This document shows, in pieces, positions 1 to 64,000 of a stretch of 64,000 nucleotides of DNA (within the stretch, counting starts at the first letter, position 1; the number at the start of each line of letters is the position of its first letter). The position numbers were made by a program, and so were the translations under genes. Source of the stretch: Cyanobacteriota bacterium (GTDB taxonomy: Bacteria > Cyanobacteriota > Cyanobacteriia > CACIAM-69d). The notes under the pieces are model-generated. The model was not told where the DNA came from. It was given only the letters and a program-made list of their open reading frames with translations, and did not search any database. The stretch lies in assembly GCA_022402445.1 (NCBI GenBank), contig JAKRSF010000004.1, positions 710,120-774,119 on the forward strand. The letters are read 5' to 3'.

Positions 1-134
1 TCGGAAGTCCCAAAGCATTGCTGTAATAAAACAAGCAGTTGATCCGCGTAGGAAGTCTCAGAGATTCCTGAGTGTGTACTATAGAATTCAGAAATAAATT
101 CTTCGTAATAGGTCGTAGTAATAAGGTACTTCAC
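1..134 (-). CDS. Probable glycosyltransferase, N-terminal fragment (runs off left edge)
   Basis: An open frame starts with GTG at 134 and continues off the window. It reads VKYLITTTYYEEFISEF and then STHSGISETSYADQLLVLL, which resembles the start of CgeB/SPBc2-like glycosyltransferases of surface-polysaccharide loci (recalled family resemblance, only 44 residues visible). GTG is the only standard start: a TAA stop lies seven codons upstream and no NTG codon lies between. It follows the methyltransferase gene on the same strand after 38 bases, so it is probably in the same transcription unit. No clear ribosome binding site is visible. Confidence 0.55.
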   Translation of the reverse strand, partial: MKYLITTTYYEEFISEFYSTHSGISETSYADQLLVLLQQCFGTS

Positions 135-172
135 AGGATTTTCTATAAAAATTTATGTCAATAACAGACTCT

Positions 173-1042
173 TTATCGTGGTTTTTCTAAAACCATGAGG
201 ATGCCATTATTTTGAAAGTGTTGTCTACCGGGATGGAGTTGTTGTAGGAGTGAGTGGGTATAGTCCGGGATAGGGCTCGGAAATGTTAAAGATAGGTTTT
301 CAATATTAAATAGACTTTGATGCACAAAAGCTAGATAGTCTTCTGTAAACAGGCGATTGATGTGATGAGACTGATAAACATAGTAAACAATCTTTTGAGC
401 TGTTTCGCGATCAGTATGTTGGCACAGATATTGACATAGTTCGGCGGGCTTCATCAAAAGGTGTCCCCAGGGCGGAATGGGAGATTGACCGTGGTTGAAA
501 ACTTGGCCGGTGCGATCACTGATTTGGGGCAGGTGGTGGCCATCATGGGCTGACCAGATGGGTGAAAACATCGAGAAAAGCTTGCCACCGGGCTTCAGGG
601 CATGAAACATCTTGTCCAGGGCTAGGGGGAAGGGCTGGATGTGTTCAAAGGCAGCGATCGAAAAGATTAGGTCATAGTGTCCGTAGTAGGACTCTGGTAG
701 GTCTTCAATATTGGCCCAGAGGAGACGATAGCGATCAGGGCGCATGGGGCCATAGCCTCGTTCGGCGATCGCCCCCACTGCTGGATTTTTGATGTCACTG
801 CCCGTATGTACCGATCCACCGGCTGTCTGTAGTTCTGCTTCATAGGCGGGTGCTTCCAAGGCAGTCCAAGTCCTAGCTCCGAGATCATCAAAGACAAACT
901 CTTGAGGTAGGCTACCTCCCACTTCAAGGATATGTTTGCCCTCAAAACCCACCATCTGCTCACAACATTGCGCGTAGCTAACATGATAGGTCAAACCAAA
1001 TTTGGCTTGACACCTAGGCACTTGGTCACTGGTTAACAGCAT
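173..1042 (-). CDS. SAM-dependent methyltransferase (class I)
   Basis: This 289-residue protein has the class I methyltransferase pattern: a glycine-rich SAM-binding motif (HILEVGGSLP, about residues 37-46), an acidic strand end, a central DLIFSIAAFEHI segment and LKPGGKLF after it. Such Methyltransf_11-type enzymes in polysaccharide loci usually methylate a sugar or a glycan end, but the substrate cannot be read here. The ATG at 1040-1042 lies six bases after the frame-corrected end of the upstream dioxygenase-like gene, so the two were probably translated from one message. The flanks are more AT-rich than this gene, which itself contains one HIP1 site. Confidence 0.75.
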   Translation of the reverse strand: MLLTSDQVPRCQAKFGLTYHVSYAQCCEQMVGFEGKHILEVGGSLPQEFVFDDLGARTWTALEAPAYEAELQTAGGSVHTGSDIKNPAVGAIAERGYGPMRPDRYRLLWANIEDLPESYYGHYDLIFSIAAFEHIQPFPLALDKMFHALKPGGKLFSMFSPIWSAHDGHHLPQISDRTGQVFNHGQSPIPPWGHLLMKPAELCQYLCQHTDRETAQKIVYYVYQSHHINRLFTEDYLAFVHQSLFNIENLSLTFPSPIPDYTHSLLQQLHPGRQHFQNNGILMVLEKPR

Positions 1043-1048
1043 ACTGTA

Positions 1049-2094
1049 TCAACACAAGGCATCTAGTGAGTCAAAAACCCAATGAGAATTTTCACGCAAA
1101 TACTCAGGCATCATCATAAAGTGGCGACGCAACGAAAGGTGGGAGAAGATGTTAAACGCCCAGTAGCACCAATGTCGTTGTAGAGAGCGCGAGCCGCAAG
1201 GTGTAGGGAGCGACTCAGAATCCAAGGGAGGCGATCACGCTTCATAGTAAAGCTTCCAGGTAGACAACCCGCCGCACCTAAATCTGCGTTTGGCACATCA
1301 CTCAGGTAGAGAATTGCTCTATAAACATCTCGTCCTTCGTCAACATGAAAGTAACTGGAACGACCAGTTCCATAAGCCAAGTCTTGATAATCTGACTGCC
1401 ACCATCCCGCATGGGGAACTGATAACTCTAGAGCAAAGCCCGAGAGGGTAGAATGTTCGCGACGGGCAGAACGCATGGCAGAGCTGATTCCCAAGGCTTC
1501 AAATTGTTGATTGAGATATTGAACTATTTCGCGTGGAATTTGGTTAATAGATAACTCTTCACGGCTGTTGATCCCTTGGTCTGCTCGGGATTGAATCGTC
1601 TCCATCCAAAGTTGAAGGGCACGGTGAAGATTATGTACGATCTCTTGGGGAATGTGGCAAGTGAAAAAGCCTTGCTGCTCCAGCAACCGGTATATATTCA
1701 GCTCATGCTGATTGCTGACGACTGGATTCAGGGAGTTGCGACGCTCAAAGTAAGCCAAATCGTCAACTAAGATTCTGATCGTCTGTTGCCACACAGAAGT
1801 CAGGAATTCTTGGACATTCGGGATTTGAGATTTGTTTATGTTATTGAGATGCGTGAAAGTTTTAGCTAGCTTCGGTAATATTTTATGAATCGCGTCTTGT
1901 AGAGAAAGGCGATTACAGGACAGCGAGGTTTCTAAGGACAAGGACTCAATCTCATGACTAAGATCTTGGCAATCCTCCATCATTCTGTTCTCAAAACCAC
2001 TTTGGGATAAGTGATAAGCTGAGAAGGCAGGATGCTGTGTATATTGAATCGTTTTTTCATTCAACCAAGGATGAGGATTAACTAAGTCATTCAT
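1049..2094 (-). pseudogene. PhyH-like Fe(II)/2-oxoglutarate dioxygenase, apparently frameshifted near its 3' end
   Basis: The main frame runs from ATG 2092-2094 (an in-frame TTG lies upstream at 2127) to a TGA at 1114. It contains YFHVDEGRDVYRAILYLSDV, in which H-x-D followed by a strand of this kind resembles the metal site of phytanoyl-CoA-type dioxygenases. The last 16 or so residues (ATGRLTSSPTFRCVATL) look random. The neighbouring frame over the same bases reads YWAFNIFSHLSLRRHF and then MMMPEYLRENSHWVFDSLD, and stops at 1049-1051, six bases before the next gene. A single missing base at about 1163-1169 (in GGTGC-TACTGG) would join the two frames. It could be a true inactivating mutation or a sequence error. 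Role unknown; possibly sugar or lipid modification. Confidence 0.6.
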
Positions 2095-2140
2095 GGCAAG
2101 GGCTAAATTCTGAGAGATTAATATCAACAGGTTAGGTTGT

Positions 2141-4267
2141 TTAACATATTAAAGGAATTAGACGAGTACATAAGGGTGAGTAACGATGGAGTGCTTGACC
2201 ATTGGGAGCAATATAAAATACCTCTTTGTCATGTTGTCCTACAAAAGCAGTAACCTGGTCTCCAATACGTAATCCTTGTTCTCTAGCGCAGTTCACAAGA
2301 GTTCCTAGGTTGACACATTGTGATATATACTGAAACTTAACTCCAGGGTTGTTTTTTGGAAAATCATCTTGACCTGTAAAAATAAAGTGAAATATGCGGC
2401 GAAGTTGATGGATTATTTCTTGCTCTTCAACAAGAAAGCTGTTAGGTGACTGAGCTACTTTTAAATGGTTGTAATTGATTTCTAAGAGATCTTGACCACT
2501 AGTTATTGCGTCATGGAGTGTTTTAGCTTCTTTTCCTAATAGGAATTCAGGTAGAGAAGAAAAATCTTTATTGGGAACAACATCGCTAAAATCCAAAGAA
2601 GCTCCTAACTGATACAAATAATAGCATCGAAAGGCACGTGCTATTGTTGAAGTTGAAGCTGGTTGATCAATCAAATATTGAAGCTTTTGGAAATAGAGCG
2701 TTGGGGTTTCTTCCCATTCAAGAAAGTCATCATGGGGAAATGGTGACATGCCATGAATTGCTGTTAAAACAGGCACTCCTAAACGTGCGCACTCTAGACC
2801 AATGCTACTCCAGCTAGTTAATACTAAATCAGCCAGCTCCGCGACATCATAGCTCGATACAGGATCTTCTGGCCAGATAAAATGAGAGTTATGAAAAGTG
2901 CCTGAAAACTCATTCATTAATAATTGAAGGTGCTCTGACACTACAGAATCACGTTTGTTTTTAGATTCTCTGGGATGAACCCTAACCAATAACTTTATAT
3001 TATCATGTGATTCGAAAAATGAAACTAACTTTTTTAGCCAGTCTATTTGATCTTTAAAGGGATCACTTCTATTAGGCAATTTAATTCTTAGACCTTCTTC
3101 TATACTCATTTTTGCAGATAAATATTCATCTAGACTGCTTGTATAAGCAACGACTAGATATTTACCATCGTCTAAGCCAAGCCTCTTCTTAAGACCGTCT
3201 TGACCTATTGTCTTTGCTGGAGAGTAAATATGAGATACTGCACTTGAGAGTCGAGCAATCAAATCGTCACCTACTTCAAGTACCATTTTTTGGGTTAGTG
3301 ACAAGTCACGAAAACTTGGCCATAGTTCTCCTTGTTTGAGAGCCGTTTCTCGAAAAGTCCCACGATAAATAGCGTAGCGTTGTCTGTCAACACCCAAATG
3401 ACTTGGATGAGAAATTGAGAAAAGAGAGACTTTAGGATAAAGTTGAGCAACTATTCTATGTGTCAACATTAAAGAATAGTCACCATAATGAAAGGCATAT
3501 TTGACATTGAGTTTTAAGTAAACATATCTCAATATTTGATATGCGATAATATTATTCTTTATAAAAAGAAACCAAAGCAACTGAATATTATCAGAGGCTT
3601 GACTAAAGTCGATTTTTTTTGTTAACAGAGATAAGTCTAGAAGGGCAAGCTTGCCGAAAGCTACCCCGTCATACTCATAGCCCAGAAAGTTTCTGTTCTG
3701 ATGTAAAAATAATTTGAGATCGTTATCTATACTTGGAATATCAACAGAAAAATTTGGATAAATATCTACTAGATCATATTCCTTTAAATAGCTTTTTAAG
3801 ATTAGATGAACTTTGTTTTTGTAGTTTTGTATGTTTTCAGATTTAAACCAATCTTGAATAGCATCCGTAGATGGAATTAGAAAAGGATAAAATAAGTCGC
3901 TACAGTTTAGAAAGAGTGATTGGATACCCTGTTCTTGAAGAGTTTTTGCGACGACACATTGAGCAGAGAAATGTGGTAAAACACTGACATCAGGACTAAA
4001 ATATAATGCCACTTCTTGTCCATGCAAAATTCTATCATAACCTGATAAAATCTCCTCACTAGATTTATTTTTGTTGCTCACATTGAGCCAGTTGATTTTG
4101 GATCTTAAGTCTAAGCTTTCAGAATCAAGTGCATTCGCTTGAGAGTAAGACTTTGCTGAAGCTTCTTTTTTTCCTAAAAAATCTAGAACCTCTGCGAGTT
4201 GAATATAATTAAATGGATTGCAAGGATCCACTCGTATAAACTCGTATAGTTGTGTTCGATAATCCAT
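2141..4267 (-). CDS. Large glycosyltransferase / capsule-type glycan transferase
   Basis: The protein has about 708 residues from ATG 4265-4267; a TTG ten codons upstream is possible but lacks support. The N-terminal 80 residues look helical and TPR-like (YEFIRVDPCNPFNYIQLAEV). The middle has Rossmann-like stretches. The segment RVHPRES, then YDVAELADLVLTSWSSIGLE and CARLGVPVLTA, resembles the nucleotide-binding end of GT-B enzymes related to KpsC/KpsS and CDP-glycerol glycerophosphotransferases. No membrane segment is evident, so it is probably a cytoplasmic or peripheral enzyme that elongates or caps the glycan. Base composition is strikingly AT-rich compared with the rest of the window, which suggests acquisition by transfer. 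Acceptor and donor are unknown. Confidence 0.6.
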   Translation of the reverse strand: MDYRTQLYEFIRVDPCNPFNYIQLAEVLDFLGKKEASAKSYSQANALDSESLDLRSKINWLNVSNKNKSSEEILSGYDRILHGQEVALYFSPDVSVLPHFSAQCVVAKTLQEQGIQSLFLNCSDLFYPFLIPSTDAIQDWFKSENIQNYKNKVHLILKSYLKEYDLVDIYPNFSVDIPSIDNDLKLFLHQNRNFLGYEYDGVAFGKLALLDLSLLTKKIDFSQASDNIQLLWFLFIKNNIIAYQILRYVYLKLNVKYAFHYGDYSLMLTHRIVAQLYPKVSLFSISHPSHLGVDRQRYAIYRGTFRETALKQGELWPSFRDLSLTQKMVLEVGDDLIARLSSAVSHIYSPAKTIGQDGLKKRLGLDDGKYLVVAYTSSLDEYLSAKMSIEEGLRIKLPNRSDPFKDQIDWLKKLVSFFESHDNIKLLVRVHPRESKNKRDSVVSEHLQLLMNEFSGTFHNSHFIWPEDPVSSYDVAELADLVLTSWSSIGLECARLGVPVLTAIHGMSPFPHDDFLEWEETPTLYFQKLQYLIDQPASTSTIARAFRCYYLYQLGASLDFSDVVPNKDFSSLPEFLLGKEAKTLHDAITSGQDLLEINYNHLKVAQSPNSFLVEEQEIIHQLRRIFHFIFTGQDDFPKNNPGVKFQYISQCVNLGTLVNCAREQGLRIGDQVTAFVGQHDKEVFYIAPNGQALHRYSPLCTRLIPLIC

Positions 4268-4357
4268 AGTGTAGACCCTATAATTATTGTTTTTCAAGGA
4301 AGCTGAATTTATTATTCTCGTATCTCAATCACCACTTGTGATTTAAGGAAACTTACT

Positions 4358-4990
4358 CTATAGCGATCTTTCCCCAATCTTTTTTGCTGGGACGCCAGCG
4401 TATATATTGTATGTCATTGTACTCTTTGTGACAACTGATTTTGTTCCAATCACAGTTCCTGTTGCAATATCAACACCCGGTAAGACAGTGACATGAGATC
4501 CTAGCCAAGAATCCTCACCAATAACTACTTTCCCATAGCTGTGTGGTTGACTCTTAATGGTCTTTGATCGACTTAAGCCGTGGGATGAACTTTGTATATA
4601 ACAATAACCAGCTATTAGTACATGCTTATCTATAAGAATATCAGTTCCAGCATTGAATACGCAATATCCTCCAATATCTGCATATTCTTTAAATGTCAGT
4701 ACAGCATTATTTGCAGACACTAGGCGACAGCATGTGTCAAATGAGACATTGTCTTGAATTTGAATTCTCCCATTTTCGCGAATTCGTAAATCAATATCTC
4801 CATAAATCTTGACATTGTTGCCAATAATAATATTGCTAGGATTAGCACGTAGCTTAAGATATGGAACACCTTGAATGTAAAAACCTTTTCCAACGTGTAT
4901 ACCTTTTAGTCTTAAGACGATGGAAATTAGTACACTGTATGGATGGTAAACCCACCATCCCAGCAAAAATGCCAGAAATTTTATGTCCAT
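4358..4990 (-). CDS. Hexapeptide-repeat acyltransferase (left-handed beta helix)
   Basis: This 210-residue protein has the repeated hydrophobic hexapeptide pattern of WcaF/Maa/NodL-type O- or N-acyltransferases: NIIIGNNVKIYGDIDLRI, IQIQDNVSFDTCCRLVS, then WLGSHVTVLPGVDIATG and the typical end VVTKSTMTYNIYAGVPAKKI. A short hydrophobic stretch near residues 7-25 may anchor it at the membrane. In this locus it probably acetylates a sugar on a nucleotide or lipid carrier. A role like WbpD, the acetyltransferase of the UDP-diacetamido-uronate pathway, is possible but not shown. Composition is AT-rich like its neighbours. Confidence 0.75.
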   Translation of the reverse strand: MDIKFLAFLLGWWVYHPYSVLISIVLRLKGIHVGKGFYIQGVPYLKLRANPSNIIIGNNVKIYGDIDLRIRENGRIQIQDNVSFDTCCRLVSANNAVLTFKEYADIGGYCVFNAGTDILIDKHVLIAGYCYIQSSSHGLSRSKTIKSQPHSYGKVVIGEDSWLGSHVTVLPGVDIATGTVIGTKSVVTKSTMTYNIYAGVPAKKIGERSL

Positions 4991-5020
4991 CTTTAAATAT
5001 CTTAAATGTCTCCAGAAATA

Positions 5021-5359
5021 TTACTCGTCAAGCCAAGCGAGAAGTTTCTGATTTTCATTTGAGCAATACTCCTGGAATAGCTGCAATTGAATTTCTTCTA
5101 CAACCATAATATAAACTTTGCCCTGAGAGTTTTGAACGAGTGCCGTTTTGAACCCCTCGTTCTTTAGTCTTCCATTAATGGAGGGTGTAGCATAAAATCC
5201 CCAATCTTTTGCTACAAAATCGTAACGACAGCCAGATTCTGTGACAAAACTAATTTGTTCATTTGGTTCTAGATGAATATCTCCAAGATCTCTGATCTCA
5301 ATATTGTGATTTTTTCCGACGGTGAATGTACGCGAGCATTCTCTCAGATGTATTTGCAT
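5021..5359 (-). CDS. Small conserved-looking protein next to sugar amidotransferase, function unknown
   Basis: This 112-residue protein starts at ATG 5357-5359; a TTG five codons upstream would overlap the preceding gene. It contains FTVGKNHNIEIRDLGDIHL, QISFVTESGCRYDFVAKDWG and FYATPSINGRLKNEGFKTAL. There is no signal peptide or membrane segment, and the sequence looks like a small alpha/beta or beta-rich cytoplasmic domain. It lies two bases after the stop of the N-acetyl-sugar amidotransferase gene and is surely co-translated with it, so it may be an accessory subunit. I do not recognise the family with confidence. Confidence 0.65.
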   Translation of the reverse strand: MQIHLRECSRTFTVGKNHNIEIRDLGDIHLEPNEQISFVTESGCRYDFVAKDWGFYATPSINGRLKNEGFKTALVQNSQGKVYIMVVEEIQLQLFQEYCSNENQKLLAWLDE

Positions 5360-5361
5360 AA

Positions 5362-6477
5362 TTACCAGTTCCAATTTTGGATTAGGAAATTTCTAATTGA
5401 CCAAACACCGGCTGAGTCCTGCTGCCAGATTTTTCGATTGCGGAAGCGCTCGGCAACTTCAAAGAAATATTCGTGGCTAATGCCAACGTAGTCGCAGAAC
5501 TGGTTGATCTCATTGTGTGGCGTTTCATCACCTGTTTGACAAACGATATCAATTGCTTTTTCCCGTGTCATGCGTCCATTACGGATTTCCAGGGAAAGGT
5601 TGTCCCATAGTCGAGTGAACCCAAATTTGTACCATTTCATCCAGTGATGGATGGTAATTAGAAAGCTGTCATCAATATCTGCAAATTTATAGTAGCCTAT
5701 TTTGGGCCTATCATCTGCCTGAAATCCATGTTCTTTGGCAAGATGATAAGTTTCAAGGGGATCCCAGCGAAAGTAATACCCTAGGAAAACTGCGGTGACA
5801 CCTGCTTTTGCTTGATCTGCGTCGCTGGGCCAAAAATATGGAATAAGGTCAGCACGACTTAACTCATTGTCAATCCAGTCCTCGGCAGTAGTGCCGTTAG
5901 TCACACCATACTGCTTTAGCCAAGCATGGTTCAGGTGTACTCCCTTTAGTGCTTCATCATCTCCGCCATATTCATATGCAGAATTTTCTCCCCATAGGAT
6001 CAGGGGAATTCTAAAGTTGACTGCAATCTGTAGAGGTATAGCGTGAAGTGCCATGTGCATGGGAATTAGTGGACTGCCCATCCGCTCAAATGCCTTGAGA
6101 GTGAATTTACGCTCAACTTTAGGGTTGATACTAAAGTCGATGTGGTTCACTCCCAGGCTAATTAGATTTTGAAGATTGGCAGCACCCAGAGTATTACGTG
6201 CAGGTGTTTTCCAGGTAACACACAGAGGGTTCAGCCCATACTCTAAGGCTTTGAACGTTTGCCAAGTACTGTCCTTCCCGCCACTGACAGGAATGATGCA
6301 GTCATATAAAGACTCCTGTGACTTAATTTCTTTAACTAAAGCTTGAAACTGCTCCTGGCGCTGATGCCAATCCACTTGAGCCTTTAACGACAAGGTAGAG
6401 CAGTTACAATTTCCGCTACCATCAAATCGAATGCCCGGTCTTATATCAGGCAATATACATGTTTTACAGTAGTTCAT
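5362..6477 (-). CDS. N-acetyl sugar amidotransferase (WbpG/PseA/LegG-type)
   Basis: The ATG at 6475-6477 gives a 371-residue protein beginning MNYCKTCILPDIRPGIRFD. It has a Cys4-x2-Cys7 / Cys24-x-Cys26 zinc-ribbon-like set followed by the ATP pyrophosphatase PP-loop SGGKDS at residues 65-70. This is the architecture of N-acetyl-sugar amidotransferases, which turn an acetamido group into an acetamidino group in nonulosonic acids or ManNAc3NAmA. The WbpG-type enzymes known to me obtain ammonia from HisH/HisF-like partners. Neither partner is in this window, though an AsnB-type glutaminase gene lies two genes upstream. The earlier TTG at 6519 would add an unconserved-looking tail. Confidence 0.85.
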   Translation of the reverse strand: MNYCKTCILPDIRPGIRFDGSGNCNCSTLSLKAQVDWHQRQEQFQALVKEIKSQESLYDCIIPVSGGKDSTWQTFKALEYGLNPLCVTWKTPARNTLGAANLQNLISLGVNHIDFSINPKVERKFTLKAFERMGSPLIPMHMALHAIPLQIAVNFRIPLILWGENSAYEYGGDDEALKGVHLNHAWLKQYGVTNGTTAEDWIDNELSRADLIPYFWPSDADQAKAGVTAVFLGYYFRWDPLETYHLAKEHGFQADDRPKIGYYKFADIDDSFLITIHHWMKWYKFGFTRLWDNLSLEIRNGRMTREKAIDIVCQTGDETPHNEINQFCDYVGISHEYFFEVAERFRNRKIWQQDSAGVWSIRNFLIQNWNW

Positions 6478-6654
6478 AGTATTAAATTCAATGAAAGTAA
6501 GGGGAGTTGGCTTTCCCAAAATGCCGCTGCCGATGAAGTTGAGAGCATACTAAGTAGACCACGAAAATAAAATACGCATAGTTGAGCTCTCTCCTCAAAG
6601 GAACGTTCTGAAACACATTCATGATTGTTTATTTTGTTCTACTTGGCAACAGCT

Positions 6655-7422
6655 TTATTCTTCGACGTAATATCCAAGATTGGGATAGAAACCTATCACT
6701 TTGAGGCGCTAGTGCTTAACGTTTGCTGCTTCAAGAATTTCTAAAAGAGCCTTTGTTACACCACTAGTATTATTTAACCCATGCACAGCGACCAGTCCGC
6801 CTCCAAAAAGCCTAGGAAAAAAGCTCTCCAATGCTGCCCTTGTCGTCTTGTATAGGTTGACTGGAAGGTGAGTAATTCTAAGTAGGCTTTCAGGGCGCTC
6901 TAGGATGAAGCTTTTTGCTGTTTCAACCAAATCCCCCTTAATTAGTTCTACTTTCGGTAGGTGGTTGAACGGTCTGTCTTCATCAAAGATGCCAATGCAG
7001 TGCATTAGGTCTTCGTATGTAGAAGCATCGTAAGTGTATTTTTGTCGATCTACCCACCTATCCTTTGATGACTTTGAATCCAGGTCGTCGTAGGACGCAT
7101 TGCCCTCAAATGTGTCGAACCCGTAAACTTTGCATTGGCAATTGTAGGGCTCAAGAGCAGCGGATAGAGTTGCATAGGTCATCAAGCATTTACCATAATA
7201 GACTCCGCAATCAGTAATTGATCCTGCAACTCCTGAAGTCGTCTCAAATGGTTTGGTATAGTCATGGATTTTCGCAAATTCTTGTCGACTCATAAATCGC
7301 ATGAGGGAGCGATTCTTATCCATGGAAGTACCAAACCCTTGCTCTAAATACTGTGCTCTTTTCTCTTCGGCATTTGCTTGAAGCTTTGCTTGAAGCGGTG
7401 AGTGATTGTTTTCGGTGTTCAT
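6655..7422 (-). pseudogene. TylF-family O-methyltransferase-like gene with in-frame amber codon near the end
   Basis: The open frame starts at ATG 7420-7422 and stops at TAG 6709-6711 after 237 residues. It resembles the TylF/MycF O-methyltransferase family in its SAM-binding half (SITDCGVYYGKCLMTYATLS, then VYGFDTFEG). Directly after TAG the same frame continues for 17 sense codons, RLKVIGFYPNLGYYVEE, and ends at TAA 6655-6657. That tail resembles the usual family C-terminus, which suggests a nonsense mutation. The usual acidic metal-binding residues also look lost: a D-x-D/E-x-Y segment reads LPVNLYK and a D-D/E pair reads VHGLN. The product may be inactive or changed in function. Substrate unknown. 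Confidence 0.6.
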
Positions 7423-7506
7423 GGGTTCATTGTAGGTGTGTTTTTGGCTGAATTTTGGAATGCTGCTGCGGGGACTACTTCTGAAATCTTTAAAAGATGT
7501 TTTTTC

Positions 7507-9339
7507 TCAAGTTAAGGTTTCAAGGAATATTTTAGAATTCAAGAAGTAGAATAAAAACTTGCTTTCGCTATTAGACAAGGATTCACATTTTAAAAGATTG
7601 TAAATTTTTTGTTTCGAGAAGAAATCATAGATTAAACCATCATCTAGAATATAGCTCATTGCGTCCTGGCTGTCTATGTTTATCAGGTCAAGAACCGGTG
7701 CATTGAATCCAACTTTTCGGTAACTTTGAAGAATTGGTGAAGGGACAATATGCTTCATCGCATCTCGCAAAACAGCTTTAGCTCTTGCTTTCTTGATTAG
7801 GTAAGGTAGCGGGATCGAGTAAGCATGCTGAAACAAGTTTTTGTCTAAAAACGGAGAACGATTCTCCATCGAGAAGAACATTGCATTCGAGTCGTCTTCG
7901 TGAAGGATTACAGGAACAGCTTCAACAAAAAGCTCATTTGCCATTCGGTTCCGTAAGAAAGAAAATCCATAATCAATTTCTGTAAATGGCTCAAACCACT
8001 CCTCCTTGAGCCAACTCGAAAACAAACTATTGTTGAGGTAAATATGGTCTCGACAATTAGGATTTTTAAAGTATAGATCGGGATCTTTCAAATAGGGATT
8101 ACGAACGGTTTCTGACTGGTACATCATCCAATCTTTTAGTGACTGTTGATGCAGTGATGGATCGATGCGGGCAAGCTCATATAGATAAAGGTTGTGGTGA
8201 TCATAGTAGCCTGTGAACAGCTCGTCTGCACCTGTTCCACTGACAGTAACCTTGTAGCCGTGGGCAGCCATAGCCTGCATCAATTGCCAGTGAACATAAT
8301 AAGAAATAGTGTACACTGGAGCATCGTGCGATGCAACAAGGGTTCGCAAATTGTCAAGAAAGTTTTCTTGGCTTAGGCAAATGGGAGTGTGGCGGACTCC
8401 CAAATCGCGCACAGCACAATCAACCATTTCCTGCTCTTCGTAGCGAGCATCAGTGTTGACAATTGTAAAGCCATGAACATCAATGCCAAGTATCCGATGA
8501 GCAATGGCAATTAGGCTGTTGGAGTCGATTCCCCCACTCATACAAAAAGCCATGGGGACATCAGATCGCATTCTGATGCGGACTGCTTCAATCAATAACT
8601 CCTTCGTCTTTGCAACGGCATCTGCATACGACATTTTTGAGTCTTCAACCGATTGTGGTTGCCAGTAGCACTCAAAGTTTCTAGAACCATCAGGCTTTAT
8701 GAAGAGGCAGCTCGCCCTAGGAAGTTCTTTAACTTCCAGAAAGAAGGTTTCTTGCGTTTTGTATAGAGACTTATAACCATTGATAAGGTAACGAAGTAAA
8801 TGATTTTTGTTGATTTGTGGCCAAATACCTGCAAGGGCTGCAAGGGCTTTAACTTCCGATGCAAAGTATAAACCTTCCTCCCGTTGCCATAGGTACAGCG
8901 GCTTTTCACCAAAGAGATCGCGGCACAACACCAATGATCCGTCACGCTCGTCATAGGTCGCAAAAGCCCACATCCCCTCGCAGCGATCCAGGACTTCCCA
9001 GCCAAATTCGTCAATAGCAGTGAGCAGTACTTCAGTGTCGGATGTGGTTTTGAAGGTGCGATCGCGCGATTTTAAGTCAGACTTGAGTTCTAAATAGTTA
9101 TACAACTCGCCGTTGAATGCAATCCAGCGTGATCCAACATTAAAGGGTTGGTTGGATCGAGGATCGAGATCAATAATGCTGAGGCGAGTGTGCAAGAGAT
9201 GAACGTGTTGCCCTGTGGGAGTCAACCAGTGGTGATTGCCTGCAGCATCAGGTCCACGTCGCTCCATCCGCTGTAAACAGGCTTGAATGCGTCCTCGTCC
9301 CAATTCTTGCGTTCCGATATAGCCTGCAATTCCACACAT
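7507..9339 (-). CDS. asnB: Glutamine-hydrolysing asparagine synthase-like amidotransferase
   Basis: This 610-residue protein starts with MCGIAGYIG; Cys2 is the expected N-terminal nucleophile of class II glutamine amidotransferases. A second domain carries the PP-loop SGGIDSN around residue 265 and the synthetase segment that follows, so the length and domain order match AsnB. Inside a polysaccharide locus such paralogues often amidate a glycan carboxyl group rather than make free asparagine. It could also supply ammonia to the sugar amidotransferase downstream (inference). It follows neuB after 77 bases. Its 3' part is AT-rich and it has one HIP1-like site near 9057. Confidence 0.88.
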   Translation of the reverse strand: MCGIAGYIGTQELGRGRIQACLQRMERRGPDAAGNHHWLTPTGQHVHLLHTRLSIIDLDPRSNQPFNVGSRWIAFNGELYNYLELKSDLKSRDRTFKTTSDTEVLLTAIDEFGWEVLDRCEGMWAFATYDERDGSLVLCRDLFGEKPLYLWQREEGLYFASEVKALAALAGIWPQINKNHLLRYLINGYKSLYKTQETFFLEVKELPRASCLFIKPDGSRNFECYWQPQSVEDSKMSYADAVAKTKELLIEAVRIRMRSDVPMAFCMSGGIDSNSLIAIAHRILGIDVHGFTIVNTDARYEEQEMVDCAVRDLGVRHTPICLSQENFLDNLRTLVASHDAPVYTISYYVHWQLMQAMAAHGYKVTVSGTGADELFTGYYDHHNLYLYELARIDPSLHQQSLKDWMMYQSETVRNPYLKDPDLYFKNPNCRDHIYLNNSLFSSWLKEEWFEPFTEIDYGFSFLRNRMANELFVEAVPVILHEDDSNAMFFSMENRSPFLDKNLFQHAYSIPLPYLIKKARAKAVLRDAMKHIVPSPILQSYRKVGFNAPVLDLINIDSQDAMSYILDDGLIYDFFSKQKIYNLLKCESLSNSESKFLFYFLNSKIFLETLT

Positions 9340-9416
9340 GGGTTACTCAAGAAGTTTCAATAGCTTTGCTATAGCGCAGCTACAGCCTATTCTGGATCAT
9401 AATCACCGTCAAACAT

Positions 9417-10430
9417 CTACTCAACATCTGATTGGGTTAATTGCTGACCTGCCCTGACAGGTTGTTTCAGGGTTTTACCGACCACGAGAAACTCTGAACC
9501 AGGAGGTAAACCTGCGCCGGGACGATTCCAAATCAAATCCTGATCGGTTAGGATCTCACCCACCTGCAAATCTTGTTTGACGGCAATGGAACGGCGAATT
9601 GCGATCGCCAATTCGGCAGCACAAGGCTGTACTTGCTTGTCTAGTATTCCTAACAAACATTCTGATTGACGAACTCGGTTAACCAATTCCTTCAGCATTG
9701 TCGGATCAGCCGAGAGTTGATGATCACGAAAGTCAGAGTAGTGTTGATCCAACGTAAAGTGTTTTTCAATGACTCTCGCACCCAATCCTACCGCCAGGAG
9801 AGCTGCATCGAGTCCGATCACATGATCGGAATAACCAATCGGACAATCCAGATGATCTTGTAAGAATCGAATTGAGTTTAGGTTTGCTTGTTCCGGTGGA
9901 ACAGGATAGCTACTCACGCAGTGCAATACGGTCAGACATGGATTGGAAATCTTCTCAACTTCCCAGATAGATTTCAGGTAATGAACTGTCTTCTGGACTT
10001 GCTCCCAATCACTAATCCCCGTGGAGAAAATCACAGGTTTACCAGTTTTGGCGACCGTGCTCAACAAAGGATAAAACGTATCATCACAAGATGCAATTTT
10101 ATAGGCGTCTACTAAGGGTTCGAGTCCTTGAGCACTTTCTAAGTCAAGTGGTGTCGAGATAAATAATAAACCTAAAGATTTGGCCAAGTTTGCAAGTTGA
10201 GAAAACTGCTCAATCGTCAGTTCAAAGGATTGAAGACGCTGGAAACGAGCCGTATCAACGGGACGGATAAACTGCTCAGTTTTGAAGGTTTGAAATTTGA
10301 CAGCATCGACACCGCAGGCAGCGGCTTGGCGAACTAATTCGCAGGCAACCTCAAAGTTACCCTCGTGATTGTTGCCAATTTCTGCCACGATCACGACGCG
10401 CTCAGTTAGGTCTAGCGTTCCAATTTTCAT
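9417..10430 (-). CDS. neuB: NeuB-family nonulosonic acid synthase (sialic/legionaminic/pseudaminic type)
   Basis: The 337-residue protein shows the NeuB TIM-barrel signatures AEIGNNHEGN near residue 17, DAVKFQTFKTEQF, CPIGYSDHVIGLDAAL and VIEKHFTLD. A C-terminal SAF (antifreeze-like) domain spans about residues 280-337 (RRSIAVKQDLQVGEILTDQD). These enzymes condense phosphoenolpyruvate with an N-acylated mannosamine-type sugar to give a nine-carbon sugar acid. Length is normal for the family. It overlaps nothing but follows the GNAT gene by two bases, within a tight operon of biosynthetic genes. Which sugar acid is made cannot be decided from this gene alone. Confidence 0.92.
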   Translation of the reverse strand: MKIGTLDLTERVVIVAEIGNNHEGNFEVACELVRQAAACGVDAVKFQTFKTEQFIRPVDTARFQRLQSFELTIEQFSQLANLAKSLGLLFISTPLDLESAQGLEPLVDAYKIASCDDTFYPLLSTVAKTGKPVIFSTGISDWEQVQKTVHYLKSIWEVEKISNPCLTVLHCVSSYPVPPEQANLNSIRFLQDHLDCPIGYSDHVIGLDAALLAVGLGARVIEKHFTLDQHYSDFRDHQLSADPTMLKELVNRVRQSECLLGILDKQVQPCAAELAIAIRRSIAVKQDLQVGEILTDQDLIWNRPGAGLPPGSEFLVVGKTLKQPVRAGQQLTQSDVE

Positions 10431-10432
10431 GG

Positions 10433-11176
10433 CTAAGCGTGGTAGTGCAACAGATATTGGCTATGAACAATCGAGAAGCCCAAGGACTGATACAGGCGCA
10501 GGGCAGGCAAGTTCGCAACCTGCGTACCCACTCGGAATAGGCTACACTGATCGCGGTAAGTTTGCATAAAAGCACAAATCAGAGATTGTCCAATGCCTCG
10601 ACCGCGTACCTGGTCGTCCACCGCAATCAAATCAATCGTCGCCACCGAGTGCTCAGGTTCCTGGGTTAGGAGGGCTGCCAAAAAACCGATGGGCTGGTTA
10701 GCGTTTCGGGCCACAAGTACCCGATCACCCCGTCGCCCGTCACAGCAATTGGCCATCCAGTCACCCTTGATTTGCCCTGCCACAGCGTTATCCACTTGCG
10801 GATCGAGATGGAAGCGTGAATAGCGAAAGGCGTGTTTGGCCAACTCAACAATGCCAGGGCGATCAGCGGCGATCGCAACGTCAATGGGCTGAGTCGGAGC
10901 CTTAAGACTAGCTTTCGATGCGGGTAACTCCAGTAAGAGATGGGTGTCAACCACTCCAAAGCCCAGTTGTGCCAGCTCCTTAACCCAGTCAATCTGATCG
11001 CAAGGCACTCGCACTTCATAGAATCCCGGTTGGGCAAGATGTGACTGCAGTGCCTCGGCATTCCACCTGTCAGTGATTGACAAGCGGAATGCCGGTTTTC
11101 CAAGCCGTTCCCCCAACCATGGGTCAGGGGCAATCGTCCAGCTGGGATTCAGGGCTACAGCGTCCAAATTGACCAC
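10433..11176 (-). CDS. GNAT N-acetyltransferase (SpsD/WecD/PseH-like)
   Basis: This 247-residue protein has a C-terminal GNAT domain with the acetyl-CoA loop QVRGRGIGQSL around residue 190 and a closing ANLPALRLYQSLGF segment. The N-terminal half resembles WecD-like sugar acetyltransferases. In SpsCDEF-type clusters the GNAT enzyme acylates the amino sugar made by the DegT aminotransferase before the NeuB step. It starts with GTG at 11174-11176, six bases after the epimerase gene, and ends two bases before neuB, so the three are translationally linked. Confidence 0.85.
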   Translation of the reverse strand: MVNLDAVALNPSWTIAPDPWLGERLGKPAFRLSITDRWNAEALQSHLAQPGFYEVRVPCDQIDWVKELAQLGFGVVDTHLLLELPASKASLKAPTQPIDVAIAADRPGIVELAKHAFRYSRFHLDPQVDNAVAGQIKGDWMANCCDGRRGDRVLVARNANQPIGFLAALLTQEPEHSVATIDLIAVDDQVRGRGIGQSLICAFMQTYRDQCSLFRVGTQVANLPALRLYQSLGFSIVHSQYLLHYHA

Positions 11177-11182
11177 GGGGCG

Positions 11183-12241
11183 CTAAACCACCGTGAGCGC
11201 TGGTTCACGCTCAGGCGTCATCAGGCTCTTGTACCAATCAATATATTTCGGGAAACCAATTTCGATTGGGTTGGCTGGTGTGTAGCCCAAGAGATCTTTG
11301 GCCTTGTCGATGTTCAGCGTGCCCCGGAACGGAATCAATTTATCGCGGGCAACGCTTTCCACGTCAACTTGTGGGAAATGTTGACGCACAATTTCCACCA
11401 AGTCTTGAATTGATCGTGAACTGCCGTAGGTCAAATTGAAGATTTCGTTAATGGCTTGGGGATGGTCGATGGTTCGACAAACGCCCTGTACCAAATCGTC
11501 AATGAACGTGAAATCAATGCGCTCTTGACCGTCACCATCAATTCGCAATTTAGCTCCATTCAAGGCATTTTCGATAAAGATTTGACCAACCCGGCGACTC
11601 ACACAACGAGGGCCGTAGAGTGCTGAGGGGCGGATGATCGTATAGGGCAGATCAAACACTTGGTTGTAAGCAATCACAATCTTCTCGCCCGACAGCTTCA
11701 ATGCCCCATAAATCCCAAGTGGGTTTAGCGGTGACTCTTCAGTAACTTCCGGGGTGAGGAAGTTGCCATAAACCATGCTGGACGAGAAGAAAATGAATTG
11801 CTCCACACGACCCCGCGAAGCATCCAAGGCGTTCTCTAGGGTTCGCAAGCTGTGGTCAAAGGTGCTGTAGGGATCTTTATTGGAACGATTCGCATGGGCG
11901 ACGGCCGCCAAATGAATCACCACTTGCGGTTTGATTTCCGTGATCAAATGGCCAATAGCATGATAGTCGCGCGCATCCTGGATGTGGAGGGGAATGCCTG
12001 CTTCGTGCAATAGATCAAGCCGCTGGTGCAGAATCTTCAGGTAAAGATCGCGTTGGTATAAATCAGGCATTTTCTGGGCATAGGCCAGCAAGTTATTGAC
12101 CTGTAAACTGTCAATAATTTCGACATGCGCTCCGAGTTGCTTGAGGGTTAGGGCCAAGTTGTGGCCAATAAATCCTGCACCACCAATCAAGACAATCCGA
12201 CGATTAGCAAGGGAGCGATCGGGGGTCAAGGGTTGGCTCAT
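11183..12241 (-). CDS. NAD-dependent sugar epimerase/dehydratase (extended SDR)
   Basis: The 352-residue protein has the NAD-binding motif GGAGFIG at residues 20-26 and the catalytic YxxxK within IYGALKLSGEK, with FFSSSMVYGN before it. These are hallmarks of extended short-chain dehydrogenases acting on nucleotide sugars. It probably supplies the keto-sugar used by the adjacent aminotransferase (4,6-dehydratase role) or epimerises a UDP-sugar; the sequence does not settle which. Its ATG overlaps the stop of the aminotransferase gene by four bases (ATGA), so the two are translationally coupled. Confidence 0.85.
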   Translation of the reverse strand: MSQPLTPDRSLANRRIVLIGGAGFIGHNLALTLKQLGAHVEIIDSLQVNNLLAYAQKMPDLYQRDLYLKILHQRLDLLHEAGIPLHIQDARDYHAIGHLITEIKPQVVIHLAAVAHANRSNKDPYSTFDHSLRTLENALDASRGRVEQFIFFSSSMVYGNFLTPEVTEESPLNPLGIYGALKLSGEKIVIAYNQVFDLPYTIIRPSALYGPRCVSRRVGQIFIENALNGAKLRIDGDGQERIDFTFIDDLVQGVCRTIDHPQAINEIFNLTYGSSRSIQDLVEIVRQHFPQVDVESVARDKLIPFRGTLNIDKAKDLLGYTPANPIEIGFPKYIDWYKSLMTPEREPALTVV

Positions 12242-13398
12242 GGGGTCATCTCCTGAATCACTTGTTGGACAGTTTTGCCGATGTAGTCCATCTCATCGAG
12301 ACTGATGTGTGGGCCGACGGGCAGGGCGATCGAGCAGTCGCTAATCGTCGTGGCATTCGGGTAGCGACTGGTATCGTAGCCATATTTTTTGCGGTAGTAG
12401 GTCATGCGCGGCACGGGCTGTGGGTAGTAGATGCTGGTGCCAATACCACGGGCATTGAGTTGTTCAACAACGGCATCGCGGCTCGTGGAGATCGGACCGC
12501 GAAGTATGAGGGTTAGACAATAGAAGCTATTGGTACTGCGCGGAGTCTGACTATCAATAATTAGGGTATTGGGAACGGCGGCCAGGTGTGATTGGAGGCG
12601 ACGGAAGTTGGCGGCGCGGCGCTCTAAAATATCAGGGATTTTATGGATTTGTTGACGACCAATCGCCGCCTGGACATCACTCATTCGGTAGTTAAAGCCC
12701 AGAGTCAAAACGTCATACATGCCGGGCACCTTGCGCTCGGAAAACGTTCGATCAACCCCAAACCCGCGAAGCTTACGCACGGCATCTGCAATTTCACGAT
12801 GGCGGGTGACAAACATCCCGCCTTCAGCCGTTGTGATGTGCTTGACCGGGTAGAACGAGAACGCTCCCACGTCGCCATGTAGCCCAGCATGCTTGCCGTC
12901 AAAGTAAGTCCCGACCGCAAGGGCGGCATCCTCAATCACTTTAAGATTATGGCGATTGGCGATCGCTATAATCTCATCCATTGGACAGGCGATTCCGAGG
13001 AAATGAACAATTGAGATGGCCTTAGTTCGTTCGGTCATGGCAGCCGCGATCGCAGCGGGGTCAATATTCCCTGTTTCTAGAATGCAATCAACAAAGACAG
13101 CTTTTGCGCCAACGAGCTCGACCGCATGGGCCGTAGCTGTGTGGGTTTGGGCTGGTACAATCACTTCGTCGCCCGCACCCAAACCAAAATAAAAATATGC
13201 GAGGTGCAGGGCAGCCGTGCAAGAACTAACGCTAACGCAGTGTGCCCCCTCTCCCACAAAAGCCGCAAACTCCTCCTCAAATGCCTTGCATTGGGGGCCA
13301 TGGGTGAGGATAGGACTATCTAGAACGTCCATTACGGCTTGCCGCTCGTCGGCGGTAATCCACGGACGACCAAAGGGAATCGACGGGAGCGGATTCAT
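12238..13398 (-). CDS. DegT/DnrJ/EryC1 sugar aminotransferase
   Basis: This 386-residue PLP enzyme has the expected family marks: the EDAA segment with Asp157, the Schiff-base lysine Lys186 in SFYPVKHITTAEGG and the substrate-loop NYRMSDVQAAIG. It transfers an amino group from glutamate to a keto sugar on a nucleotide carrier. It would fit the WbpE (C3 amino) or SpsC/LegC/PseC (C4 amino) step. Its start overlaps the upstream Gfo/Idh stop by four bases, so the pair probably acts in sequence as an oxidase/aminotransferase couple. Confidence 0.9.
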   Translation of the reverse strand: MNPLPSIPFGRPWITADERQAVMDVLDSPILTHGPQCKAFEEEFAAFVGEGAHCVSVSSCTAALHLAYFYFGLGAGDEVIVPAQTHTATAHAVELVGAKAVFVDCILETGNIDPAAIAAAMTERTKAISIVHFLGIACPMDEIIAIANRHNLKVIEDAALAVGTYFDGKHAGLHGDVGAFSFYPVKHITTAEGGMFVTRHREIADAVRKLRGFGVDRTFSERKVPGMYDVLTLGFNYRMSDVQAAIGRQQIHKIPDILERRAANFRRLQSHLAAVPNTLIIDSQTPRSTNSFYCLTLILRGPISTSRDAVVEQLNARGIGTSIYYPQPVPRMTYYRKKYGYDTSRYPNATTISDCSIALPVGPHISLDEMDYIGKTVQQVIQEMTP

Positions 13399-14408
13399 AG
13401 GTAATCAATCGTGACGGTAGCGCCCTCAATCAGCGATTGTTCCGCTGCTATGCAGACGCTGATGAGGTCGAGGTTGTTGCGTGTAATTCGCTGTGTAGCT
13501 ATCCTATCGCCTTTCGTGATCGCATCTAGCCAAGAGGAGAGTAAATCGCCCTTCGATGCCGGCAGCGGGCTCAGGGCAATGGGTGCAGCCATCACTGCCG
13601 GGTCGCGTGTTGTGTGAATGCGTGGTCCACAGTCATCATAAATCACCGTGCCTTGGGTGCCGAAGACGCGCAAAACGTGTTGGTGTCGGTGGACGCAGCC
13701 GAAATTAGCCGTAATTCGCCCAATCACTCCCGACGGAAAGGTCAAAGTTGAGCAGGCAAAGTCATTGTAGGAAAAGGCTGTTCCTTGGGTGCAAATGCGG
13801 TTGCCCTGGCTTGTTACTGTAGTGGGCAGCTCGCCCAGTAAACCTACCGCTAAGTCCAGGAGGTGGATACCGCCCCCTTCCAGGACAGAGTAACCGCGGA
13901 CATCTTTGCGCCAACCATCCGTAATCTTATGCAGACGGCCGTAAAGATAGTCCCCATCAATGGCGTAGATTTGCCCTAAGCGCCCAGAATGTACGGCGTC
14001 TGACAACCAGCGATATAGAGGGGCTGACCGGAGAACCAGATTGGACTCGATTGCCAAATGAGGATACTGCCTCCAGGTTTGATAAATGGCCCGAAGTTCT
14101 TCTAGGGTCCGGCACAGGGGTTTTTCAACAAAGACGTGCTTACCCGCTTCGAGGGCCGCGATCATTTGATTGGCGTGGTCATCGTCGTAGGTTGCGATCG
14201 AAATAACGTTGACTTCTGGATCGGCCAGCACCTGCTCATAACTGTCAGCAACGCTACCCTGACCAATGGCAGCAGCAACCGCAGCAGCTTTTGCTCGGTT
14301 CAGATCGAAGACCCACTTCAGACGACTGTGGGGCGACTGTACGTAGGTTCTTGCATGTTGCTCGCCCACTCCCAAACCAATGGTGGCAGCCGTAAGAATT
14401 GGTGGCAT
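13395..14408 (-). CDS. Gfo/Idh/MocA-family oxidoreductase (WbpB-like)
   Basis: The 337-residue protein starts with a Rossmann NAD(P) fold (MPPILTAATIGLGVGEQHA). It has the family segment KHVFVEKPLCRTLEEL, in which EKP is the conserved catalytic motif, and ends in the typical beta-sheet domain. In P. aeruginosa-type pathways WbpB of this family oxidises the C3 hydroxyl of UDP-GlcNAcA before WbpE adds the amine, and here the DegT gene follows directly with a four-base overlap. Assignment to WbpB is inference from context. Confidence 0.85.
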   Translation of the reverse strand: MPPILTAATIGLGVGEQHARTYVQSPHSRLKWVFDLNRAKAAAVAAAIGQGSVADSYEQVLADPEVNVISIATYDDDHANQMIAALEAGKHVFVEKPLCRTLEELRAIYQTWRQYPHLAIESNLVLRSAPLYRWLSDAVHSGRLGQIYAIDGDYLYGRLHKITDGWRKDVRGYSVLEGGGIHLLDLAVGLLGELPTTVTSQGNRICTQGTAFSYNDFACSTLTFPSGVIGRITANFGCVHRHQHVLRVFGTQGTVIYDDCGPRIHTTRDPAVMAAPIALSPLPASKGDLLSSWLDAITKGDRIATQRITRNNLDLISVCIAAEQSLIEGATVTIDYL

Positions 14409-14419
14409 ACTTTTTCCTA

Positions 14420-15139
14420 CTAACTCACCTGATCAATGCTCGCAATTCGTAGGGTGAGTGCATGCGTAGGATCGCATGCTTCTAAACGACGAAGGTCATC
14501 GAGCGTATCTACGGTGGTCACAATCTCAGACCAATGAGAATCCGGTGAGCGCAAGTTCAAAATCCTATAGTGATTACGCCGTCTGTAGAAAATCGGAGTA
14601 ACGTGTTCACGATCATGATCCGTCAGATCTTCCGGATTGATTGCCATAAATGTAGAGGTCTTGACAATCTCTAGACTTTGCCCCTTAGGGAAGGTTCTTG
14701 GATCTACATTGGTGATCATGTCAGCTTTGAGTTGCGCTGATGTTGTGATCGCGTCTTTTAGCAAATCAGCACAGAGCAACGGACTGTCAGAACATATGCG
14801 TATGAATCTCTCGCACGGCCATTGCTCTGCCGCCTGTCGAAACCGATCAAATACGTCGTCTAGTGGTCCTCGCAATATGGGTACCTGAAGCTTATCTAAA
14901 TAGGCAGCTAAGGGATCATCACTGGACTGATCACTCGTCAAGACAGCAACATTTTCTATACCCACTGCTGTTGCCGCTGAGCGGATAACGTGTTGGATCA
15001 GTGGCTGGCCGCGGAAAGGTGCCAGGACCTTTCCTGGAAATCGCCTAGAACTCATCCGAGCTTGAATCCAAAGCTGAATTCCAGGAACCACATGCCCGTC
15101 TTGAGAATCCGAGCTCCACAAAGCTTCTTCCTGTCCCAT
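14420..15139 (-). CDS. SpsF-like cytidylyltransferase (CMP-sugar acid activation)
   Basis: This 239-residue protein carries the nucleotidyltransferase start IQARMSSRRFPGKVLAPF, in which R-M-S-S-x-R-x-P-G-K is the SpsF/acylneuraminate cytidylyltransferase signature. It is followed by IRICSDSPLLCADL. These proteins are thought to activate a nonulosonic acid as its CMP derivative, the product expected from NeuB in this operon. It starts with ATG at 15137-15139 and is separated from the upstream dehydrogenase by about 150 AT-rich bases, which may hold an internal promoter, though no convincing pair of boxes was found there. Confidence 0.82.
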   Translation of the reverse strand: MGQEEALWSSDSQDGHVVPGIQLWIQARMSSRRFPGKVLAPFRGQPLIQHVIRSAATAVGIENVAVLTSDQSSDDPLAAYLDKLQVPILRGPLDDVFDRFRQAAEQWPCERFIRICSDSPLLCADLLKDAITTSAQLKADMITNVDPRTFPKGQSLEIVKTSTFMAINPEDLTDHDREHVTPIFYRRRNHYRILNLRSPDSHWSEIVTTVDTLDDLRRLEACDPTHALTLRIASIDQVS

Positions 15140-15291
15140 AACCTTGTCAAAAACTCAGGCCGTTACAGTAGTAAAAACTCTAGATCACACTTGGATGAGA
15201 ACGAAGAAAATCAAAAAATTGATAATGGTCTCAGATCTTAGATTTTTATTCCTTTTTTCTTGCCTTTATGGATGTGAACAATATTATTCTC

Positions 15292-16602
15292 CTAGGCTCG
15301 TACTATATTAGCACTGACCTTCGAATACACGCCGCGAGTGTCGACAATGAGTGATGCGGAAGATGCCACTAGCTCATAGTCAAAAACATCATGGTTTGTT
15401 GCGATCAAGACACAATCAATTTCAGACCAATCGACTTCATCTAGGGTCAAGCTCTTCATGTCGAACTTGTGTTCACGCATGGCTGGAAAAACTGGAACAT
15501 AGGGATCGCAATAGCTTAGCTTGGCCTGACGATCTCGCAGCAACTCCATAATCTGTATTGAAGCGGACTCACGAACATCATCAACATCTTTCTTGTAGGC
15601 AATACCCAGAACTAAGATATGGCTTTTGCTTATGGGCTTGCCGCGCTCATTGAGTGCTGTTGTGATTTTGGCGACAACCCATTCAGGCATCAGACGATTG
15701 ACTTCGCCAGCGAGCTCAATGAAGCGCGTGTTGATACCGTATTCGCGAGCCTTCCAAGTCAGATAGAATGGGTCAATGGGGATACAATGCCCTCCTAGGC
15801 CAGGACCTGGATAATAGGGCGTGAATCCAAACGGTTTCGTTGCTGCGGCACGAATGACTTCATAGACGTCAATACCCATTCGATCAGAAACAATCTTTAT
15901 CTCGTTGACTAATCCTATATTGACTGCTCGATGGATGTTTTCCAGAAGCTTCGTCATTTCCGCAGCTCTAGCACTGCTCATTGGTATAACCTGATCGACG
16001 GCAGACTCATACAATGCGACTCCGGCTTTAAGACAGTTGGGCGTGATTCCTCCAACGAGCTTAGGGATAGTCCGTGTTTCAAATTTACTGTTACCGGGAT
16101 CCTCGCGCTCAGGGGAATATACCAGGAAGATATTTTCACCGACAATGAAACCATGGGCCTCAACTGAGGACTGAATGATCTCCTCGGTTGTACCTGGATA
16201 GGTGGTGCTTTCCAGAGAAATGATCTGTCCAGGTTTGAGGAATGGAGCAACTGATGCAATAGTGCTATGGATATAGCTAAGGTCAGGCTCTCGATGTTTT
16301 CCTAGAGGCGTTGGAACGCAAATAATGATGGCGTCTGCCTTGGCAACTTGCTCAAATTCAGAGGTTGCACAGAATCCGTTTTTGACTGCCGATTGAATTG
16401 CAGTGGAGGGAATATGCTTGATATAGCTACGGCCGACATTTAGTTCTTTGACTTTGTTAAGGTCGATATCGATACCCAGGACAGAGTACCCGGCCTCGGA
16501 AAAACGGAGGGCTAGGGGTAAGCCTGCATAGCCTAGGCCAACAGCAGCAATAGTTGCAGTTCTGTTGCTTAAGCGGTGAATTAACTCGACTAGCTCAGAC
16601 AA
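15292..16602 (-). CDS. UDP-N-acetylglucosamine 6-dehydrogenase (WbpA/WecC family)
   Basis: I chose the TTG at 16600-16602 because an AAGGA ribosome binding site lies seven bases upstream and gives 436 residues, the usual WbpA length; an in-frame TTG at 16677 would add a charged tail. The NAD-binding segment is [12 protein letters not shown], and the catalytic cysteine lies in [18 protein letters not shown]. The enzyme oxidises the C6 hydroxyl of UDP-GlcNAc (or an epimer) to the carboxylate in two steps. As the first gene of the minus-strand locus, with a candidate promoter upstream, it probably leads the operon. Together with the Gfo/Idh and DegT genes it recalls the WbpA-WbpB-WbpE series. 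Confidence 0.88.
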
Positions 16603-16996
16603 TGCTCTATCCTTCTTTATACTTAAATTTTTTGCTGCTTGTTTGTTCGAGGCGACGGATCGAAATGGAGGTGGCAAGCTATTTGAACAGAAATTATGCT
16701 TAAAGTAAATAGATAGTTAAGAAAAAATTAGAGCGCCTGTATGATGCTGGAGAGGGACCCAGGAGCAGCGGATGATTCCTTAGGGATTTTACCTGGGTCG
16801 AGTTTTGCGTGATGCAGAAGGCCGTGGAGGGGGCACAAGTGTCTGCCTTACCTTAAATGCCTACCAAGAACGACCATCACTCCCCTCTAAGAATTTTTCT
16901 GACGGGAGCATTGCTGGACTGAGACAAAGGTTGCAGTCTGGTCCGCTGAACTTCATCATGAGGAATGATTTACTGGCATTGCCCTAGATTGAGCCC
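16603..16996. other. Divergent intergenic region between the polysaccharide operon and the repeat-protein gene
   Basis: Apart from the candidate minus-strand promoter I see no gene or repeat here. A plus-strand frame of 60 codons at 16805-16987 has no recognisable protein features. The composition changes here from AT-rich (left) to GC-rich, HIP1-dense DNA (right). Confidence 0.5.
16693..16720 (-). promoter_or_regulatory. Candidate sigma70-type promoter of the polysaccharide operon
   Basis: On the minus strand TTAACT (16715-16720) and CATAAT (16693-16698) are separated by 16 bases, in an AT-rich stretch about 90 bases before the chosen start of the dehydrogenase gene. Both boxes differ from consensus, so this is a prediction only. 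Confidence 0.4.
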
Positions 16997-18928
16997 ATGG
17001 CCCTACGCGGTCCTCAGCGTTTAACCGAGTTGCCTATTGCGTCTGTGCGCCCTAAGCGCCCTTGGCTGCTGTGGCTGGGGGGTGGTGCGATTTTTTGCTT
17101 GGCATTTGTGGCTTTTGGCGCGATCGCGGTGCTCCTGAGAGTACCAGCGCTGCCCAACTGCCCGGAGGTATTTTGGCCGATCGCATCCGCATCGGTCCGA
17201 TTGTACTGCGCAGAGTTGGCCGCGAGCAAAGACAGTTTAGAGGATTTATTGCAGGCGATCGCGCTGCTGGAGGAATTGCCCGCCGACCATGAACTGCGAT
17301 CGCAGGCGGACCAGTACCTGGAAGCCTGGACCCAGAAGGTGTTGATCCTGGCGGAGGAGGTGTTTCAGGCGGGGGACCTAGAGCGGGCGATCGCCACGGT
17401 GAAGCGCATCCCGGCGGGGGTATCGAGCTATGGCCTGGTGGAATCGACCATTGCCCAATGGCGCGAGGTGTGGGATCGGGCTACGGAGCTGGAGCGCACC
17501 TTCCGAGAACAGATGGCGGAGCGCCAGTGGGCGGCGGCGGCGGGCACCTTGGTCCAGCTTCGGCGCATCGACAATCGCCATTGGACCACGGAAAAGCTAG
17601 CCCAGTTCCGCGTAGACCTGGATCAGGCCCAGCAGGACGACGGTCTGTTGCAGCGATCGCGGCGGGTCATCGCGGGTAGCGACGTGGAGGCCATCAAGGC
17701 GGCCATTGAGGAACTGCAAAAAATTGAGCCGGAGCGAGCAGCCTACGGGGAAGCCCAGGCGGAAATCGAGGCGGCGACCGATCGCCTAATTGCCCTGGCG
17801 CGATCGCGGCTCCAGGCGGGGGATGCGGACGGGGCCTTGGCGATCGCGGCGGATCTGCCGGATCAGACCAAATCCCAGGCGGAGGCCAACGATCTGCGGC
17901 TGCTGGCGGAGGCGCAAAACCTGGCAGCGGAGGGCACGCCTGAGGCCCTGGAACAGGCGATCAGCCAAGCATCGCGGGTGGATGCGGGGCGACCGCTGCA
18001 CAACCAGGCCCAGCAGCTCGTGGCCCGCTGGCGGCGACAGGGCTCCGATGGGGTGGTCCTGGAGCGGGCGCGGCGGCTGGCGACAGGGGGCGACGCCAAT
18101 GATCTGATTGCGGCGATCGCGGAGGCCAACAAAATTTCAGAGGGGAGCCCCACCTACGGGGAGGCGCAACGGGCGGCGGCCACCTGGAGTCGGCAACTGC
18201 GGGAGCAGCGCGATCGCCCACTGCTGGATGGGGCCGAAGCTTTGGCGCGTCAAGACGGCATCGGGTCCCTGCAACAGGCGATCGCCCAGGCCCAGCGCAT
18301 TGATCGCTCCAGTCCCCTGGCGGCGGCGGCCCAGGAGCGGATCCAAACCTGGAATGCCCGCCTCAGCCGTCTGCGCGATCGCCCCCAGCTCGACCAGGCC
18401 CAGGCCCAGGCCGCCGCTGGCGATTGGCGCGCCGCCCTGCAACTGGTGGAGAATTTGCCCCAGAACAGCGCCCTGCGGGGGGAAGCGAACCGGCTGGCGG
18501 GCCAGTGGCGATCGCAACTGGAGGGAATCAACTTGCTGGAGCGATCGCGGCGACTGGCGGCGGGCCAGGGGGTTGAGGGCCTCGTGAGCGCCATGGCAAC
18601 GGCCAACCGCATCGATCGGGGCAGCCCCGCCTACGGAGAGGCCCGCAGTGACATTGATCGCTGGGGCAGCCAATTGCTCGATCTCGCCCGCAGCCAAGCC
18701 CGCCGCAACCCCACCGCCGCGATCGCGATCGCCCAGCGCATCCCCCGCTACAGCAGCGCCGCCGCCGAGGCCCAAACCCTGATCCAGGAATGGCGGCAGT
18801 GGCTCCAGCCCGCCCCCGTCGTCACTCCCCCGGCCCCGAACCCCCAGGCCACGGTGGAGAACGACCCCGATCCCGCGCCCGTGCCCCAGGAAGGGGGGTG
18901 GAACCAGACCCCCTCCCCAGCCCCCTAG
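16997..18928 (+). CDS. Membrane-anchored helical-repeat protein, conserved in cyanobacteria, function unknown
   Basis: The 643-residue protein has one membrane segment near residues 22-50 (RPWLLWLGGGAIFCLAFVAF) and then a long region of about nine imperfect helical repeats. Each has the pattern ALxxAxxIxxxSPxYxEAxxxxxxW: for example IAEANKISEGSPTYGEAQRA then TWSRQL, MATANRIDRGSPAYGEARSD then RWGSQL, and AIAIAQRIPRYSSAAAEAQT then EWRQWL. The tail is proline-rich (PAPVVTPPAPNPQ). Relatives are often labelled chromosome segregation ATPase, but no ATP-binding motif is present. The repeats suggest a scaffold facing the cytoplasm or periplasm. GCGATCGC sites are dense. Confidence 0.75.
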   Translation: MALRGPQRLTELPIASVRPKRPWLLWLGGGAIFCLAFVAFGAIAVLLRVPALPNCPEVFWPIASASVRLYCAELAASKDSLEDLLQAIALLEELPADHELRSQADQYLEAWTQKVLILAEEVFQAGDLERAIATVKRIPAGVSSYGLVESTIAQWREVWDRATELERTFREQMAERQWAAAAGTLVQLRRIDNRHWTTEKLAQFRVDLDQAQQDDGLLQRSRRVIAGSDVEAIKAAIEELQKIEPERAAYGEAQAEIEAATDRLIALARSRLQAGDADGALAIAADLPDQTKSQAEANDLRLLAEAQNLAAEGTPEALEQAISQASRVDAGRPLHNQAQQLVARWRRQGSDGVVLERARRLATGGDANDLIAAIAEANKISEGSPTYGEAQRAAATWSRQLREQRDRPLLDGAEALARQDGIGSLQQAIAQAQRIDRSSPLAAAAQERIQTWNARLSRLRDRPQLDQAQAQAAAGDWRAALQLVENLPQNSALRGEANRLAGQWRSQLEGINLLERSRRLAAGQGVEGLVSAMATANRIDRGSPAYGEARSDIDRWGSQLLDLARSQARRNPTAAIAIAQRIPRYSSAAAEAQTLIQEWRQWLQPAPVVTPPAPNPQATVENDPDPAPVPQEGGWNQTPSPAP

Positions 18929-18946
18929 GGATTTTTAACTAGCTAG

Positions 18947-19984
18947 CTAGCGCACGAACTGGGGCATCACCTCGGCGGCGGTGAACAGGCCATAGATACC
19001 GCGCCGGTGGAGTGCCGTGCCCGCCTTGAGATAACCAAAGGCAGGGCCGCAGACATTGGCCGCCATGCTGGTCTCGTCCCCGAGGGTGAAGGTGTGGGTG
19101 GAAATTTTGCCCTCGAACGTGCGGCCGGTCACCTGGACATTGGTGCTCAGGGGTTTTTTGGCGTTGCGCGTATCCACCACGCCGCCGACGGTCACGCGAT
19201 CGCGATCGCAGATGCCCGCCAACTCCAGCATCAGATCATCGGCGTGCTCCATATTTTCCAGGGCCAAAATGCCGTTGGTGCGATCGAGCAGGGCCGCCAC
19301 CTCCTCGTCGGTCATGGCCCGGGCGCTCTCGACGCTGTGCCCCGGCATGTGGGCGATGTCCTCGCGGATGGTGGCCCGGTAGGCTTCCCAGTTGGCAATG
19401 CCCACGCCGAAGGTGATTTTTACCTGGTGGATTTCCGCGTAGCTCTGGGCCGCGATCGCCGCCGCCGCCGTCAGCAAACCGGGGGTCGCCCCACAGCCCG
19501 TCAGGTAGGTAATGCCCGCCGCCGCCAGGCGATCGCGCCGCTCGATGATCTGTTCCATGGCGCTCGTGCGTTTGAGGGCATCGACCAGGACACCACGCCA
19601 GCCCGAAGCAATGAACTGATCCACCACCGACGCCATGAACGTATTGGGCAAATTCGGCAGCGCCAGAAAATAGCCATCCACATCCTGGGCCGCCGCGATC
19701 GCCGCCTCAATGCTGCGATCGCACCGTTCACCAATCTCCGGCAGCGCCCCCAACGTCCCCGCCGCCCCATAGACCTCAATGCAGCGATCAGGATCCAGCC
19801 CCGCCCCATCGTAGGCAAAGCCCAAATGATCCGCCGCCACCACCAGGCGCATCTCCCGCTTCGGGGCCAGCACCCGCGCCGCCGCCTGACCAAGGCCACC
19901 AAAACCCAGCACCCCCACCCGCAACGGGCGATCGCGCGGGTCCACCGCCGCAGACTGGGGCAATTGAGACAGGGATTGAGTCAT
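18947..19984 (-). CDS. bioU: BioU, (S)-8-amino-7-oxononanoate synthase (suicide enzyme of biotin synthesis)
   Basis: ATG 19982-19984 gives 345 residues. The N-terminal NAD(P)-binding motif is [12 protein letters not shown], and the protein resembles the saccharopine-dehydrogenase-like family that includes cyanobacterial BioU. It contains [15 protein letters not shown] with Lys138. In Synechocystis BioU a lysine in the corresponding place (Lys124 by my recollection) forms the covalent adduct and donates its amino group, making the enzyme single-turnover. This step replaces BioA/BioF chemistry in the biotin pathway. An upstream in-frame start at 20065 would add 27 arginine-rich residues and is unlikely. 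Assignment is from memory of the family. Confidence 0.72.
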
Positions 19985-20430
19985 AGGAATCACAAACCTC
20001 GTAGACCGACCAAACCAGCGCCAGAACCCCCTGAATCTCATCAAGACACAAGACCCTGGACGCATAACCGTCTGATCCTACCGGAACCGGAACCGCCCCC
20101 CTAGCCCCACCCATTCCTGAAGACTCGATTGCAGCGTCGTGACTCGCGCCCCCTGGCCCCACCCCTAGCGTCAGTCCTGGCCCCGCGATCGCCTTGACTG
20201 CACTAGGAAGTTACGCCACACTAACGAAAAGGCGAGCCCCGGCTCATCATTCCATCAAGGGTTATCACGTTTCCTTGAGGGTTGTTGTCAAAAGATTAAG
20301 CCTATCTAGCCTCGGGTTTTTCGGTTGTTAACCGCCCCACCCTCCGGCCCAGGATCAAGAATTTTCCTAGGATTTTCTGACCCTGGCCGCGCCCGAGACG
20401 CCCTACCTCCACCCTCGCCTTTCCCGACGT
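19985..20430. other. Divergent intergenic region with a 6-bp inverted repeat
   Basis: Between bioU (minus) and the DUF2997 gene (plus). TCAAGG (20255-20260) and CCTTGA (20273-20278) form a perfect inverted repeat with a 12-base spacer, just before the weak promoter-like boxes TTGTTG (20282-20287) and TATCTA (20303-20308). This could be an operator or a small hairpin for the plus-strand operon. No gene is seen. Confidence 0.35.
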
Positions 20431-20646
20431 ATGGAAACCTTGGAATTTATCATCCACCCCGACGGTCGTGTGGAAGAGACGGTCACCGGCATCGTCGGTG
20501 CCTCCTGTACGGAAGTGACGGCTGTGATTGAAGCGTCCCTTGGGCGGGTTCTAGATCGCGAGCTGACGGCGGATCATTTCGCCGAGCAAACCGTGACGGA
20601 GGGGGCCACCGTGACGGCGAACCAAACCTACGGTCAATGGTCGTAG
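20431..20646 (+). CDS. DUF2997 small protein
   Basis: This 71-residue protein starts METLEFIIHPDGRVEETVTG and contains GASCTEVTAVIEASLGRVLD. It matches the small cyanobacterial DUF2997 family, which is regularly found next to ycf35. There is no signal peptide or membrane segment. It is the first gene of a three-gene set with ycf35 and a 4Fe-4S ferredoxin, with 89 bases before ycf35. The biochemical role is not known; conservation of the set suggests the three proteins act together. Confidence 0.8.
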   Translation: METLEFIIHPDGRVEETVTGIVGASCTEVTAVIEASLGRVLDRELTADHFAEQTVTEGATVTANQTYGQWS

Positions 20647-20735
20647 GGCGCAAGAAGGGGCCGAGCTGCCCGGTCTAAGGGCGATCCCCCGTTGGTCGAA
20701 GAGTTTGTTGGTTTATTGGTTAACAAGAGGCTAAT

Positions 20736-21122
20736 ATGTCGCACTTTAGTCAAATCAAGACCCAAATCCGTAACCTCCAATCCCTCAAGGCGGCCCTGAC
20801 GGACCTGGGCCACGAGTGGAAGGCGGGGCCGTGCGAGGTGCGGGGCTACCAGGGGCTGACGGAAACGGCGGATGTGGCGATCGCCCAGGACAATGGCTAC
20901 GACATCGGCTTCCGCTGGAATGGGGTGGAATACGAACTGGTGACGGATTTGCAGTACTGGAACCAGGTGGGCTCCGTGGATCGGTTCCTGAAGCGGATTT
21001 CCCAGCGCTACGCCTATCACACCGTGATGACGGCGGGCCGCGAGGGTGGTTTCCAGGTGGCGGAAGAGCAGAAGAATGCGGATGGATCGATCCGTCTGGT
21101 GTTGCAGCGCTGGAACGGCTAA
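20736..21122 (+). CDS. ycf35: Ycf35 (DUF1257) protein
   Basis: The 128-residue product begins MSHFSQIKTQIRNLQSLKAA and contains YDIGFRWNGVEYELVTDLQYW and QRYAYHTVMTAG, typical of Ycf35, a protein also encoded in red-lineage plastid genomes. Length is as expected. Its TAA stop overlaps the ATG of the ferredoxin gene (TAATG), which indicates translational coupling. No enzymatic function is established that I know of. Confidence 0.9.
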   Translation: MSHFSQIKTQIRNLQSLKAALTDLGHEWKAGPCEVRGYQGLTETADVAIAQDNGYDIGFRWNGVEYELVTDLQYWNQVGSVDRFLKRISQRYAYHTVMTAGREGGFQVAEEQKNADGSIRLVLQRWNG

Positions 21123-21589
21123 TGGCAGCCTCGGAGCCGCGATCGCCGGGTGATCAACCCACGGACCAACCCACGGGCCTAGAGCCGGAGTTGGGGGGTG
21201 TACTGCGATCGGCGGCGGCGCGATCGGGCCTAGAGCCAGAGCTGGGGGGCGTGGTGCGCCAGCGGGGGGTCTATGTGGATGAGATCACCTGCATTGGCTG
21301 CAAGAACTGCGCCCATGTGGCCAGCGATACGTTTTATATCGAGCCGGACTATGGGCGGGCTAGGGCAATCCGCCAGGATGGCAACTCGGAGGAGTTGATC
21401 CAGGAGGCGATTGATACTTGTCCCGTGAGCTGTATCCACTGGGTGGACTACGCGGAGTTGAAGCGGCTGGAGCAGGAGCGTCAGTATCAGGAAATTCCGG
21501 TGGTGGGTTTTCCGGTGGATCGATCGCTCCTGGCGGCCCAGCGGCGTCGGCGGGGGGAGCGCTCCCGCAGATCATCTGGAAGCCATTAG
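21122..21589 (+). CDS. Single-cluster 4Fe-4S ferredoxin
   Basis: The 155-residue protein has CIGCKNCAHVASDTFYIE and then DTCPVSCIHWV, which gives four or more cysteines spaced for one 4Fe-4S cluster of the Fer4_13/Fer4_15 type. The segment before it is a low-complexity leader that contains GLEPELGGV twice, about 20 residues apart, from a small DNA duplication. The C-terminus is arginine-rich (AAQRRRRGERSRRSS). The start ATG overlaps the ycf35 stop. A longer frame from 20816 overlaps ycf35 and is not needed. It is probably an electron carrier for a process linked to Ycf35 and DUF2997. Confidence 0.85.
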   Translation: MAASEPRSPGDQPTDQPTGLEPELGGVLRSAAARSGLEPELGGVVRQRGVYVDEITCIGCKNCAHVASDTFYIEPDYGRARAIRQDGNSEELIQEAIDTCPVSCIHWVDYAELKRLEQERQYQEIPVVGFPVDRSLLAAQRRRRGERSRRSSGSH

Positions 21590-22599
21590 GGGGACGGTCG
21601 CCGCTGGCTGCCGTAGCCCAGCAGCCCCAGCCCCAGGGCCGCCGGGAGGATAAACCCGAGGGCCAGGGGATGGGTGAATCCCAAGCCACAGCCGAGCCCT
21701 AGGCCGATTCCAAGGGCCATGGCTGCGATCGCGGATTCCTTGGTGGGTGGAGCGCGTCCCCCGGAGCGGGTCAGACGGGCCACCTCTCGCCAGATGCCGC
21801 CGCCACATAGGCCCCCCGCGATCGCCTTCAGCAGGAGGGGGACCGGCACCCAGTGGCCTTCCACCAGCAGAATCAGAAAACCGGCCCAGAGACCGTGGGC
21901 CATGGGCCAGCGCAGGGCTTGGCTCCAGCCTCGGCCTAGGGATCGGCTCAGGAGGCGGCGGGTGCGGCGCTGCTCCACCAGATCCCCGGCCCCCATGCCC
22001 AGAATGAAGCCAATCAGGATCGCGATCGCGGCTTCCGGTGCGCTGGCCGTGGCGATCGCCGTGGCGCTCCAGAAAAACAGCACAATCCCCAGGAGCGATC
22101 GGTAGGCCAAGGGCGATCGCGGGGGGGGCAACAGTTGATAGGTCAAGGCCACGGCCCAGCGGGCGGGCGGATGCGGCGCTGCGATCGGTCCCCATGGGTC
22201 TGCGGACGGAGCCCCCAAAAATTCTAGCCAGAGCGTCCCCCGCAAACCGGCCCGCTGCCCCTGGGGCGTCACCCGCAGCCGCACCAGCCCCACCGTCGGG
22301 GACAGGGGAACAAAGGTGGCCCGCACCCCCGGCGGCAGCGCCCCCCCGCCCCTGCGCCCCTGGAAAGACCACCGCTCCGGCCAGCCCACCGGATTGCCCG
22401 TTGCCGCCACGGCCGCGATCGCACCGGAGGAGAACCCCCCGCGATCGCCCGGCCGCAGTTGCAGATGGAGCAAAACCGAACCACGCCAATGGCCCCGCTT
22501 CCCCGACGCCGCCGTCAGCCAGATCTGGGGTGGGACGATCGCGATCGCGCCCTCCGCCCCCCCCGCCCCGAGACTTCCCGCCGCCTTGCCGCTCACCAT
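21586..22599 (-). CDS. Multi-pass membrane protein, function unknown
   Basis: The 337-residue frame from ATG 22597-22599 has a soluble N-terminal half that may be a beta-sandwich (SVLLHLQLRPGDRGGFSSGA). Several hydrophobic segments follow in the C-terminal half: LAYRSLLGIVLFFWSATAI, AAIAILIGFILGMGAGDLV, GLWAGFLILLVEGHWVPVPL and LALGFILPAALGLGLLGYG. It faces the ferredoxin gene tail to tail, overlapping its end by four bases. Two alternative frames on the same stretch lack membrane-protein character. I do not recognise a family. GC content is high and coding bias is as in neighbours. Confidence 0.6.
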   Translation of the reverse strand: MVSGKAAGSLGAGGAEGAIAIVPPQIWLTAASGKRGHWRGSVLLHLQLRPGDRGGFSSGAIAAVAATGNPVGWPERWSFQGRRGGGALPPGVRATFVPLSPTVGLVRLRVTPQGQRAGLRGTLWLEFLGAPSADPWGPIAAPHPPARWAVALTYQLLPPPRSPLAYRSLLGIVLFFWSATAIATASAPEAAIAILIGFILGMGAGDLVEQRRTRRLLSRSLGRGWSQALRWPMAHGLWAGFLILLVEGHWVPVPLLLKAIAGGLCGGGIWREVARLTRSGGRAPPTKESAIAAMALGIGLGLGCGLGFTHPLALGFILPAALGLGLLGYGSQRRPSP

Positions 22600-22832
22600 A
22601 TCGGCCCCCGCCTGATGCCCGTAGGATCATCACCCCCCATAGCCTTCAGCATGGCAGCGCGGACCTCCGGAGCGGGGCCATAGCCAGCCGAAAAACTGAC
22701 CGTCCTCCCCTGGGGAACCGGGAACGGGGGCTACAATGGCCTCCAAACTGAGGGGTGTTCCGGTCCCTCTGGAGCCTGGATGAATTCGAGTTCCCAACAG
22801 CCTTGAAGCGTGATGGAGTGGTGGTCGTGAAG

Positions 22833-23540
22833 ATGAGAGCAGCGGCGGCAAAACGGTGGCGGCATGGTCCAATCAGTGGGGCTGCTTCACCCCAATCCCC
22901 TGGGGACTCTCCCGTGGCCCCTCGCTTTGGAGTCCGCCGCCGCGATCGCCGCCCCCTCGCGATCGCCCTAGGCATTCTGACCGGATTGGGCGTCTGCCTG
23001 CCCCCCCGCGCCCTCGCGAGCGATCCGGCCCCCCTGGCCAGCACCGCCGTCCCGGCCCCGTCGGTGGCCACTGGCGGCCAGATCCCCAGCGGCCCCGTGC
23101 CCGATCTACCCCAACTGGCCGATGCCGCCGCCTATCTCCCCAGCCTGGAGCAGCCGGTGCATTTGGTGCTGCGCTTGGGCCGCCGCCGCGTGTTCGTCTA
23201 TGAGGGCGATCGCGAAGTGGCCAGCTACCCCGTCGCGATCGGCACCCGCAACACCCCCACCCCCACCGGCGAATTCCGGGTCTTCCAGATGATCCGCGAC
23301 CCCATCTGGCAAAGCCCCTGGACCGGACGCATCACCGAACCAGGTCCCAACAGCGCCCTGGGCCTGCGCTGGATCGGCTTTGCGGAAATGCCCAACGGCA
23401 TCATCGGCTTCCATGGCACCCCCACGGTCAACTCCATCGGTCAGGCGGCCTCCAATGGCTGCGTTCGCATGTTCAACCATGACGTGGTGGAGCTATTCGA
23501 GCGGGTGCAGATGGGCACCATTGTCCGGGTTGTGCCCTAG
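22833..23540 (+). CDS. L,D-transpeptidase (YkuD domain), first of a tandem pair
   Basis: From ATG 22833 the protein has 235 residues; a GTG at 22755 is an alternative. A hydrophobic export signal is seen (RRPLAIALGILTGLGVCLPP, then ALASDP). The catalytic YkuD motif is HGT followed by SNGCVRM, with Cys as nucleophile. Such enzymes make 3-3 peptidoglycan crosslinks or attach proteins to the wall in the periplasm. It lies just upstream of a second gene of the same type and probably arose by duplication. The domain starts with VHLVLRLGRRRVFVYEGDRE. Confidence 0.88.
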   Translation: MRAAAAKRWRHGPISGAASPQSPGDSPVAPRFGVRRRDRRPLAIALGILTGLGVCLPPRALASDPAPLASTAVPAPSVATGGQIPSGPVPDLPQLADAAAYLPSLEQPVHLVLRLGRRRVFVYEGDREVASYPVAIGTRNTPTPTGEFRVFQMIRDPIWQSPWTGRITEPGPNSALGLRWIGFAEMPNGIIGFHGTPTVNSIGQAASNGCVRMFNHDVVELFERVQMGTIVRVVP

Positions 23541-23626
23541 GGAAGTGCAAGATGCCTGAAGGGGCGACCCTGAATGGTTCCCGGAGCCTGAGGGGCCGCC
23601 CGCGCCGTTGCCTTGATGCCTTAGCC

Positions 23627-24208
23627 ATGCCCTACGACGAGTTTGTTCCCCCCTTGCGGTTCCGTGGCCCTGGGCGATCGCGGCTCCGAACCACCGCGAT
23701 CGCCGCTCTCCTCGGGGCCTTCCTACCCATTGCCGCCCAGGCCAGCAGCGGCCCCCTGCCGCCGGAACGCCTGCCCCAACTGCCCGCCCTCAGCCAGCCC
23801 ACCGCCTACCTGCCCCAATTGACCCGCCGTCTGGTGCTGCGGCTGGGGGAACGGCGGGTCTATCTCTACCGGGGCAGCAGCGTCATTGCCAGCTATCCCG
23901 TGGCGATCGGGCGCGCCGGTTGGGAAACCCCCACGGGACAGTTCCAGGTGCGCGAAACGATCGTCAACCCCAGTTGGCAGCATCCCTTCACCCATGAGGT
24001 GATTCCGCCGGGGGAGAGGAACCCCCTAGGGGTGCGCTGGATTGGCTTCTGGAGTGATGGCACCAACGCGATCGGCTTCCACGGCACCCCCAACCCCACC
24101 TTGATTGGTCAGGCGGTATCCCACGGCTGCGTGCGGATGCACAATCGCGACATTGCCGACCTCTTTGAGCAGGTGGAGGTGGGCATGGCGGTGGTGGTTG
24201 AGCCCTAG
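23627..24208 (+). CDS. L,D-transpeptidase (YkuD domain), second of a tandem pair
   Basis: ATG 23627 gives 193 residues; a start at 23552 would add 25. It has an export signal (LRTTAIAALLGAFLPIAAQAS, approximate cut after AQA) and the motif HGT...SHGCVRM. Its domain aligns closely with the preceding gene: RLVLRLGERRVYLYRGSSV against HLVLRLGRRRVFVYEGDRE, and both have PVAIG...TPTG. The pair is separated by about 90 bases and is likely co-transcribed. It is predicted to act on peptidoglycan in the periplasm. Confidence 0.88.
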   Translation: MPYDEFVPPLRFRGPGRSRLRTTAIAALLGAFLPIAAQASSGPLPPERLPQLPALSQPTAYLPQLTRRLVLRLGERRVYLYRGSSVIASYPVAIGRAGWETPTGQFQVRETIVNPSWQHPFTHEVIPPGERNPLGVRWIGFWSDGTNAIGFHGTPNPTLIGQAVSHGCVRMHNRDIADLFEQVEVGMAVVVEP

Positions 24209-24306
24209 GCGCGCTCCCCTCGATCGACTAAGCTAAAAGGCGGTGAAAGGGGCGGGGGCGGTCAACCGTGTCCGCCCTTTTCGGGGTCCAGGTTTCTAGT
24301 GGTCTT

Positions 24307-24537
24307 ATGTCGAAATATCCGCCGTCCTTCGATACTTCCCAGTTGATGTACCGCGCCGAGGAGCTGGTTGCCGCCGCCTCGAATCGCTACAAAATTACCG
24401 TGCAGGTGGCGAATCGGGCGAAGCGTCGCCGCTATGAGGATTTTGATAGCCCGGATGATCAGACCATGAAGCCTGTCATCCGCGCCATTATTGAAATGTC
24501 GGATGAGCTGACCCAGCCGGACATCATTGGCGGCTAG
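24307..24537 (+). CDS. rpoZ: RNA polymerase omega subunit
   Basis: The ATG at 24307 gives a 76-residue protein, [20 protein letters not shown], then [20 protein letters not shown] with RRRYEDFD and [20 protein letters not shown]. This matches cyanobacterial omega, which stabilises the beta-prime/gamma subunits of RNA polymerase. A GTG at 24268 is in frame but would add 13 unconserved residues. It stands as a small separate unit after the transpeptidase pair. Confidence 0.9.
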
Positions 24538-24622
24538 GGGTATGGGGTCTCGCTGGAGGCCCCGCAAGGGATTTTTGGGGCGGATGGTTTTGCACTGAAG
24601 GTTGAGTGGGCGGGTCTGCGCT

Positions 24623-25240
24623 ATGGTTGCTGCGCTTCATGGGTTTTTCCAGCACCGATCGCGGGGCCGCTCTCCGGGGATCTGGGGGGCGATCGCGGTG
24701 GGGATGGTGGGTCTGGGCCTATGGGGGACGGGCCTAGCTGGGCTGGCGACGGCGCAAATTCCCGTTTCCATTGGGGATTTGCCCCAGGAACTGTATTTGC
24801 AGTTGCCGGAGTTGCCCCTGGAAAACCAATACCGCGATCGCGAGACCGGGGCGATCGCCGAAGAGAGCACCCTCCTGCGGCGGCTGGTGCGCTATCACCT
24901 CTATGTCCAATCGCGATCGCCCTTCTCGCGGCTGGACTGGAAACTGACCCTGGCGGACTATCTCGGGGCTAACCAATTCCCGGTGCCGGAGGATTACCCC
25001 GACGGGAGCCGCTTTGATGTGAACCCCATGGAGGGGGATTTGGCGGCCGTTCGTGCCCTGGATCGCCGCGATCGCGAGGCCCTCATCCATGTACTGATGA
25101 CCGGCTTTGCCCAGCGCTTTCAGGGGGGGGGTAATGGCAGTAGTCATGGCAATGGCCGTGGCGATCGCGCCGCCCCCCCGGAAGCCCCCCCGGAACCCGT
25201 CATTCGCCAGGGGGGGGCCGATGCCCTCCGGCTTGACTAG
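24623..25240 (+). CDS. Secreted hypothetical protein
   Basis: From ATG 24623 the protein has 205 residues; a TTG seven codons earlier is less likely. The N-terminus has a basic stretch and a hydrophobic segment GAIAVGMVGLGLWGTGLAGLA ending in ATAQIP, which looks like a signal peptide. The mature part contains DLPQELYLQLPELPLENQY and a helical LLRRLVRYHLYVQSRSPFSR; the tail is glycine- and proline-rich. I know of no function. It lies between rpoZ and a DUF1818 gene, all on the plus strand. Confidence 0.65.
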   Translation: MVAALHGFFQHRSRGRSPGIWGAIAVGMVGLGLWGTGLAGLATAQIPVSIGDLPQELYLQLPELPLENQYRDRETGAIAEESTLLRRLVRYHLYVQSRSPFSRLDWKLTLADYLGANQFPVPEDYPDGSRFDVNPMEGDLAAVRALDRRDREALIHVLMTGFAQRFQGGGNGSSHGNGRGDRAAPPEAPPEPVIRQGGADALRLD

Positions 25241-25293
25241 ACCCAGGGCCGCCCCCCATCTCTAGCTGTTTTTCCCAGACCGCTCCAGCCGCC

Positions 25294-25698
25294 ATGTCGA
25301 ACACCTGTCCTAGCCCGGATGTCCCCGTCGGGGGCGATCGCCTGCTCCGGCAGGGGGAGGGCTGGCGGCTGGGCTGGGATGGGGCGGCCCCCACCTACGT
25401 GGCCCTGGTGGGAAGCGATGCCTGGGCGATCGAACTGACGGCGGCGGAATGGCAGGATTTCCGACGGCTTCTCCAGCAACTCACCAGCGCCATGGCCGCC
25501 GCCGCCGATGAACTGATGCCCGATGAGGTGCTTGACTGCGAGGTGGAAAGCGATCGCCTGTGGCTGGGGGCCAGCGGTTTTCCCCATGCCTACGACGTGC
25601 GCCTGCTGCTCAAGACCGGGCGCGGTGCGGAGGGAACCTGGCCCGCGATCGCCGTGCCCCCCCTGATCGACGCCATGCGCACCCTGGAGTTGTTTTGA
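25294..25698 (+). CDS. DUF1818 family protein
   Basis: This 134-residue protein has RQGEGWRLGWDGAAPTYVAL, WAIELTAAEWQDFRRLLQQL and a beta-rich LWLGASGFPHAYDVRLLLKT segment, typical of DUF1818 proteins of cyanobacteria. It is soluble with no signal. It follows the secreted hypothetical gene by about 50 bases. No function is established that I know of. Confidence 0.75.
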   Translation: MSNTCPSPDVPVGGDRLLRQGEGWRLGWDGAAPTYVALVGSDAWAIELTAAEWQDFRRLLQQLTSAMAAAADELMPDEVLDCEVESDRLWLGASGFPHAYDVRLLLKTGRGAEGTWPAIAVPPLIDAMRTLELF

Positions 25699-25750
25699 AA
25701 CGCCTTGCCCCCATGCTTAAAACGCCCCGCCAAAAAAAGCAAAAACAGGG

Positions 25751-25778
25751 GTGACAATCCCATTCAATGTGCTATTAT
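25751..25778 (+). promoter_or_regulatory. Promoter of the tRNA-Pro gene
   Basis: GTGACA (25751-25756) and TATTAT (25773-25778) are spaced by 16 bases, and the -10 box ends 11 bases before the tRNA 5' end. That is consistent with initiation a few bases before the mature tRNA. Confidence 0.6.
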
Positions 25779-25789
25779 GGCTTGGCTGT

Positions 25790-25863
25790 CGGGGCGTAGC
25801 GCAGCTTGGTAGCGCACCACTTTGGGGTAGTGGGGGTCGTGGGTTCAAATCCCGCCGCTCCGA
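25790..25863 (+). tRNA. tRNA-Pro(GGG)
   Basis: The sequence folds as a full cloverleaf. The acceptor stem CGGGGCG pairs with CGCTCCG (one G-T). The D-arm is in GCGCAGCTTGGTAGCGC. The anticodon stem CCACT/AGTGG encloses the loop TTGGGGT with anticodon GGG. The T-arm is GTGGG-TTCAAAT-CCCGC. The discriminator is A and no CCA is encoded. The identity proline follows from the anticodon. Confidence 0.93.
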
Positions 25864-26184
25864 TTCAACCGACAACCCATGGCAGACCACTTGAATCTGC
25901 CATTCAACATAGCTAAAAAATCCCTAGGGGGCGCAGTCTAACCACTCGCCCCCTTGAGCTTTTCTGGGTATTTTTCGGCACTTTTCTGGTGTCCTAGGAC
26001 ATTGGCGGACATTGGCGAATTGAGGTCGAGATGGGGCCAAGCTGGGGTGAATCAGTTTGGAGTTTTTGACGCCAACGCCAATAGCAACCAACAACTAAAA
26101 ACCGACCTTCCCCAGGGAAACGGTCGGTCTCGGCAGTTGGGCTAATCTGCGGGCAGCCGCCCCTTAGCTCAAGGATGATTCAGC
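25864..26184. other. Intergenic region between tRNA-Pro and atpE
   Basis: No convincing gene. A 63-codon plus-strand frame at 25954-26145 has no protein-like features. The region ends with the terminator of the minus-strand ATP synthase genes. Confidence 0.5.
26097..26128 (-). terminator. Rho-independent terminator of the atpB-atpE unit
   Basis: Read on the minus strand, ACCGACC pairs perfectly with GGTCGGT (7 bp, 14-base loop) and is followed by a run of T. It lies 57 bases after the stop of the epsilon gene. Confidence 0.8.
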
Positions 26185-26592
26185 CTAGGCATTGCCACCG
26201 GCGGCCTGATAGCGCGCCCGAGCCCGCTTGAGCCCCTGCTCCGCCTTGATTTTGTCGTGGCTCGGCCCGTTCTGTACCGCTGCCAACTGCTGCTGGGCTG
26301 CCTCAAACTCCGTGCGGGCTTCCTCTAGGGCGATCGCGTCACCGCGCTCTGCCCCATTGACGAGGATCGTCACCTCATTCTCCTCCACCTCAGCAAAACC
26401 ACCCATCAGGGCGATCGGCTGCCAATCCTTATTGGCCCGCACCCGCATCACCCCTGTATCCAGGGCCGTCAGCAGCGGCGCGTGGCCGGGCAGAATACCC
26501 ACCTGCCCCGTCGTACTCGGCAGAATCACCTCCTCTGCCTCGCTGTCCCAGACCGTTTTGTCTGGGGAAATGACGCGAACCGTCAAACCCAT
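26185..26592 (-). CDS. atpC: ATP synthase epsilon subunit
   Basis: The 135-residue protein begins [20 protein letters not shown] and contains [20 protein letters not shown] and [16 protein letters not shown], typical of F1 epsilon (called atpE in plastids and many cyanobacteria). The C-terminal helices [18 protein letters not shown] are as expected. It forms part of the rotor stalk of thylakoid ATP synthase and restrains ATP hydrolysis. It follows the beta gene by about 174 bases, in the cyanobacterial arrangement where beta and epsilon form their own operon. Confidence 0.95.
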
Positions 26593-26766
26593 AGCTTCCT
26601 ACCGCTCACAACGTGATAACACAACGCCCAAGCCCGATGCGGAGACTAGAGGATCCTCCCTAGGCACCCGCGATCGGGCTGTCCCCATCAAGGGTCAGAT
26701 GACATGAATTGAACGGTGGGGCCGGGAAATCCTGGACTTAACCAGAACCCTAGCCCCCTCGCCGTC

Positions 26767-28737
<1,971 letters not shown>

Positions 28738-29157
28738 GTGGTTCAAGCCAAAGATAAGGTTGCCGCAAATGGTCAGGGCACCCCGGCGATCGCGGAGGGG
28801 CTATCGAGCGGTCCGACGGACTCCCGCCCCTGGGGCACTTTTACGGTGCTAGAGGAGGGAAAGGGGTACAAAATCAAGCGCATTGAGGTGTTGCCGGGGC
28901 ACCGCCTGAGTCTCCAGATGCACCACCATCGCAGTGAGCATTGGATTGTGGTGTCCGGTACCGCAAGGGTGACCTGTGGCGATCGCGAAATTATGCTCCA
29001 GAGCAACCAATCGACCTACGTGCCCCAATGCACCAGCCACCGCCTCGAAAATCCGGGTGTGATTCCCCTGGTGCTGATTGAGGTGCAAAACGGCGAATAT
29101 CTCGGAGAAGACGACATCATCCGCTTCCAGGACGATTACGCCCGCAGCGACTCCTGA
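28738..29157 (+). CDS. Cupin, mannose-6-phosphate isomerase type II-like domain protein
   Basis: GTG at 28738 follows AGGAG (28724-28728) at a good distance. The 139-residue protein is a single cupin with SRPWGTFTVLEEGKGYKIKR, LSLQMHHHRSEHWIVVSGTA and FVPQ-like YVPQCTSHRLENPG. It equals the C-terminal isomerase domain of bifunctional mannose-1-phosphate guanylyltransferase/phosphomannose isomerase. The HHHRSEHW motif supplies metal ligands. A free-standing form like this probably interconverts sugar phosphates or binds a sugar nucleotide, but activity cannot be inferred with certainty. Confidence 0.8.
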   Translation: MVQAKDKVAANGQGTPAIAEGLSSGPTDSRPWGTFTVLEEGKGYKIKRIEVLPGHRLSLQMHHHRSEHWIVVSGTARVTCGDREIMLQSNQSTYVPQCTSHRLENPGVIPLVLIEVQNGEYLGEDDIIRFQDDYARSDS

Positions 29158-29252
29158 GCTACCCCCCCCTGGGCGGAGCGCCGCCGCGATCGCCCGCCCC
29201 CTTTTCAACACCCCCCACAATCCCTAAACGTTCGTCCCACTAACCGTCCGCC

Positions 29253-29633
29253 ATGGCCGTCCGCATCACCCTAAGCCCCACCGCCCTTGGGGAAATTGAG
29301 CGCCTTCGCAAGGCCCAGGGCGCACCCCAGGGCCAGCCCATTGCCCTCGGCCTCACGCGGGGGGCCTGCCAGCCCTTGGCCTACCGCCTCAAATTCGGTG
29401 AACTCCCCCCCCCGACAGCGGATGCGCCGAGCGCCAATGCCCCGGTACACCAGGTGGACGTTGGGGGAGGCATCACCTTCCTAATCGCCGCCGAGGATAT
29501 TCCCCATCTCCAGAACCTGCACCTGGACTACGCCGAAGACCTCGTTGGGGGAGCCTTCCGCTTCCAGAACCCGAACGCCGCCGAAGTGTGTGGATGCGGG
29601 GCATCCTTCCAGCCCGCCGCACCGGCCCCTTGA
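29253..29633 (+). CDS. HesB/IscA-family iron-sulfur carrier
   Basis: The 126-residue protein MAVRITLSPTALGEIERLRK has the A-type carrier pattern: a first cysteine in RGACQPLAYRLKF and the C-terminal pair CGCGASF near the end. The first motif lacks the usual G-C-S-G spelling, and an insertion rich in Pro/Ala (PPPTADAPSANAP) sits between the first strands. It likely carries Fe-S clusters or iron in the cytoplasm. It lies just upstream of the ribosomal operon and ends about 60 bases before that promoter. Confidence 0.8.
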   Translation: MAVRITLSPTALGEIERLRKAQGAPQGQPIALGLTRGACQPLAYRLKFGELPPPTADAPSANAPVHQVDVGGGITFLIAAEDIPHLQNLHLDYAEDLVGGAFRFQNPNAAEVCGCGASFQPAAPAP

Positions 29634-29689
29634 ACCCCCGACGGCCCCCTCAAGAAGTTCTGGTCCGCGATCGCGTCGCCATTCCAGCA

Positions 29690-29719
29690 TTGACAGCATC
29701 GAGAGCGTGTTGATATACT
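29690..29719 (+). promoter_or_regulatory. Promoter of the str (rpsL) operon
   Basis: A perfect -35 box TTGACA (29690-29695) and TATACT (29714-29719) are separated by 18 bases. The implied start near 29726 leaves a leader of about 47 bases before the rpsL ATG. Confidence 0.75.
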
Positions 29720-29772
29720 CGGGTGCTGTCAGATTTATGGCGAAGTATTTTCGATTGCGACCGCGGTAACCC

Positions 29773-30147
29773 ATGCCCACCATCCAGCAACTCATCCGAT
29801 CCGAGCGCCAGAAAGCGACGAAGAAAACGAAGTCTCCCGCTCTCAAAAGCTGCCCACAACGGCGCGGCGTCTGCACCCGTGTCTACACCACGACACCGAA
29901 GAAGCCCAACTCCGCGCTGCGCAAAGTGGCTCGTGTTCGTTTGACCTCTGGATTTGAGGTGACCGCCTACATCCCCGGCATTGGCCACAACCTGCAAGAG
30001 CACTCCGTGGTCATGATTCGGGGCGGTCGTGTTAAGGATCTGCCCGGTGTCCGCTACCACATCATTCGCGGCACCCTAGATACCGCCGGCGTGAAGGACC
30101 GTCGCCAGGGACGCTCCAAGTACGGCGCAAAACGTCCTAAGGAATAG
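29773..30147 (+). CDS. rpsL: 30S ribosomal protein S12
   Basis: The 124-residue protein [20 protein letters not shown] and then [20 protein letters not shown] is textbook S12, including [20 protein letters not shown]. It sits at the decoding centre of the small ribosomal subunit. It is the first gene of the str operon, whose order rpsL-rpsG-fusA-tuf-rpsJ is the cyanobacterial and plastid arrangement. A large stem-loop follows in the gap to rpsG. Confidence 0.98.
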
Positions 30148-30157
30148 ATTTCAATCC

Positions 30158-30228
30158 CCGAAAAAAGCTCCACCGGTCCCATGGGCGTGACTAAACGCCG
30201 CATAAGTCTGGTGGTCCGCCTTTTTCGG
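30158..30228 (+). ncRNA. Candidate structured RNA element between rpsL and rpsG
   Basis: CCGAAAAAAGC (30158-30168) pairs with GCCTTTTTCGG (30218-30228) at 10 of 11 positions, and CCACCGG pairs with CTGGTGG inside it. A nested GGCGT/ACGCC hairpin lies at 30184-30199. The T-run is within the stem, so it is not a simple terminator. Its position 11 bases after rpsL and about 195 before rpsG matches the place where E. coli S7 regulates the str mRNA, but no homology to that site is shown. Confidence 0.5.
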
Positions 30229-30422
30229 CTGCTCCCGAGGGCTGGTTGACGGAATTCCAGTCACAGGCCCCATGGCGGAGCGCTTTTTCCCCTAGCTTCA
30301 CCCGTTTTAGCTAGTGGGCGCTGGTTCAGCGCGATCGCCCCCCAAGGGCAATCCACCTCACCCCCCGCGCCCCATGGCCCCGCCACCTTAAAGTTCAAAA
30401 GCGTTTAGATTTTTCGTCAACC

Positions 30423-30893
30423 ATGTCCCGTCGTAACAGAGCCCCCAAGCGCCCCGTCCCAGCCGATTCCGTCTACAACAGCCGACTGGTTAGTATGACG
30501 ATCCGGCGCATCATGAAGCAGGGCAAAAAATCCCTCGCCTCCCGCATCATTTATGACGCCTTTGATCTCATCAAGGAGCGCACCGGTTCTGAGCCCCTTG
30601 ACGTGTTCGAGCAGGCGGTCAAAAACGCCACGCCCCTTGTGGAAGTGAAAGCCCGCCGGGTTGGTGGTGCCACCTACCAGGTGCCCATGGAAGTGCGTCC
30701 CGATCGCGGTACCGCCCTGGCCCTCCGTTGGCTGATCCAATTTTCCCGCCAGCGTCCGGGTCGCAGCATGGTTGCCCGCTTCGCCAACGAGATCATGGAC
30801 GCCGCCAACGAAACCGGCAGCGCGATCCGCAAGCGCGAAGAAACCCACCGGATGGCCGAGGCCAACAAAGCCTTCGCCCACTACCGTTACTAG
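30423..30893 (+). CDS. rpsG: 30S ribosomal protein S7
   Basis: The 156-residue protein [20 protein letters not shown] and [20 protein letters not shown] matches S7 fully, including [20 protein letters not shown]. It binds 16S rRNA as a primary assembly protein and in E. coli also represses its own operon. There is a 275-base gap from rpsL that contains a strong stem-loop. The AT-rich stretch ATTTTTCGTCAACC lies just before the start, with no strong Shine-Dalgarno. Confidence 0.98.
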
Positions 30894-31153
30894 GGATAAG
30901 GGCTGGGGGGTGTATCGTCCATCTGCGATCCCCTGGTTCACCCCCACGCCCCCGAGCTTGGCCATAGCTACACCGCCCACGACTCGATTGGCCCGCCAAT
31001 CTTCAGCCTACGGCGCAGACCTGTGGTAACAAAGTGATTTTAGCGAGGTGGTTTCTGCGCGTGGGTCTTAATAATGCCTCGCCAAGGAATCTCCATAAAA
31101 TCTTTACAAGCATGTAACATGATAATCTGCAGCAGAGATCCAAGGAGGTAGCT

Positions 31154-33229
31154 GTGGGACGATCCACCCCGCTCGAAAAAGTCCGAAATATTGGTATTGC
31201 CGCCCACATTGATGCCGGCAAAACGACGACGACCGAGCGTATTTTGTTTTACTCGGGCGTCGTCCATAAGATGGGTGAGGTGCATGACGGCACCGCAGTG
31301 ACCGACTGGATGGCCCAGGAGCGCGAGCGCGGGATTACGATCACGGCCGCCGCCATCAGCACGAGCTGGCTTGATCACCAGATCAACATCATCGACACCC
31401 CTGGCCACGTGGACTTCACGATTGAAGTGGAGCGTTCCATGCGGGTGCTGGACGGTGTGATTGCCGTTTTCTGCTCCGTGGGCGGGGTGCAGCCCCAGTC
31501 CGAAACCGTGTGGCGTCAGGCCGATCGCTACAAGGTTCCCCGCATTGCCTTCATCAATAAAATGGACCGCACGGGGGCCAATTTTTTCAAGGTCTATCAG
31601 CAGATGCGTGATCGCCTGCGGGCCAACGCAGTGCCGATCCAGATCCCCATTGGCGCAGAAGCGGACCTGAAGGGTTTGGTGGACCTCGTGACCATGCGGG
31701 CCTACATCTACAACGATGACATCGGCCAAGACATCGAAGAAACGGACATCCCTGCCGACCTGCAAGAGGTGGCGGAAGAGTACCGCACCATCATGCTAGA
31801 GGCGGTTGCCGAGCTTGATGATGATCTGATGGAGCGCTACCTCGAAGGGGGTGAGCTGACGGTAGAGGAAGTCCGCGCCACCCTCCGTAAAGGCACCGTG
31901 ACCGGCGCGATCGTACCGGTCCTCTGCGGCTCCGCTTTCAAAAACAAAGGGGTTCAGCGTCTGCTGGACGCGGTGGTTGATTACCTGCCGTCCCCCATCG
32001 ACGTGCCCCCCATCCAAGGCACCTTGGACGATGGCTCCGTGGTGGAGCGTCCCGCTGACGACAACGCCCCCGCAGCGGCCCTCGCCTTCAAGATCATGGC
32101 CGATCCCTATGGGCGTCTAACGTTCATTCGGGTTTATTCCGGCTCGATTAAGAAGGGCAGCTACGTTCTCAATGCCACCAAGGGCAAGAAAGAACGCATC
32201 TCACGCCTGATCGTCCTCAAGGCCGACGAGCGCATCGAGGTGGACGAACTGCGGGCCGGTGATCTGGGGGCAGCCCTGGGCCTCAAGGACACCATCACGG
32301 GCGACACGATCTGCGACGAGAGCGATCCCGTCATCCTGGAATCCCTCTTCGTCCCCGAGCCGGTCATCTCCGTGGCGGTGGAACCCAAAACCAAGCAGGA
32401 CATGGACAAGCTGTCCAAGGCTCTGCAATCCCTCTCGGAGGAAGACCCCACCTTCCGGGTGAGCACGGATCCGGAAACCAACCAAACGGTCATCGCAGGG
32501 ATGGGTGAATTGCACCTAGAGATCCTTGTGGACCGGATGCTGCGGGAATTTAAGGTTGAGGCCAACGTGGGTGCTCCCCAGGTGGCTTACCGGGAAACCA
32601 TTGGCAAGTCCGTCAAGGCAGAAGGTAAGTTTGTCCGCCAGAGTGGCGGTAAGGGTCAGTACGGTCACGTTGTGATCGAGGTGGCCCCTGGGGAAGCCGG
32701 TAGCGGCTTCGAGTTCGTGTCCAAGATTGTGGGGGGTACGGTTCCGAAGGAATACATCGCCCCCGCAGAACAGGGTATGCGCGAGGCCTGCGAATCCGGT
32801 ATTCTTGCCGGTTACCCGCTGATTGACGTCAAGGTGACCCTGGTGGATGGGTCTTACCATGATGTTGACTCTTCGGAAATGGCCTTCAAAATCGCCGGTT
32901 CCATGGCAATTCGCGAGGCAGTCTTGAAGGCTGCTCCGATGTTGCTGGAGCCGATGATGAAGGTTGAAGTGGAAGCGCCCGAGAACTTCCTGGGTGATGT
33001 GATGGGGGATCTCAACTCCCGTCGTGGTCAGATTGAAGGGATGGGCTCGGAGGACGGCCTCGCCAAGGTATCTGCCAAGGTGCCACTGGCAGAGATGTTC
33101 GGTTACGCGACCGACATTCGTTCCATGACCCAAGGTCGTGGAATCTTCTCCATGGAGTTCAGCCATTACAGCGAGACCCCTCGCAACGTGGCTGAAACCA
33201 TCATCGCAAAGAGCAAAGGGAACGCATAA
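31154..33229 (+). CDS. fusA: Translation elongation factor G
   Basis: The 691-residue protein starts with GTG at 31154 after AAGGAGG (31142-31148). The G-domain motif is [19 protein letters not shown], with DTPGHVDFT and [10 protein letters not shown], and the later domains are typical of EF-G (GEFVRQ-type [18 protein letters not shown]). It catalyses translocation. It is preceded by 260 bases after rpsG and followed after 21 bases by tuf. A -10-like GATAAT at 31121 with TTTACA only 12 bases before it is too tight to call a promoter. Confidence 0.98.
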
Positions 33230-33250
33230 CAAGGAAAGGAACGCACACTC

Positions 33251-34465
33251 ATGGCACGCGAAAAGTTTGAGCGCAATAAACCCCACGTCAACATCGGTAC
33301 GATCGGCCACGTGGACCACGGTAAGACGACGCTGACGGCGGCGATCACGATGGCCCTGGCGGCCCGTGGCCAGGCTAAGGCCCAGAAGTACGATGAAATC
33401 GATGCGGCTCCTGAGGAGAAGGCCCGTGGGATCACGATCAACACGGCCCACGTGGAGTACGAGACCAATGATCGTCACTATGCCCACGTGGACTGCCCGG
33501 GTCACGCGGACTATGTGAAGAACATGATCACGGGTGCTGCCCAGATGGACGGCGCGATTCTGGTGGTGTCGGCGGCGGATGGCCCCATGCCCCAAACCCG
33601 TGAGCACATCCTGCTGGCTCGCCAGGTGAACGTGCCGAATCTGGTGGTTTTCCTGAATAAGCAAGACCAGGTGGATGATGAGGAGCTGCTGGAGCTGGTG
33701 GAACTGGAAGTCCGCGAGCTGCTGAGCGACTACGGTTTTGATGGGGATGCGATTCCCATTGTGGCGGGTTCTGCCCTGAAGGCGACGGAAGCCCTGAGCG
33801 GTGGCGCGCCGGATGAGTGGGTCGAGAAGATCTACAAGCTGATGGATGAGGTGGATTCCTACATTCCGACGCCGGAGCGGGATACGGATAAGCCGTTCCT
33901 GATGGCGGTTGAGGATGTGTTCTCGATCACGGGTCGCGGTACGGTGGCGACGGGCCGGATTGAGCGGGGCCGTGTGAAGGTGGGTGAGACGGTGGAAATC
34001 GTCGGCCTGCGTGACACCCGCACCACCACGGTGACGGGGGTTGAGATGTTCCGGAAGCAACTGGATGAAGGGGTGGCTGGTGATAATGCCGGTCTGCTGC
34101 TTCGCGGTGTGCAGAAGGAGGACATCGAGCGTGGGATGGTGCTGGCGAAGCCCGGTTCCATTACGCCCCACACCCAGTTCGAGTCTGAGGTGTATGTGCT
34201 GAAGAAGGAGGAGGGTGGTCGTCACACGCCGTTCTTCGCGGGCTATCGTCCTCAGTTCTACATCCGGACGACGGATGTGACGGGTTCCATCGATGCGTAC
34301 ACCTCTGACGAAGGGGAAAATGTGGAGATGGTGATGCCGGGCGATCGCATCAAGATGACGGTGACGCTGATTTCGCCGGTTGCGATTGAGCAGGGGATGC
34401 GTTTCGCAATCCGTGAAGGTGGCCGGACGATTGGTGCGGGTGTGGTGTCGAAGATCCTCAAGTAG
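33251..34465 (+). CDS. tuf: Translation elongation factor Tu
   Basis: The 404-residue protein has [39 protein letters not shown] and [14 protein letters not shown]. It begins [20 protein letters not shown] as expected. It delivers aminoacyl-tRNA to the ribosome. A ribosome binding site AAGGAA precedes it. The long open frame on the opposite strand over fusA and tuf reflects codon bias only. Confidence 0.98.
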
Positions 34466-34547
34466 GGTCTGATGCTGCTGGGCGCGATCGCGTTTCCTCC
34501 GTCGCTCGATGGCGGGTGAGGGGTGGGGCGATCGCGCGGACCTAGCG

Positions 34548-34621
34548 TTCCGAATCTGAGTCAGGACTGGCGGGGCCATTGCATGGGTGATGGGTTGCCG
34601 GTTCTGACTTAATAATCGGAA
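34548..34621 (+). ncRNA. Candidate structured RNA element between tuf and rpsJ
   Basis: AGTCAGGACTGGC (34559-34571) pairs with GCCGGTTCTGACT (34597-34609) over 13 positions with two G-U pairs. An outer TTCCGA/TCGGAA stem (34548-34553, 34616-34621) lies beyond a 5/6-base internal loop. The apical loop holds CCAT-TGC-ATGG, so a third short hairpin is possible. It ends 67 bases before the rpsJ ATG. No T-run follows, so control of rpsJ translation or processing is more likely than termination. Confidence 0.5.
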
Positions 34622-34688
34622 TGGGTCTTTTAGGAACCTTGAAAATTCAATTACTGCCCAACTAACCCACAGGACGACGGAAGAGAAG

Positions 34689-35006
34689 ATGGCGACGATT
34701 CAACAGCAGAAGATCCGCATCCGCCTCCAGGCTTTTGACCGCAAGTTGCTGGATGCGTCCTGCGACAAGATTGTGGATACGGCAAATCGCACGAGCGCGA
34801 CGGCGGTTGGCCCGATTCCTTTGCCGACGAAGCGGAAGATTTATTGCGTGCTCCGTTCTCCCCACGTGGACAAGGATTCCCGGGAGCACTTTGAAACGCG
34901 GACCCACCGCCGCATTATTGATATTTACCAGCCTTCGTCGAAGACGGTGGATGCGCTGATGAAGTTGGATTTGCCTTCGGGTGTGGATATTGAAGTGAAG
35001 CTGTAG
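34689..35006 (+). CDS. rpsJ: 30S ribosomal protein S10
   Basis: The 105-residue protein [20 protein letters not shown] with [20 protein letters not shown] and [20 protein letters not shown] is S10. It forms part of the 30S head and also the NusB-NusE antitermination complex. It closes the str operon after tuf, which is the usual cyanobacterial place. The bidirectional terminator follows 66 bases later. Confidence 0.98.
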
Positions 35007-35072
35007 GGGATGGCTAGGCGCTGTGGTTTGGCGCTAGTCTCAACGGCTTTGAATATTGGACTTTGAAAAAGT

Positions 35073-35110
35073 AAAAAGCAGCCCCTGATATGCGAGCGGG
35101 CTGCTTTTTT
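35073..35110. terminator. Bidirectional rho-independent terminator (rpsJ / purN)
   Basis: GCAGCCC (35078-35084) pairs with GGGCTGC (35098-35104), flanked by AAAAA on one side and TTTTTT on the other. It would stop both the str operon and the converging purN transcript. Confidence 0.9.
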
Positions 35111-35179
35111 GTGGTTTGTTTATGGAGTTTTGATGGGGATCGAGGGTGGCGTTGGCGATCGCGGCCTCGATCCCTAGGG

Positions 35180-35875
35180 TTAGGAATGGGGTTGGGAGTG
35201 CTGGCGATGGTGGGCGGCCTGGGCGGTGGCGAGGGCGATCGCCTGGGGGAGGATGCGGTGTTCCTGCACCTGGACGCGGGCGTGGAGGGTTTCGACCGTA
35301 TCGGTGGCGAGGACGGGGACGGCGGCCTGGACGAGGATGGGGCCGCAATCCACTTCTAGGGTCACCAGGTGGGCGGTGCAGCCAGCGAGTTTGACGCGGG
35401 CCGCGATCGCCTGGTCAATGGCACGCATCCCCGGAAAACTGGGCAGGAGGCTGGGGTGGATATTAATGGCGCGATCGCGGTAGCCCTCGATGAACACCTC
35501 CGTCACCCGGCGCATCCAGCCCGCCATCACCACCCACTCCACCCCAGCCCGCTGTAGGGCCGACACCACCTCATAGTCAAAGGCTTCGCGGCTGACGAAC
35601 TGGCGATGGTCAATGCAGTGGCTCGGCACGCCCCAGCGCTCCGCCCGAACCGCCACCTTGGCCCCCGGATTGTTGTAGATCACCACCGCCACCTCCGCCC
35701 GCAGGCGGCCATCCGCGATCGCCTGGACCACCGCCTCAAAATTACTGCCGTTGCCCGAGGCTAGGATCCCTAGCTTGACCGGGGGCAGATTGCGATAAAT
35801 TTCTAGCAGGTCCGCCGACAGGTCGGGAAACACTAAACTAGGGCTGGTCAGTTCGGGGCGATCGCTAGCGGTCAT
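35180..35875 (-). CDS. purN: Phosphoribosylglycinamide formyltransferase
   Basis: The 231-residue protein has the folate-dependent transformylase pattern LGILASGNGSNFEAVVQAI, the active-site segment INIHPSLLPSFPGMRAIDQA and LVTLEVDCGPILVQAAVPV. It catalyses the third step of purine synthesis, transferring formyl from 10-formyl-THF to GAR. An N-terminal stretch of about 30 residues before the Rossmann part is common in cyanobacteria. It converges with rpsJ at the shared terminator. Confidence 0.93.
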   Translation of the reverse strand: MTASDRPELTSPSLVFPDLSADLLEIYRNLPPVKLGILASGNGSNFEAVVQAIADGRLRAEVAVVIYNNPGAKVAVRAERWGVPSHCIDHRQFVSREAFDYEVVSALQRAGVEWVVMAGWMRRVTEVFIEGYRDRAINIHPSLLPSFPGMRAIDQAIAARVKLAGCTAHLVTLEVDCGPILVQAAVPVLATDTVETLHARVQVQEHRILPQAIALATAQAAHHRQHSQPHS

Positions 35876-36307
35876 CGGGCGTTAGGCGTCCTAAGGAACG
35901 ACACAAGGAATAGGTGGCAGATGGCCAAACGGCAGACGGTCCGGTGGCAGACCATCCACGCCATCTCAAAAAAACCATCTTCATCTTAGGCAGTTCCGTC
36001 CCGGCCCGAGGCGGCGTTTAGCAAATTCCCCGATTCCCCCACCCCACTGCCCCAATCGAGGCATCTTAAGCAAGAGCCCCCAGTGACCGCAGCAAGGGTC
36101 TGCCAGCCCCTCGCCCCAAGCAGTTTGGTGGCGGTGAGACCGAGATTTAAGGCCACTGATCAAGGTTGCCCTTCGAGATCACTGAACGGGTGGCACGCCC
36201 CAATTTCCACACCCCCCGAGACTTTTCCCTAACCCCTGACGCCGGGGCTCCGTGCCCCAGGAGAGAGCACCGTTTATACCCGTCCCCTCGCCCGATTAAT
36301 TGAGCAG
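35876..36307. other. Divergent region between purN and recR
   Basis: No gene apart from the conserved RecR N-terminal codons at 36272-36307. GGTGGCAG occurs twice (35913-35920 and 35943-35950) with CGGCAGACGG between, a minor direct repeat. No convincing promoter boxes were found. Confidence 0.4.
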
Positions 36308-36865
36308 TTGCAGCGGCTCCCCGGCATTGGCCCCAAGAGCGCCCAACGGCTGGCTTTGCATTTGCTCAAACGGCCCGATGCGGAAGTGGAAGCCCTCGCC
36401 AAGGCGCTGTTGGAGGCCAAGCAGCAGGTGGGCACCTGTCAGGTCTGCTTCCATCTGTCGGCGGAGCCGGTCTGCGAAATCTGCCGCAATCCCAACCGCG
36501 ATCGCCTCACCATCTGCGTCGTAGCCGACTCCCGCGACGTAATCGCCCTCGAAAAAACCCGGGAATATCGGGGCCGCTACCACGTCCTCGGCGGCACCAT
36601 TTCCCCCATGGACGGCATCGGTCCAGACATGCTCACGGTCCAACCCCTGATCCAGCGGGTGCAGCGGGAGGGTACGCGGGAGGTCATCCTGGCGATCGGC
36701 CCCAGCGTCGAGGGAGAAACCACCGCCCTCTACCTCAGTCAACTGCTCAAACCCTTCACCCGCGTCACGCGCATCGCCTTTGGCCTGCCCGTGGGGGGTG
36801 ATCTGGAATATGCCGATGAGGTCACCCTCGCCCGCGCCCTGGAGGGACGCCGCGAAATGGCCTAG
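36308..36865 (+). CDS. recR: Recombination protein RecR
   Basis: The open frame with a standard codon (TTG 36308) encodes 185 residues: [19 protein letters not shown], the zinc finger [18 protein letters not shown] and the Toprim part [20 protein letters not shown]. RecR loads RecA at gaps with RecO/RecF. The conserved N-terminus ([13 protein letters not shown]) is encoded in the same frame just upstream from 36272, but its expected initiator is GTT. AGGAG lies eight bases before that GTT, and no ATG, GTG or TTG is found further upstream before the stop at 36230. Real initiation may therefore be at GTT 36272 or a CTG at 36236. Confidence 0.9.
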
Positions 36866-37005
36866 GGACCACCCTCCAAGGTCGATCCACCCCCCGCAAC
36901 CCCGGTGCCAAGCTGAATTCATCAAATGGCAAATTTGCCTAGCCGAAGTCCCGTCCTGAGGGTGGGTTGCGGCTAGGCAGAAGCCCCTGAGTGCGGCGCG
37001 TCTGG

Positions 37006-37563
37006 CTACTTGAGCTTTTGTTTGATGAAGGCCACCAACTGGCCCATTTGCTTTTTGAGGTTGTCCACTTCCCCCTGCAGGGAGGCCACCTGGGCTTCCA
37101 GGGCGGCAATTTTGCCCTCGTGGATGCCGCTGCCCCCGTCGCCCCCCATGGTCGAGGTGGCCGATCGCGGGGGCAGACTGGTGGCCTTTGGAGCCTTGCG
37201 CATGGCCTCCTTGATCGCTTCCACCAGCTCCTTTTTCTCGAAGGGCTTTTCGATGAAGGCGAAATGCTCGAAGGGTTCGGGGATTTTTTCCGTGACCTCT
37301 TCCTTGCGCCCCGACATCAGCAGCAGGGGAATCGTCTGGAGGTGAGGGCTGGCCTGGATTTCCTGAAAGACTTCCCAGCCGCTCTTTTTCGGCAGCAGGA
37401 AGTCCAACATGATCAAGTTGGGGTGCTCCTGCTGGATGAGGGTGAGACCTTCTGCCCCGTCTTTGGCTTCGAGTACTTCAAAGTTACCGGTCGGCAGCAT
37501 TTCGCGGACGCGCATCCGAATCACTCTGCTGTCGTCGATAACCAGAATTTTGTGGGCTGCCAC
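37006..37563 (-). CDS. CheY-like response regulator with C-terminal coiled coil
   Basis: The 185-residue protein starts with GTG 37561-37563 after AAGGAG. The receiver domain (about 1-125) has the acidic pair in ILVIDDSRVIRMRV, the phospho-acceptor Asp in LIMLDFLLPKKSG, the Ser in LLLMSGRK and the Lys in FIEKPFEKKEL. A low-complexity linker follows, and then the heptad-like tail KIAALEAQVASLQGEVDNLKK, which probably oligomerises. No DNA-binding domain is seen, so output may be by protein contact. It is divergent from lipA. The partner kinase is not in the window. Confidence 0.88.
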   Translation of the reverse strand: MAAHKILVIDDSRVIRMRVREMLPTGNFEVLEAKDGAEGLTLIQQEHPNLIMLDFLLPKKSGWEVFQEIQASPHLQTIPLLLMSGRKEEVTEKIPEPFEHFAFIEKPFEKKELVEAIKEAMRKAPKATSLPPRSATSTMGGDGGSGIHEGKIAALEAQVASLQGEVDNLKKQMGQLVAFIKQKLK

Positions 37564-37875
37564 GATTGACTCCTTGACGATCGCAGTGATTACACGGCAG
37601 TCGGCGATGACGATCGCGCTGGGGGTGCAGCGCCGGAATGCTGGGCTGCGGGTTGGGCGAGGGGGTGCTATGGACCCTGGCGATCGCCGCTGTGGGGGCT
37701 AGCCCCGTTCCCCATTCAATAACACAATCTCGCTTCTGAGAGTCCAGTATATTGCGATCGCTCCCCTTGCGGCAGGGGTTGTGGGGGGCTTGGAGGTTGG
37801 GGTTGGGGTCTGGCTTTAGAATCAGGGGGCGGATGAGTGCGCGCGGTTGGATCGGGAGCCGTGGGAGGTGCGGGG
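37564..37875. other. Divergent intergenic region between response regulator and lipA
   Basis: No gene. The 312 bases are GC-rich and contain the lipA ribosome binding site GGAGGTG (37864-37870). I see no convincing promoter boxes. Confidence 0.4.
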
Positions 37876-38811
37876 ATGGAGGGTTTGGAAAAAGTGCCGG
37901 TGGGGGAGTCGAAGGGGGTGGCCTCCGGGGCGGTGGAACCGTTGCCGCCGTGGCTGCGCCGACCGATTGGGCGGGCGAGTGAAATTTCGACGGTGCAGCG
38001 CATTGTTAAGGCACGGCAGATCCATACGATTTGCGAGGAGGGGCGCTGTCCGAATCGGGGGGAGTGCTATGGCAACCGGACGGCGACGTTTTTGCTGATG
38101 GGGCCGGTGTGTACGCGATCGTGCGCCTTTTGCCAGGTGGATAAGCACCATGCGCCGATGGCCCTTGATCCGCTGGAGCCGGAGAAGGTGGCGGAGGCGA
38201 TCGCCCTGCTGGGGCTGCGCTATGCGGTGCTGACGTCGGTGGCGCGGGATGATTTGCCCGATGGGGGGGCGAGTTGGTTTGCCCGGACGATCGCGGCGGT
38301 GCGATCGCGGCAGCCACAGACGCAAATTGAGGTGCTGACGCCGGACTTTTGGGGGGGCAAGTCGCCGGGGAAAACGCCGGAGCAACTCCAGGGCGATCGC
38401 GTGGCGACGGTGGTGGCGGCGGAACCGGTGTGCTACAACCACAACCTGGAAACGGTGGCGCGGCTCCAGGGGGTGGTGCGGCGCGGGGCTACCTACGATC
38501 GCTCCCTGGCGGTGCTGCGGCGGGTGAAGGAACTCAATCCGGCGATCGCCACCAAGTCCGGTCTGATGCTGGGCCATGGGGAAACGATCGATGAGGTGCG
38601 CACGGCCCTGGAGGATTTGCGGGCGGTGGGGTGCGATCGCCTCACCCTGGGGCAATATATGCGGCCTTCCCTGGACCACCTGCCGGTGCGGCGCTACTGG
38701 ACGCCGGAGGAATTTGAGGAGTTGGGGGCCTTGGCGCGATCGCTGGGCTTTAGCCATGTGCGATCGGGGCCGCTGGTGCGCAGTTCCTACCACGCGGGCG
38801 AAGATCCCTAA
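37876..38811 (+). CDS. lipA: Lipoyl synthase (radical SAM)
   Basis: I prefer ATG 37876, five bases after GGAGGTG, over the in-frame GTG 37837. The 311-residue protein has both LipA cysteine sets: C-x4-C-x5-C in [19 protein letters not shown] and the radical [11 protein letters not shown]. It ends with the typical RSSYHAGE. It inserts two sulfur atoms into octanoyl groups on lipoyl-dependent enzymes. Family relatives in cyanobacteria are often two per genome; which one this is cannot be told here. Confidence 0.95.
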
Positions 38812-38888
38812 GATCCACCGCCCCGCCAAGGCAGCCCGTACGCAGGGACCAGCCCGCACGTCGAGCCAGTACCAGCAGAGCTTGCCCC

Positions 38889-39899
38889 CTAGCAGCCTGC
38901 GCCAGTGGTTTCCGGGGCCGGTTTAGCCACCCGCTCCGGCACCTCTGCGGCCTCCGGCGCTGGATAGAGTTCCGTCGAGGCGAAATGGGGCAAAATATCG
39001 CGGGTGAACGCCTCCGCCGCCTTGGAACGGTAGCGGTTGGGATTAGAAATCACCTTCAGGATCCGCTCCACCCGCACCTCGTCAATGTGGGCCTGGTGCA
39101 AACTGCCGATCTGCAACTCCTTCTCGATCGCCGCGATCGACACAAACGCCGCCCCCAGGCCAGACTGGACCGCATTTTTAATCGCCTCAATGGAATTGAG
39201 CTCCATCTCGATCTTGAGGCGACGGGTGTCAATGCCGCACTGGGTCAGCACATTGTCAATCACCTTGCGGATTGTGGACTGGGAATCGAGGGCAATGAAC
39301 TGCAACCCGTAGAGGTCATCGCGGTGAATGCTCTCCGTCCGCGTCAACTCGTGGCCCATCGGCAAAATCAACGCCAGTTCGTCCCGGGCGTAGGGCACCA
39401 CATGGAGGGAGTCCTGAAGCTCCGAGGGCACCTCACCGCCGATGATGGCCAGGTCGATTTGCCCATTGGCGACGCTCCAGGAGGTGCGCCGGGTGGAATG
39501 GACATGGAGCTGGACCCCCACTTCAGGGTAGGTTTCGCGGAAGCGGCCAATCATGCGGGGCAGCAGGTAGGTGCCGGTGGTTTGGCTTGCGCCGACGATG
39601 AGGGTGCCCCCCTGGAGATTTTGTAAATCCTTGATGGCGCGGCAGGTTTCCTGGCAGAGGGTGAGGATTTTGTCGCCGTAGTTCAGCAGCATGTGGCCCG
39701 CTTCCGTCAGTTGGGCTCGCCGTCCGCCGCGATCGAAGAGGGGTACGTCAAGCTGGCGTTCGAGGTTTTGCACCTGCAAGCTGACGGCGGGCTGGGACAC
39801 GTAGAGGCTGTCGGCGGCCCGTTTGAAGCTGCCCTCGGAGGCGATCGCCTTGAGGATCCGCAGTTGGTCGAGGGTGAACGGAAGGTCGGACATGGTCAT
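38889..39899 (-). CDS. rbcR: RbcR-type LysR regulator (Ycf30)
   Basis: The 336-residue protein has an N-terminal LysR helix-turn-helix ([38 protein letters not shown]) and a periplasmic-binding-like effector domain ([18 protein letters not shown]). It resembles RbcR/Ycf30, an activator of Rubisco and CO2-fixation genes in cyanobacteria and plastids. Next to it are nnrU and, further on, ndhF, which is a common neighbourhood. The tail after residue 310 is rich in Pro, Ala and Glu and variable. A palindrome that fits an RbcR site lies upstream at 40168-40182. Confidence 0.87.
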
Positions 39900-40730
39900 G
39901 GGGCCGAATGACGCCTCATTCCAAGGCGAGAGAGGGTGAAGGATCGGAGGTCGGGGGCAGGGGTGATCGGGGGGTGGGTGGCTCCGCGATCGCCAGATTG
40001 CGTTCGACCCGATCCCATGGTCCGCCGGGGGCCTAGGGGGCAGAGCCCAGCACTACAGGGCCGTGGGCCGTGGGGGTGGGGCCGCTGGGCCGTGGGCCGA
40101 TGGCTGGGGCAGCCGGATTAGGGCCTGTCATTTGACTAATTCATTCTCAAACAAAATGAACACAATGATTAAAAAAATTAATGTTTTGCGGGTCCCGTTG
40201 GGCGGCTCCGGGGGGACTGAAGCGATCGCAGGCTTGGCCCTGGGGAAGCGCGGGGGCGGCGGGGCGATCGCGGCGCGGGGAGACCGGTGGGCCGCGCGGA
40301 TCGCGGTTAGATCGCAGGGTGAAGCGGGGAATTTGGGATCAGGCGATCGCGGGGCCATCACCGCCTCGAATCTAGCAGGGATCGCCGAATTTGCCCTACC
40401 CTTAGAGGGGATGTCCCAGGTGACTTTGCAACGATGCACCCATCAATCCCAGGCCCAGACTAGCGACTTTTCGACCCCCGATGGGCTACCGTAAACCCGC
40501 CCTCGGGCACCGCCATGGGGGTACCGGCACAGAGCCCTAGCACCGCCGCGATCGCCCCTTGCCGCAACCGTTCCGTCACCGATCATCGTTCCCCTCCGCT
40601 GCCCTTGATCCCCGTCCCTTCTGTTCCCCCCGGACCATTGCCTTTTCTTATCCCGTCCCCTGCGCCGTTGTTGCCCCTCGCCGCCGCCGCCCCCTGGTCT
40701 GCCCTGGGGGACTGGCTGACCCCCCCTTGG
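39900..40730. other. Long divergent region between rbcR and nnrU
   Basis: About 830 bases with no clear gene. GGGCCGTGGGCCG occurs twice (40058-40070 and 40087-40099). An AT-rich island at 40131-40186 carries TTCATT (40140-40145) and AATGAA (40155-40160) as an inverted repeat and the 15-bp palindrome at 40168-40182. Frames of 143 and 103 codons here have no protein-like features. Upstream in-frame codons from 40515 could lengthen the NnrU protein but are proline-rich and unlikely. Confidence 0.5.
40168..40182. promoter_or_regulatory. Candidate LysR/RbcR binding palindrome
   Basis: ATTAAAAAAATTAAT is a perfect match to the pattern ATTA(G/A)-N5-(C/T)TAAT that I recall as the RbcR core motif. 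It lies 269 bases upstream of rbcR and 549 bases before nnrU, in an AT-rich island within GC-rich DNA. Autoregulation of rbcR or control of nnrU is possible. Confidence 0.5.
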
Positions 40731-41441
40731 ATGACCGCGAGCCATTGGGTGGAGTTGGGGCTGCTGACCCTGTTTGCGGTGGCCCATAGCGGTTTGGCGG
40801 CCCTGCGATCGCGCGGGGAAGCCCGGATTGGCGCGCGGGCCTATCGGGTGCTCTTTGCCCTGGTGAGCCTGCCCCTGGCGGTGGTGGTGATTGTTTACTT
40901 CTTCAAGCACCGCTACGACGGCGTGCAGCTTTGGCAGGTGCAGGGGGTTGCTGGTGTGCAGTCCTTCGTGTGGGGGCTCTCGGCCCTGTCGTTCCTGTTT
41001 CTTTATCCGGCGACCTTTAACTTGCTGGAGATCGCCGCGATCGCCAAGCCCGAGATCCACCTCTACGAAACGGGGATCATGCGCATCACCCGCCACCCGC
41101 AAATGGTCGGCCAGGTGATCTGGTGCATCGCCCACACCCTTTGGATTGGCACCAGCTTCACCCTGGTCACCTCCCTGGGGTTGATTGCCCATCACCTCTT
41201 TGCCGTCTGGCATGGCGATCGCCGCTGGTTCGCCCGCCATGGGGACGCCTTCCTGGCCGCCAAGGCCCGCACGTCCGTTATTCCCTTCGTCGCGATCGCG
41301 CGCGGGCAACAGACAATGGACTGGAAGACCTACCCCCGCGAATTTGCGCGGCCCGCCTACGTTGGCGTCACCCTCTTCGTCCTCGCCCTGTGGTGGCTGC
41401 ACCCCTCCCTGATGCGCTGGACCGCCGCCGCCCCCTGGTGA
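40731..41441 (+). CDS. NnrU-family membrane protein
   Basis: ATG 40731 gives 236 residues, MTASHWVELGLLTLFAVAHS. About six membrane segments follow (VLFALVSLPLAVVVIVYFF, LSALSFLFLYPATFNLLEI, YVGVTLFVLALWWLH), with the NnrU signature ETGIMRITRHPQMVGQVIWC. A proline-rich frame from 40515 would add 72 residues without conservation. The family is related to plant Z-ISO, the 15-cis-zeta-carotene isomerase, and was named from denitrifiers; the cyanobacterial role is not firmly known to me. It neighbours rbcR, trxC and ndhF. Confidence 0.82.
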   Translation: MTASHWVELGLLTLFAVAHSGLAALRSRGEARIGARAYRVLFALVSLPLAVVVIVYFFKHRYDGVQLWQVQGVAGVQSFVWGLSALSFLFLYPATFNLLEIAAIAKPEIHLYETGIMRITRHPQMVGQVIWCIAHTLWIGTSFTLVTSLGLIAHHLFAVWHGDRRWFARHGDAFLAAKARTSVIPFVAIARGQQTMDWKTYPREFARPAYVGVTLFVLALWWLHPSLMRWTAAAPW

Positions 41442-41521
41442 CGGCCTCCGCATCCCCGCCGCCCGCCCGCCCCGATTCCGTTCAGTGTCCCCGTGATCAA
41501 CGCTGATAACCCGCTTGACCT

Positions 41522-41869
41522 ATGACCTATCCCATCGAGGAATCGCGCTTTGCCGAGGAAGTTCTGGGTGCTAACGTCCCCGTCCTCGTCAACTTTTGGG
41601 CACCCTGGTGCGGCCTCTGTCGGCTCATTGAGCCCCTGCTGCACCAGTTCCAGCGCGATTGGGGACCGCAGGTCAAGCTAGTTAGCGTCAACGCGGACGA
41701 CAACCTCAAACTGGCCAACACCTACCGCCTAACCCAGCTACCCACCTTAATTCTCTTTGAAAACGGCCAGCCGGTCGATCGCCTCGATGCGATCGGGGGC
41801 CGCGAAGAAATGCGCCGCGCCCTCAATGCCCTCATGCTTAAGCGCCTCAAGGCTTTTTCGACCTCGTAA
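41522..41869 (+). CDS. trxC: Thioredoxin of the cyanobacterial TrxC type (WCGLC)
   Basis: The 115-residue protein has a thioredoxin fold with VPVLVNFWAPWCGLCRLIEP and LTQLPTLILFENGQPVD. The active site is WCGLC in place of the usual WCGPC, a form known from cyanobacterial TrxC proteins. The cis-Pro in QLPT is present. It is predicted to be a cytoplasmic dithiol carrier with redox properties that may differ from TrxA. It starts 80 bases after nnrU and ends about 200 before ndhF. Confidence 0.85.
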   Translation: MTYPIEESRFAEEVLGANVPVLVNFWAPWCGLCRLIEPLLHQFQRDWGPQVKLVSVNADDNLKLANTYRLTQLPTLILFENGQPVDRLDAIGGREEMRRALNALMLKRLKAFSTS

Positions 41870-42071
41870 CCGAGCTTTGCCCCCCCGCGCAACCTCGCCC
41901 CCGGCCCCCGCGATCGCCGCCCCTGGCCCCCATCGGCCCCAGACGAACATGCCACAATAGTGACGGCATTTTGTTTTGTTGAATTGACGGCAACTTTACG
42001 CCGACCGTCTTGCATTTGAATTACCGTTTGAGTTTGAGTTTGCGTACATCACGTTCAATCGGGCTTGCGTA

Positions 42072-44120
42072 ATGGAACCGATCTACGAGTACGCCTGGGC
42101 AATCCCAGTCCTGCCCCTCCTTGGAGCGACGGCTGTTGGACTGGGATTGATTTCGTTTAACCAGGCCACGAACCGGTTGCGACAAGCAAACGCGGTTTTT
42201 ATCATGTCCACCCTTGGCGCAGCGATGGTGATGTCGCTGGCGCTGTTGTGGAGCCAAATCGGCGGCCACGACGCCTTCGTGCGCAGTATCGAATGGGCCG
42301 CCGCCGGTGACTTCAAGCTCACCATGGGCTACACCATCGATCGCCTCAGCTCCCTGATGATGGTGATCGTTACCACCGTTGCCCTGTTGGTGATGCTCTA
42401 CACCGACGGCTACATGGCCCACGATCCGGGCTATGTGCGCTTCTATGCCTACCTGAGCCTGTTTAGCTCCTCCATGCTCGGGCTCGTCGTCAGCCCTAAC
42501 CTGGTCCAGATCTATATCTTCTGGGAACTGGTGGGCATGTGCTCCTACCTGCTCATTGGCTTTTGGTTTGATCGCAAACCGGCGGCGGATGCTTGCCAAA
42601 AAGCTTTTGTGACCAACCGGGTCGGGGACTTTGGCCTGCTGCTGGGGATGCTGGCTCTCTACTGGTGTACGGGTAGCTTCGAGTTTGATGTGATGGGCGA
42701 TCGCCTCCACGATCTCGTCGCGTCCGGTGCCCTCAGTGCGGGCTTGGCCACCCTGTTTTGCGTTCTCGTTTTCCTGGGGCCTGTCGCCAAATCGGCCCAA
42801 TTCCCCCTCCATGTGTGGCTGCCGGACGCCATGGAAGGCCCCACTCCCATTTCCGCCCTGATCCACGCGGCGACGATGGTGGCGGCGGGGGTCTTCCTGG
42901 TGGCGCGGATGCTGCCGGTGTTTGAGGGGCTGCCCATGGTGATGGATGTCATCGCCTGGACGGGGGCCTTTACGGCGTTTTTGGGGGCGACGATCGCCAT
43001 CACCCAGAACGACATCAAAAAGAGCCTGGCCTATTCGACCATTTCCCAACTGGGCTATATGGTCATGGCCCTCGGTGTGGGGGCCTACAGCGCGGGGCTA
43101 TTCCACCTGATGACCCACGCCTACTTCAAGGCCATGCTGTTCCTGGGCTCCGGCTCCGTGATCCATGGCATGGAGGCGGTGGTGGGCCATGAGCCCGTTT
43201 TGGCCCAGGACATGCGGCTGATGGGGGGCCTGCGGAAATATATGCCCGTGACCTCGGCCACGTTCTTGATCGGCACCCTGGCCATTTGCGGGATTCCGCC
43301 CTTTGCCGGGTTCTGGTCGAAGGATGAGATTCTGGGGCTGGCCTTCCAGGCGAATCCAGCCCTGTGGCTGGTGGGCTGGCTGACGGCGGGCATCACGGCG
43401 TTCTACATGTTCCGGATGTATTTCTCCACGTTCGAGGGGGAATTCCGGGGCAATGATGAGACGATTCGCCAAAAGCTGCTGGCGGAGGCGATGGTGCCGG
43501 TGACGGTGGAGGTGCCTGCCTTTGGGCCGGGGGCGATGGATCCGAAGGAGCTCGATCATGGGGACCATCACCATGCCCATGAGCCCCACGAGTCGCCCTG
43601 GACGATGGTGGTGCCGCTGATGGTGCTGGCGGTGCCGTCGATGGCGATCGGTCTGCTGGGGATGCCTTGGAATAATTCGTTCGAGCATTTCCTGGAGCCG
43701 GAAACGGTGGCCCACCACGGGGAACAGGCCTTTGAATGGGCGGAGTTCCTGATTATGGCGGGCAATTCCGTGGGGATTGCGCTGATTGGCATTACGTTGG
43801 CGTCGCTGACCTACCTGCGTGACAAGATTGACCCCGCCGCGATCGCGGAGAAGCTGGGGCCGATCTACCGTTTTTCGTTGAAGAAGTGGTACTTCGACGA
43901 GCTCTACGACACGGTGTTTGTGCGCGGTAGCCGCCGTCTGGCTCGCCAGGTGATGGAGGTGGATTTCCGCATTGTGGACGGGGCCGTGAACCTGACGGGG
44001 TTTGTGACCCTGGTGTCGGGGGAGGGGCTGAAGTATTTCGAGAATGGCCGCGCCCAGTTCTATGCCCTGATTGTGTTTGGGGCGGTGCTGGGGTTGGTGG
44101 TGCTGTCGGGTATTTCCTAG
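42072..44120 (+). CDS. ndhF: NAD(P)H-quinone oxidoreductase subunit 5 (NdhF)
   Basis: The 682-residue protein is a Complex I antiporter-like subunit with many membrane segments. The conserved core VRFYAYLSLFSSSMLGLVVS, IFWELVGMCSYLLIGFW and AKSAQFPLHVWLPDAMEGPT contains the expected proton-path Glu and Lys residues. A histidine-rich loop (DHGDHHHAHEPHESPW) lies near residue 500. It belongs to the NDH-1 complex of thylakoids, respiratory or cyclic. Similarity in the core looks like NdhF1 rather than NdhF3/F4. Unlike many cyanobacteria, no ndhD follows here. Confidence 0.95.
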   Translation: MEPIYEYAWAIPVLPLLGATAVGLGLISFNQATNRLRQANAVFIMSTLGAAMVMSLALLWSQIGGHDAFVRSIEWAAAGDFKLTMGYTIDRLSSLMMVIVTTVALLVMLYTDGYMAHDPGYVRFYAYLSLFSSSMLGLVVSPNLVQIYIFWELVGMCSYLLIGFWFDRKPAADACQKAFVTNRVGDFGLLLGMLALYWCTGSFEFDVMGDRLHDLVASGALSAGLATLFCVLVFLGPVAKSAQFPLHVWLPDAMEGPTPISALIHAATMVAAGVFLVARMLPVFEGLPMVMDVIAWTGAFTAFLGATIAITQNDIKKSLAYSTISQLGYMVMALGVGAYSAGLFHLMTHAYFKAMLFLGSGSVIHGMEAVVGHEPVLAQDMRLMGGLRKYMPVTSATFLIGTLAICGIPPFAGFWSKDEILGLAFQANPALWLVGWLTAGITAFYMFRMYFSTFEGEFRGNDETIRQKLLAEAMVPVTVEVPAFGPGAMDPKELDHGDHHHAHEPHESPWTMVVPLMVLAVPSMAIGLLGMPWNNSFEHFLEPETVAHHGEQAFEWAEFLIMAGNSVGIALIGITLASLTYLRDKIDPAAIAEKLGPIYRFSLKKWYFDELYDTVFVRGSRRLARQVMEVDFRIVDGAVNLTGFVTLVSGEGLKYFENGRAQFYALIVFGAVLGLVVLSGIS

Positions 44121-44387
44121 GCTGATCGATCCACCATCTGCCCCCTAGCGTTGGGGGCCTAGCAGATATGAATAGCCGTGGGGTTGTTTCTTCGGAGATG
44201 ACCCCATTTTTTTGGCGATCCGGGAGGGGGCGATCGGGTAAAGATTTTTCGGTGGTTGGTTGTTTTCGTGAAATTTGTTCACCTTTCTTGAAGGGTGAAA
44301 TGGCGAGTTTCGGGGGAATACGGATGTTTTTGAGGGGGTGAATTGGCTAGGGTTGAAGGTGCAATTGACACAAATTGGTTCTCCACA

Positions 44388-45182
44388 ATGCATCTGGTGA
44401 CATCTCGCGAATATAAGGTCATTTTGAAGACGGCGGCGTTCTGCGATCGCGTCGAAGGCATCCGTAAATTTTGGCGAGAGATTGAGGCGATCGCCCAGGC
44501 CCAATCCTTTGCGATTAAGGGGCTGCTGAGCGAGCAGGTGGAGCGGCAGGTGGAGTTCTATGACACGCCGGACCACAATCTCCTGAGTCGGGGGTATGTG
44601 CTGCGGCGGCGGGGGGCGATCGCGGAGGGCAAGGTGGCGAAGGTGAAGGCGATGCTGAAGTATCGATCGCCGGATGTCTATATTGCGTCGTCGGTGGATG
44701 TCAGCAGTCCGGCCCCGAAGGCGGAAACGAAGCTGGAGGAGGATATTCTTGCGCCGTTCCGCAGTCAGTTTGCCCATTCCACCAGTGCGCCGGTGACGGA
44801 TAGCCCGTGGACGACGCTGGCGGATGTGCTGGCGGTGTTTCCGGGGCTCGATCGCCTCAAGTTCCCGCCGGAGACGCCCATCGAGCGGGTGGGGGGGCTG
44901 GTGGCCCAGGAGTTGGTGAGCCGGGGCGCGGTGCTGGATTTTGGCCAGGAGGAGGCGACGGTGGCGATTACGCTCTGGTATGAACCGGGGACCGATGGGG
45001 CGGGGGAACCGGCGATCGCGGAATTCTCGTTCGCCTATGGTGATCCGTCGGGGGAATTTACGGCGAAGGGGGCGCGGCGGGCAAAGGCGTTTTTTGAGGA
45101 GCTGCAAAAGATGGCGGATTGGTATGATCCGTCGGCCATCACCAAAACCCAGTTTGTCTACAGCTACGGCAAGGATCAATAG
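44388..45182 (+). CDS. CYTH-like domain protein, function unknown
   Basis: ATG 44388 gives 264 residues; a TTG at 44343 is less likely. The start HLVTSREYKVILKTAAFCDR resembles a degraded ExExK CYTH motif, followed by QVEFYDTPDHNLLSRGYVLR and MLKYRSPDV, which fit the strands of CYTH/triphosphate-tunnel proteins. Some key acidic residues are missing, so phosphatase activity is doubtful. The C-terminal half ends in GARRAKAFFEELQKMADW. There is no signal peptide. It is followed by a converging gene. Confidence 0.5.
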   Translation: MHLVTSREYKVILKTAAFCDRVEGIRKFWREIEAIAQAQSFAIKGLLSEQVERQVEFYDTPDHNLLSRGYVLRRRGAIAEGKVAKVKAMLKYRSPDVYIASSVDVSSPAPKAETKLEEDILAPFRSQFAHSTSAPVTDSPWTTLADVLAVFPGLDRLKFPPETPIERVGGLVAQELVSRGAVLDFGQEEATVAITLWYEPGTDGAGEPAIAEFSFAYGDPSGEFTAKGARRAKAFFEELQKMADWYDPSAITKTQFVYSYGKDQ

Positions 45183-45252
45183 CTGATCAATAGCCCATCA
45201 ATCAATGGCAAAAATGGGTGAAGATTTGCGGCGATCGCGATCCTCACCCCTG

Positions 45253-45293
45253 GCCCCTCTCCCCGAACAGGAAAGGGGCATTTTGATGGGAGC
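45253..45293. terminator. Terminator-like hairpin between converging genes
   Basis: GCCCCT (45253-45258) pairs with AGGGGC (45284-45289) and is followed by ATTTT. It lies between the CYTH-like gene and the converging CSP41b-like gene. The loop of 25 bases is long. The GC-rich motif resembles a dispersed cyanobacterial repeat, so the function is uncertain. Confidence 0.4.
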
Positions 45294-45307
45294 TTTAGGG
45301 CAAAATC

Positions 45308-46252
45308 CTAGCGGCGATCGCGGCGGTCTAGAATTTCGTTGTCGAGGGAGAAGTCCACGCGATCGCGGTCCTTTTCGAGTTTGAGGTAATCGTTCTCGAA
45401 GGAATCCTTGAGGCCGCTGATCAGATCAAATTCCGGCTGCCAATTCAGTTCATCCTTGGCCTTTTGGTTCGAGGCAAAGAAATGCTGGGTCCGCAGGGGG
45501 AAGGGCTTACGTTTGCCAAAGTCGAACTTTTTGGGATCGTAATGGACCAAATCTAAATCGTCGGGATTTTTGCCCGCCGCGATCGCGCAGGCCCGCGCCA
45601 ACCCATCGAACGTCACATAGCGATCGCCCGACACGTTATAGATTGCGCCAATGGCCTTCGGATTGCGAATCGTCGCCACCATGGCCTTCGCCAAATCCGC
45701 CACATGGCCGAACTGGGTGATATGTAAACCGTTGCCGGGGATGGGGATCGGGCGATCGCGGACAATGCGATCAAAGAACCAGGTTTCTAGGGGATTGTAG
45801 TTGAGGGGGCCGTAGATGTAGGTGGGGCGGATGGACGTGAAGGGGAGATCGTGGTGGTCGAGATAGGCTTCCGTTTCCTGTTTGCCCGCGTGGCGACTTT
45901 TTGGATCGGTGGGATCGCTTTCCAGCAGGGGCAATTCATCCGAAGCTTGATAAACCCCCGCCGAACTCATGTAGATAAATTGTTCAAACTTGCCCCACTG
46001 GGCTTCCACCAAAGGTTGGGTATCGCTGAGTTCGCGGCCATTGTTATCAAAAATTAGGTCAAAGGTTTCGCCGCTTAGCAGTTCCTTGAGCCGTTCGCCA
46101 TCCCGGCGATCGCAGTGGATTTCGCGGACCCCTTCGACCGGGGGCCGGTGGTTGCCGCGATTGCACAGGGTCACCTGATAGCCCTGCTCGACCAGCAGTT
46201 TGGTGAGGTAGACCCCGATGAAGCGGGTGCCGCCCATGACTAGGATACGCAT
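45308..46252 (-). CDS. CSP41b-like NAD-dependent epimerase-fold protein
   Basis: The 314-residue protein has the Rossmann motif MGGTRFIGVYLTKLL and segments IYMSSAGVYQASDELPLLES and RDRPIPIPGNGLHITQFGHV, which resemble the chloroplast stem-loop binding protein CSP41b and its cyanobacterial homologues. The usual YxxxK pair of active SDR enzymes is not obvious. In chloroplasts CSP41b binds RNA and stabilises transcripts. In cyanobacteria the role is uncertain. The charged tail ends in EILDRRDRR. Confidence 0.8.
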   Translation of the reverse strand: MRILVMGGTRFIGVYLTKLLVEQGYQVTLCNRGNHRPPVEGVREIHCDRRDGERLKELLSGETFDLIFDNNGRELSDTQPLVEAQWGKFEQFIYMSSAGVYQASDELPLLESDPTDPKSRHAGKQETEAYLDHHDLPFTSIRPTYIYGPLNYNPLETWFFDRIVRDRPIPIPGNGLHITQFGHVADLAKAMVATIRNPKAIGAIYNVSGDRYVTFDGLARACAIAAGKNPDDLDLVHYDPKKFDFGKRKPFPLRTQHFFASNQKAKDELNWQPEFDLISGLKDSFENDYLKLEKDRDRVDFSLDNEILDRRDRR

Positions 46253-46498
46253 GGTGTTGAATTGCCTTTGGGTGCGATGGATGAAGAAGGGGTAGCGCGG
46301 GCGCTGGCGGCTGGGGATGCCCGGTTTGGGGCCGGGGCGATCGCCGCAGCGGTGCTTGAATGTGCGCGATCGTGTCCATTGATCTTGCCATTGCGCGGGG
46401 GGGAATGGTCATGGGCCGTGGTGGCGGGGGGTGAATTCGCTAGGATCGGGCTGGGGGTGCGGTAGGGTTGCTGTGGCCTTGGGGATGGATGGGAGCCG

Positions 46499-48631
46499 AT
46501 GGATTTCAATGGAGCCGATGAGCTGCGTCGCCGCCGCGATCGCCGCCGGGATAACCCACCACCCCCGAGCGATCGCGTGCGGCGGGTGCTGGGGGCCTTG
46601 GAGGTGCCGCCGTCCCTAGGGACACCGGGGGAGCCGAGGCCGTCGGCCCAGGGGGATGCGCCGGATCTGGAGGCGTTTGATATTTCCCGCTACCGCGATC
46701 GCGACTCGGGCGGCGGACCTTCCCCTCGGGACGGGCGATCGCGCCCCACGGCCCGCCAAGCCCGGTCCTGGAGCCAGCGCGCCCAAGTCTTACGGGGGCT
46801 CCGGTGGCCCCAGCGGATCTCGCCCCTGCGCTCCACCCCCGGTTGGGATTGGGGCGACCTCTGGCACCGGCTGCCCCCCATCGATCAGGTCAATCCATCC
46901 CGCAGTCGCGTTTGGGCCGTGGCGGCGCTCCTGGGGGTGGGGTTGGTGGGGCTGTCGGTGCGGCTGTCGGTGCTGCAACTGGCCCAGGGTAAGGAACTGA
47001 CGGCCAGGGCCAGGGCCAGCCAACGGGTGAGCGTGACCCCCTTTGTGCCGCGTCGGGCGATCGTCGATCGCAACGGCACCGTCCTGGCCCTCGATCGCCT
47101 GACCTACGTGCTCTATGCCCACCCCAAACTGTTTTTGACCAGCACCGACGCGATCGCGGAAGCCCTCGCCCCCGTTTTGGGTGAATCCCCCGCCGCCCTG
47201 TGGCAAAAACTGCGCAGCGGCAAAAGCGGCATTCGGTTGCGGCAACGGCTCCCGGAGGATCTGGCCGCTAGGGTGCGCGCCCTCAACCTCAATGGCCTAG
47301 AACTGCTGCCGGAACCGAGCCGCATCTATCCCCAACAGGATCTCGCCGCCGAGGTGGTGGGCTATACGGACTTTGATGGCCAGGGGCAGGCGGGCCTGGA
47401 GCGGCGCTGGCACAAAATCCTCGATCGCCGGGTGGATCCCATCGTCCTCGAACGGGCTCCCGAGGGCTTGACCCTGCCCGCCGAATCCCTCGAACCAGCC
47501 CAGGCGGGCGATCGCGATAACCGCCTCACCTACGCCGACGGCCTGCAACTGCGCCTGACCCTCGATAGCCGCGTCCAACGGGCCGCCCGCGCCGCCCTAG
47601 AGGAACAGTTCAAAGCCTTCAAGCCCAAACGCGGGGCCATCATTGCCATGGAGGTGCGCACCGGCGCGATCGTCGCCCTGGCCTGCGCCCCGTCCTACGA
47701 CCCCAACCGGTACTACGAAGCGGACATCGCCGCCTTCAAAAACTGGGCCGTCAGCGATCTCTATGAACCGGGCTCCACCTTCAAACCGATCACCGTCGCC
47801 CTGGGCCTGGATCTCGGGGCAATCGCGCCGGACGAGCCGTTTAATGATCCCGGCTTCATCCGCGTGGGCGATCGCACCATCACCAACTACCGCTTCCCCG
47901 CCATCCCCGGCCCCGGCCGCATTGATCTGGCCACCGCCCTCAAAAAATCCAGCAACGTGGCCATGGTGCGCATCATGCAAAAGATGAACCCGGAGGAGTA
48001 TTACAGCCGCCTCAAACAGTTGGGCATTGATCGGCCACCGGGCAGCGACCTGCCCCAGGAAACCGCCGGCCAGTTGCGATCGCGCGACGCCTTCATCAAT
48101 TCCCCCATCGATCGCGCCACCACCTCCTTCGGCCAGGGCCTGTCCTTGACCCCCCTGAAGCTGATCCAGGCGATCGCCGCGATCGGCAACGGCGGCCAGC
48201 TCGTCACCCCCCACACCATCGACGCCCTCGCCGCCCCCGACGGCGATCGCTACTGGCAGCCCTACCGCCCCGCCCCCGAGCGCATCTTCTCCGCCGAAAC
48301 CAGCCAAACCGTCCTCGCCATGATGGAAGGGGTCCTCGATGAGGGGGGCACCGGCACCCGCGCCCGCATTCCCGGCTATCGCATCGCAGGCAAAACCGGC
48401 ACCTCCCAGAAAATCAGCGATCGCGGCGGCTACCTCCCCGGAGCCTCCATCGCCAGTTTTGTGGGTCTGCTGCCCGCCGAAGCGCCCCGCTACGCCATCC
48501 TCGCCATCTTCGACGAACCCCAGGGCGGTTCCGGTGGCCTCGTCGCCGCCCCCGCCGCCAAAACCGTCATGGAAGCCCTCATCGCCGTCGATCGCATCCC
48601 CCCCAGCAGCAACCCCAGCGCCCCCCCCTAA
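46499..48631 (+). CDS. ftsI: Class B penicillin-binding protein (FtsI/PBP2 type)
   Basis: The 710-residue protein has a long cytoplasmic arginine-rich N-terminus of about 135 residues, one membrane segment (VWAVAALLGVGLVGLSVRLS), a dimerisation domain and the transpeptidase domain. The catalytic Ser426 is in EPGSTFKP, SSN is at residues 484-486 and KTG starts at 632. It crosslinks septal or side-wall peptidoglycan. The long N-terminal tail, rich in DR/RP stretches, is unusual for FtsI and may dock division proteins. HIP1 sites are dense. Confidence 0.9.
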   Translation: MDFNGADELRRRRDRRRDNPPPPSDRVRRVLGALEVPPSLGTPGEPRPSAQGDAPDLEAFDISRYRDRDSGGGPSPRDGRSRPTARQARSWSQRAQVLRGLRWPQRISPLRSTPGWDWGDLWHRLPPIDQVNPSRSRVWAVAALLGVGLVGLSVRLSVLQLAQGKELTARARASQRVSVTPFVPRRAIVDRNGTVLALDRLTYVLYAHPKLFLTSTDAIAEALAPVLGESPAALWQKLRSGKSGIRLRQRLPEDLAARVRALNLNGLELLPEPSRIYPQQDLAAEVVGYTDFDGQGQAGLERRWHKILDRRVDPIVLERAPEGLTLPAESLEPAQAGDRDNRLTYADGLQLRLTLDSRVQRAARAALEEQFKAFKPKRGAIIAMEVRTGAIVALACAPSYDPNRYYEADIAAFKNWAVSDLYEPGSTFKPITVALGLDLGAIAPDEPFNDPGFIRVGDRTITNYRFPAIPGPGRIDLATALKKSSNVAMVRIMQKMNPEEYYSRLKQLGIDRPPGSDLPQETAGQLRSRDAFINSPIDRATTSFGQGLSLTPLKLIQAIAAIGNGGQLVTPHTIDALAAPDGDRYWQPYRPAPERIFSAETSQTVLAMMEGVLDEGGTGTRARIPGYRIAGKTGTSQKISDRGGYLPGASIASFVGLLPAEAPRYAILAIFDEPQGGSGGLVAAPAAKTVMEALIAVDRIPPSSNPSAPP

Positions 48632-48847
48632 CGACAACCCCTAGGGCCTCCCCCAGCTTTTGCAATCCCCCAGAAACTGTGGCAGTATCGGGGCGTAGCC
48701 TAGGGAAAGGTCAGGGCACGGCGATCGCGGGATCCCCCCAGCCCCCCAAAGCACTCAAATCCCCGCGCATTGGCGCAACTTCCAACCTTTTCATTTTCTG
48801 TCCCCAACGAGACGTGGCCCCAGGGCGGGCGAGGAGCAGTACACACC

Positions 48848-49336
48848 ATGGGCGCGACCAACCGGCAACATCGGCTACAGACCCTCGCCACGGGAGCCCT
48901 CATCGCCACATTGGGCCTTTGCGCGATCGCCCCCGCCGCCCAGGCCCAGCGGATCACCGAACCCAACCGCTCCAACCGCGACGCCGAACGCCCCACCACC
49001 GGCACCCGCGACCCCCAAACCCCCAACCGCGCCACCGCCACCCCCATCCAAACCATCCCCGAAGCCTTCCACGAAGCCTTCTTCGACAGCAACAAGGACG
49101 CCATTTTCGACAACTCCATCGGCGGCCAATTTGCCACCTTCCTGGGCCTCCCCTTCCCCGACTCCGGCACCGCCCGGGACGCCCGCCGTATCACCGAACT
49201 GCACCGGGAAGTGATGTACCTGCAAAACACCGCCGATCCGGTCATGCGCACCGACGACTACCCCAACCCCTACAACTCCTCCCTGCTGGAGGCCCTGCGA
49301 TCGGAAGGGACCGGCGGCGGCGTTGGCCCCTTCTAG
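48848..49336 (+). CDS. Secreted conserved-looking hypothetical protein
   Basis: ATG 48848 gives 162 residues; an upstream TTG at 48770 would precede the signal by 26 residues. The N-terminus has a signal peptide (LQTLATGALIATLGLCAIAP, cut near AQA). The mature part has EAFHEAFFDSNKDAIFDNSI and GGQFATFLGLPFPDSGTARD, with DSNKDAIFDNS reminiscent of a calcium-binding DxN/DxD loop. Family unknown to me. It lies between ftsI and the minus-strand tRNA gene. Confidence 0.65.
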   Translation: MGATNRQHRLQTLATGALIATLGLCAIAPAAQAQRITEPNRSNRDAERPTTGTRDPQTPNRATATPIQTIPEAFHEAFFDSNKDAIFDNSIGGQFATFLGLPFPDSGTARDARRITELHREVMYLQNTADPVMRTDDYPNPYNSSLLEALRSEGTGGGVGPF

Positions 49337-49427
49337 GGAACGGGGCTCAGGCCGCGTCAGCACTGCATCAGAATCATTGGAAAGGGGGGCTCGGGGTTCA
49401 TGGCCCACGTCCCCCCAAAGAAAAAAG

Positions 49428-49500
49428 TCCAGGGTACAGGAGTTGAACCTGTCTAAGGCGAATTATGAGTTCGCTGCCTAAACCGCTCGGCCAACCCTGG
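49428..49500 (-). tRNA. tRNA with anticodon CAU, probably tRNA-Ile2
   Basis: The acceptor stem CCAGGGT/ACCCTGG (7 bp), anticodon stem GCGAA/TTCGC around the loop CTCATAA, and the T-arm ACAGG-TTCAACT-CCTGT all pair. The loop CTCATAA is that of the Ile2 tRNA whose C34 becomes lysidine. The acceptor end pairs fully and the anticodon stem lacks GGG/CCC, so it is not the initiator. Elongator Met is the alternative. A T-run follows on the minus strand. Confidence 0.9.
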
Positions 49501-49631
49501 TTATGTTTAAACCCTTCCCCGGTCAGCGCCAGTCCAGCGCCACCCCTTCGAGGGCCTGCCGTGGCGGATGGACCACGGGCCGGGGCGGGAAGTGTTCAGT
49601 CAAATTCTATGATTAGTGGCAATGGGTGGCA

Positions 49632-50369
49632 ATGCCCCCTCCATTGATTCCCGCTATCCCCCCCGTCGCCTACCCTGCCGTGAACAGTACCGTTGGCCTG
49701 ACCCTATTGCTCCTGGCGCTCATGTGTGCCGCCGGGGCCGCCAGCACCTCCTGGGGGTTCAACCTGGGACGCGAAGCCCTCAAGGGCATTACCCAGCCGG
49801 ATTTTCGCCCTACGGCGGATCGCTCCACCAATAGCCGCCCGGAACCGGCGAGTCCGAAGTTCCTCAAGGAGTCGGACATTATTGGCCGCATCGAGAAGCA
49901 GATTGCGGGGGTCAGTCCGGCCCCTGGGACTGGGGCTGCGCCGGAGGTGGCGGCTACCCCGAGTCCTGAGGCCAGTCCGGAGCCGAGCCCCACGGGGACG
50001 GCCAATGTGCCGGGACGGTTGCCCCAGGCGGTGACGGTGGAGGGGGTGACGATGACGGTGGCGGGGGTGCGGCGATCGGGGAGTTCGCTGCTGCTGGATG
50101 TGCAGTTGCGCAATGGGGGGACGCGGCCGGTGCAGTTCCTCTATGCCTTTTTGGAGGTGACGGACGATTTTGGTCAGGCGGTGACGGCGTTGACGGAGGG
50201 GCTGCCGACGGATTTGCCCGCCGATGGCAGTACGGCTCGCGGTACCATTAGCGTTCCTGCGGTGTTGCTGGACGGGGTACAGCTCTTGAATCTGACCTTG
50301 ACCGACTATCCCGATCGCGAGTTGCAGTTGGATTTGTATGGCATTCCCGTCAATGGAAATGGAGCCTGA
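49632..50369 (+). CDS. Membrane-anchored protein with DUF4352-like beta domain
   Basis: From ATG 49632 the protein has 245 residues; a GTG two codons before is in frame. One membrane segment lies near the N-terminus (STVGLTLLLLALMCAAGAAS). It is followed by a Pro/Ala/Ser-rich spacer (PAPGTGAAPEVAATPSPEAS) and a C-terminal beta-sandwich (VTVEGVTMTVAGVRRSGSSL, LDVQLRNGGTRPVQFLYAFL). This layout is of the DUF4352 kind, an extracytoplasmic domain of unknown role. It overlaps the next gene by 32 bases if that starts at 50338. Confidence 0.65.
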   Translation: MPPPLIPAIPPVAYPAVNSTVGLTLLLLALMCAAGAASTSWGFNLGREALKGITQPDFRPTADRSTNSRPEPASPKFLKESDIIGRIEKQIAGVSPAPGTGAAPEVAATPSPEASPEPSPTGTANVPGRLPQAVTVEGVTMTVAGVRRSGSSLLLDVQLRNGGTRPVQFLYAFLEVTDDFGQAVTALTEGLPTDLPADGSTARGTISVPAVLLDGVQLLNLTLTDYPDRELQLDLYGIPVNGNGA

Positions 50370-52071
50370 CCCTGGCGGTTTGGGGCGATCGCGGCGATCG
50401 CGGTTGGTTCGGTCTAGGGGGTGGCGGTGGGGATGGATGGCGATCGCGGCCCTGGCGATCGTACTCCTGGGGCCATCCTTGGGGTGGGCGCAGGGGGCTG
50501 TTGTGGGCGGCGGCGGCGCTGCTACGTTGCCGGGGCAGACCGGTGGTCAGGGCCAGGGGACGCTGTTGGGCATTTTGGCCGTCTTCCTGCTCATTGCCAT
50601 CAATGCCTTCTTTGTGACGGCGGAATTTGCCCTGGTGTCCGTGCGGCGATCGCGGGTGAATCAACTGGTGGACGAGGGGGATCTAGCGGCCCACAGCGTC
50701 CAGCAGCTCCAGCGCAACATTGAACGGCTCCTGTCCACCACCCAACTGGGCATCACCCTATCGAGTTTGGCCCTGGGGTGGATCGGTGAGCGCGCGATCG
50801 CCCTGCCCCTAGCCACCTGGCTGAGCACCCACGCCGTCCCCCTCGTCCAACCAGAAATGACCCGGGGCGTCTCCATTGGCCTCGCCTTTCTGCTGGTGGC
50901 CTACCTGCAAATCGTCCTGGGGGAACTGTGCCCCAAATCCGTCGCCCTCCTCCATGCGGAACACCTGGCGCGCCTGTTGGGGCCACCGAGCCTCGCCATC
51001 TCCCAAATCTTTCACCCCTTCGCCTGGATCCTCAACCGCTCCACCCGCTTCCTGCTGGGGCTGCTGGGGGTACGCTACACGGGCCAGAACTGGTACAGCC
51101 GCGTCACCCCCGAAGAATTGCAACTGATCATTTCCACCGCCACGGAATCCACGGGCCTTGAGGCGGAAGAGCGGGAGCTGTTAAACAACGTCTTTGAATT
51201 TGGCGAAGTGACGGCGGGGGAAGTGATGGTGCCGCGCACGAGCATCGCCGCCGTGCCCAAAACCGCCCGCTTTGCCGATGTGCTGGCGGAGGTGGCCGAG
51301 TCGGGCCATTCCATCTATCCCGTGACGGGGGAATCCCTCGACGACATCTGCGGCATGGTGCGGGTGATGGAGCTGATTGAAGCGCTGGCGGAGGGGCAAC
51401 TGACGGACCAGAGCGAGATTACCCCCTGGATCCGTCCGGCGAAGTTTGTGCAGGAATATACGCCCCTCGATGAGCTGCTGCGGATGATGCAGCGGATGCA
51501 CCGGTCCATGGTGATGGTGGTGGATGAGTTCGGGGGGACGGCGGGGCTGGTGACCTTGGAAAATGTGGTGGAGGAGCTGATCGGCGATCTGCCCAGCGGT
51601 GAGGAGGAGGAGGTGCTGCTGGAAACCCTGGACGATCGCACCTTCCGGGTGCAGGCCCAGGTGGATCTGGAGGCGGTCAATGGGCTGCTGGGGGTGGATT
51701 TGCCGTTGGGGGATGATTACCAAACCCTGGGGGGGTTTTTGATCTATCAGCTCCAAAAAATTCCGGCGGTGGGGGAATCGCTCACCTACCGGGATTGGGT
51801 GTTTACGGTGGTGTCTACGGATGGGCCACGGCTCGATCGCGTGCGGATTGAGCGGATCGATCGCGGCGATGGCTCCGGCGATGAGATGGATAGTTTGCGG
51901 GCGATCGCGGCCATGGCGGGGGAGTTGGAGGACGATCGCCTCAGCCCCCTCGATACGGATCTGCAACTGGAGGCGATCGAAGCCCTCACGGAAGGGGAGG
52001 GGCCGCAAGACAAGCCGAAGCAGAACGACGCTACGGAGTCTTCCACCGCCCAGCCACCTACCGATTCCTAG
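50338..52071 (+). CDS. CNNM/CorC-type CBS-domain membrane protein
   Basis: The 577-residue protein has an N-terminal membrane part after a signal-like stretch. The DUF21 core is [20 protein letters not shown] with [24 protein letters not shown] pair follows ([40 protein letters not shown]), then a CorC_HlyC end ([20 protein letters not shown]). Family members are implicated in magnesium or cation export. Starts at 50338, 50353 or 50359 are all ATG and overlap the preceding gene, suggesting coupling. The C-terminus overlaps the SPFH gene's stop by four bases. Confidence 0.85.
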
Positions 52072-53024
52072 GCTTGGCCCCCGCGATCGGCCACCACCGC
52101 CTTCGCACTTTCCAAGGTCGCCATCAGGTTATGGGGATCCATAAACAGCACCTTACTGCTGCTGCTGGTGCCGATCGCGGTACTCGTCGCCAGATAACTT
52201 TGGGCCATCAAAAATTGCAGGGCCGCCGCCGCCTGCGGATCCTCATTCAGGGCCGCCGTCACCAGTTGCAGCGCCTGGGCCGTCGCCTGGGCCGCCAGAA
52301 TCTGCTGCTGGCGATCGGCCTGGGCCTTGAGGACAATGGCCTGCTGTTGGGCCTCCGCCTCCAGAATGGCCGCCTTTTTGCGCGCCTCCGCCTCCAGCAC
52401 CTGGGCCTCCGCCTTCCCGCGCGCCGCATTCACCGCCGAATCCCGCTCCCCTTCCGAGGTCAAGATCGCCGCCCGTTTGCGCCGCTCCGCCGCCATTTGC
52501 AGTTCCATGGAATCCTGGACCGCCTTCGACGGCACAATGTCCCGCAGTTCCACCCGGGTCACCTTGACGCCCCAGGGATCCGTGGCGATGTCGAGATCCC
52601 GCAGGAGCACCTCATTGACCTGTTCCCGAGCCGTAAAAGTTTCGTCTAGCTCCAATTTGCCCATTTCCGAGCGGATTTGGGTGAGCACCAGGTTCACCAT
52701 GGCCTGGTTGAGGTTTTCCACCTTGTAGTAGGACTTTTCGAGGTTGACGATGCGCCAATAGACCACGGCGTCGGCGGTGATGCTGACATTATCGCGGGTG
52801 ATGCACTGCTGGGGGGGGATGTCGATGACGCGCTCGCGGATGGTTTGGCGGCAGACGATGCGCTCTAGGACGGGGATGACGTAGTTGAGGCCCGGTTCGA
52901 GCCGTTTGCCTTGGTAGCGGCCCAACTGTTCCACGAGGGCTTGGTCCCCCTGGTGGACGATGCGGACGCCGGAGGAGCCGACGCCGAGGACCATGAGCAG
53001 GATGGGCAGGAAGATTTCATTCAT
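52068..53024 (-). CDS. SPFH/band 7 membrane protein (slipin/paraslipin-like)
   Basis: ATG 53022-53024 gives 318 residues; a start at 53204 would add 60 proline-rich residues. The N-terminal membrane segment is [20 protein letters not shown]. The SPFH domain has [20 protein letters not shown] and [21 protein letters not shown] coiled-coil helix follows, rich in Ala/Glu/Lys/Gln ([20 protein letters not shown]). These proteins form large membrane-associated oligomers and usually partner with NfeD proteins. The adjacent nfeD gene overlaps it by eight bases. Confidence 0.88.
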
Positions 53025-53505
53025 GGTTAGGGGGTTCGGGATTGAGGGGATGGTTGTTGGGGCGTTCTGGGGGCAGGTCCGCGAGGGGGGGATGGGGCAG
53101 GATGAGTAGGGTGGTGCCGGTGCGGCCGATGACGTAGACCCGTTGGCCGGCGGCGATCGCGAGGGCTGGGTCTGCGGCGATCGCGCGCCAGGATCCCCCC
53201 TCATAGAGGACGCGGCCGGGGCGATCGGGCAAAAAGTCCGTGAGGGTTTCCGCCTCTACGGCGTCCCAGGTTTCCGATGGCCGCGATCGCGCCAGCCACC
53301 GCCGCGACAGCAGCAGCAGCCCCCCGGTCACCACCCCCCACAGCACCACCTGCACCAGTGGATTGGGGATTACGAAGGCCGCGATCGCCACCACCAGCGC
53401 CCCCACCCCCATCACAAAGGCCACAAACGCCGTCGGCACCAGCGCCTCAACGGCACACAACCCCAAACCAATCAACAGCCACAGCAGCGGCGGGGCAATC
53501 ACCAT
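53017..53505 (-). CDS. NfeD-like membrane protein
   Basis: This 162-residue protein has membrane segments ([57 protein letters not shown]) and a C-terminal OB-like domain ([34 protein letters not shown]). That is the NfeD1b form, which is regularly encoded beside SPFH proteins. The stop codon overlaps the SPFH start by eight bases. Together they may organise membrane microdomains or quality control. Confidence 0.85.
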
Positions 53506-53873
53506 GGAACAACTGGCCCAGTGGGCACAGGGGGGAAGGGCGAAATCTAGACCACTAGCGGTTCAGGTCCGGGGCGATCGTCCCCGAACCGGCGCAAATG
53601 CCGAAATGCAGAGATATGGACCGCAGAGATATGGACCTCCGATGTCTCGATTCTAGCCACGGACCCGGACGGCCCCCCAGAGCTTTAGGCCAGGTTCAGG
53701 GTTGTGGGACCTCGGGCATGTCATCCAGTCCGCCGCCGTAGGGATGGGGTCTCCCAGCCCTAGCCCGAGGGATCGCCAAAAACCCGTTCAACCTTGAAGC
53801 CGCGATCGCGGGGGAACGGAAACCGCAAGATACAATCGGGGGCATTGCCAGCCCTTGGGTTTTACCCCCCTTC
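53506..53873. other. Divergent intergenic region with a 15-bp tandem repeat
   Basis: No gene of its own. It lies between the nfeD start and the phosphatase gene and contains the tandem repeat at 53608-53637. No convincing promoter boxes were found. Confidence 0.45.
53608..53637. repeat. Perfect tandem 15-mer repeat (two copies)
   Basis: GCAGAGATATGGACC occurs at 53608-53622 and again immediately at 53623-53637 without mismatch. Confidence 0.85.
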
Positions 53874-55901
53874 ATGAGTGCCCTAGAACCGCCGCTCCAC
53901 TGCATCAATCCCCAATGCCCCCGCCCCCGCAACGCCGTCGGGCGCGAGGTCTGCGCGGAATGCCAAACCCCCCTGGTCTATCGCTATGTGCGGGCGGTGG
54001 GGCCGGTGGCGACGCCGATGCCCGTCGGCAGCCTGGTGGCGGGGCGCTACTACGTTTGCGGTCCTGGCATTTGGCTCGATACGGAACCCCACACGTTCCC
54101 CTGGGTGCCCACGGCGCTTCCCCCGGCGGCGATCGCCTACAACCGCCTCCATGGCCGCAGTTGGTCTATCCCTAGGCTCTATGGCTTCTGTCCCCTGGGG
54201 GAGGCTTCCACGGCGACGGATGTGATGCTGCTGGAGGATGCGGCGATCGCGGCGGACGGCCAACCCTTTCCGGCCCTGACGGAGCGCTGGGGCACCGTGC
54301 CCCCGTTGCGGCAGATCCATTGGATGGTGCAAGCCTTTGACCTATGGCCCCTGCTGACGGAGGTGGGGGCGCGGCGCAGTTTGCTGGCGCTGAATAATTT
54401 GCGGGTGCAGGGGTGGCGGCTGACCCTGGCGGAACTCAAAAGCGATGCGGAGGATGCGGACGGCGCGGCCCTGTTGCGCCAGTGGGGGGATCTGTGGCTG
54501 GCCTGGTGTACCGGCGCAACGGCGGCCAGCAGCGATGGGGAACCGACGATCGCGGCGCGGCTGCGGCCCATTTTTGAGCAGATCCATCGGGGGGAATTGC
54601 CCTGGGCGACGGCGCGATCGCGGGTGGAACAGATCCTCATCCGCGAACAAGGGCGCTATCGGGTGTCGTTCCAGACGGCGGGCATCAGCGAGGTGGGGCG
54701 CGAGCGATCGCAGAATGAAGACGCCTGCTATCCCCTGACGGAACGCACCCTGGCGGCCCCCAGCGGTTTGGGTAGCCCGGACACCGCGATCGCCGACGGC
54801 CTCGCCATCCTCTGTGACGGCATCGGCGGCCACGAAAAGGGGGAAGTGGCCAGCCAATTGGCCATCCGCTCCCTCCAACTCCAGGCCCAAGCATTTCGTA
54901 ACGGCGTCCGCAGCGGCCTCGACACCAATGGCGGCGGCATCAATGGTGGCAGCAACGGCGGATCCAATGGCAGCTATGTGGATCCGGCCACCGCGATCGC
55001 CCAAATCGAAGCCATCTTCCGCGTCGCCAATAACCTCATCGCCGGCCAAAACGATAGCCAACTGCGGGAATCGCGCCAGCGCATGGCCACCACCGCCACC
55101 CTGGCCCTGCCCCTGATCCAGCGGCTGGTGCCCCCTCGGGTCGATAGCCCCAGCGACGTGTGCGACCTATTCATCGCCCATGTGGGGAACAGCCGCGCCT
55201 ACTGGCTCACCGCCGACGGCTGCCGCTGCCTCACCACGGACGACAACCTCGCCGTGCGCGAAACCCGTGACGGCCAAGGCCCCTACCGCGAGGCGATCGC
55301 CCGGGGCCAGGGGGACGCCCTCACCCAAGCGTTGGGCACCCGCGACGGCGAAACCCTGCGGCCCACGGTGCAGCGGCTGATTCCCGACGAAACGGGCCTT
55401 TTGTTGCTGTGCTCCGACGGGTTCAGCGATTTTGATTGGGTCGAAGAGTCCTGGCAGCGCTACGGCCGCCCGATCCTGGCGGGACGGATGCCCCTGGCCG
55501 CCGCCCTGCGGGCCTGGGTGGCCGAAGCAATCCAGCGCCACGGCCACGACAACACCACCGTGACCGCCACCCTGGTGCAGGTGGTGCCGGAAACGGGCGC
55601 GATTCCTGACCCCTGGGCGACGGCTCCGGAACCGGTCTCCACCCTGGCACCGGCCACCTGGGATTCCCAATTTTCCGAGGCGTCGAAGGCCCTGCTCTAC
55701 GCGGAAACGGAGCGGCCCCCGGCCCCGGCCCCGGATCCGGAACGGCGATCGCTCCCGTCGAGCGCGATCATGGCCACGGTGGCGATCGTGATGATGCTGC
55801 TGGGGGCCGTGGTGGGCCTGACCCTGGTGCGCGGCGATCGCCCTGCCCCCCCCGAAACACCTCCCGAAACGCCCACGGAACCGACCTATCCCGCGCCCTA
55901 G
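53874..55901 (+). CDS. Zinc-ribbon PP2C-type protein phosphatase, C-terminal membrane anchor
   Basis: The 675-residue protein begins with a zinc ribbon (CINPQCPRPRNAVGREVCAE, then CQTPL). A middle region of about 230 residues has no clear motif. The PP2C domain from about residue 270 has SQNEDACY, AILCDGIGGHEKGEVASQLA, and SDGFSDFDW. A single membrane segment lies near the C-terminus (MATVAIVMMLLGAVVGLTLV), followed by a proline tail. It is predicted to be a Mn/Mg-dependent Ser/Thr phosphatase facing the cytoplasm, perhaps opposing a Hanks-type kinase encoded elsewhere. A Gly/Asn-rich low-complexity stretch (GGGINGGSNGGSNGS) interrupts the domain. Confidence 0.82.
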   Translation: MSALEPPLHCINPQCPRPRNAVGREVCAECQTPLVYRYVRAVGPVATPMPVGSLVAGRYYVCGPGIWLDTEPHTFPWVPTALPPAAIAYNRLHGRSWSIPRLYGFCPLGEASTATDVMLLEDAAIAADGQPFPALTERWGTVPPLRQIHWMVQAFDLWPLLTEVGARRSLLALNNLRVQGWRLTLAELKSDAEDADGAALLRQWGDLWLAWCTGATAASSDGEPTIAARLRPIFEQIHRGELPWATARSRVEQILIREQGRYRVSFQTAGISEVGRERSQNEDACYPLTERTLAAPSGLGSPDTAIADGLAILCDGIGGHEKGEVASQLAIRSLQLQAQAFRNGVRSGLDTNGGGINGGSNGGSNGSYVDPATAIAQIEAIFRVANNLIAGQNDSQLRESRQRMATTATLALPLIQRLVPPRVDSPSDVCDLFIAHVGNSRAYWLTADGCRCLTTDDNLAVRETRDGQGPYREAIARGQGDALTQALGTRDGETLRPTVQRLIPDETGLLLLCSDGFSDFDWVEESWQRYGRPILAGRMPLAAALRAWVAEAIQRHGHDNTTVTATLVQVVPETGAIPDPWATAPEPVSTLAPATWDSQFSEASKALLYAETERPPAPAPDPERRSLPSSAIMATVAIVMMLLGAVVGLTLVRGDRPAPPETPPETPTEPTYPAP

Positions 55902-56028
55902 CGAGCCCTTTGCCGTTCTGTGGGAAGATGGTCAGGGCCACCGGCCAGCGGGAGTTGTATGGCACATCCCCCACCGGCCCATGGGTTCGCCCCCGCTACC
56001 GTTATCTACGAGAACGAGCATTCAAGCT

Positions 56029-56256
56029 ATGAAGGTTGGCGATCGCGTCCGCGTCAAGACCAAAGTCGAGGTGTTTCACCACCCCAAATCGAAAAACCAG
56101 CCCTACGATCTGGCGGGACAAGAGGGGACGATCGCGGCGATCTTGACCGAATATAACGGCAAACCCATCAGCGCCAACTTCCCCGTTCTGGTGGATTTGG
56201 GCGATCGCTTCCGCACCCACTTCCGCGAAGACGAACTAGAAATTATCGAGGGCTAG
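56029..56256 (+). CDS. ftrV: Ferredoxin-thioredoxin reductase, variable chain
   Basis: ATG 56029 gives a 75-residue protein, MKVGDRVRVKTKVEVFHHPK with YDLAGQEGTIAAILTEYNGK and FREDELEII, which matches FTR variable subunit (also ftrA). It is a small SH3-like barrel that stabilises the catalytic FTR subunit. The complex passes electrons from ferredoxin to thioredoxin in the light. A frame from 55981 would add 16 residues that do not look conserved. The catalytic chain is not in this window. Confidence 0.88.
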   Translation: MKVGDRVRVKTKVEVFHHPKSKNQPYDLAGQEGTIAAILTEYNGKPISANFPVLVDLGDRFRTHFREDELEIIEG

Positions 56257-56366
56257 GGACAGGGCCAAATCTCCCCAAACCCTTTCCACATCGTAGGGGC
56301 GGGGTTTCCCCGCCCAGCCCCCGCCAGCAATTCCCAATTGGCTCGGATTTCCAAGGGAAGCCGGCA

Positions 56367-56909
56367 TTAGTCGCAGTAGAGGGTTTCTCGGGTATCGCGC
56401 CCGGTGATGGGATTGGTGCCTTCCGCGATCGCGCAGAGTTTCGCCTGGGCATCGGAGCGCATGAGCACATCGGTGAAATCCGCGCCGGTAATGATCGCCC
56501 CCTCAAATTTGGCATTGGTGGCGAAGGCCCCCTCCAGGCGGGCGTTGGTGAGATTCGCCTCCACCAACCGGGCCGAGTCGAGGGTGGCGTCCCGCAGATC
56601 CGCCCCCGTGAGGTTGACCTCCTCTAGGTTGGCGGCAAAGAAGCTAACCCCCTGTAGGTTGGACCCGTGGAAGTCGCTCTGGCGCAGGTTCGCCTTCGTA
56701 AATTCCGAGTCCCGCAGATCCTGCTCTGAAAAATCTGCCCCCAGCAACATCACCCGGGTGTAGTCTTCGGCGGCGGCGGGCTCGATGGCCCCCATGGTCC
56801 CCATACCCCACATCAAAAGACTGATGAGGACGATCGCGATCACCCGGGGGCGGCACCAGCGGCGCAGACGAACTTGCAACGGCGTCGGATGAAGACCTTT
56901 GAACGGCAT
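56367..56909 (-). CDS. Secreted pentapeptide-repeat protein
   Basis: ATG 56907-56909 gives 180 residues. There is an arginine-rich start and a hydrophobic signal (VIAIVLISLLMWGMGTMGAI, cut near AAAED). The mature domain has about 17 pentapeptides of the A(D/N)LXX kind: LLGADFSEQDLRDSEFTKAN, LEEVNLTGADLRDATLDSAR, LVEANLTNARLEGAF. The end carries CAIAEGTNPITGRDTRETLY with two cysteines, as in lumenal TL15/TL17-like proteins. It probably folds as a right-handed beta helix in the thylakoid lumen or periplasm. Partner unknown. Confidence 0.82.
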   Translation of the reverse strand: MPFKGLHPTPLQVRLRRWCRPRVIAIVLISLLMWGMGTMGAIEPAAAEDYTRVMLLGADFSEQDLRDSEFTKANLRQSDFHGSNLQGVSFFAANLEEVNLTGADLRDATLDSARLVEANLTNARLEGAFATNAKFEGAIITGADFTDVLMRSDAQAKLCAIAEGTNPITGRDTRETLYCD

Positions 56910-57083
56910 AGGGTAGGTCAGTAGGGATAGGGCAATGGGTTTAGGGGCAATCAACGGGCGCTAGGGGCTCAGTTTCCCCCCTGTGGCCCAGGGGCGCGAT
57001 CGCGCGGGGCTGAAAGAGGGGACGCATCCATTAACATAGCCGAAACCGTCGATCACCCGTCCCCTCACCTGGGGATCCTGCCC

Positions 57084-57560
57084 GTGGCACCCGCGTCTTC
57101 CCATGGAGTTGGCCTCCTCGGCGAGGCTTTTGTGGCCCAGTGGCTCCAGCAGCGGGGCTATCAAGTGTTGGCCCAGCGCTGGCACTGCCGCTGGGGAGAA
57201 CTGGATCTGATTGCCCAAGATCCCGACGGCACTGTGGCCTTTGTGGAGGTGAAGACGCGATCGCGCGGCTCCTGGGATGAGGGGGGCCTGTTGGCGATTA
57301 CGCCCACCAAGCAGCGGAAATTGATCACCACCGCCCAGGACTACCTCGCCCAAACCCCGGCCTACCAAGACGCCCCCTGCCGGTTTGATGTGGCCGCCGC
57401 GATCGCCGTCCCCTGCCCCCGATCCGCCCCATCTCCAGAACGCCAAACCCCCCCCGAGGCTGCCGTGATCGCCCCCATCCACCTGGGGCAGCCCCATCCC
57501 TTCCGGGGCCATCACCTGACCTTGCAAACCTATCTCGCCAACGCCTTCCTGGCGGATTGA
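57084..57560 (+). CDS. YraN/UPF0102 endonuclease-fold protein
   Basis: The 158-residue protein starts with GTG 57084 and has the family motifs GVGLLGEAFVAQWLQQRGYQ, WGELDLIAQDPDGTVAFVEV and KTRSRGS. These are the E-x-D...E-V-K residues of a restriction-endonuclease-like fold. A longer Pro-rich insertion near residues 110-130 is not common. The precise function is not known to me; it may process DNA or RNA. Confidence 0.82.
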   Translation: MAPASSHGVGLLGEAFVAQWLQQRGYQVLAQRWHCRWGELDLIAQDPDGTVAFVEVKTRSRGSWDEGGLLAITPTKQRKLITTAQDYLAQTPAYQDAPCRFDVAAAIAVPCPRSAPSPERQTPPEAAVIAPIHLGQPHPFRGHHLTLQTYLANAFLAD

Positions 57561-57809
57561 TCCCTTAAAAAAAATGGGGGCCGTGGATCGGGCTCCATCG
57601 CCGCGATCGCCCAACCCAGCCCCCCCAATTCACGCACCGTCGGGCTAAAAAACGCACAAAAAACTTTAGAAATGGGCAGATCCATGGGCCGCTCAAAGGA
57701 TCTTTGCCCCCGTTCAAACCCCGGCGGACTGAGGCGGTCAACCCTTTCAAACCCAACCGCTCAAACCCAGTCCTTGGCCATGGGACAACGCGATCGCCCC
57801 CGCCTCCCC

Positions 57810-58199
57810 TCAAGCCAGACTCGCAGGGCAATAGCCCAACCCCGAAATAAACTGCGTCCGAAACTCCTCAATTTCCCGCAGGTCCGGCGAACCGTGGGAC
57901 ACCACCGCCACCCGGTACCAACACATCACATTGATGGGCGACTCCCCCGCCTCCAGACACCACAGGGCCTGCCGCAGACGACGACTGGGAAGAAAAGCCT
58001 CCCCAAATTCCCCCAGAATTGCCCGGATATTCAACGCCCGTTGGGACATACAAGGCAACTGAACCTGAAGGCGAATCACCCAACCGCTCACCTCATGGAT
58101 CACGGTGACAAAATTGATGCGAAGATCCCGCGCATCACGGAGATATTCCACCACTCGCAGGGCCAGGCTGGCATTTTCAAAGTGATAAAGATAGTCCAC
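57810..58199 (-). CDS. Hypothetical protein, conserved features not recognised
   Basis: This 129-residue frame starts with GTG 58197-58199 and encodes MDYLYHFENASLALRVVEYL, INFVTVIHEVSGWVIRLQVQ and VMCWYRVAVVSHGSPDLREI. It has no signal peptide or membrane segment, and codon usage looks like neighbouring genes. It is divergent from queA across an AT-rich gap. I know of no family for it. Confidence 0.6.
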   Translation of the reverse strand: MDYLYHFENASLALRVVEYLRDARDLRINFVTVIHEVSGWVIRLQVQLPCMSQRALNIRAILGEFGEAFLPSRRLRQALWCLEAGESPINVMCWYRVAVVSHGSPDLREIEEFRTQFISGLGYCPASLA

Positions 58200-58325
58200 A
58201 GGACACTCGTCCTCGCCTGACTGCCAAGCGCTTTCTACCCCTCCATTCTCTCAAACTCTCAAGTTTTATGAAATAAAATCTTAAAAGAATATTACACTTA
58301 TCCAGTTGAAAGCATTTTATTTGGT

Positions 58326-59432
58326 ATGGATCTGGCTTCCCACCGCGATCGCGCCCTAGATGCCTACGATTACGAGTTACCGGGCGATCGGGTTGCCCAG
58401 AACCCCGCTTCTCCCCGCGATCGCTCCCGATTGCTCGTCGTAGCGTCCCCGGATGCCCATGAGCACCGGCAATTCTGTGACCTGCCGGACTATCTGCGCC
58501 CCGGCGATCTGTTGGTGGTCAACGACACGCGAGTGTTGGCGGCGCGGCTGCGGGGCCACAAGTACACGGGCGGGGCCGTGGAGGCGCTGCTGCTGGAGGA
58601 GCAGGGCACCAACCTGTGGCTGGCCCTGGTGCGTCCCGGCAAGCGGCTGCCCGTGGGCACGGTGATGGAATTTGAGCCGGTGGCGGGGGACGATCGCGAT
58701 CGCCTGGTGGCGGAAGTGGTCTCCATTGACGAGGAAACCGGCGGACGGGTCCTGAAATTCACCACCCCTGGCGATCGCGACCTGCGCCTGGACCTGGATC
58801 GCTGGGGTTCCTTGCCCTTGCCCCCCTACATCACCGACTCCACCGCCCCGCCCGATCGCTACCAAACCGTCTACGGCCGGGTGGACGGGTCCGCCGCCGC
58901 CCCCACCGCCGGCCTGCACTTCACCGAAGAACTCCTAGAGCGCATCGCCCACATGGGGGTGGGCCGGGTCCATGTGACCCTGCACGTGGGCGTGGGCACC
59001 TTCCGGCCCGTGGAGGTATCAGATATCACCACCCACCGGATGCACCAGGAATGGATCGAGGTGCCCGAAGCCACCGTCGCCAAAATCCAGGAAACCCGCG
59101 ATCGCGGCGGCCGAGTCTTTGCCGTCGGCACCACCGCCATCCGCGCCCTCGAAAGCGCCGCCCGCACCGGCCAGCTTTTGCCCTACAGCGGCAAAACCGA
59201 TTTGTTCATTTATCCTGGCTACCGCTGGCAGGTGGTGGATGGATTTATCACCAACTTCCACTTACCCAAATCCAGTTTGTTGATGTTGGTCAGCGCCTTT
59301 TTGGGTCGCGATCGCCTCTTGGCGCTCTATCGCACCGCCCTGGAGGCTCCCGCCGAACCCTTTGGCGTTCCCTACCGGTTCTATTCCTTTGGCGACGCCA
59401 TGCTAGTTCTCCCAACCGCTAAGGCCGTTTAA
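58326..59432 (+). CDS. queA: S-adenosylmethionine:tRNA ribosyltransferase-isomerase
   Basis: The 368-residue protein has DAYDYELPGDRVAQNPASPR, LLVVNDTRVLAARLRGHKY and the catalytic-domain segments PTAGLHFTEELLERI and FITNFHLPKSSLLMLVSAFL, all typical of QueA. It adds the ribosyl part of SAM to preQ1 in tRNA to make epoxyqueuosine. It sits alone on the plus strand after an AT-rich upstream region (58230-58320). Confidence 0.95.
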   Translation: MDLASHRDRALDAYDYELPGDRVAQNPASPRDRSRLLVVASPDAHEHRQFCDLPDYLRPGDLLVVNDTRVLAARLRGHKYTGGAVEALLLEEQGTNLWLALVRPGKRLPVGTVMEFEPVAGDDRDRLVAEVVSIDEETGGRVLKFTTPGDRDLRLDLDRWGSLPLPPYITDSTAPPDRYQTVYGRVDGSAAAPTAGLHFTEELLERIAHMGVGRVHVTLHVGVGTFRPVEVSDITTHRMHQEWIEVPEATVAKIQETRDRGGRVFAVGTTAIRALESAARTGQLLPYSGKTDLFIYPGYRWQVVDGFITNFHLPKSSLLMLVSAFLGRDRLLALYRTALEAPAEPFGVPYRFYSFGDAMLVLPTAKAV

Positions 59433-59660
59433 GGGCAATCCATGGCCCTCGACCCATCCACGACCGGCCCCGCGACTGTCCCAGGGGAACCGTTAGACTG
59501 CAAGGGTTGACGATTGACCCAAAAGCGCTTTCGGGGCGACAAGCTGACTAGACGCTTGCTCCAAAACATACTAGAATCCACCTCGATTGCGGTCGGGTTG
59601 GCAAGTAACACGCACTTTGTCAAGTACGTCCTTCATTCATCCTGTGAGGCTAAGAAAGCA

Positions 59661-60701
59661 GTGGGTCCATTCAATCGCTTTTCCCTATCGAGGGACATGG
59701 GCATCGACCTCGGTACTGCCAACACGTTGGTGTATGTGTCCGGGAAAGGCATTGTCCTGCAGGAGCCATCCGTCGTTGCGATCGACCGCGACAACCGCGT
59801 TCCCCTAGCCGTGGGTGAAGACGCCAAGAAAATGCTCGGGCGCACGCCGGGGAATGTCACGGCCCTGCGCCCCCTGCGCGATGGGGTCATCGCCGACTTT
59901 GATACGGCGGAACTGATGCTCAAGCACTTCATTCGGCGCGTGAATGAAGGCAGCGCCCTGATGCCCCCGCGCATTGTCATTGGGATCCCCAGTGGCGTGA
60001 CGGGCGTGGAACGGCGGGCGGTGATGGAGGCGGCGGCCCAGGCCGGGGCGCGGGATGTCTATTTAATTGATGAGCCGGTGGCGGCCGCGATCGGGGCGGG
60101 CCTGCCGGTGGCCGAACCCACGGGCAACATGGTCATCGACATCGGCGGCGGCACCACGGAGGTGGCGGTCCTGAGTTTGCAGGGGACCGTCCTGAGTGAG
60201 TCCGTCCGCGTGGCCGGGGATGAACTGAGCGAGTCGATCGCCCAGTACATGAAGAAGGTCCACAACCTGGTGATTGGGGAACGGACCGCCGAGGAGATCA
60301 AGATCCAAATTGGTTCCGCCTATCCCACCACCGAGGATGACTTGATCATGGAGGTGCGCGGCCTGCACCTGCTGTCCGGGCTACCGCGTACGGTCACCGT
60401 TAAGGATGGGGAAATCCGCGAGAGCATGTCGGAGCCCCTGTCGGTGATCGTGGAGGCGGTGAAGCGCACCCTGGAGCGGACGCCTCCGGAATTGGCGGCG
60501 GATATTATCGATCGCGGCATCATGCTGGCGGGGGGCGGTGCCCTGCTGCGGGGGCTCGATACGCTGATCAGCCACGAGACGGGCATTGTGGTCCATGTGG
60601 CGGCGGATCCCCTGAGCTGTGTGGTGCTGGGGACGGGCCGGGTGCTCGAAAACTTCAAGCAGTTGGAGCGGGTGTTCAGCGGGCGATCGCGCGGCCTCTA
60701 G
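59661..60701 (+). CDS. mreB: Rod-shape protein MreB (actin-like)
   Basis: The GTG at 59661 gives a 346-residue protein, MGPFNRFSLSRDMGIDLGTA, the expected MreB start; a longer frame back to 59514 is not conserved. Motifs include GKGIVLQEPSVVAIDR, VIDIGGGTTEVAVLSLQGTV and AGGGALLRGLD. It forms membrane filaments that direct lateral wall synthesis. It heads the mreB-mreC-mreD cluster but is separated from mreC by 322 bases. Confidence 0.95.
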   Translation: MGPFNRFSLSRDMGIDLGTANTLVYVSGKGIVLQEPSVVAIDRDNRVPLAVGEDAKKMLGRTPGNVTALRPLRDGVIADFDTAELMLKHFIRRVNEGSALMPPRIVIGIPSGVTGVERRAVMEAAAQAGARDVYLIDEPVAAAIGAGLPVAEPTGNMVIDIGGGTTEVAVLSLQGTVLSESVRVAGDELSESIAQYMKKVHNLVIGERTAEEIKIQIGSAYPTTEDDLIMEVRGLHLLSGLPRTVTVKDGEIRESMSEPLSVIVEAVKRTLERTPPELAADIIDRGIMLAGGGALLRGLDTLISHETGIVVHVAADPLSCVVLGTGRVLENFKQLERVFSGRSRGL

Positions 60702-61023
60702 GATCCTTGGGGGGGAGGACGGGGGTGGCTGCCCTGGGGCCACCGTCACCCCCCGCCTCAGGTGGGGTCCGGTTGGCCGCTGGCGATGTCGGGCAACCCC
60801 TTCGAGGAACCGCATTTGACTGGCTGTTGAACCGTGTTTGTGGATCCGCCCATTTCAGTTTGCTGATTTTGCTAGTTCTGCTGAATTGATCCTGCGGGAT
60901 TGATTTTGCTTCTTGGATTAATCCTGGATTAATTGTGTTTGGTTAGTCCTGCCCATCCGTTTTTTAAGCGCCAATCCTTTGAGCCATTCCCCTAGCCCCA
61001 TCAAGGAGAGCCTGTAGGTCCGT
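60702..61023. other. Gap between mreB and mreC
   Basis: No gene. GGATTAAT is repeated, the first copy inside the palindrome GGATTAATCC (60915-60924), the second at 60926-60933. The strong ribosome binding site AAGGAG of mreC lies at the end. The region may carry an internal promoter for mreCD, but I cannot assign one. Confidence 0.4.
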
Positions 61024-61812
61024 ATGTACGCCTTACGTCGCTGGTTCGTTAAGTATTGGGTTCGGACGCTTGCCATTAGTCTGGCCCTCGGGGGCGCGTG
61101 GGGGTTGCGGCAGGCGCAGTCGGGGCCGCTGGCGGAGGTGTATGGCTGGTTGGCGGCTCCCCTGAGTACGACGCCGGATCAGCGGATGGTGCTGGAAAAT
61201 GCGCGCATTCTGGAGTTGCAGCAGCGCATTGATGATCTCGAAAGCCGCAACCGCCAAATGCAGGGGCTGGTGGAACACCAGGCGACGCTGCCGACGAAGG
61301 GCACCGTTGCGCCGGTCATTGGCCGCAGTGCCGATCGCTGGTGGGAGCAGGTGGTGTTGGGCCGGGGCAGCCGCGCGGGCATCCAAAAGGGCGATATTGT
61401 CACGGCTCCGGGGGGCCTGGTGGGGCGCATTGTGCAGGTGACGCCCTCCACGAGCCGGGTGCTGCTGGTGAGTGATGCCACGAGCCGGGTGGGGGCAACG
61501 GTGTCGCGATCGCGGTTTATGGGCTATCTCCACGGCACCAATGGCGCGCAGGTGAAGATGGAATTTTTCGACAAGATGCCCGATGCCAAGGTGGGGGATA
61601 CGGTGACCACTTCGGCCTATAGCCGCCTGTTTCCGCCGGGGATCCCCATTGGCACCATTGATTTTATTGATACGAAGAAGGGACCGGCCCCGGAGGCGAC
61701 GGTGGCGTTGTCCGCCCCCTTGAGCATGTTGGAGTGGGTGGTGGTGATTCCCCACAATGGCGATGCGGTGCTGGAGTTGCCGGAGTTGCCGGAACTGTCG
61801 GATGAGGATTAA
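61024..61812 (+). CDS. mreC: Rod-shape protein MreC
   Basis: The 262-residue protein has a membrane segment (YWVRTLAISLALGGAWGLRQ), a coiled coil (ARILELQQRIDDLESRNRQM) and the MreC beta domains (VAPVIGRSADRWWEQVVLGR, GSRAGIQKGDIVTAPGGLVG). It links MreB filaments to periplasmic wall enzymes. It starts with ATG after AAGGAG and is followed by mreD after about 118 bases. Confidence 0.93.
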   Translation: MYALRRWFVKYWVRTLAISLALGGAWGLRQAQSGPLAEVYGWLAAPLSTTPDQRMVLENARILELQQRIDDLESRNRQMQGLVEHQATLPTKGTVAPVIGRSADRWWEQVVLGRGSRAGIQKGDIVTAPGGLVGRIVQVTPSTSRVLLVSDATSRVGATVSRSRFMGYLHGTNGAQVKMEFFDKMPDAKVGDTVTTSAYSRLFPPGIPIGTIDFIDTKKGPAPEATVALSAPLSMLEWVVVIPHNGDAVLELPELPELSDED

Positions 61813-61930
61813 GGGCCATTAGGGGGGCGATCGCGGCCCCGGCCAACGGTTCATTCCCCCAGCGGGGCACCCTGACCGAATTCATCAGGAAAACTATCAG
61901 GACAAATTCAGTGCAAGTACCCGGAGGAAG

Positions 61931-62533
61931 ATGGGCGTGAGTGGTCCCCTAAAACCCGCCAGGGCCAGCCAAGCGCGATCGCTCCTGGATCAAATCCCCC
62001 ATTGGTCGCCCTCCTGGCGCACCTCGGCCAATATTGCGGTGACGGTGCTGTCGCTGCTGCTGTGTGCGACGGTGATGCCCATGCGGTTTCCGGGCATTGA
62101 TCTGCTGGGGGTGGGGCCAAACTGGGTGCTGATCTGGGTCGTGTCCTGGAGCATGTTCCACGGGGTGTGGCCGTCGCTGGTGGCGGGGCTGGCGGCGGGG
62201 GCGATTATGGATGGCCTGACGGCCCCGGAGCCGACCCATATGGTGCCGCTGGCCCTGGTGGCGGTGCTGACGGCCCAGTTGCGGCGGCGGCGGCTGATTG
62301 AGGATGAGTTTGGCATGTTGATGCTGCTGGTGTTTGCCCTCGTCGCGATCGCGGAGACCGTATTTGCCGTGCAGTTCATCCTGCAAGGGCAGCGGGATCC
62401 GGCGGACGTGTGGGCGCTGCACCAGTGGCTGACCCTCTGTTCCGCGATTTTGACGAGTTTGTGGGCTCCGGTGGTGTATGTGCCGTTGCGCCTGTGGTGG
62501 CAGCGCATTGCCCAGGGGGAGCGATCGCCCTAG
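61931..62533 (+). CDS. mreD: Rod-shape protein MreD
   Basis: The 200-residue protein has about five membrane segments (SANIAVTVLSLLLCATVMPM, WVLIWVVSWSMFHGVWPSLV, AGLAAGAIMDGLTAPEPTHM, LALVAVLTAQLRRRRLIEDE) and an MreD-like layout. It starts with ATG 61931 after GGAGGAAG. It follows mreC in the order mreBCD and completes the elongasome core in the membrane. Family similarity is modest, as is usual for MreD, so the assignment rests also on position. Confidence 0.85.
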   Translation: MGVSGPLKPARASQARSLLDQIPHWSPSWRTSANIAVTVLSLLLCATVMPMRFPGIDLLGVGPNWVLIWVVSWSMFHGVWPSLVAGLAAGAIMDGLTAPEPTHMVPLALVAVLTAQLRRRRLIEDEFGMLMLLVFALVAIAETVFAVQFILQGQRDPADVWALHQWLTLCSAILTSLWAPVVYVPLRLWWQRIAQGERSP

Positions 62534-62614
62534 GGCCTGGGGAGGCCGTGGGGATCCGGCGAGGATCTCGGTAGAATAGGGGCCACATTTTTAGGGGCAG
62601 CGGGGGGCAACCGG

Positions 62615-63535
62615 ATGGATGAGTACGGCACCACTGAGCGGGAATGGTGGGTTCAGGGTTGGCTGGATCTGTTGGCGTCCTATCGCTTCAAGAAGCGCCT
62701 GGAGCGGGCTCGTAACTATGCGCGCCAGGGCAATGTGCTGAGTATTGAATTCCGGGGGGCTAAGGTGCTGGCCCGGGTGCAGGGGACCGAGCCGAGCCCC
62801 TATCGGGTGTCCCTGTCGCTGGATCCGTTCAGCGATGAGGATTGGCAGCATGTGTGCGAAACCCTGGCGGGGCGGGCGGTCTGGGCGGCGAAGCTGCTGG
62901 CGGGGGAGATGCCCCACGATATCGAATCCGTGTTCGCGAGCAATGGCCTGTCCCTGTTTCCCTTTTCCCTGGGGGATGTCCATAGCAAATGCTCCTGCCC
63001 GGATGAGGCGAACCCCTGTAAGCACATTGGGGCGGTCTATTACCTGCTGGCCGATCGCTTCAGTGAAGATCCGTTTGTGCTGTTCCAGTTGCGGGGGCGA
63101 TCGCAGGAGGCGATTTTGGAGGCGCTGCGGGAGGCGCGGGGGCGCGATCGCGCGATCGAGTCCCCAGGGCCATCAGCCTCGGCGGAATCGGTGGAATCAG
63201 CAGAATCAGCAGAATCTTCTGGCTTGGGGGGCGATGGCCCAACCCTGCGGCCCGTGGATGCGGCGACGGCCCTCGTTCTCGCGACCCAGGAAACGCCGAT
63301 CCGCGTCGATGCCTTCTGGAGCTATGACGAACCGCTGGAGGCGGATTTGGCGGTGATTGCCCCGTCGCCCGATGCGGGGACGCCCTGCGATCTGTTGGGG
63401 GAAATTCCCCTGCCGACGAGTACGACGGGGTCGGCGGAGGGGCGGCAGTTGGCGAATCGGGCGGTGATGCAATACCTCGATGAGGTCTATCGCACGGCGA
63501 GTCAGCAGGCGATTATTGCGGCCTTGGGAAACTGA
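62615..63535 (+). CDS. SWIM zinc-finger protein
   Basis: This 306-residue protein has the SWIM motif C-x-C-x6-C-x-H (KCSCPDEANPCKHIGAVYYL) near residue 130. The N-terminus EREWWVQGWLDLLASYRFKK is typical of cyanobacterial SWIM proteins. A Ser/Glu-rich low-complexity segment (ESVESAESAESSGL) precedes the C-terminal part. SWIM domains bind zinc and often nucleic acid or protein partners. The function here is unknown. Confidence 0.8.
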   Translation: MDEYGTTEREWWVQGWLDLLASYRFKKRLERARNYARQGNVLSIEFRGAKVLARVQGTEPSPYRVSLSLDPFSDEDWQHVCETLAGRAVWAAKLLAGEMPHDIESVFASNGLSLFPFSLGDVHSKCSCPDEANPCKHIGAVYYLLADRFSEDPFVLFQLRGRSQEAILEALREARGRDRAIESPGPSASAESVESAESAESSGLGGDGPTLRPVDAATALVLATQETPIRVDAFWSYDEPLEADLAVIAPSPDAGTPCDLLGEIPLPTSTTGSAEGRQLANRAVMQYLDEVYRTASQQAIIAALGN

Positions 63536-63560
63536 TCCGGTTAAGGGATGGGGTGAAAGG

Positions 63561-64000
63561 ATGAGGGGCCTGGATCTGAATCGTCGTCAGTTGCTGCGCC
63601 GCCTTGGCCTGGGGGGCTTGGCGTTGGGGGGGACGTGGCTGGGGGTGGGGCGATCGCGGGCCAGCCTTTCACCCCTCGGTCAAAACCAAAGCCAGCGTCA
63701 AGACCCAGATCCGCTCCCCTGGCCGGAGCCGCGCCGGGGGGATTTGCGCCTTGTCACCATTAGCGATCTCAATGGTCCCTATGGCTCGACGACCTACCGC
63801 GAGACGGTCCACCGGGCGATCGCCCTGCTGCCCCGGTGGCGGCCCGATCTGGTGCTGTGCGGCGGCGACTGTGTGGCGGGCCAAAAGCTGGATCTGACGC
63901 GATCGCAACTGGACGCCATGTGGGCCGGGTTTGATCGCCACATTGCCGCCCCCCTGCGCGCGGCGAATTTGCCCCTAGCGGTCACCATGGGCAACCACGA
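63561..64000 (+). CDS. Tat-exported metallophosphoesterase, N-terminal part (runs off right edge)
   Basis: From ATG 63561 an uninterrupted frame encodes RGLDLNRRQLLRRLGLGGLA, a twin-arginine signal (RRQLLRRLG). It is followed by the calcineurin-like phosphoesterase motifs ISDLNGPYG, GGDCV and MGNHE. The usual D-x-H of the first motif reads D-x-N, as seen in some family members. It probably hydrolyses a phosphoester outside the cytoplasm; the substrate is unknown. Confidence 0.85.
   Translation, partial: MRGLDLNRRQLLRRLGLGGLALGGTWLGVGRSRASLSPLGQNQSQRQDPDPLPWPEPRRGDLRLVTISDLNGPYGSTTYRETVHRAIALLPRWRPDLVLCGGDCVAGQKLDLTRSQLDAMWAGFDRHIAAPLRAANLPLAVTMGNH

What the first reader, a model, noticed from the sequence alone, without database searches (positions are those of the whole stretch)
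34548..34621. Three-tier stem-loop upstream of rpsJ
A 13-position central stem (AGTCAGGACTGGC with GCCGGTTCTGACT) with an outer 6-bp stem and a small apical hairpin ends 67 bases before the rpsJ start. No T-run follows. Together with the rpsL-rpsG structure it suggests that several str-operon gaps carry RNA control elements, perhaps an S10 leader.
Basis: seen in the sequence. Interest (0 to 1): 0.6.

Follow-up and report, generated by a model that had tools for sequence, protein, structure and literature searches.

The report
S10 gene leader carrying rRNA-type boxA
In this cyanobacterium and most of its relatives, the stretch before the gene for ribosomal protein S10 holds a strong RNA hairpin followed by a copy of the ribosomal-RNA signal (boxA) that S10 is known to bind in other bacteria, so the cell probably uses S10 itself to limit how much S10 it makes.

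Summary
The stem-loop is real and strong: 34546-34623, -45.7 kcal/mol, z -7.9, 0 of 200 shuffles as stable. A hairpin at this place is conserved as a structure but not as a sequence: 71 of 75 cyanobacterial tuf-rpsJ gaps hold one clearly stronger than shuffles (median z -4.6). The more informative feature lies just outside the reported interval. GAACCTTGAAAATT at 34634-34647 matches the cyanobacterial rRNA boxA, the NusB-S10 (NusE) recognition element. It is the only perfect match in this 4.08-Mb genome, whose assembly lacks rRNA operons. In relatives the same motif lies before 16S and 23S rRNA and before rpsJ. A matrix built only from rRNA boxA finds it in 58 of 75 tuf-rpsJ gaps, as an isolated conserved 14-nt island, with the hairpin upstream in 56 of those 58. 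Median distance to the rpsJ start is 17 nt (41 nt here). Best explanation: autogenous control of rpsJ. Surplus S10, with NusB, binds boxA on its own mRNA and represses translation, as shown for suhB in E. coli, but here without Rho. The hairpin most likely marks or protects the tuf 3' end (leaky terminator or processing barrier) rather than being an S10-binding leader. Binding and regulation are inferred, not shown.

The parts
33251..34465 (+). tuf (EF-Tu), upstream gene
   Evidence: ORF of 404 aa; used as query to delimit the gaps
34466..34542 (+). first hairpin directly after the tuf stop; two GCGATCGC (HIP1) palindromes in its arms
   Evidence: fold -42.6 kcal/mol, z -3.0; may arise simply from two nearby HIP1 copies
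34546..34623 (+). the reported three-tier hairpin (8 + 17 + 7 bp)
   Evidence: fold -45.7 kcal/mol, z -7.85; a hairpin at this place in 71 of 75 cyanobacterial gaps
34634..34647 (+). boxA, GAACCTTGAAAATT (predicted NusB-S10 binding site)
   Evidence: only perfect match in the genome; rRNA-boxA matrix score 22.1 of 24.3; same motif in rRNA leaders and ITS of relatives
34679..34685 (+). purine-rich GGAAGAG, possible Shine-Dalgarno sequence of rpsJ
   Evidence: sequence; 31 nt downstream of boxA
34689..35006 (+). rpsJ (ribosomal protein S10 = NusE), the controlled gene
   Evidence: ORF of 105 aa; matches S10 chains including the NusB-S10 complexes 3d3b, 3imq, 3r2c, 3r2d
35073..35110 (+). terminator-like hairpin with T-run after rpsJ
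   Evidence: fold and sequence

Best explanation
The tuf-rpsJ gap is an autogenous control region for ribosomal protein S10. Step 1 (shown by sequence): the rpsJ leader carries a copy of the rRNA antitermination element boxA in an otherwise unconserved, weakly structured stretch. Step 2 (inferred from the conserved NusB-S10-boxA interaction): when S10 exceeds the free rRNA boxA sites, the NusB-S10 complex binds boxA on the rpsJ mRNA. Step 3 (inferred, by analogy with suhB of E. coli): the bound complex, probably tethered to RNA polymerase through NusG, keeps 30S subunits off the rpsJ start, so S10 synthesis falls until new rRNA draws the complex away. In many relatives boxA ends 4-20 nt before the start codon, where simple occlusion is possible. 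Here the spacing is 41 nt, within the range over which suhB repression still worked. Step 4 (inferred, less certain): the strong hairpin just upstream separates tuf from rpsJ, as a leaky terminator or a 3'-end or processing barrier. It lets tuf mRNA accumulate above rpsJ mRNA and keeps boxA out of tuf-borne structure.
For: Motif identity: GAACCTNGAMAAYT occurs once in 4.08 Mb, in the rpsJ leader. In the complete genome G026 its five matches are leader and ITS boxA of one rRNA operon, a second pair with matching spacing and mirrored sequences, and rpsJ (rRNA context of the first pair confirmed by cmscan and ARAGORN). GAACCTTGAAAA is the named ITS boxA of cyanobacteria (PMC8461337). Independent test: a matrix built from 13 rRNA boxA sites scores above 9.6 in 58 of 75 tuf-rpsJ gaps (mean best score over all gaps 14.7, reverse-strand control -0.3). 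Among relatives it is present in 21 of 28 families, including 6 of 6 genomes of the window's own family. Conservation is confined to the 14-nt motif (about 1.6-2 bits at 10 positions, under 0.5 bit for most flanking positions), and the variable positions (7, 10, 13) are the same ones that vary in rRNA boxA. Median distance to ATG is 17 nt, 33 of 58 at most 20 nt. The boxA-start codon stretch here is no more structured than shuffles (z +1.15). NusB is encoded. In one genus boxA also lies 8 nt before nusB, with variants in a few other families. Precedent: E. coli suhB boxA repression, tolerant of insertions up to 100 nt (PMC5725501).
Against: No binding, expression or 3'-end data for this organism. 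The rRNA operons of this genome are not in the held assembly, so its own rRNA boxA could not be compared. Seventeen of 75 gaps lack a good boxA (several Prochlorococcus, families f5, f14, f17, f18, f20), and in f23 rpsJ is no longer downstream of tuf and has no good boxA, so the control is not universal. In E. coli, repression needed the full complex including SuhB, and much of the output depended on Rho, which cyanobacteria lack (Rho RNA-binding domain not found here). The hairpin's role rests on position only.
Confidence: 0.62

Rival explanations
1. boxA here acts as an antitermination or RNA-polymerase loading site, so its effect on rpsJ is positive: the hairpin is the boxB-like partner of boxA, and the pair forms an rRNA-type antitermination module that keeps transcription going through rpsJ.
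For: The order hairpin then boxA is the order seen in the cyanobacterial ITS, where a stem ends 3-5 nt before boxA. The hairpin precedes boxA in 56 of 58 gaps.
Against: boxA lies downstream of the hairpin, so it cannot antiterminate it. rpsJ is short, last in the cluster and followed directly by its own terminator-like hairpin, so there is little to antiterminate. The hairpin-boxA spacing varies widely (median 37 nt), unlike in the ITS. Cyanobacteria lack Rho (PMC13289151).
Confidence: 0.15
2. The hairpin is the main element: a leaky intrinsic terminator or 3'-end stabiliser of the tuf mRNA that sets the tuf:rpsJ ratio, and boxA is secondary.
For: Strong hairpin in 71 of 75 gaps with unrelated sequences, as expected for a structure-only element. 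T-rich tails are enriched after these hairpins (15 of 75 with at least 5 T in 8, expected 6.6 with sd 2.4). Terminators between ORFs lower downstream expression in S. elongatus (PMC3219970).
Against: Most hairpins, this one included, lack a good T-run. The role does not explain the conserved boxA. It is compatible with the best explanation and probably part of it.
Confidence: 0.45
3. S10 or another ribosomal protein binds the hairpin itself, as in a classical ribosomal-protein leader.
For: Position before rpsJ; strong structure.
Against: No sequence or loop conservation among relatives, even within the family. No Rfam leader matches. S10's known extra-ribosomal RNA target is boxA, together with NusB.
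Confidence: 0.05
4. The conserved motif is a promoter -35 element (CTTGACA-like) of rpsJ, not boxA.
For: Some copies contain TTGACA.
Against: In at least 20 genomes the motif ends 4-16 nt before the start codon, leaving no room for a -10 element and a start site. The most conserved part is GAACC, outside a -35. No promoter match here.
Confidence: 0.03

Closest known systems
suhB boxA autoregulation of E. coli and Enterobacteriaceae (Baniulyte et al. 2017, PMC5725501)
   Same: rRNA-type boxA in an mRNA leader of a Nus-factor gene, close to the ribosome-binding site; expected negative feedback by NusB-NusE.
   Different: The gene is rpsJ (NusE itself), inside the str cluster behind tuf; cyanobacterial boxA consensus; no Rho in the phylum; a strong hairpin precedes boxA.
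putative boxA upstream of rpsJ in a few gamma-proteobacterial genera (same paper)
   Same: boxA before rpsJ, proposed NusE autoregulation.
   Different: There reported for three genera (plus two with rpsJ downstream in the operon) and only for gamma-proteobacteria; here found in 21 of 28 cyanobacterial families sampled, with rpsJ alone behind tuf rather than heading the S10 operon.
cyanobacterial 16S-23S ITS boxB-boxA
   Same: Same 14-nt motif with the same variable positions; hairpin upstream.
   Different: An mRNA leader, not rRNA; hairpin farther away and unrelated in sequence.
E. coli S10 leader (L4-controlled)
   Same: Controls expression of rpsJ.
   Different: That is an L4-responsive leader of the S10 operon; here rpsJ lies behind tuf and no Rfam leader matches.

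Membership tests
boxA-controlled Nus-factor mRNA leader (suhB type) | rRNA-type boxA in the 5' region of a Nus-factor gene | tested here: met
boxA-controlled Nus-factor mRNA leader (suhB type) | position and motif conserved across related genomes | tested here: met
   58 of 75 gaps; 21 of 28 families; isolated conserved island
boxA-controlled Nus-factor mRNA leader (suhB type) | NusB-S10 binds the leader | not testable with these tools
   NusB and S10 genes are present; binding not tested
boxA-controlled Nus-factor mRNA leader (suhB type) | boxA mutation raises expression of the downstream gene | not testable with these tools
   needs reporter assays
boxA-controlled Nus-factor mRNA leader (suhB type) | repression followed by Rho-dependent termination | tested here: not met
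   Rho RNA-binding domain not found in the genome; cyanobacteria lack Rho (PMC13289151). This concerns the downstream step, not boxA recognition
intrinsic terminator | G+C-rich hairpin followed by a T-run | tested here: not met
   hairpin met, T-run not
known ribosomal-protein leader families of Rfam | match to a covariance model | tested here: not met
   none at gathering scores over the window, none at E up to 5 in 29600-35200
rRNA boxB-boxA module | hairpin ending a few nt before boxA | tested here: inconclusive
   10 nt here, median 37 nt in the set, 3-5 nt in the ITS

The most novel reading that the evidence does not exclude
A near phylum-wide feedback circuit in cyanobacteria: rRNA boxA sites and the rpsJ boxA (in some lineages also a nusB boxA) compete for one NusB-S10 pool, so S10 synthesis follows rRNA synthesis without Rho, with a structure-only hairpin insulating the S10 gene from the highly expressed tuf gene.
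Probability: 0.45. Interest if true: 0.72.

Novelty: new variant of a known kind. Interest (0 to 1): 0.58.

Why it matters
How cyanobacteria match S10 supply to ribosome demand is open: rpsJ sits behind tuf instead of heading the S10 operon. A conserved NusB-S10 site in the rpsJ leader gives a directly testable answer. It would extend Nus-factor autoregulation to a phylum without Rho, separating translational repression from Rho termination, and it yields a small reporter element that reads the free NusB-S10 pool. In the held literature no paper reports boxA before rpsJ in cyanobacteria; subscription papers and preprints could not be searched.

Tried and rejected
Dispersed repeat: rejected, no second copy in the genome. 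Promoter reading of the motif: rejected for lack of room before the start codon and no promoter match. Known Rfam leader: no match. Own rRNA boxA: could not be compared, 16S and ITS not found in the assembly. boxA-like motifs before rpsJ in other phyla (L029-L080): essentially none with simple patterns, one doubtful case in L066; only loosely tested because boxA differs between phyla and many loci had short upstream flanks. Covariation on an alignment: not informative across families because hairpin sequences do not align; in one group of nine with a shared AGCAGA-type stem, pairs 2 and 10 show changes on both sides. Alignment A2 used wrong locus coordinates and was discarded. nusB leader of the window's genome: no good boxA.

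Full report
Observation. The window is cyanobacterial, with rpsL, rpsG, fusA, tuf and rpsJ in order on the + strand. The reported stem-loop between tuf (ends 34465) and rpsJ (starts 34689) is real. The fold of 34545-34624 has three tiers of 8, 17 and 7 bp, -45.7 kcal/mol, z -7.85, no shuffle of 200 as stable. It lacks a T-run, whereas the hairpin after rpsJ (35073-35110) ends in TTTTTT. The sequence is unique in the 4.08-Mb genome and matches no Rfam family.

Relatives. I collected tuf-rpsJ gaps from the genome collection and from 59 related genomes, delimited by tblastn with tuf and rpsJ of the window. In 75 distinct gaps of up to 330 nt or so, the best 60-nt structure beats its own shuffles at z below -2 in 71, median z -4.6. 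The hairpin sequences are unrelated between genera, even within the window's family. The structure, not the sequence, is kept. T-rich tails after the hairpins are about twice as common as at random positions (15 of 75 against 6.6, sd 2.4), but most lack them. In nine relatives with a common AGCAGA-type stem, two pairs changed on both sides. That is modest covariation support.

boxA. Reading the gaps side by side showed a motif just before rpsJ, GAACCTtGAaAAyT, in most of them. In the window it is 34634-34647. In the window's genome the pattern GAACCTNGAMAAYT occurs once, here. The rRNA operons are missing from this assembly, so the comparison was made in relatives. There the motif lies upstream of 16S rRNA and between tRNA-Ala and 23S rRNA, the leader and ITS boxA. 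In G026, one complete chromosome, two pairs about 2.1 kb apart plus the rpsJ site account for all five matches; rRNA context was confirmed by cmscan for the first pair only. A taxonomic paper names GAACCTTGAAAA as the ITS boxA in one cyanobacterial genus (PMC8461337). Over 59 genomes the pattern has 142 matches against 40 for its mirrored control. Some non-rRNA, non-rpsJ matches lie inside coding sequence, for instance a long conserved gene that looks like chlH.

Independent test. A matrix built only from 13 rRNA boxA sites was applied to the gaps. Fifty-eight of 75 score above 9.6 (maximum 24.3), with mean best score 14.7 over all gaps against -0.3 on the reverse strand. By family of the 59 genomes, 21 of 28 have it, including all six genomes of the window's family. 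A ninth family, f9, has the variant GAACCTATCCAACT, not counted. Aligned on the motif, 57 distinct leaders show an island of 14 conserved positions in unconserved sequence, and the variable positions are those that vary in rRNA boxA. The hairpin lies upstream of boxA in 56 of 58. boxA ends a median of 17 nt before the start codon, 33 of 58 within 20 nt; 41 nt in the window. It is missing in several Prochlorococcus and in families f5, f14, f17, f18, f20, and in f23, where rpsJ is no longer behind tuf. Shuffle p-values are bounded at 0.005 by the number of shuffles.

Mechanism. In other bacteria NusB and S10 (NusE) together bind boxA. Both genes are present here. In E. coli a boxA before suhB, itself a Nus-factor gene, mediates translational repression, and repression persisted with up to 100 nt inserted between boxA and the Shine-Dalgarno sequence (PMC5725501). 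That makes the 41-nt spacing here acceptable. The same paper lists putative boxA before rpsJ in three gamma-proteobacterial genera and does not mention cyanobacteria. I therefore propose autogenous control of rpsJ by NusB-S10. Shown here: motif, its identity with rRNA boxA, conservation and position. Inferred: binding, sign of the effect, feedback. Rho's RNA-binding domain is absent and cyanobacteria lack Rho (PMC13289151), so the Rho step of the suhB case cannot apply.

Role of the hairpin. Structure without sequence conservation, directly after tuf, upstream of boxA, fits a tuf 3'-end element, leaky terminator or processing barrier. S. elongatus data show inter-ORF terminators that lower downstream expression (PMC3219970), and most cyanobacterial transcript ends are not canonical terminators (PMC13289151). 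A boxB-like role is possible but the spacing is loose.

Verdict. Observation confirmed; interpretation partly supported, with the S10 link moved from the hairpin to the adjacent boxA. I rate it a new variant of a known kind. The literature search covered only openly licensed papers.

Noticed in passing
L205 (minus strand) and L211-L213; weaker variants in L214, L220, L222, L232: boxA also lies 8 nt before the nusB start in three genomes of one genus (family f25), with diverged boxA-like sequences before nusB in a few other families; the window's own nusB has no good boxA.
   Followed up: partly
window 30148-30422: The rpsL-rpsG gap folds better than all 200 shuffles (z -3.6). A review cites similarity of this cyanobacterial intercistronic region to the S7-binding site of 16S rRNA (PMC10931766).
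   Followed up: partly
window 34466-34542: A second hairpin after tuf, built on two HIP1-type GCGATCGC palindromes; such palindromes close together make inverted repeats by themselves.
   Followed up: no
L164, L171, L172 (family f17) and L173, L174, L176 (family f14): These lineages keep a hairpin after tuf but have no boxA before rpsJ, in gaps of about 55-75 nt; in f17 the hairpin sits very close to the rpsJ start.
   Followed up: no
L168, L169, L170 (family f23): rpsJ is not directly behind tuf, starts with GTG, and has a conserved AAACGCTGAAAATT-like stretch 24-25 nt before the start.
   Followed up: no
L191, L193-L195, L199, L206, L209: Perfect boxA-pattern matches inside a long conserved reading frame (encoding ENLENFL, probably chlH), likely coding coincidence.
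   Followed up: no
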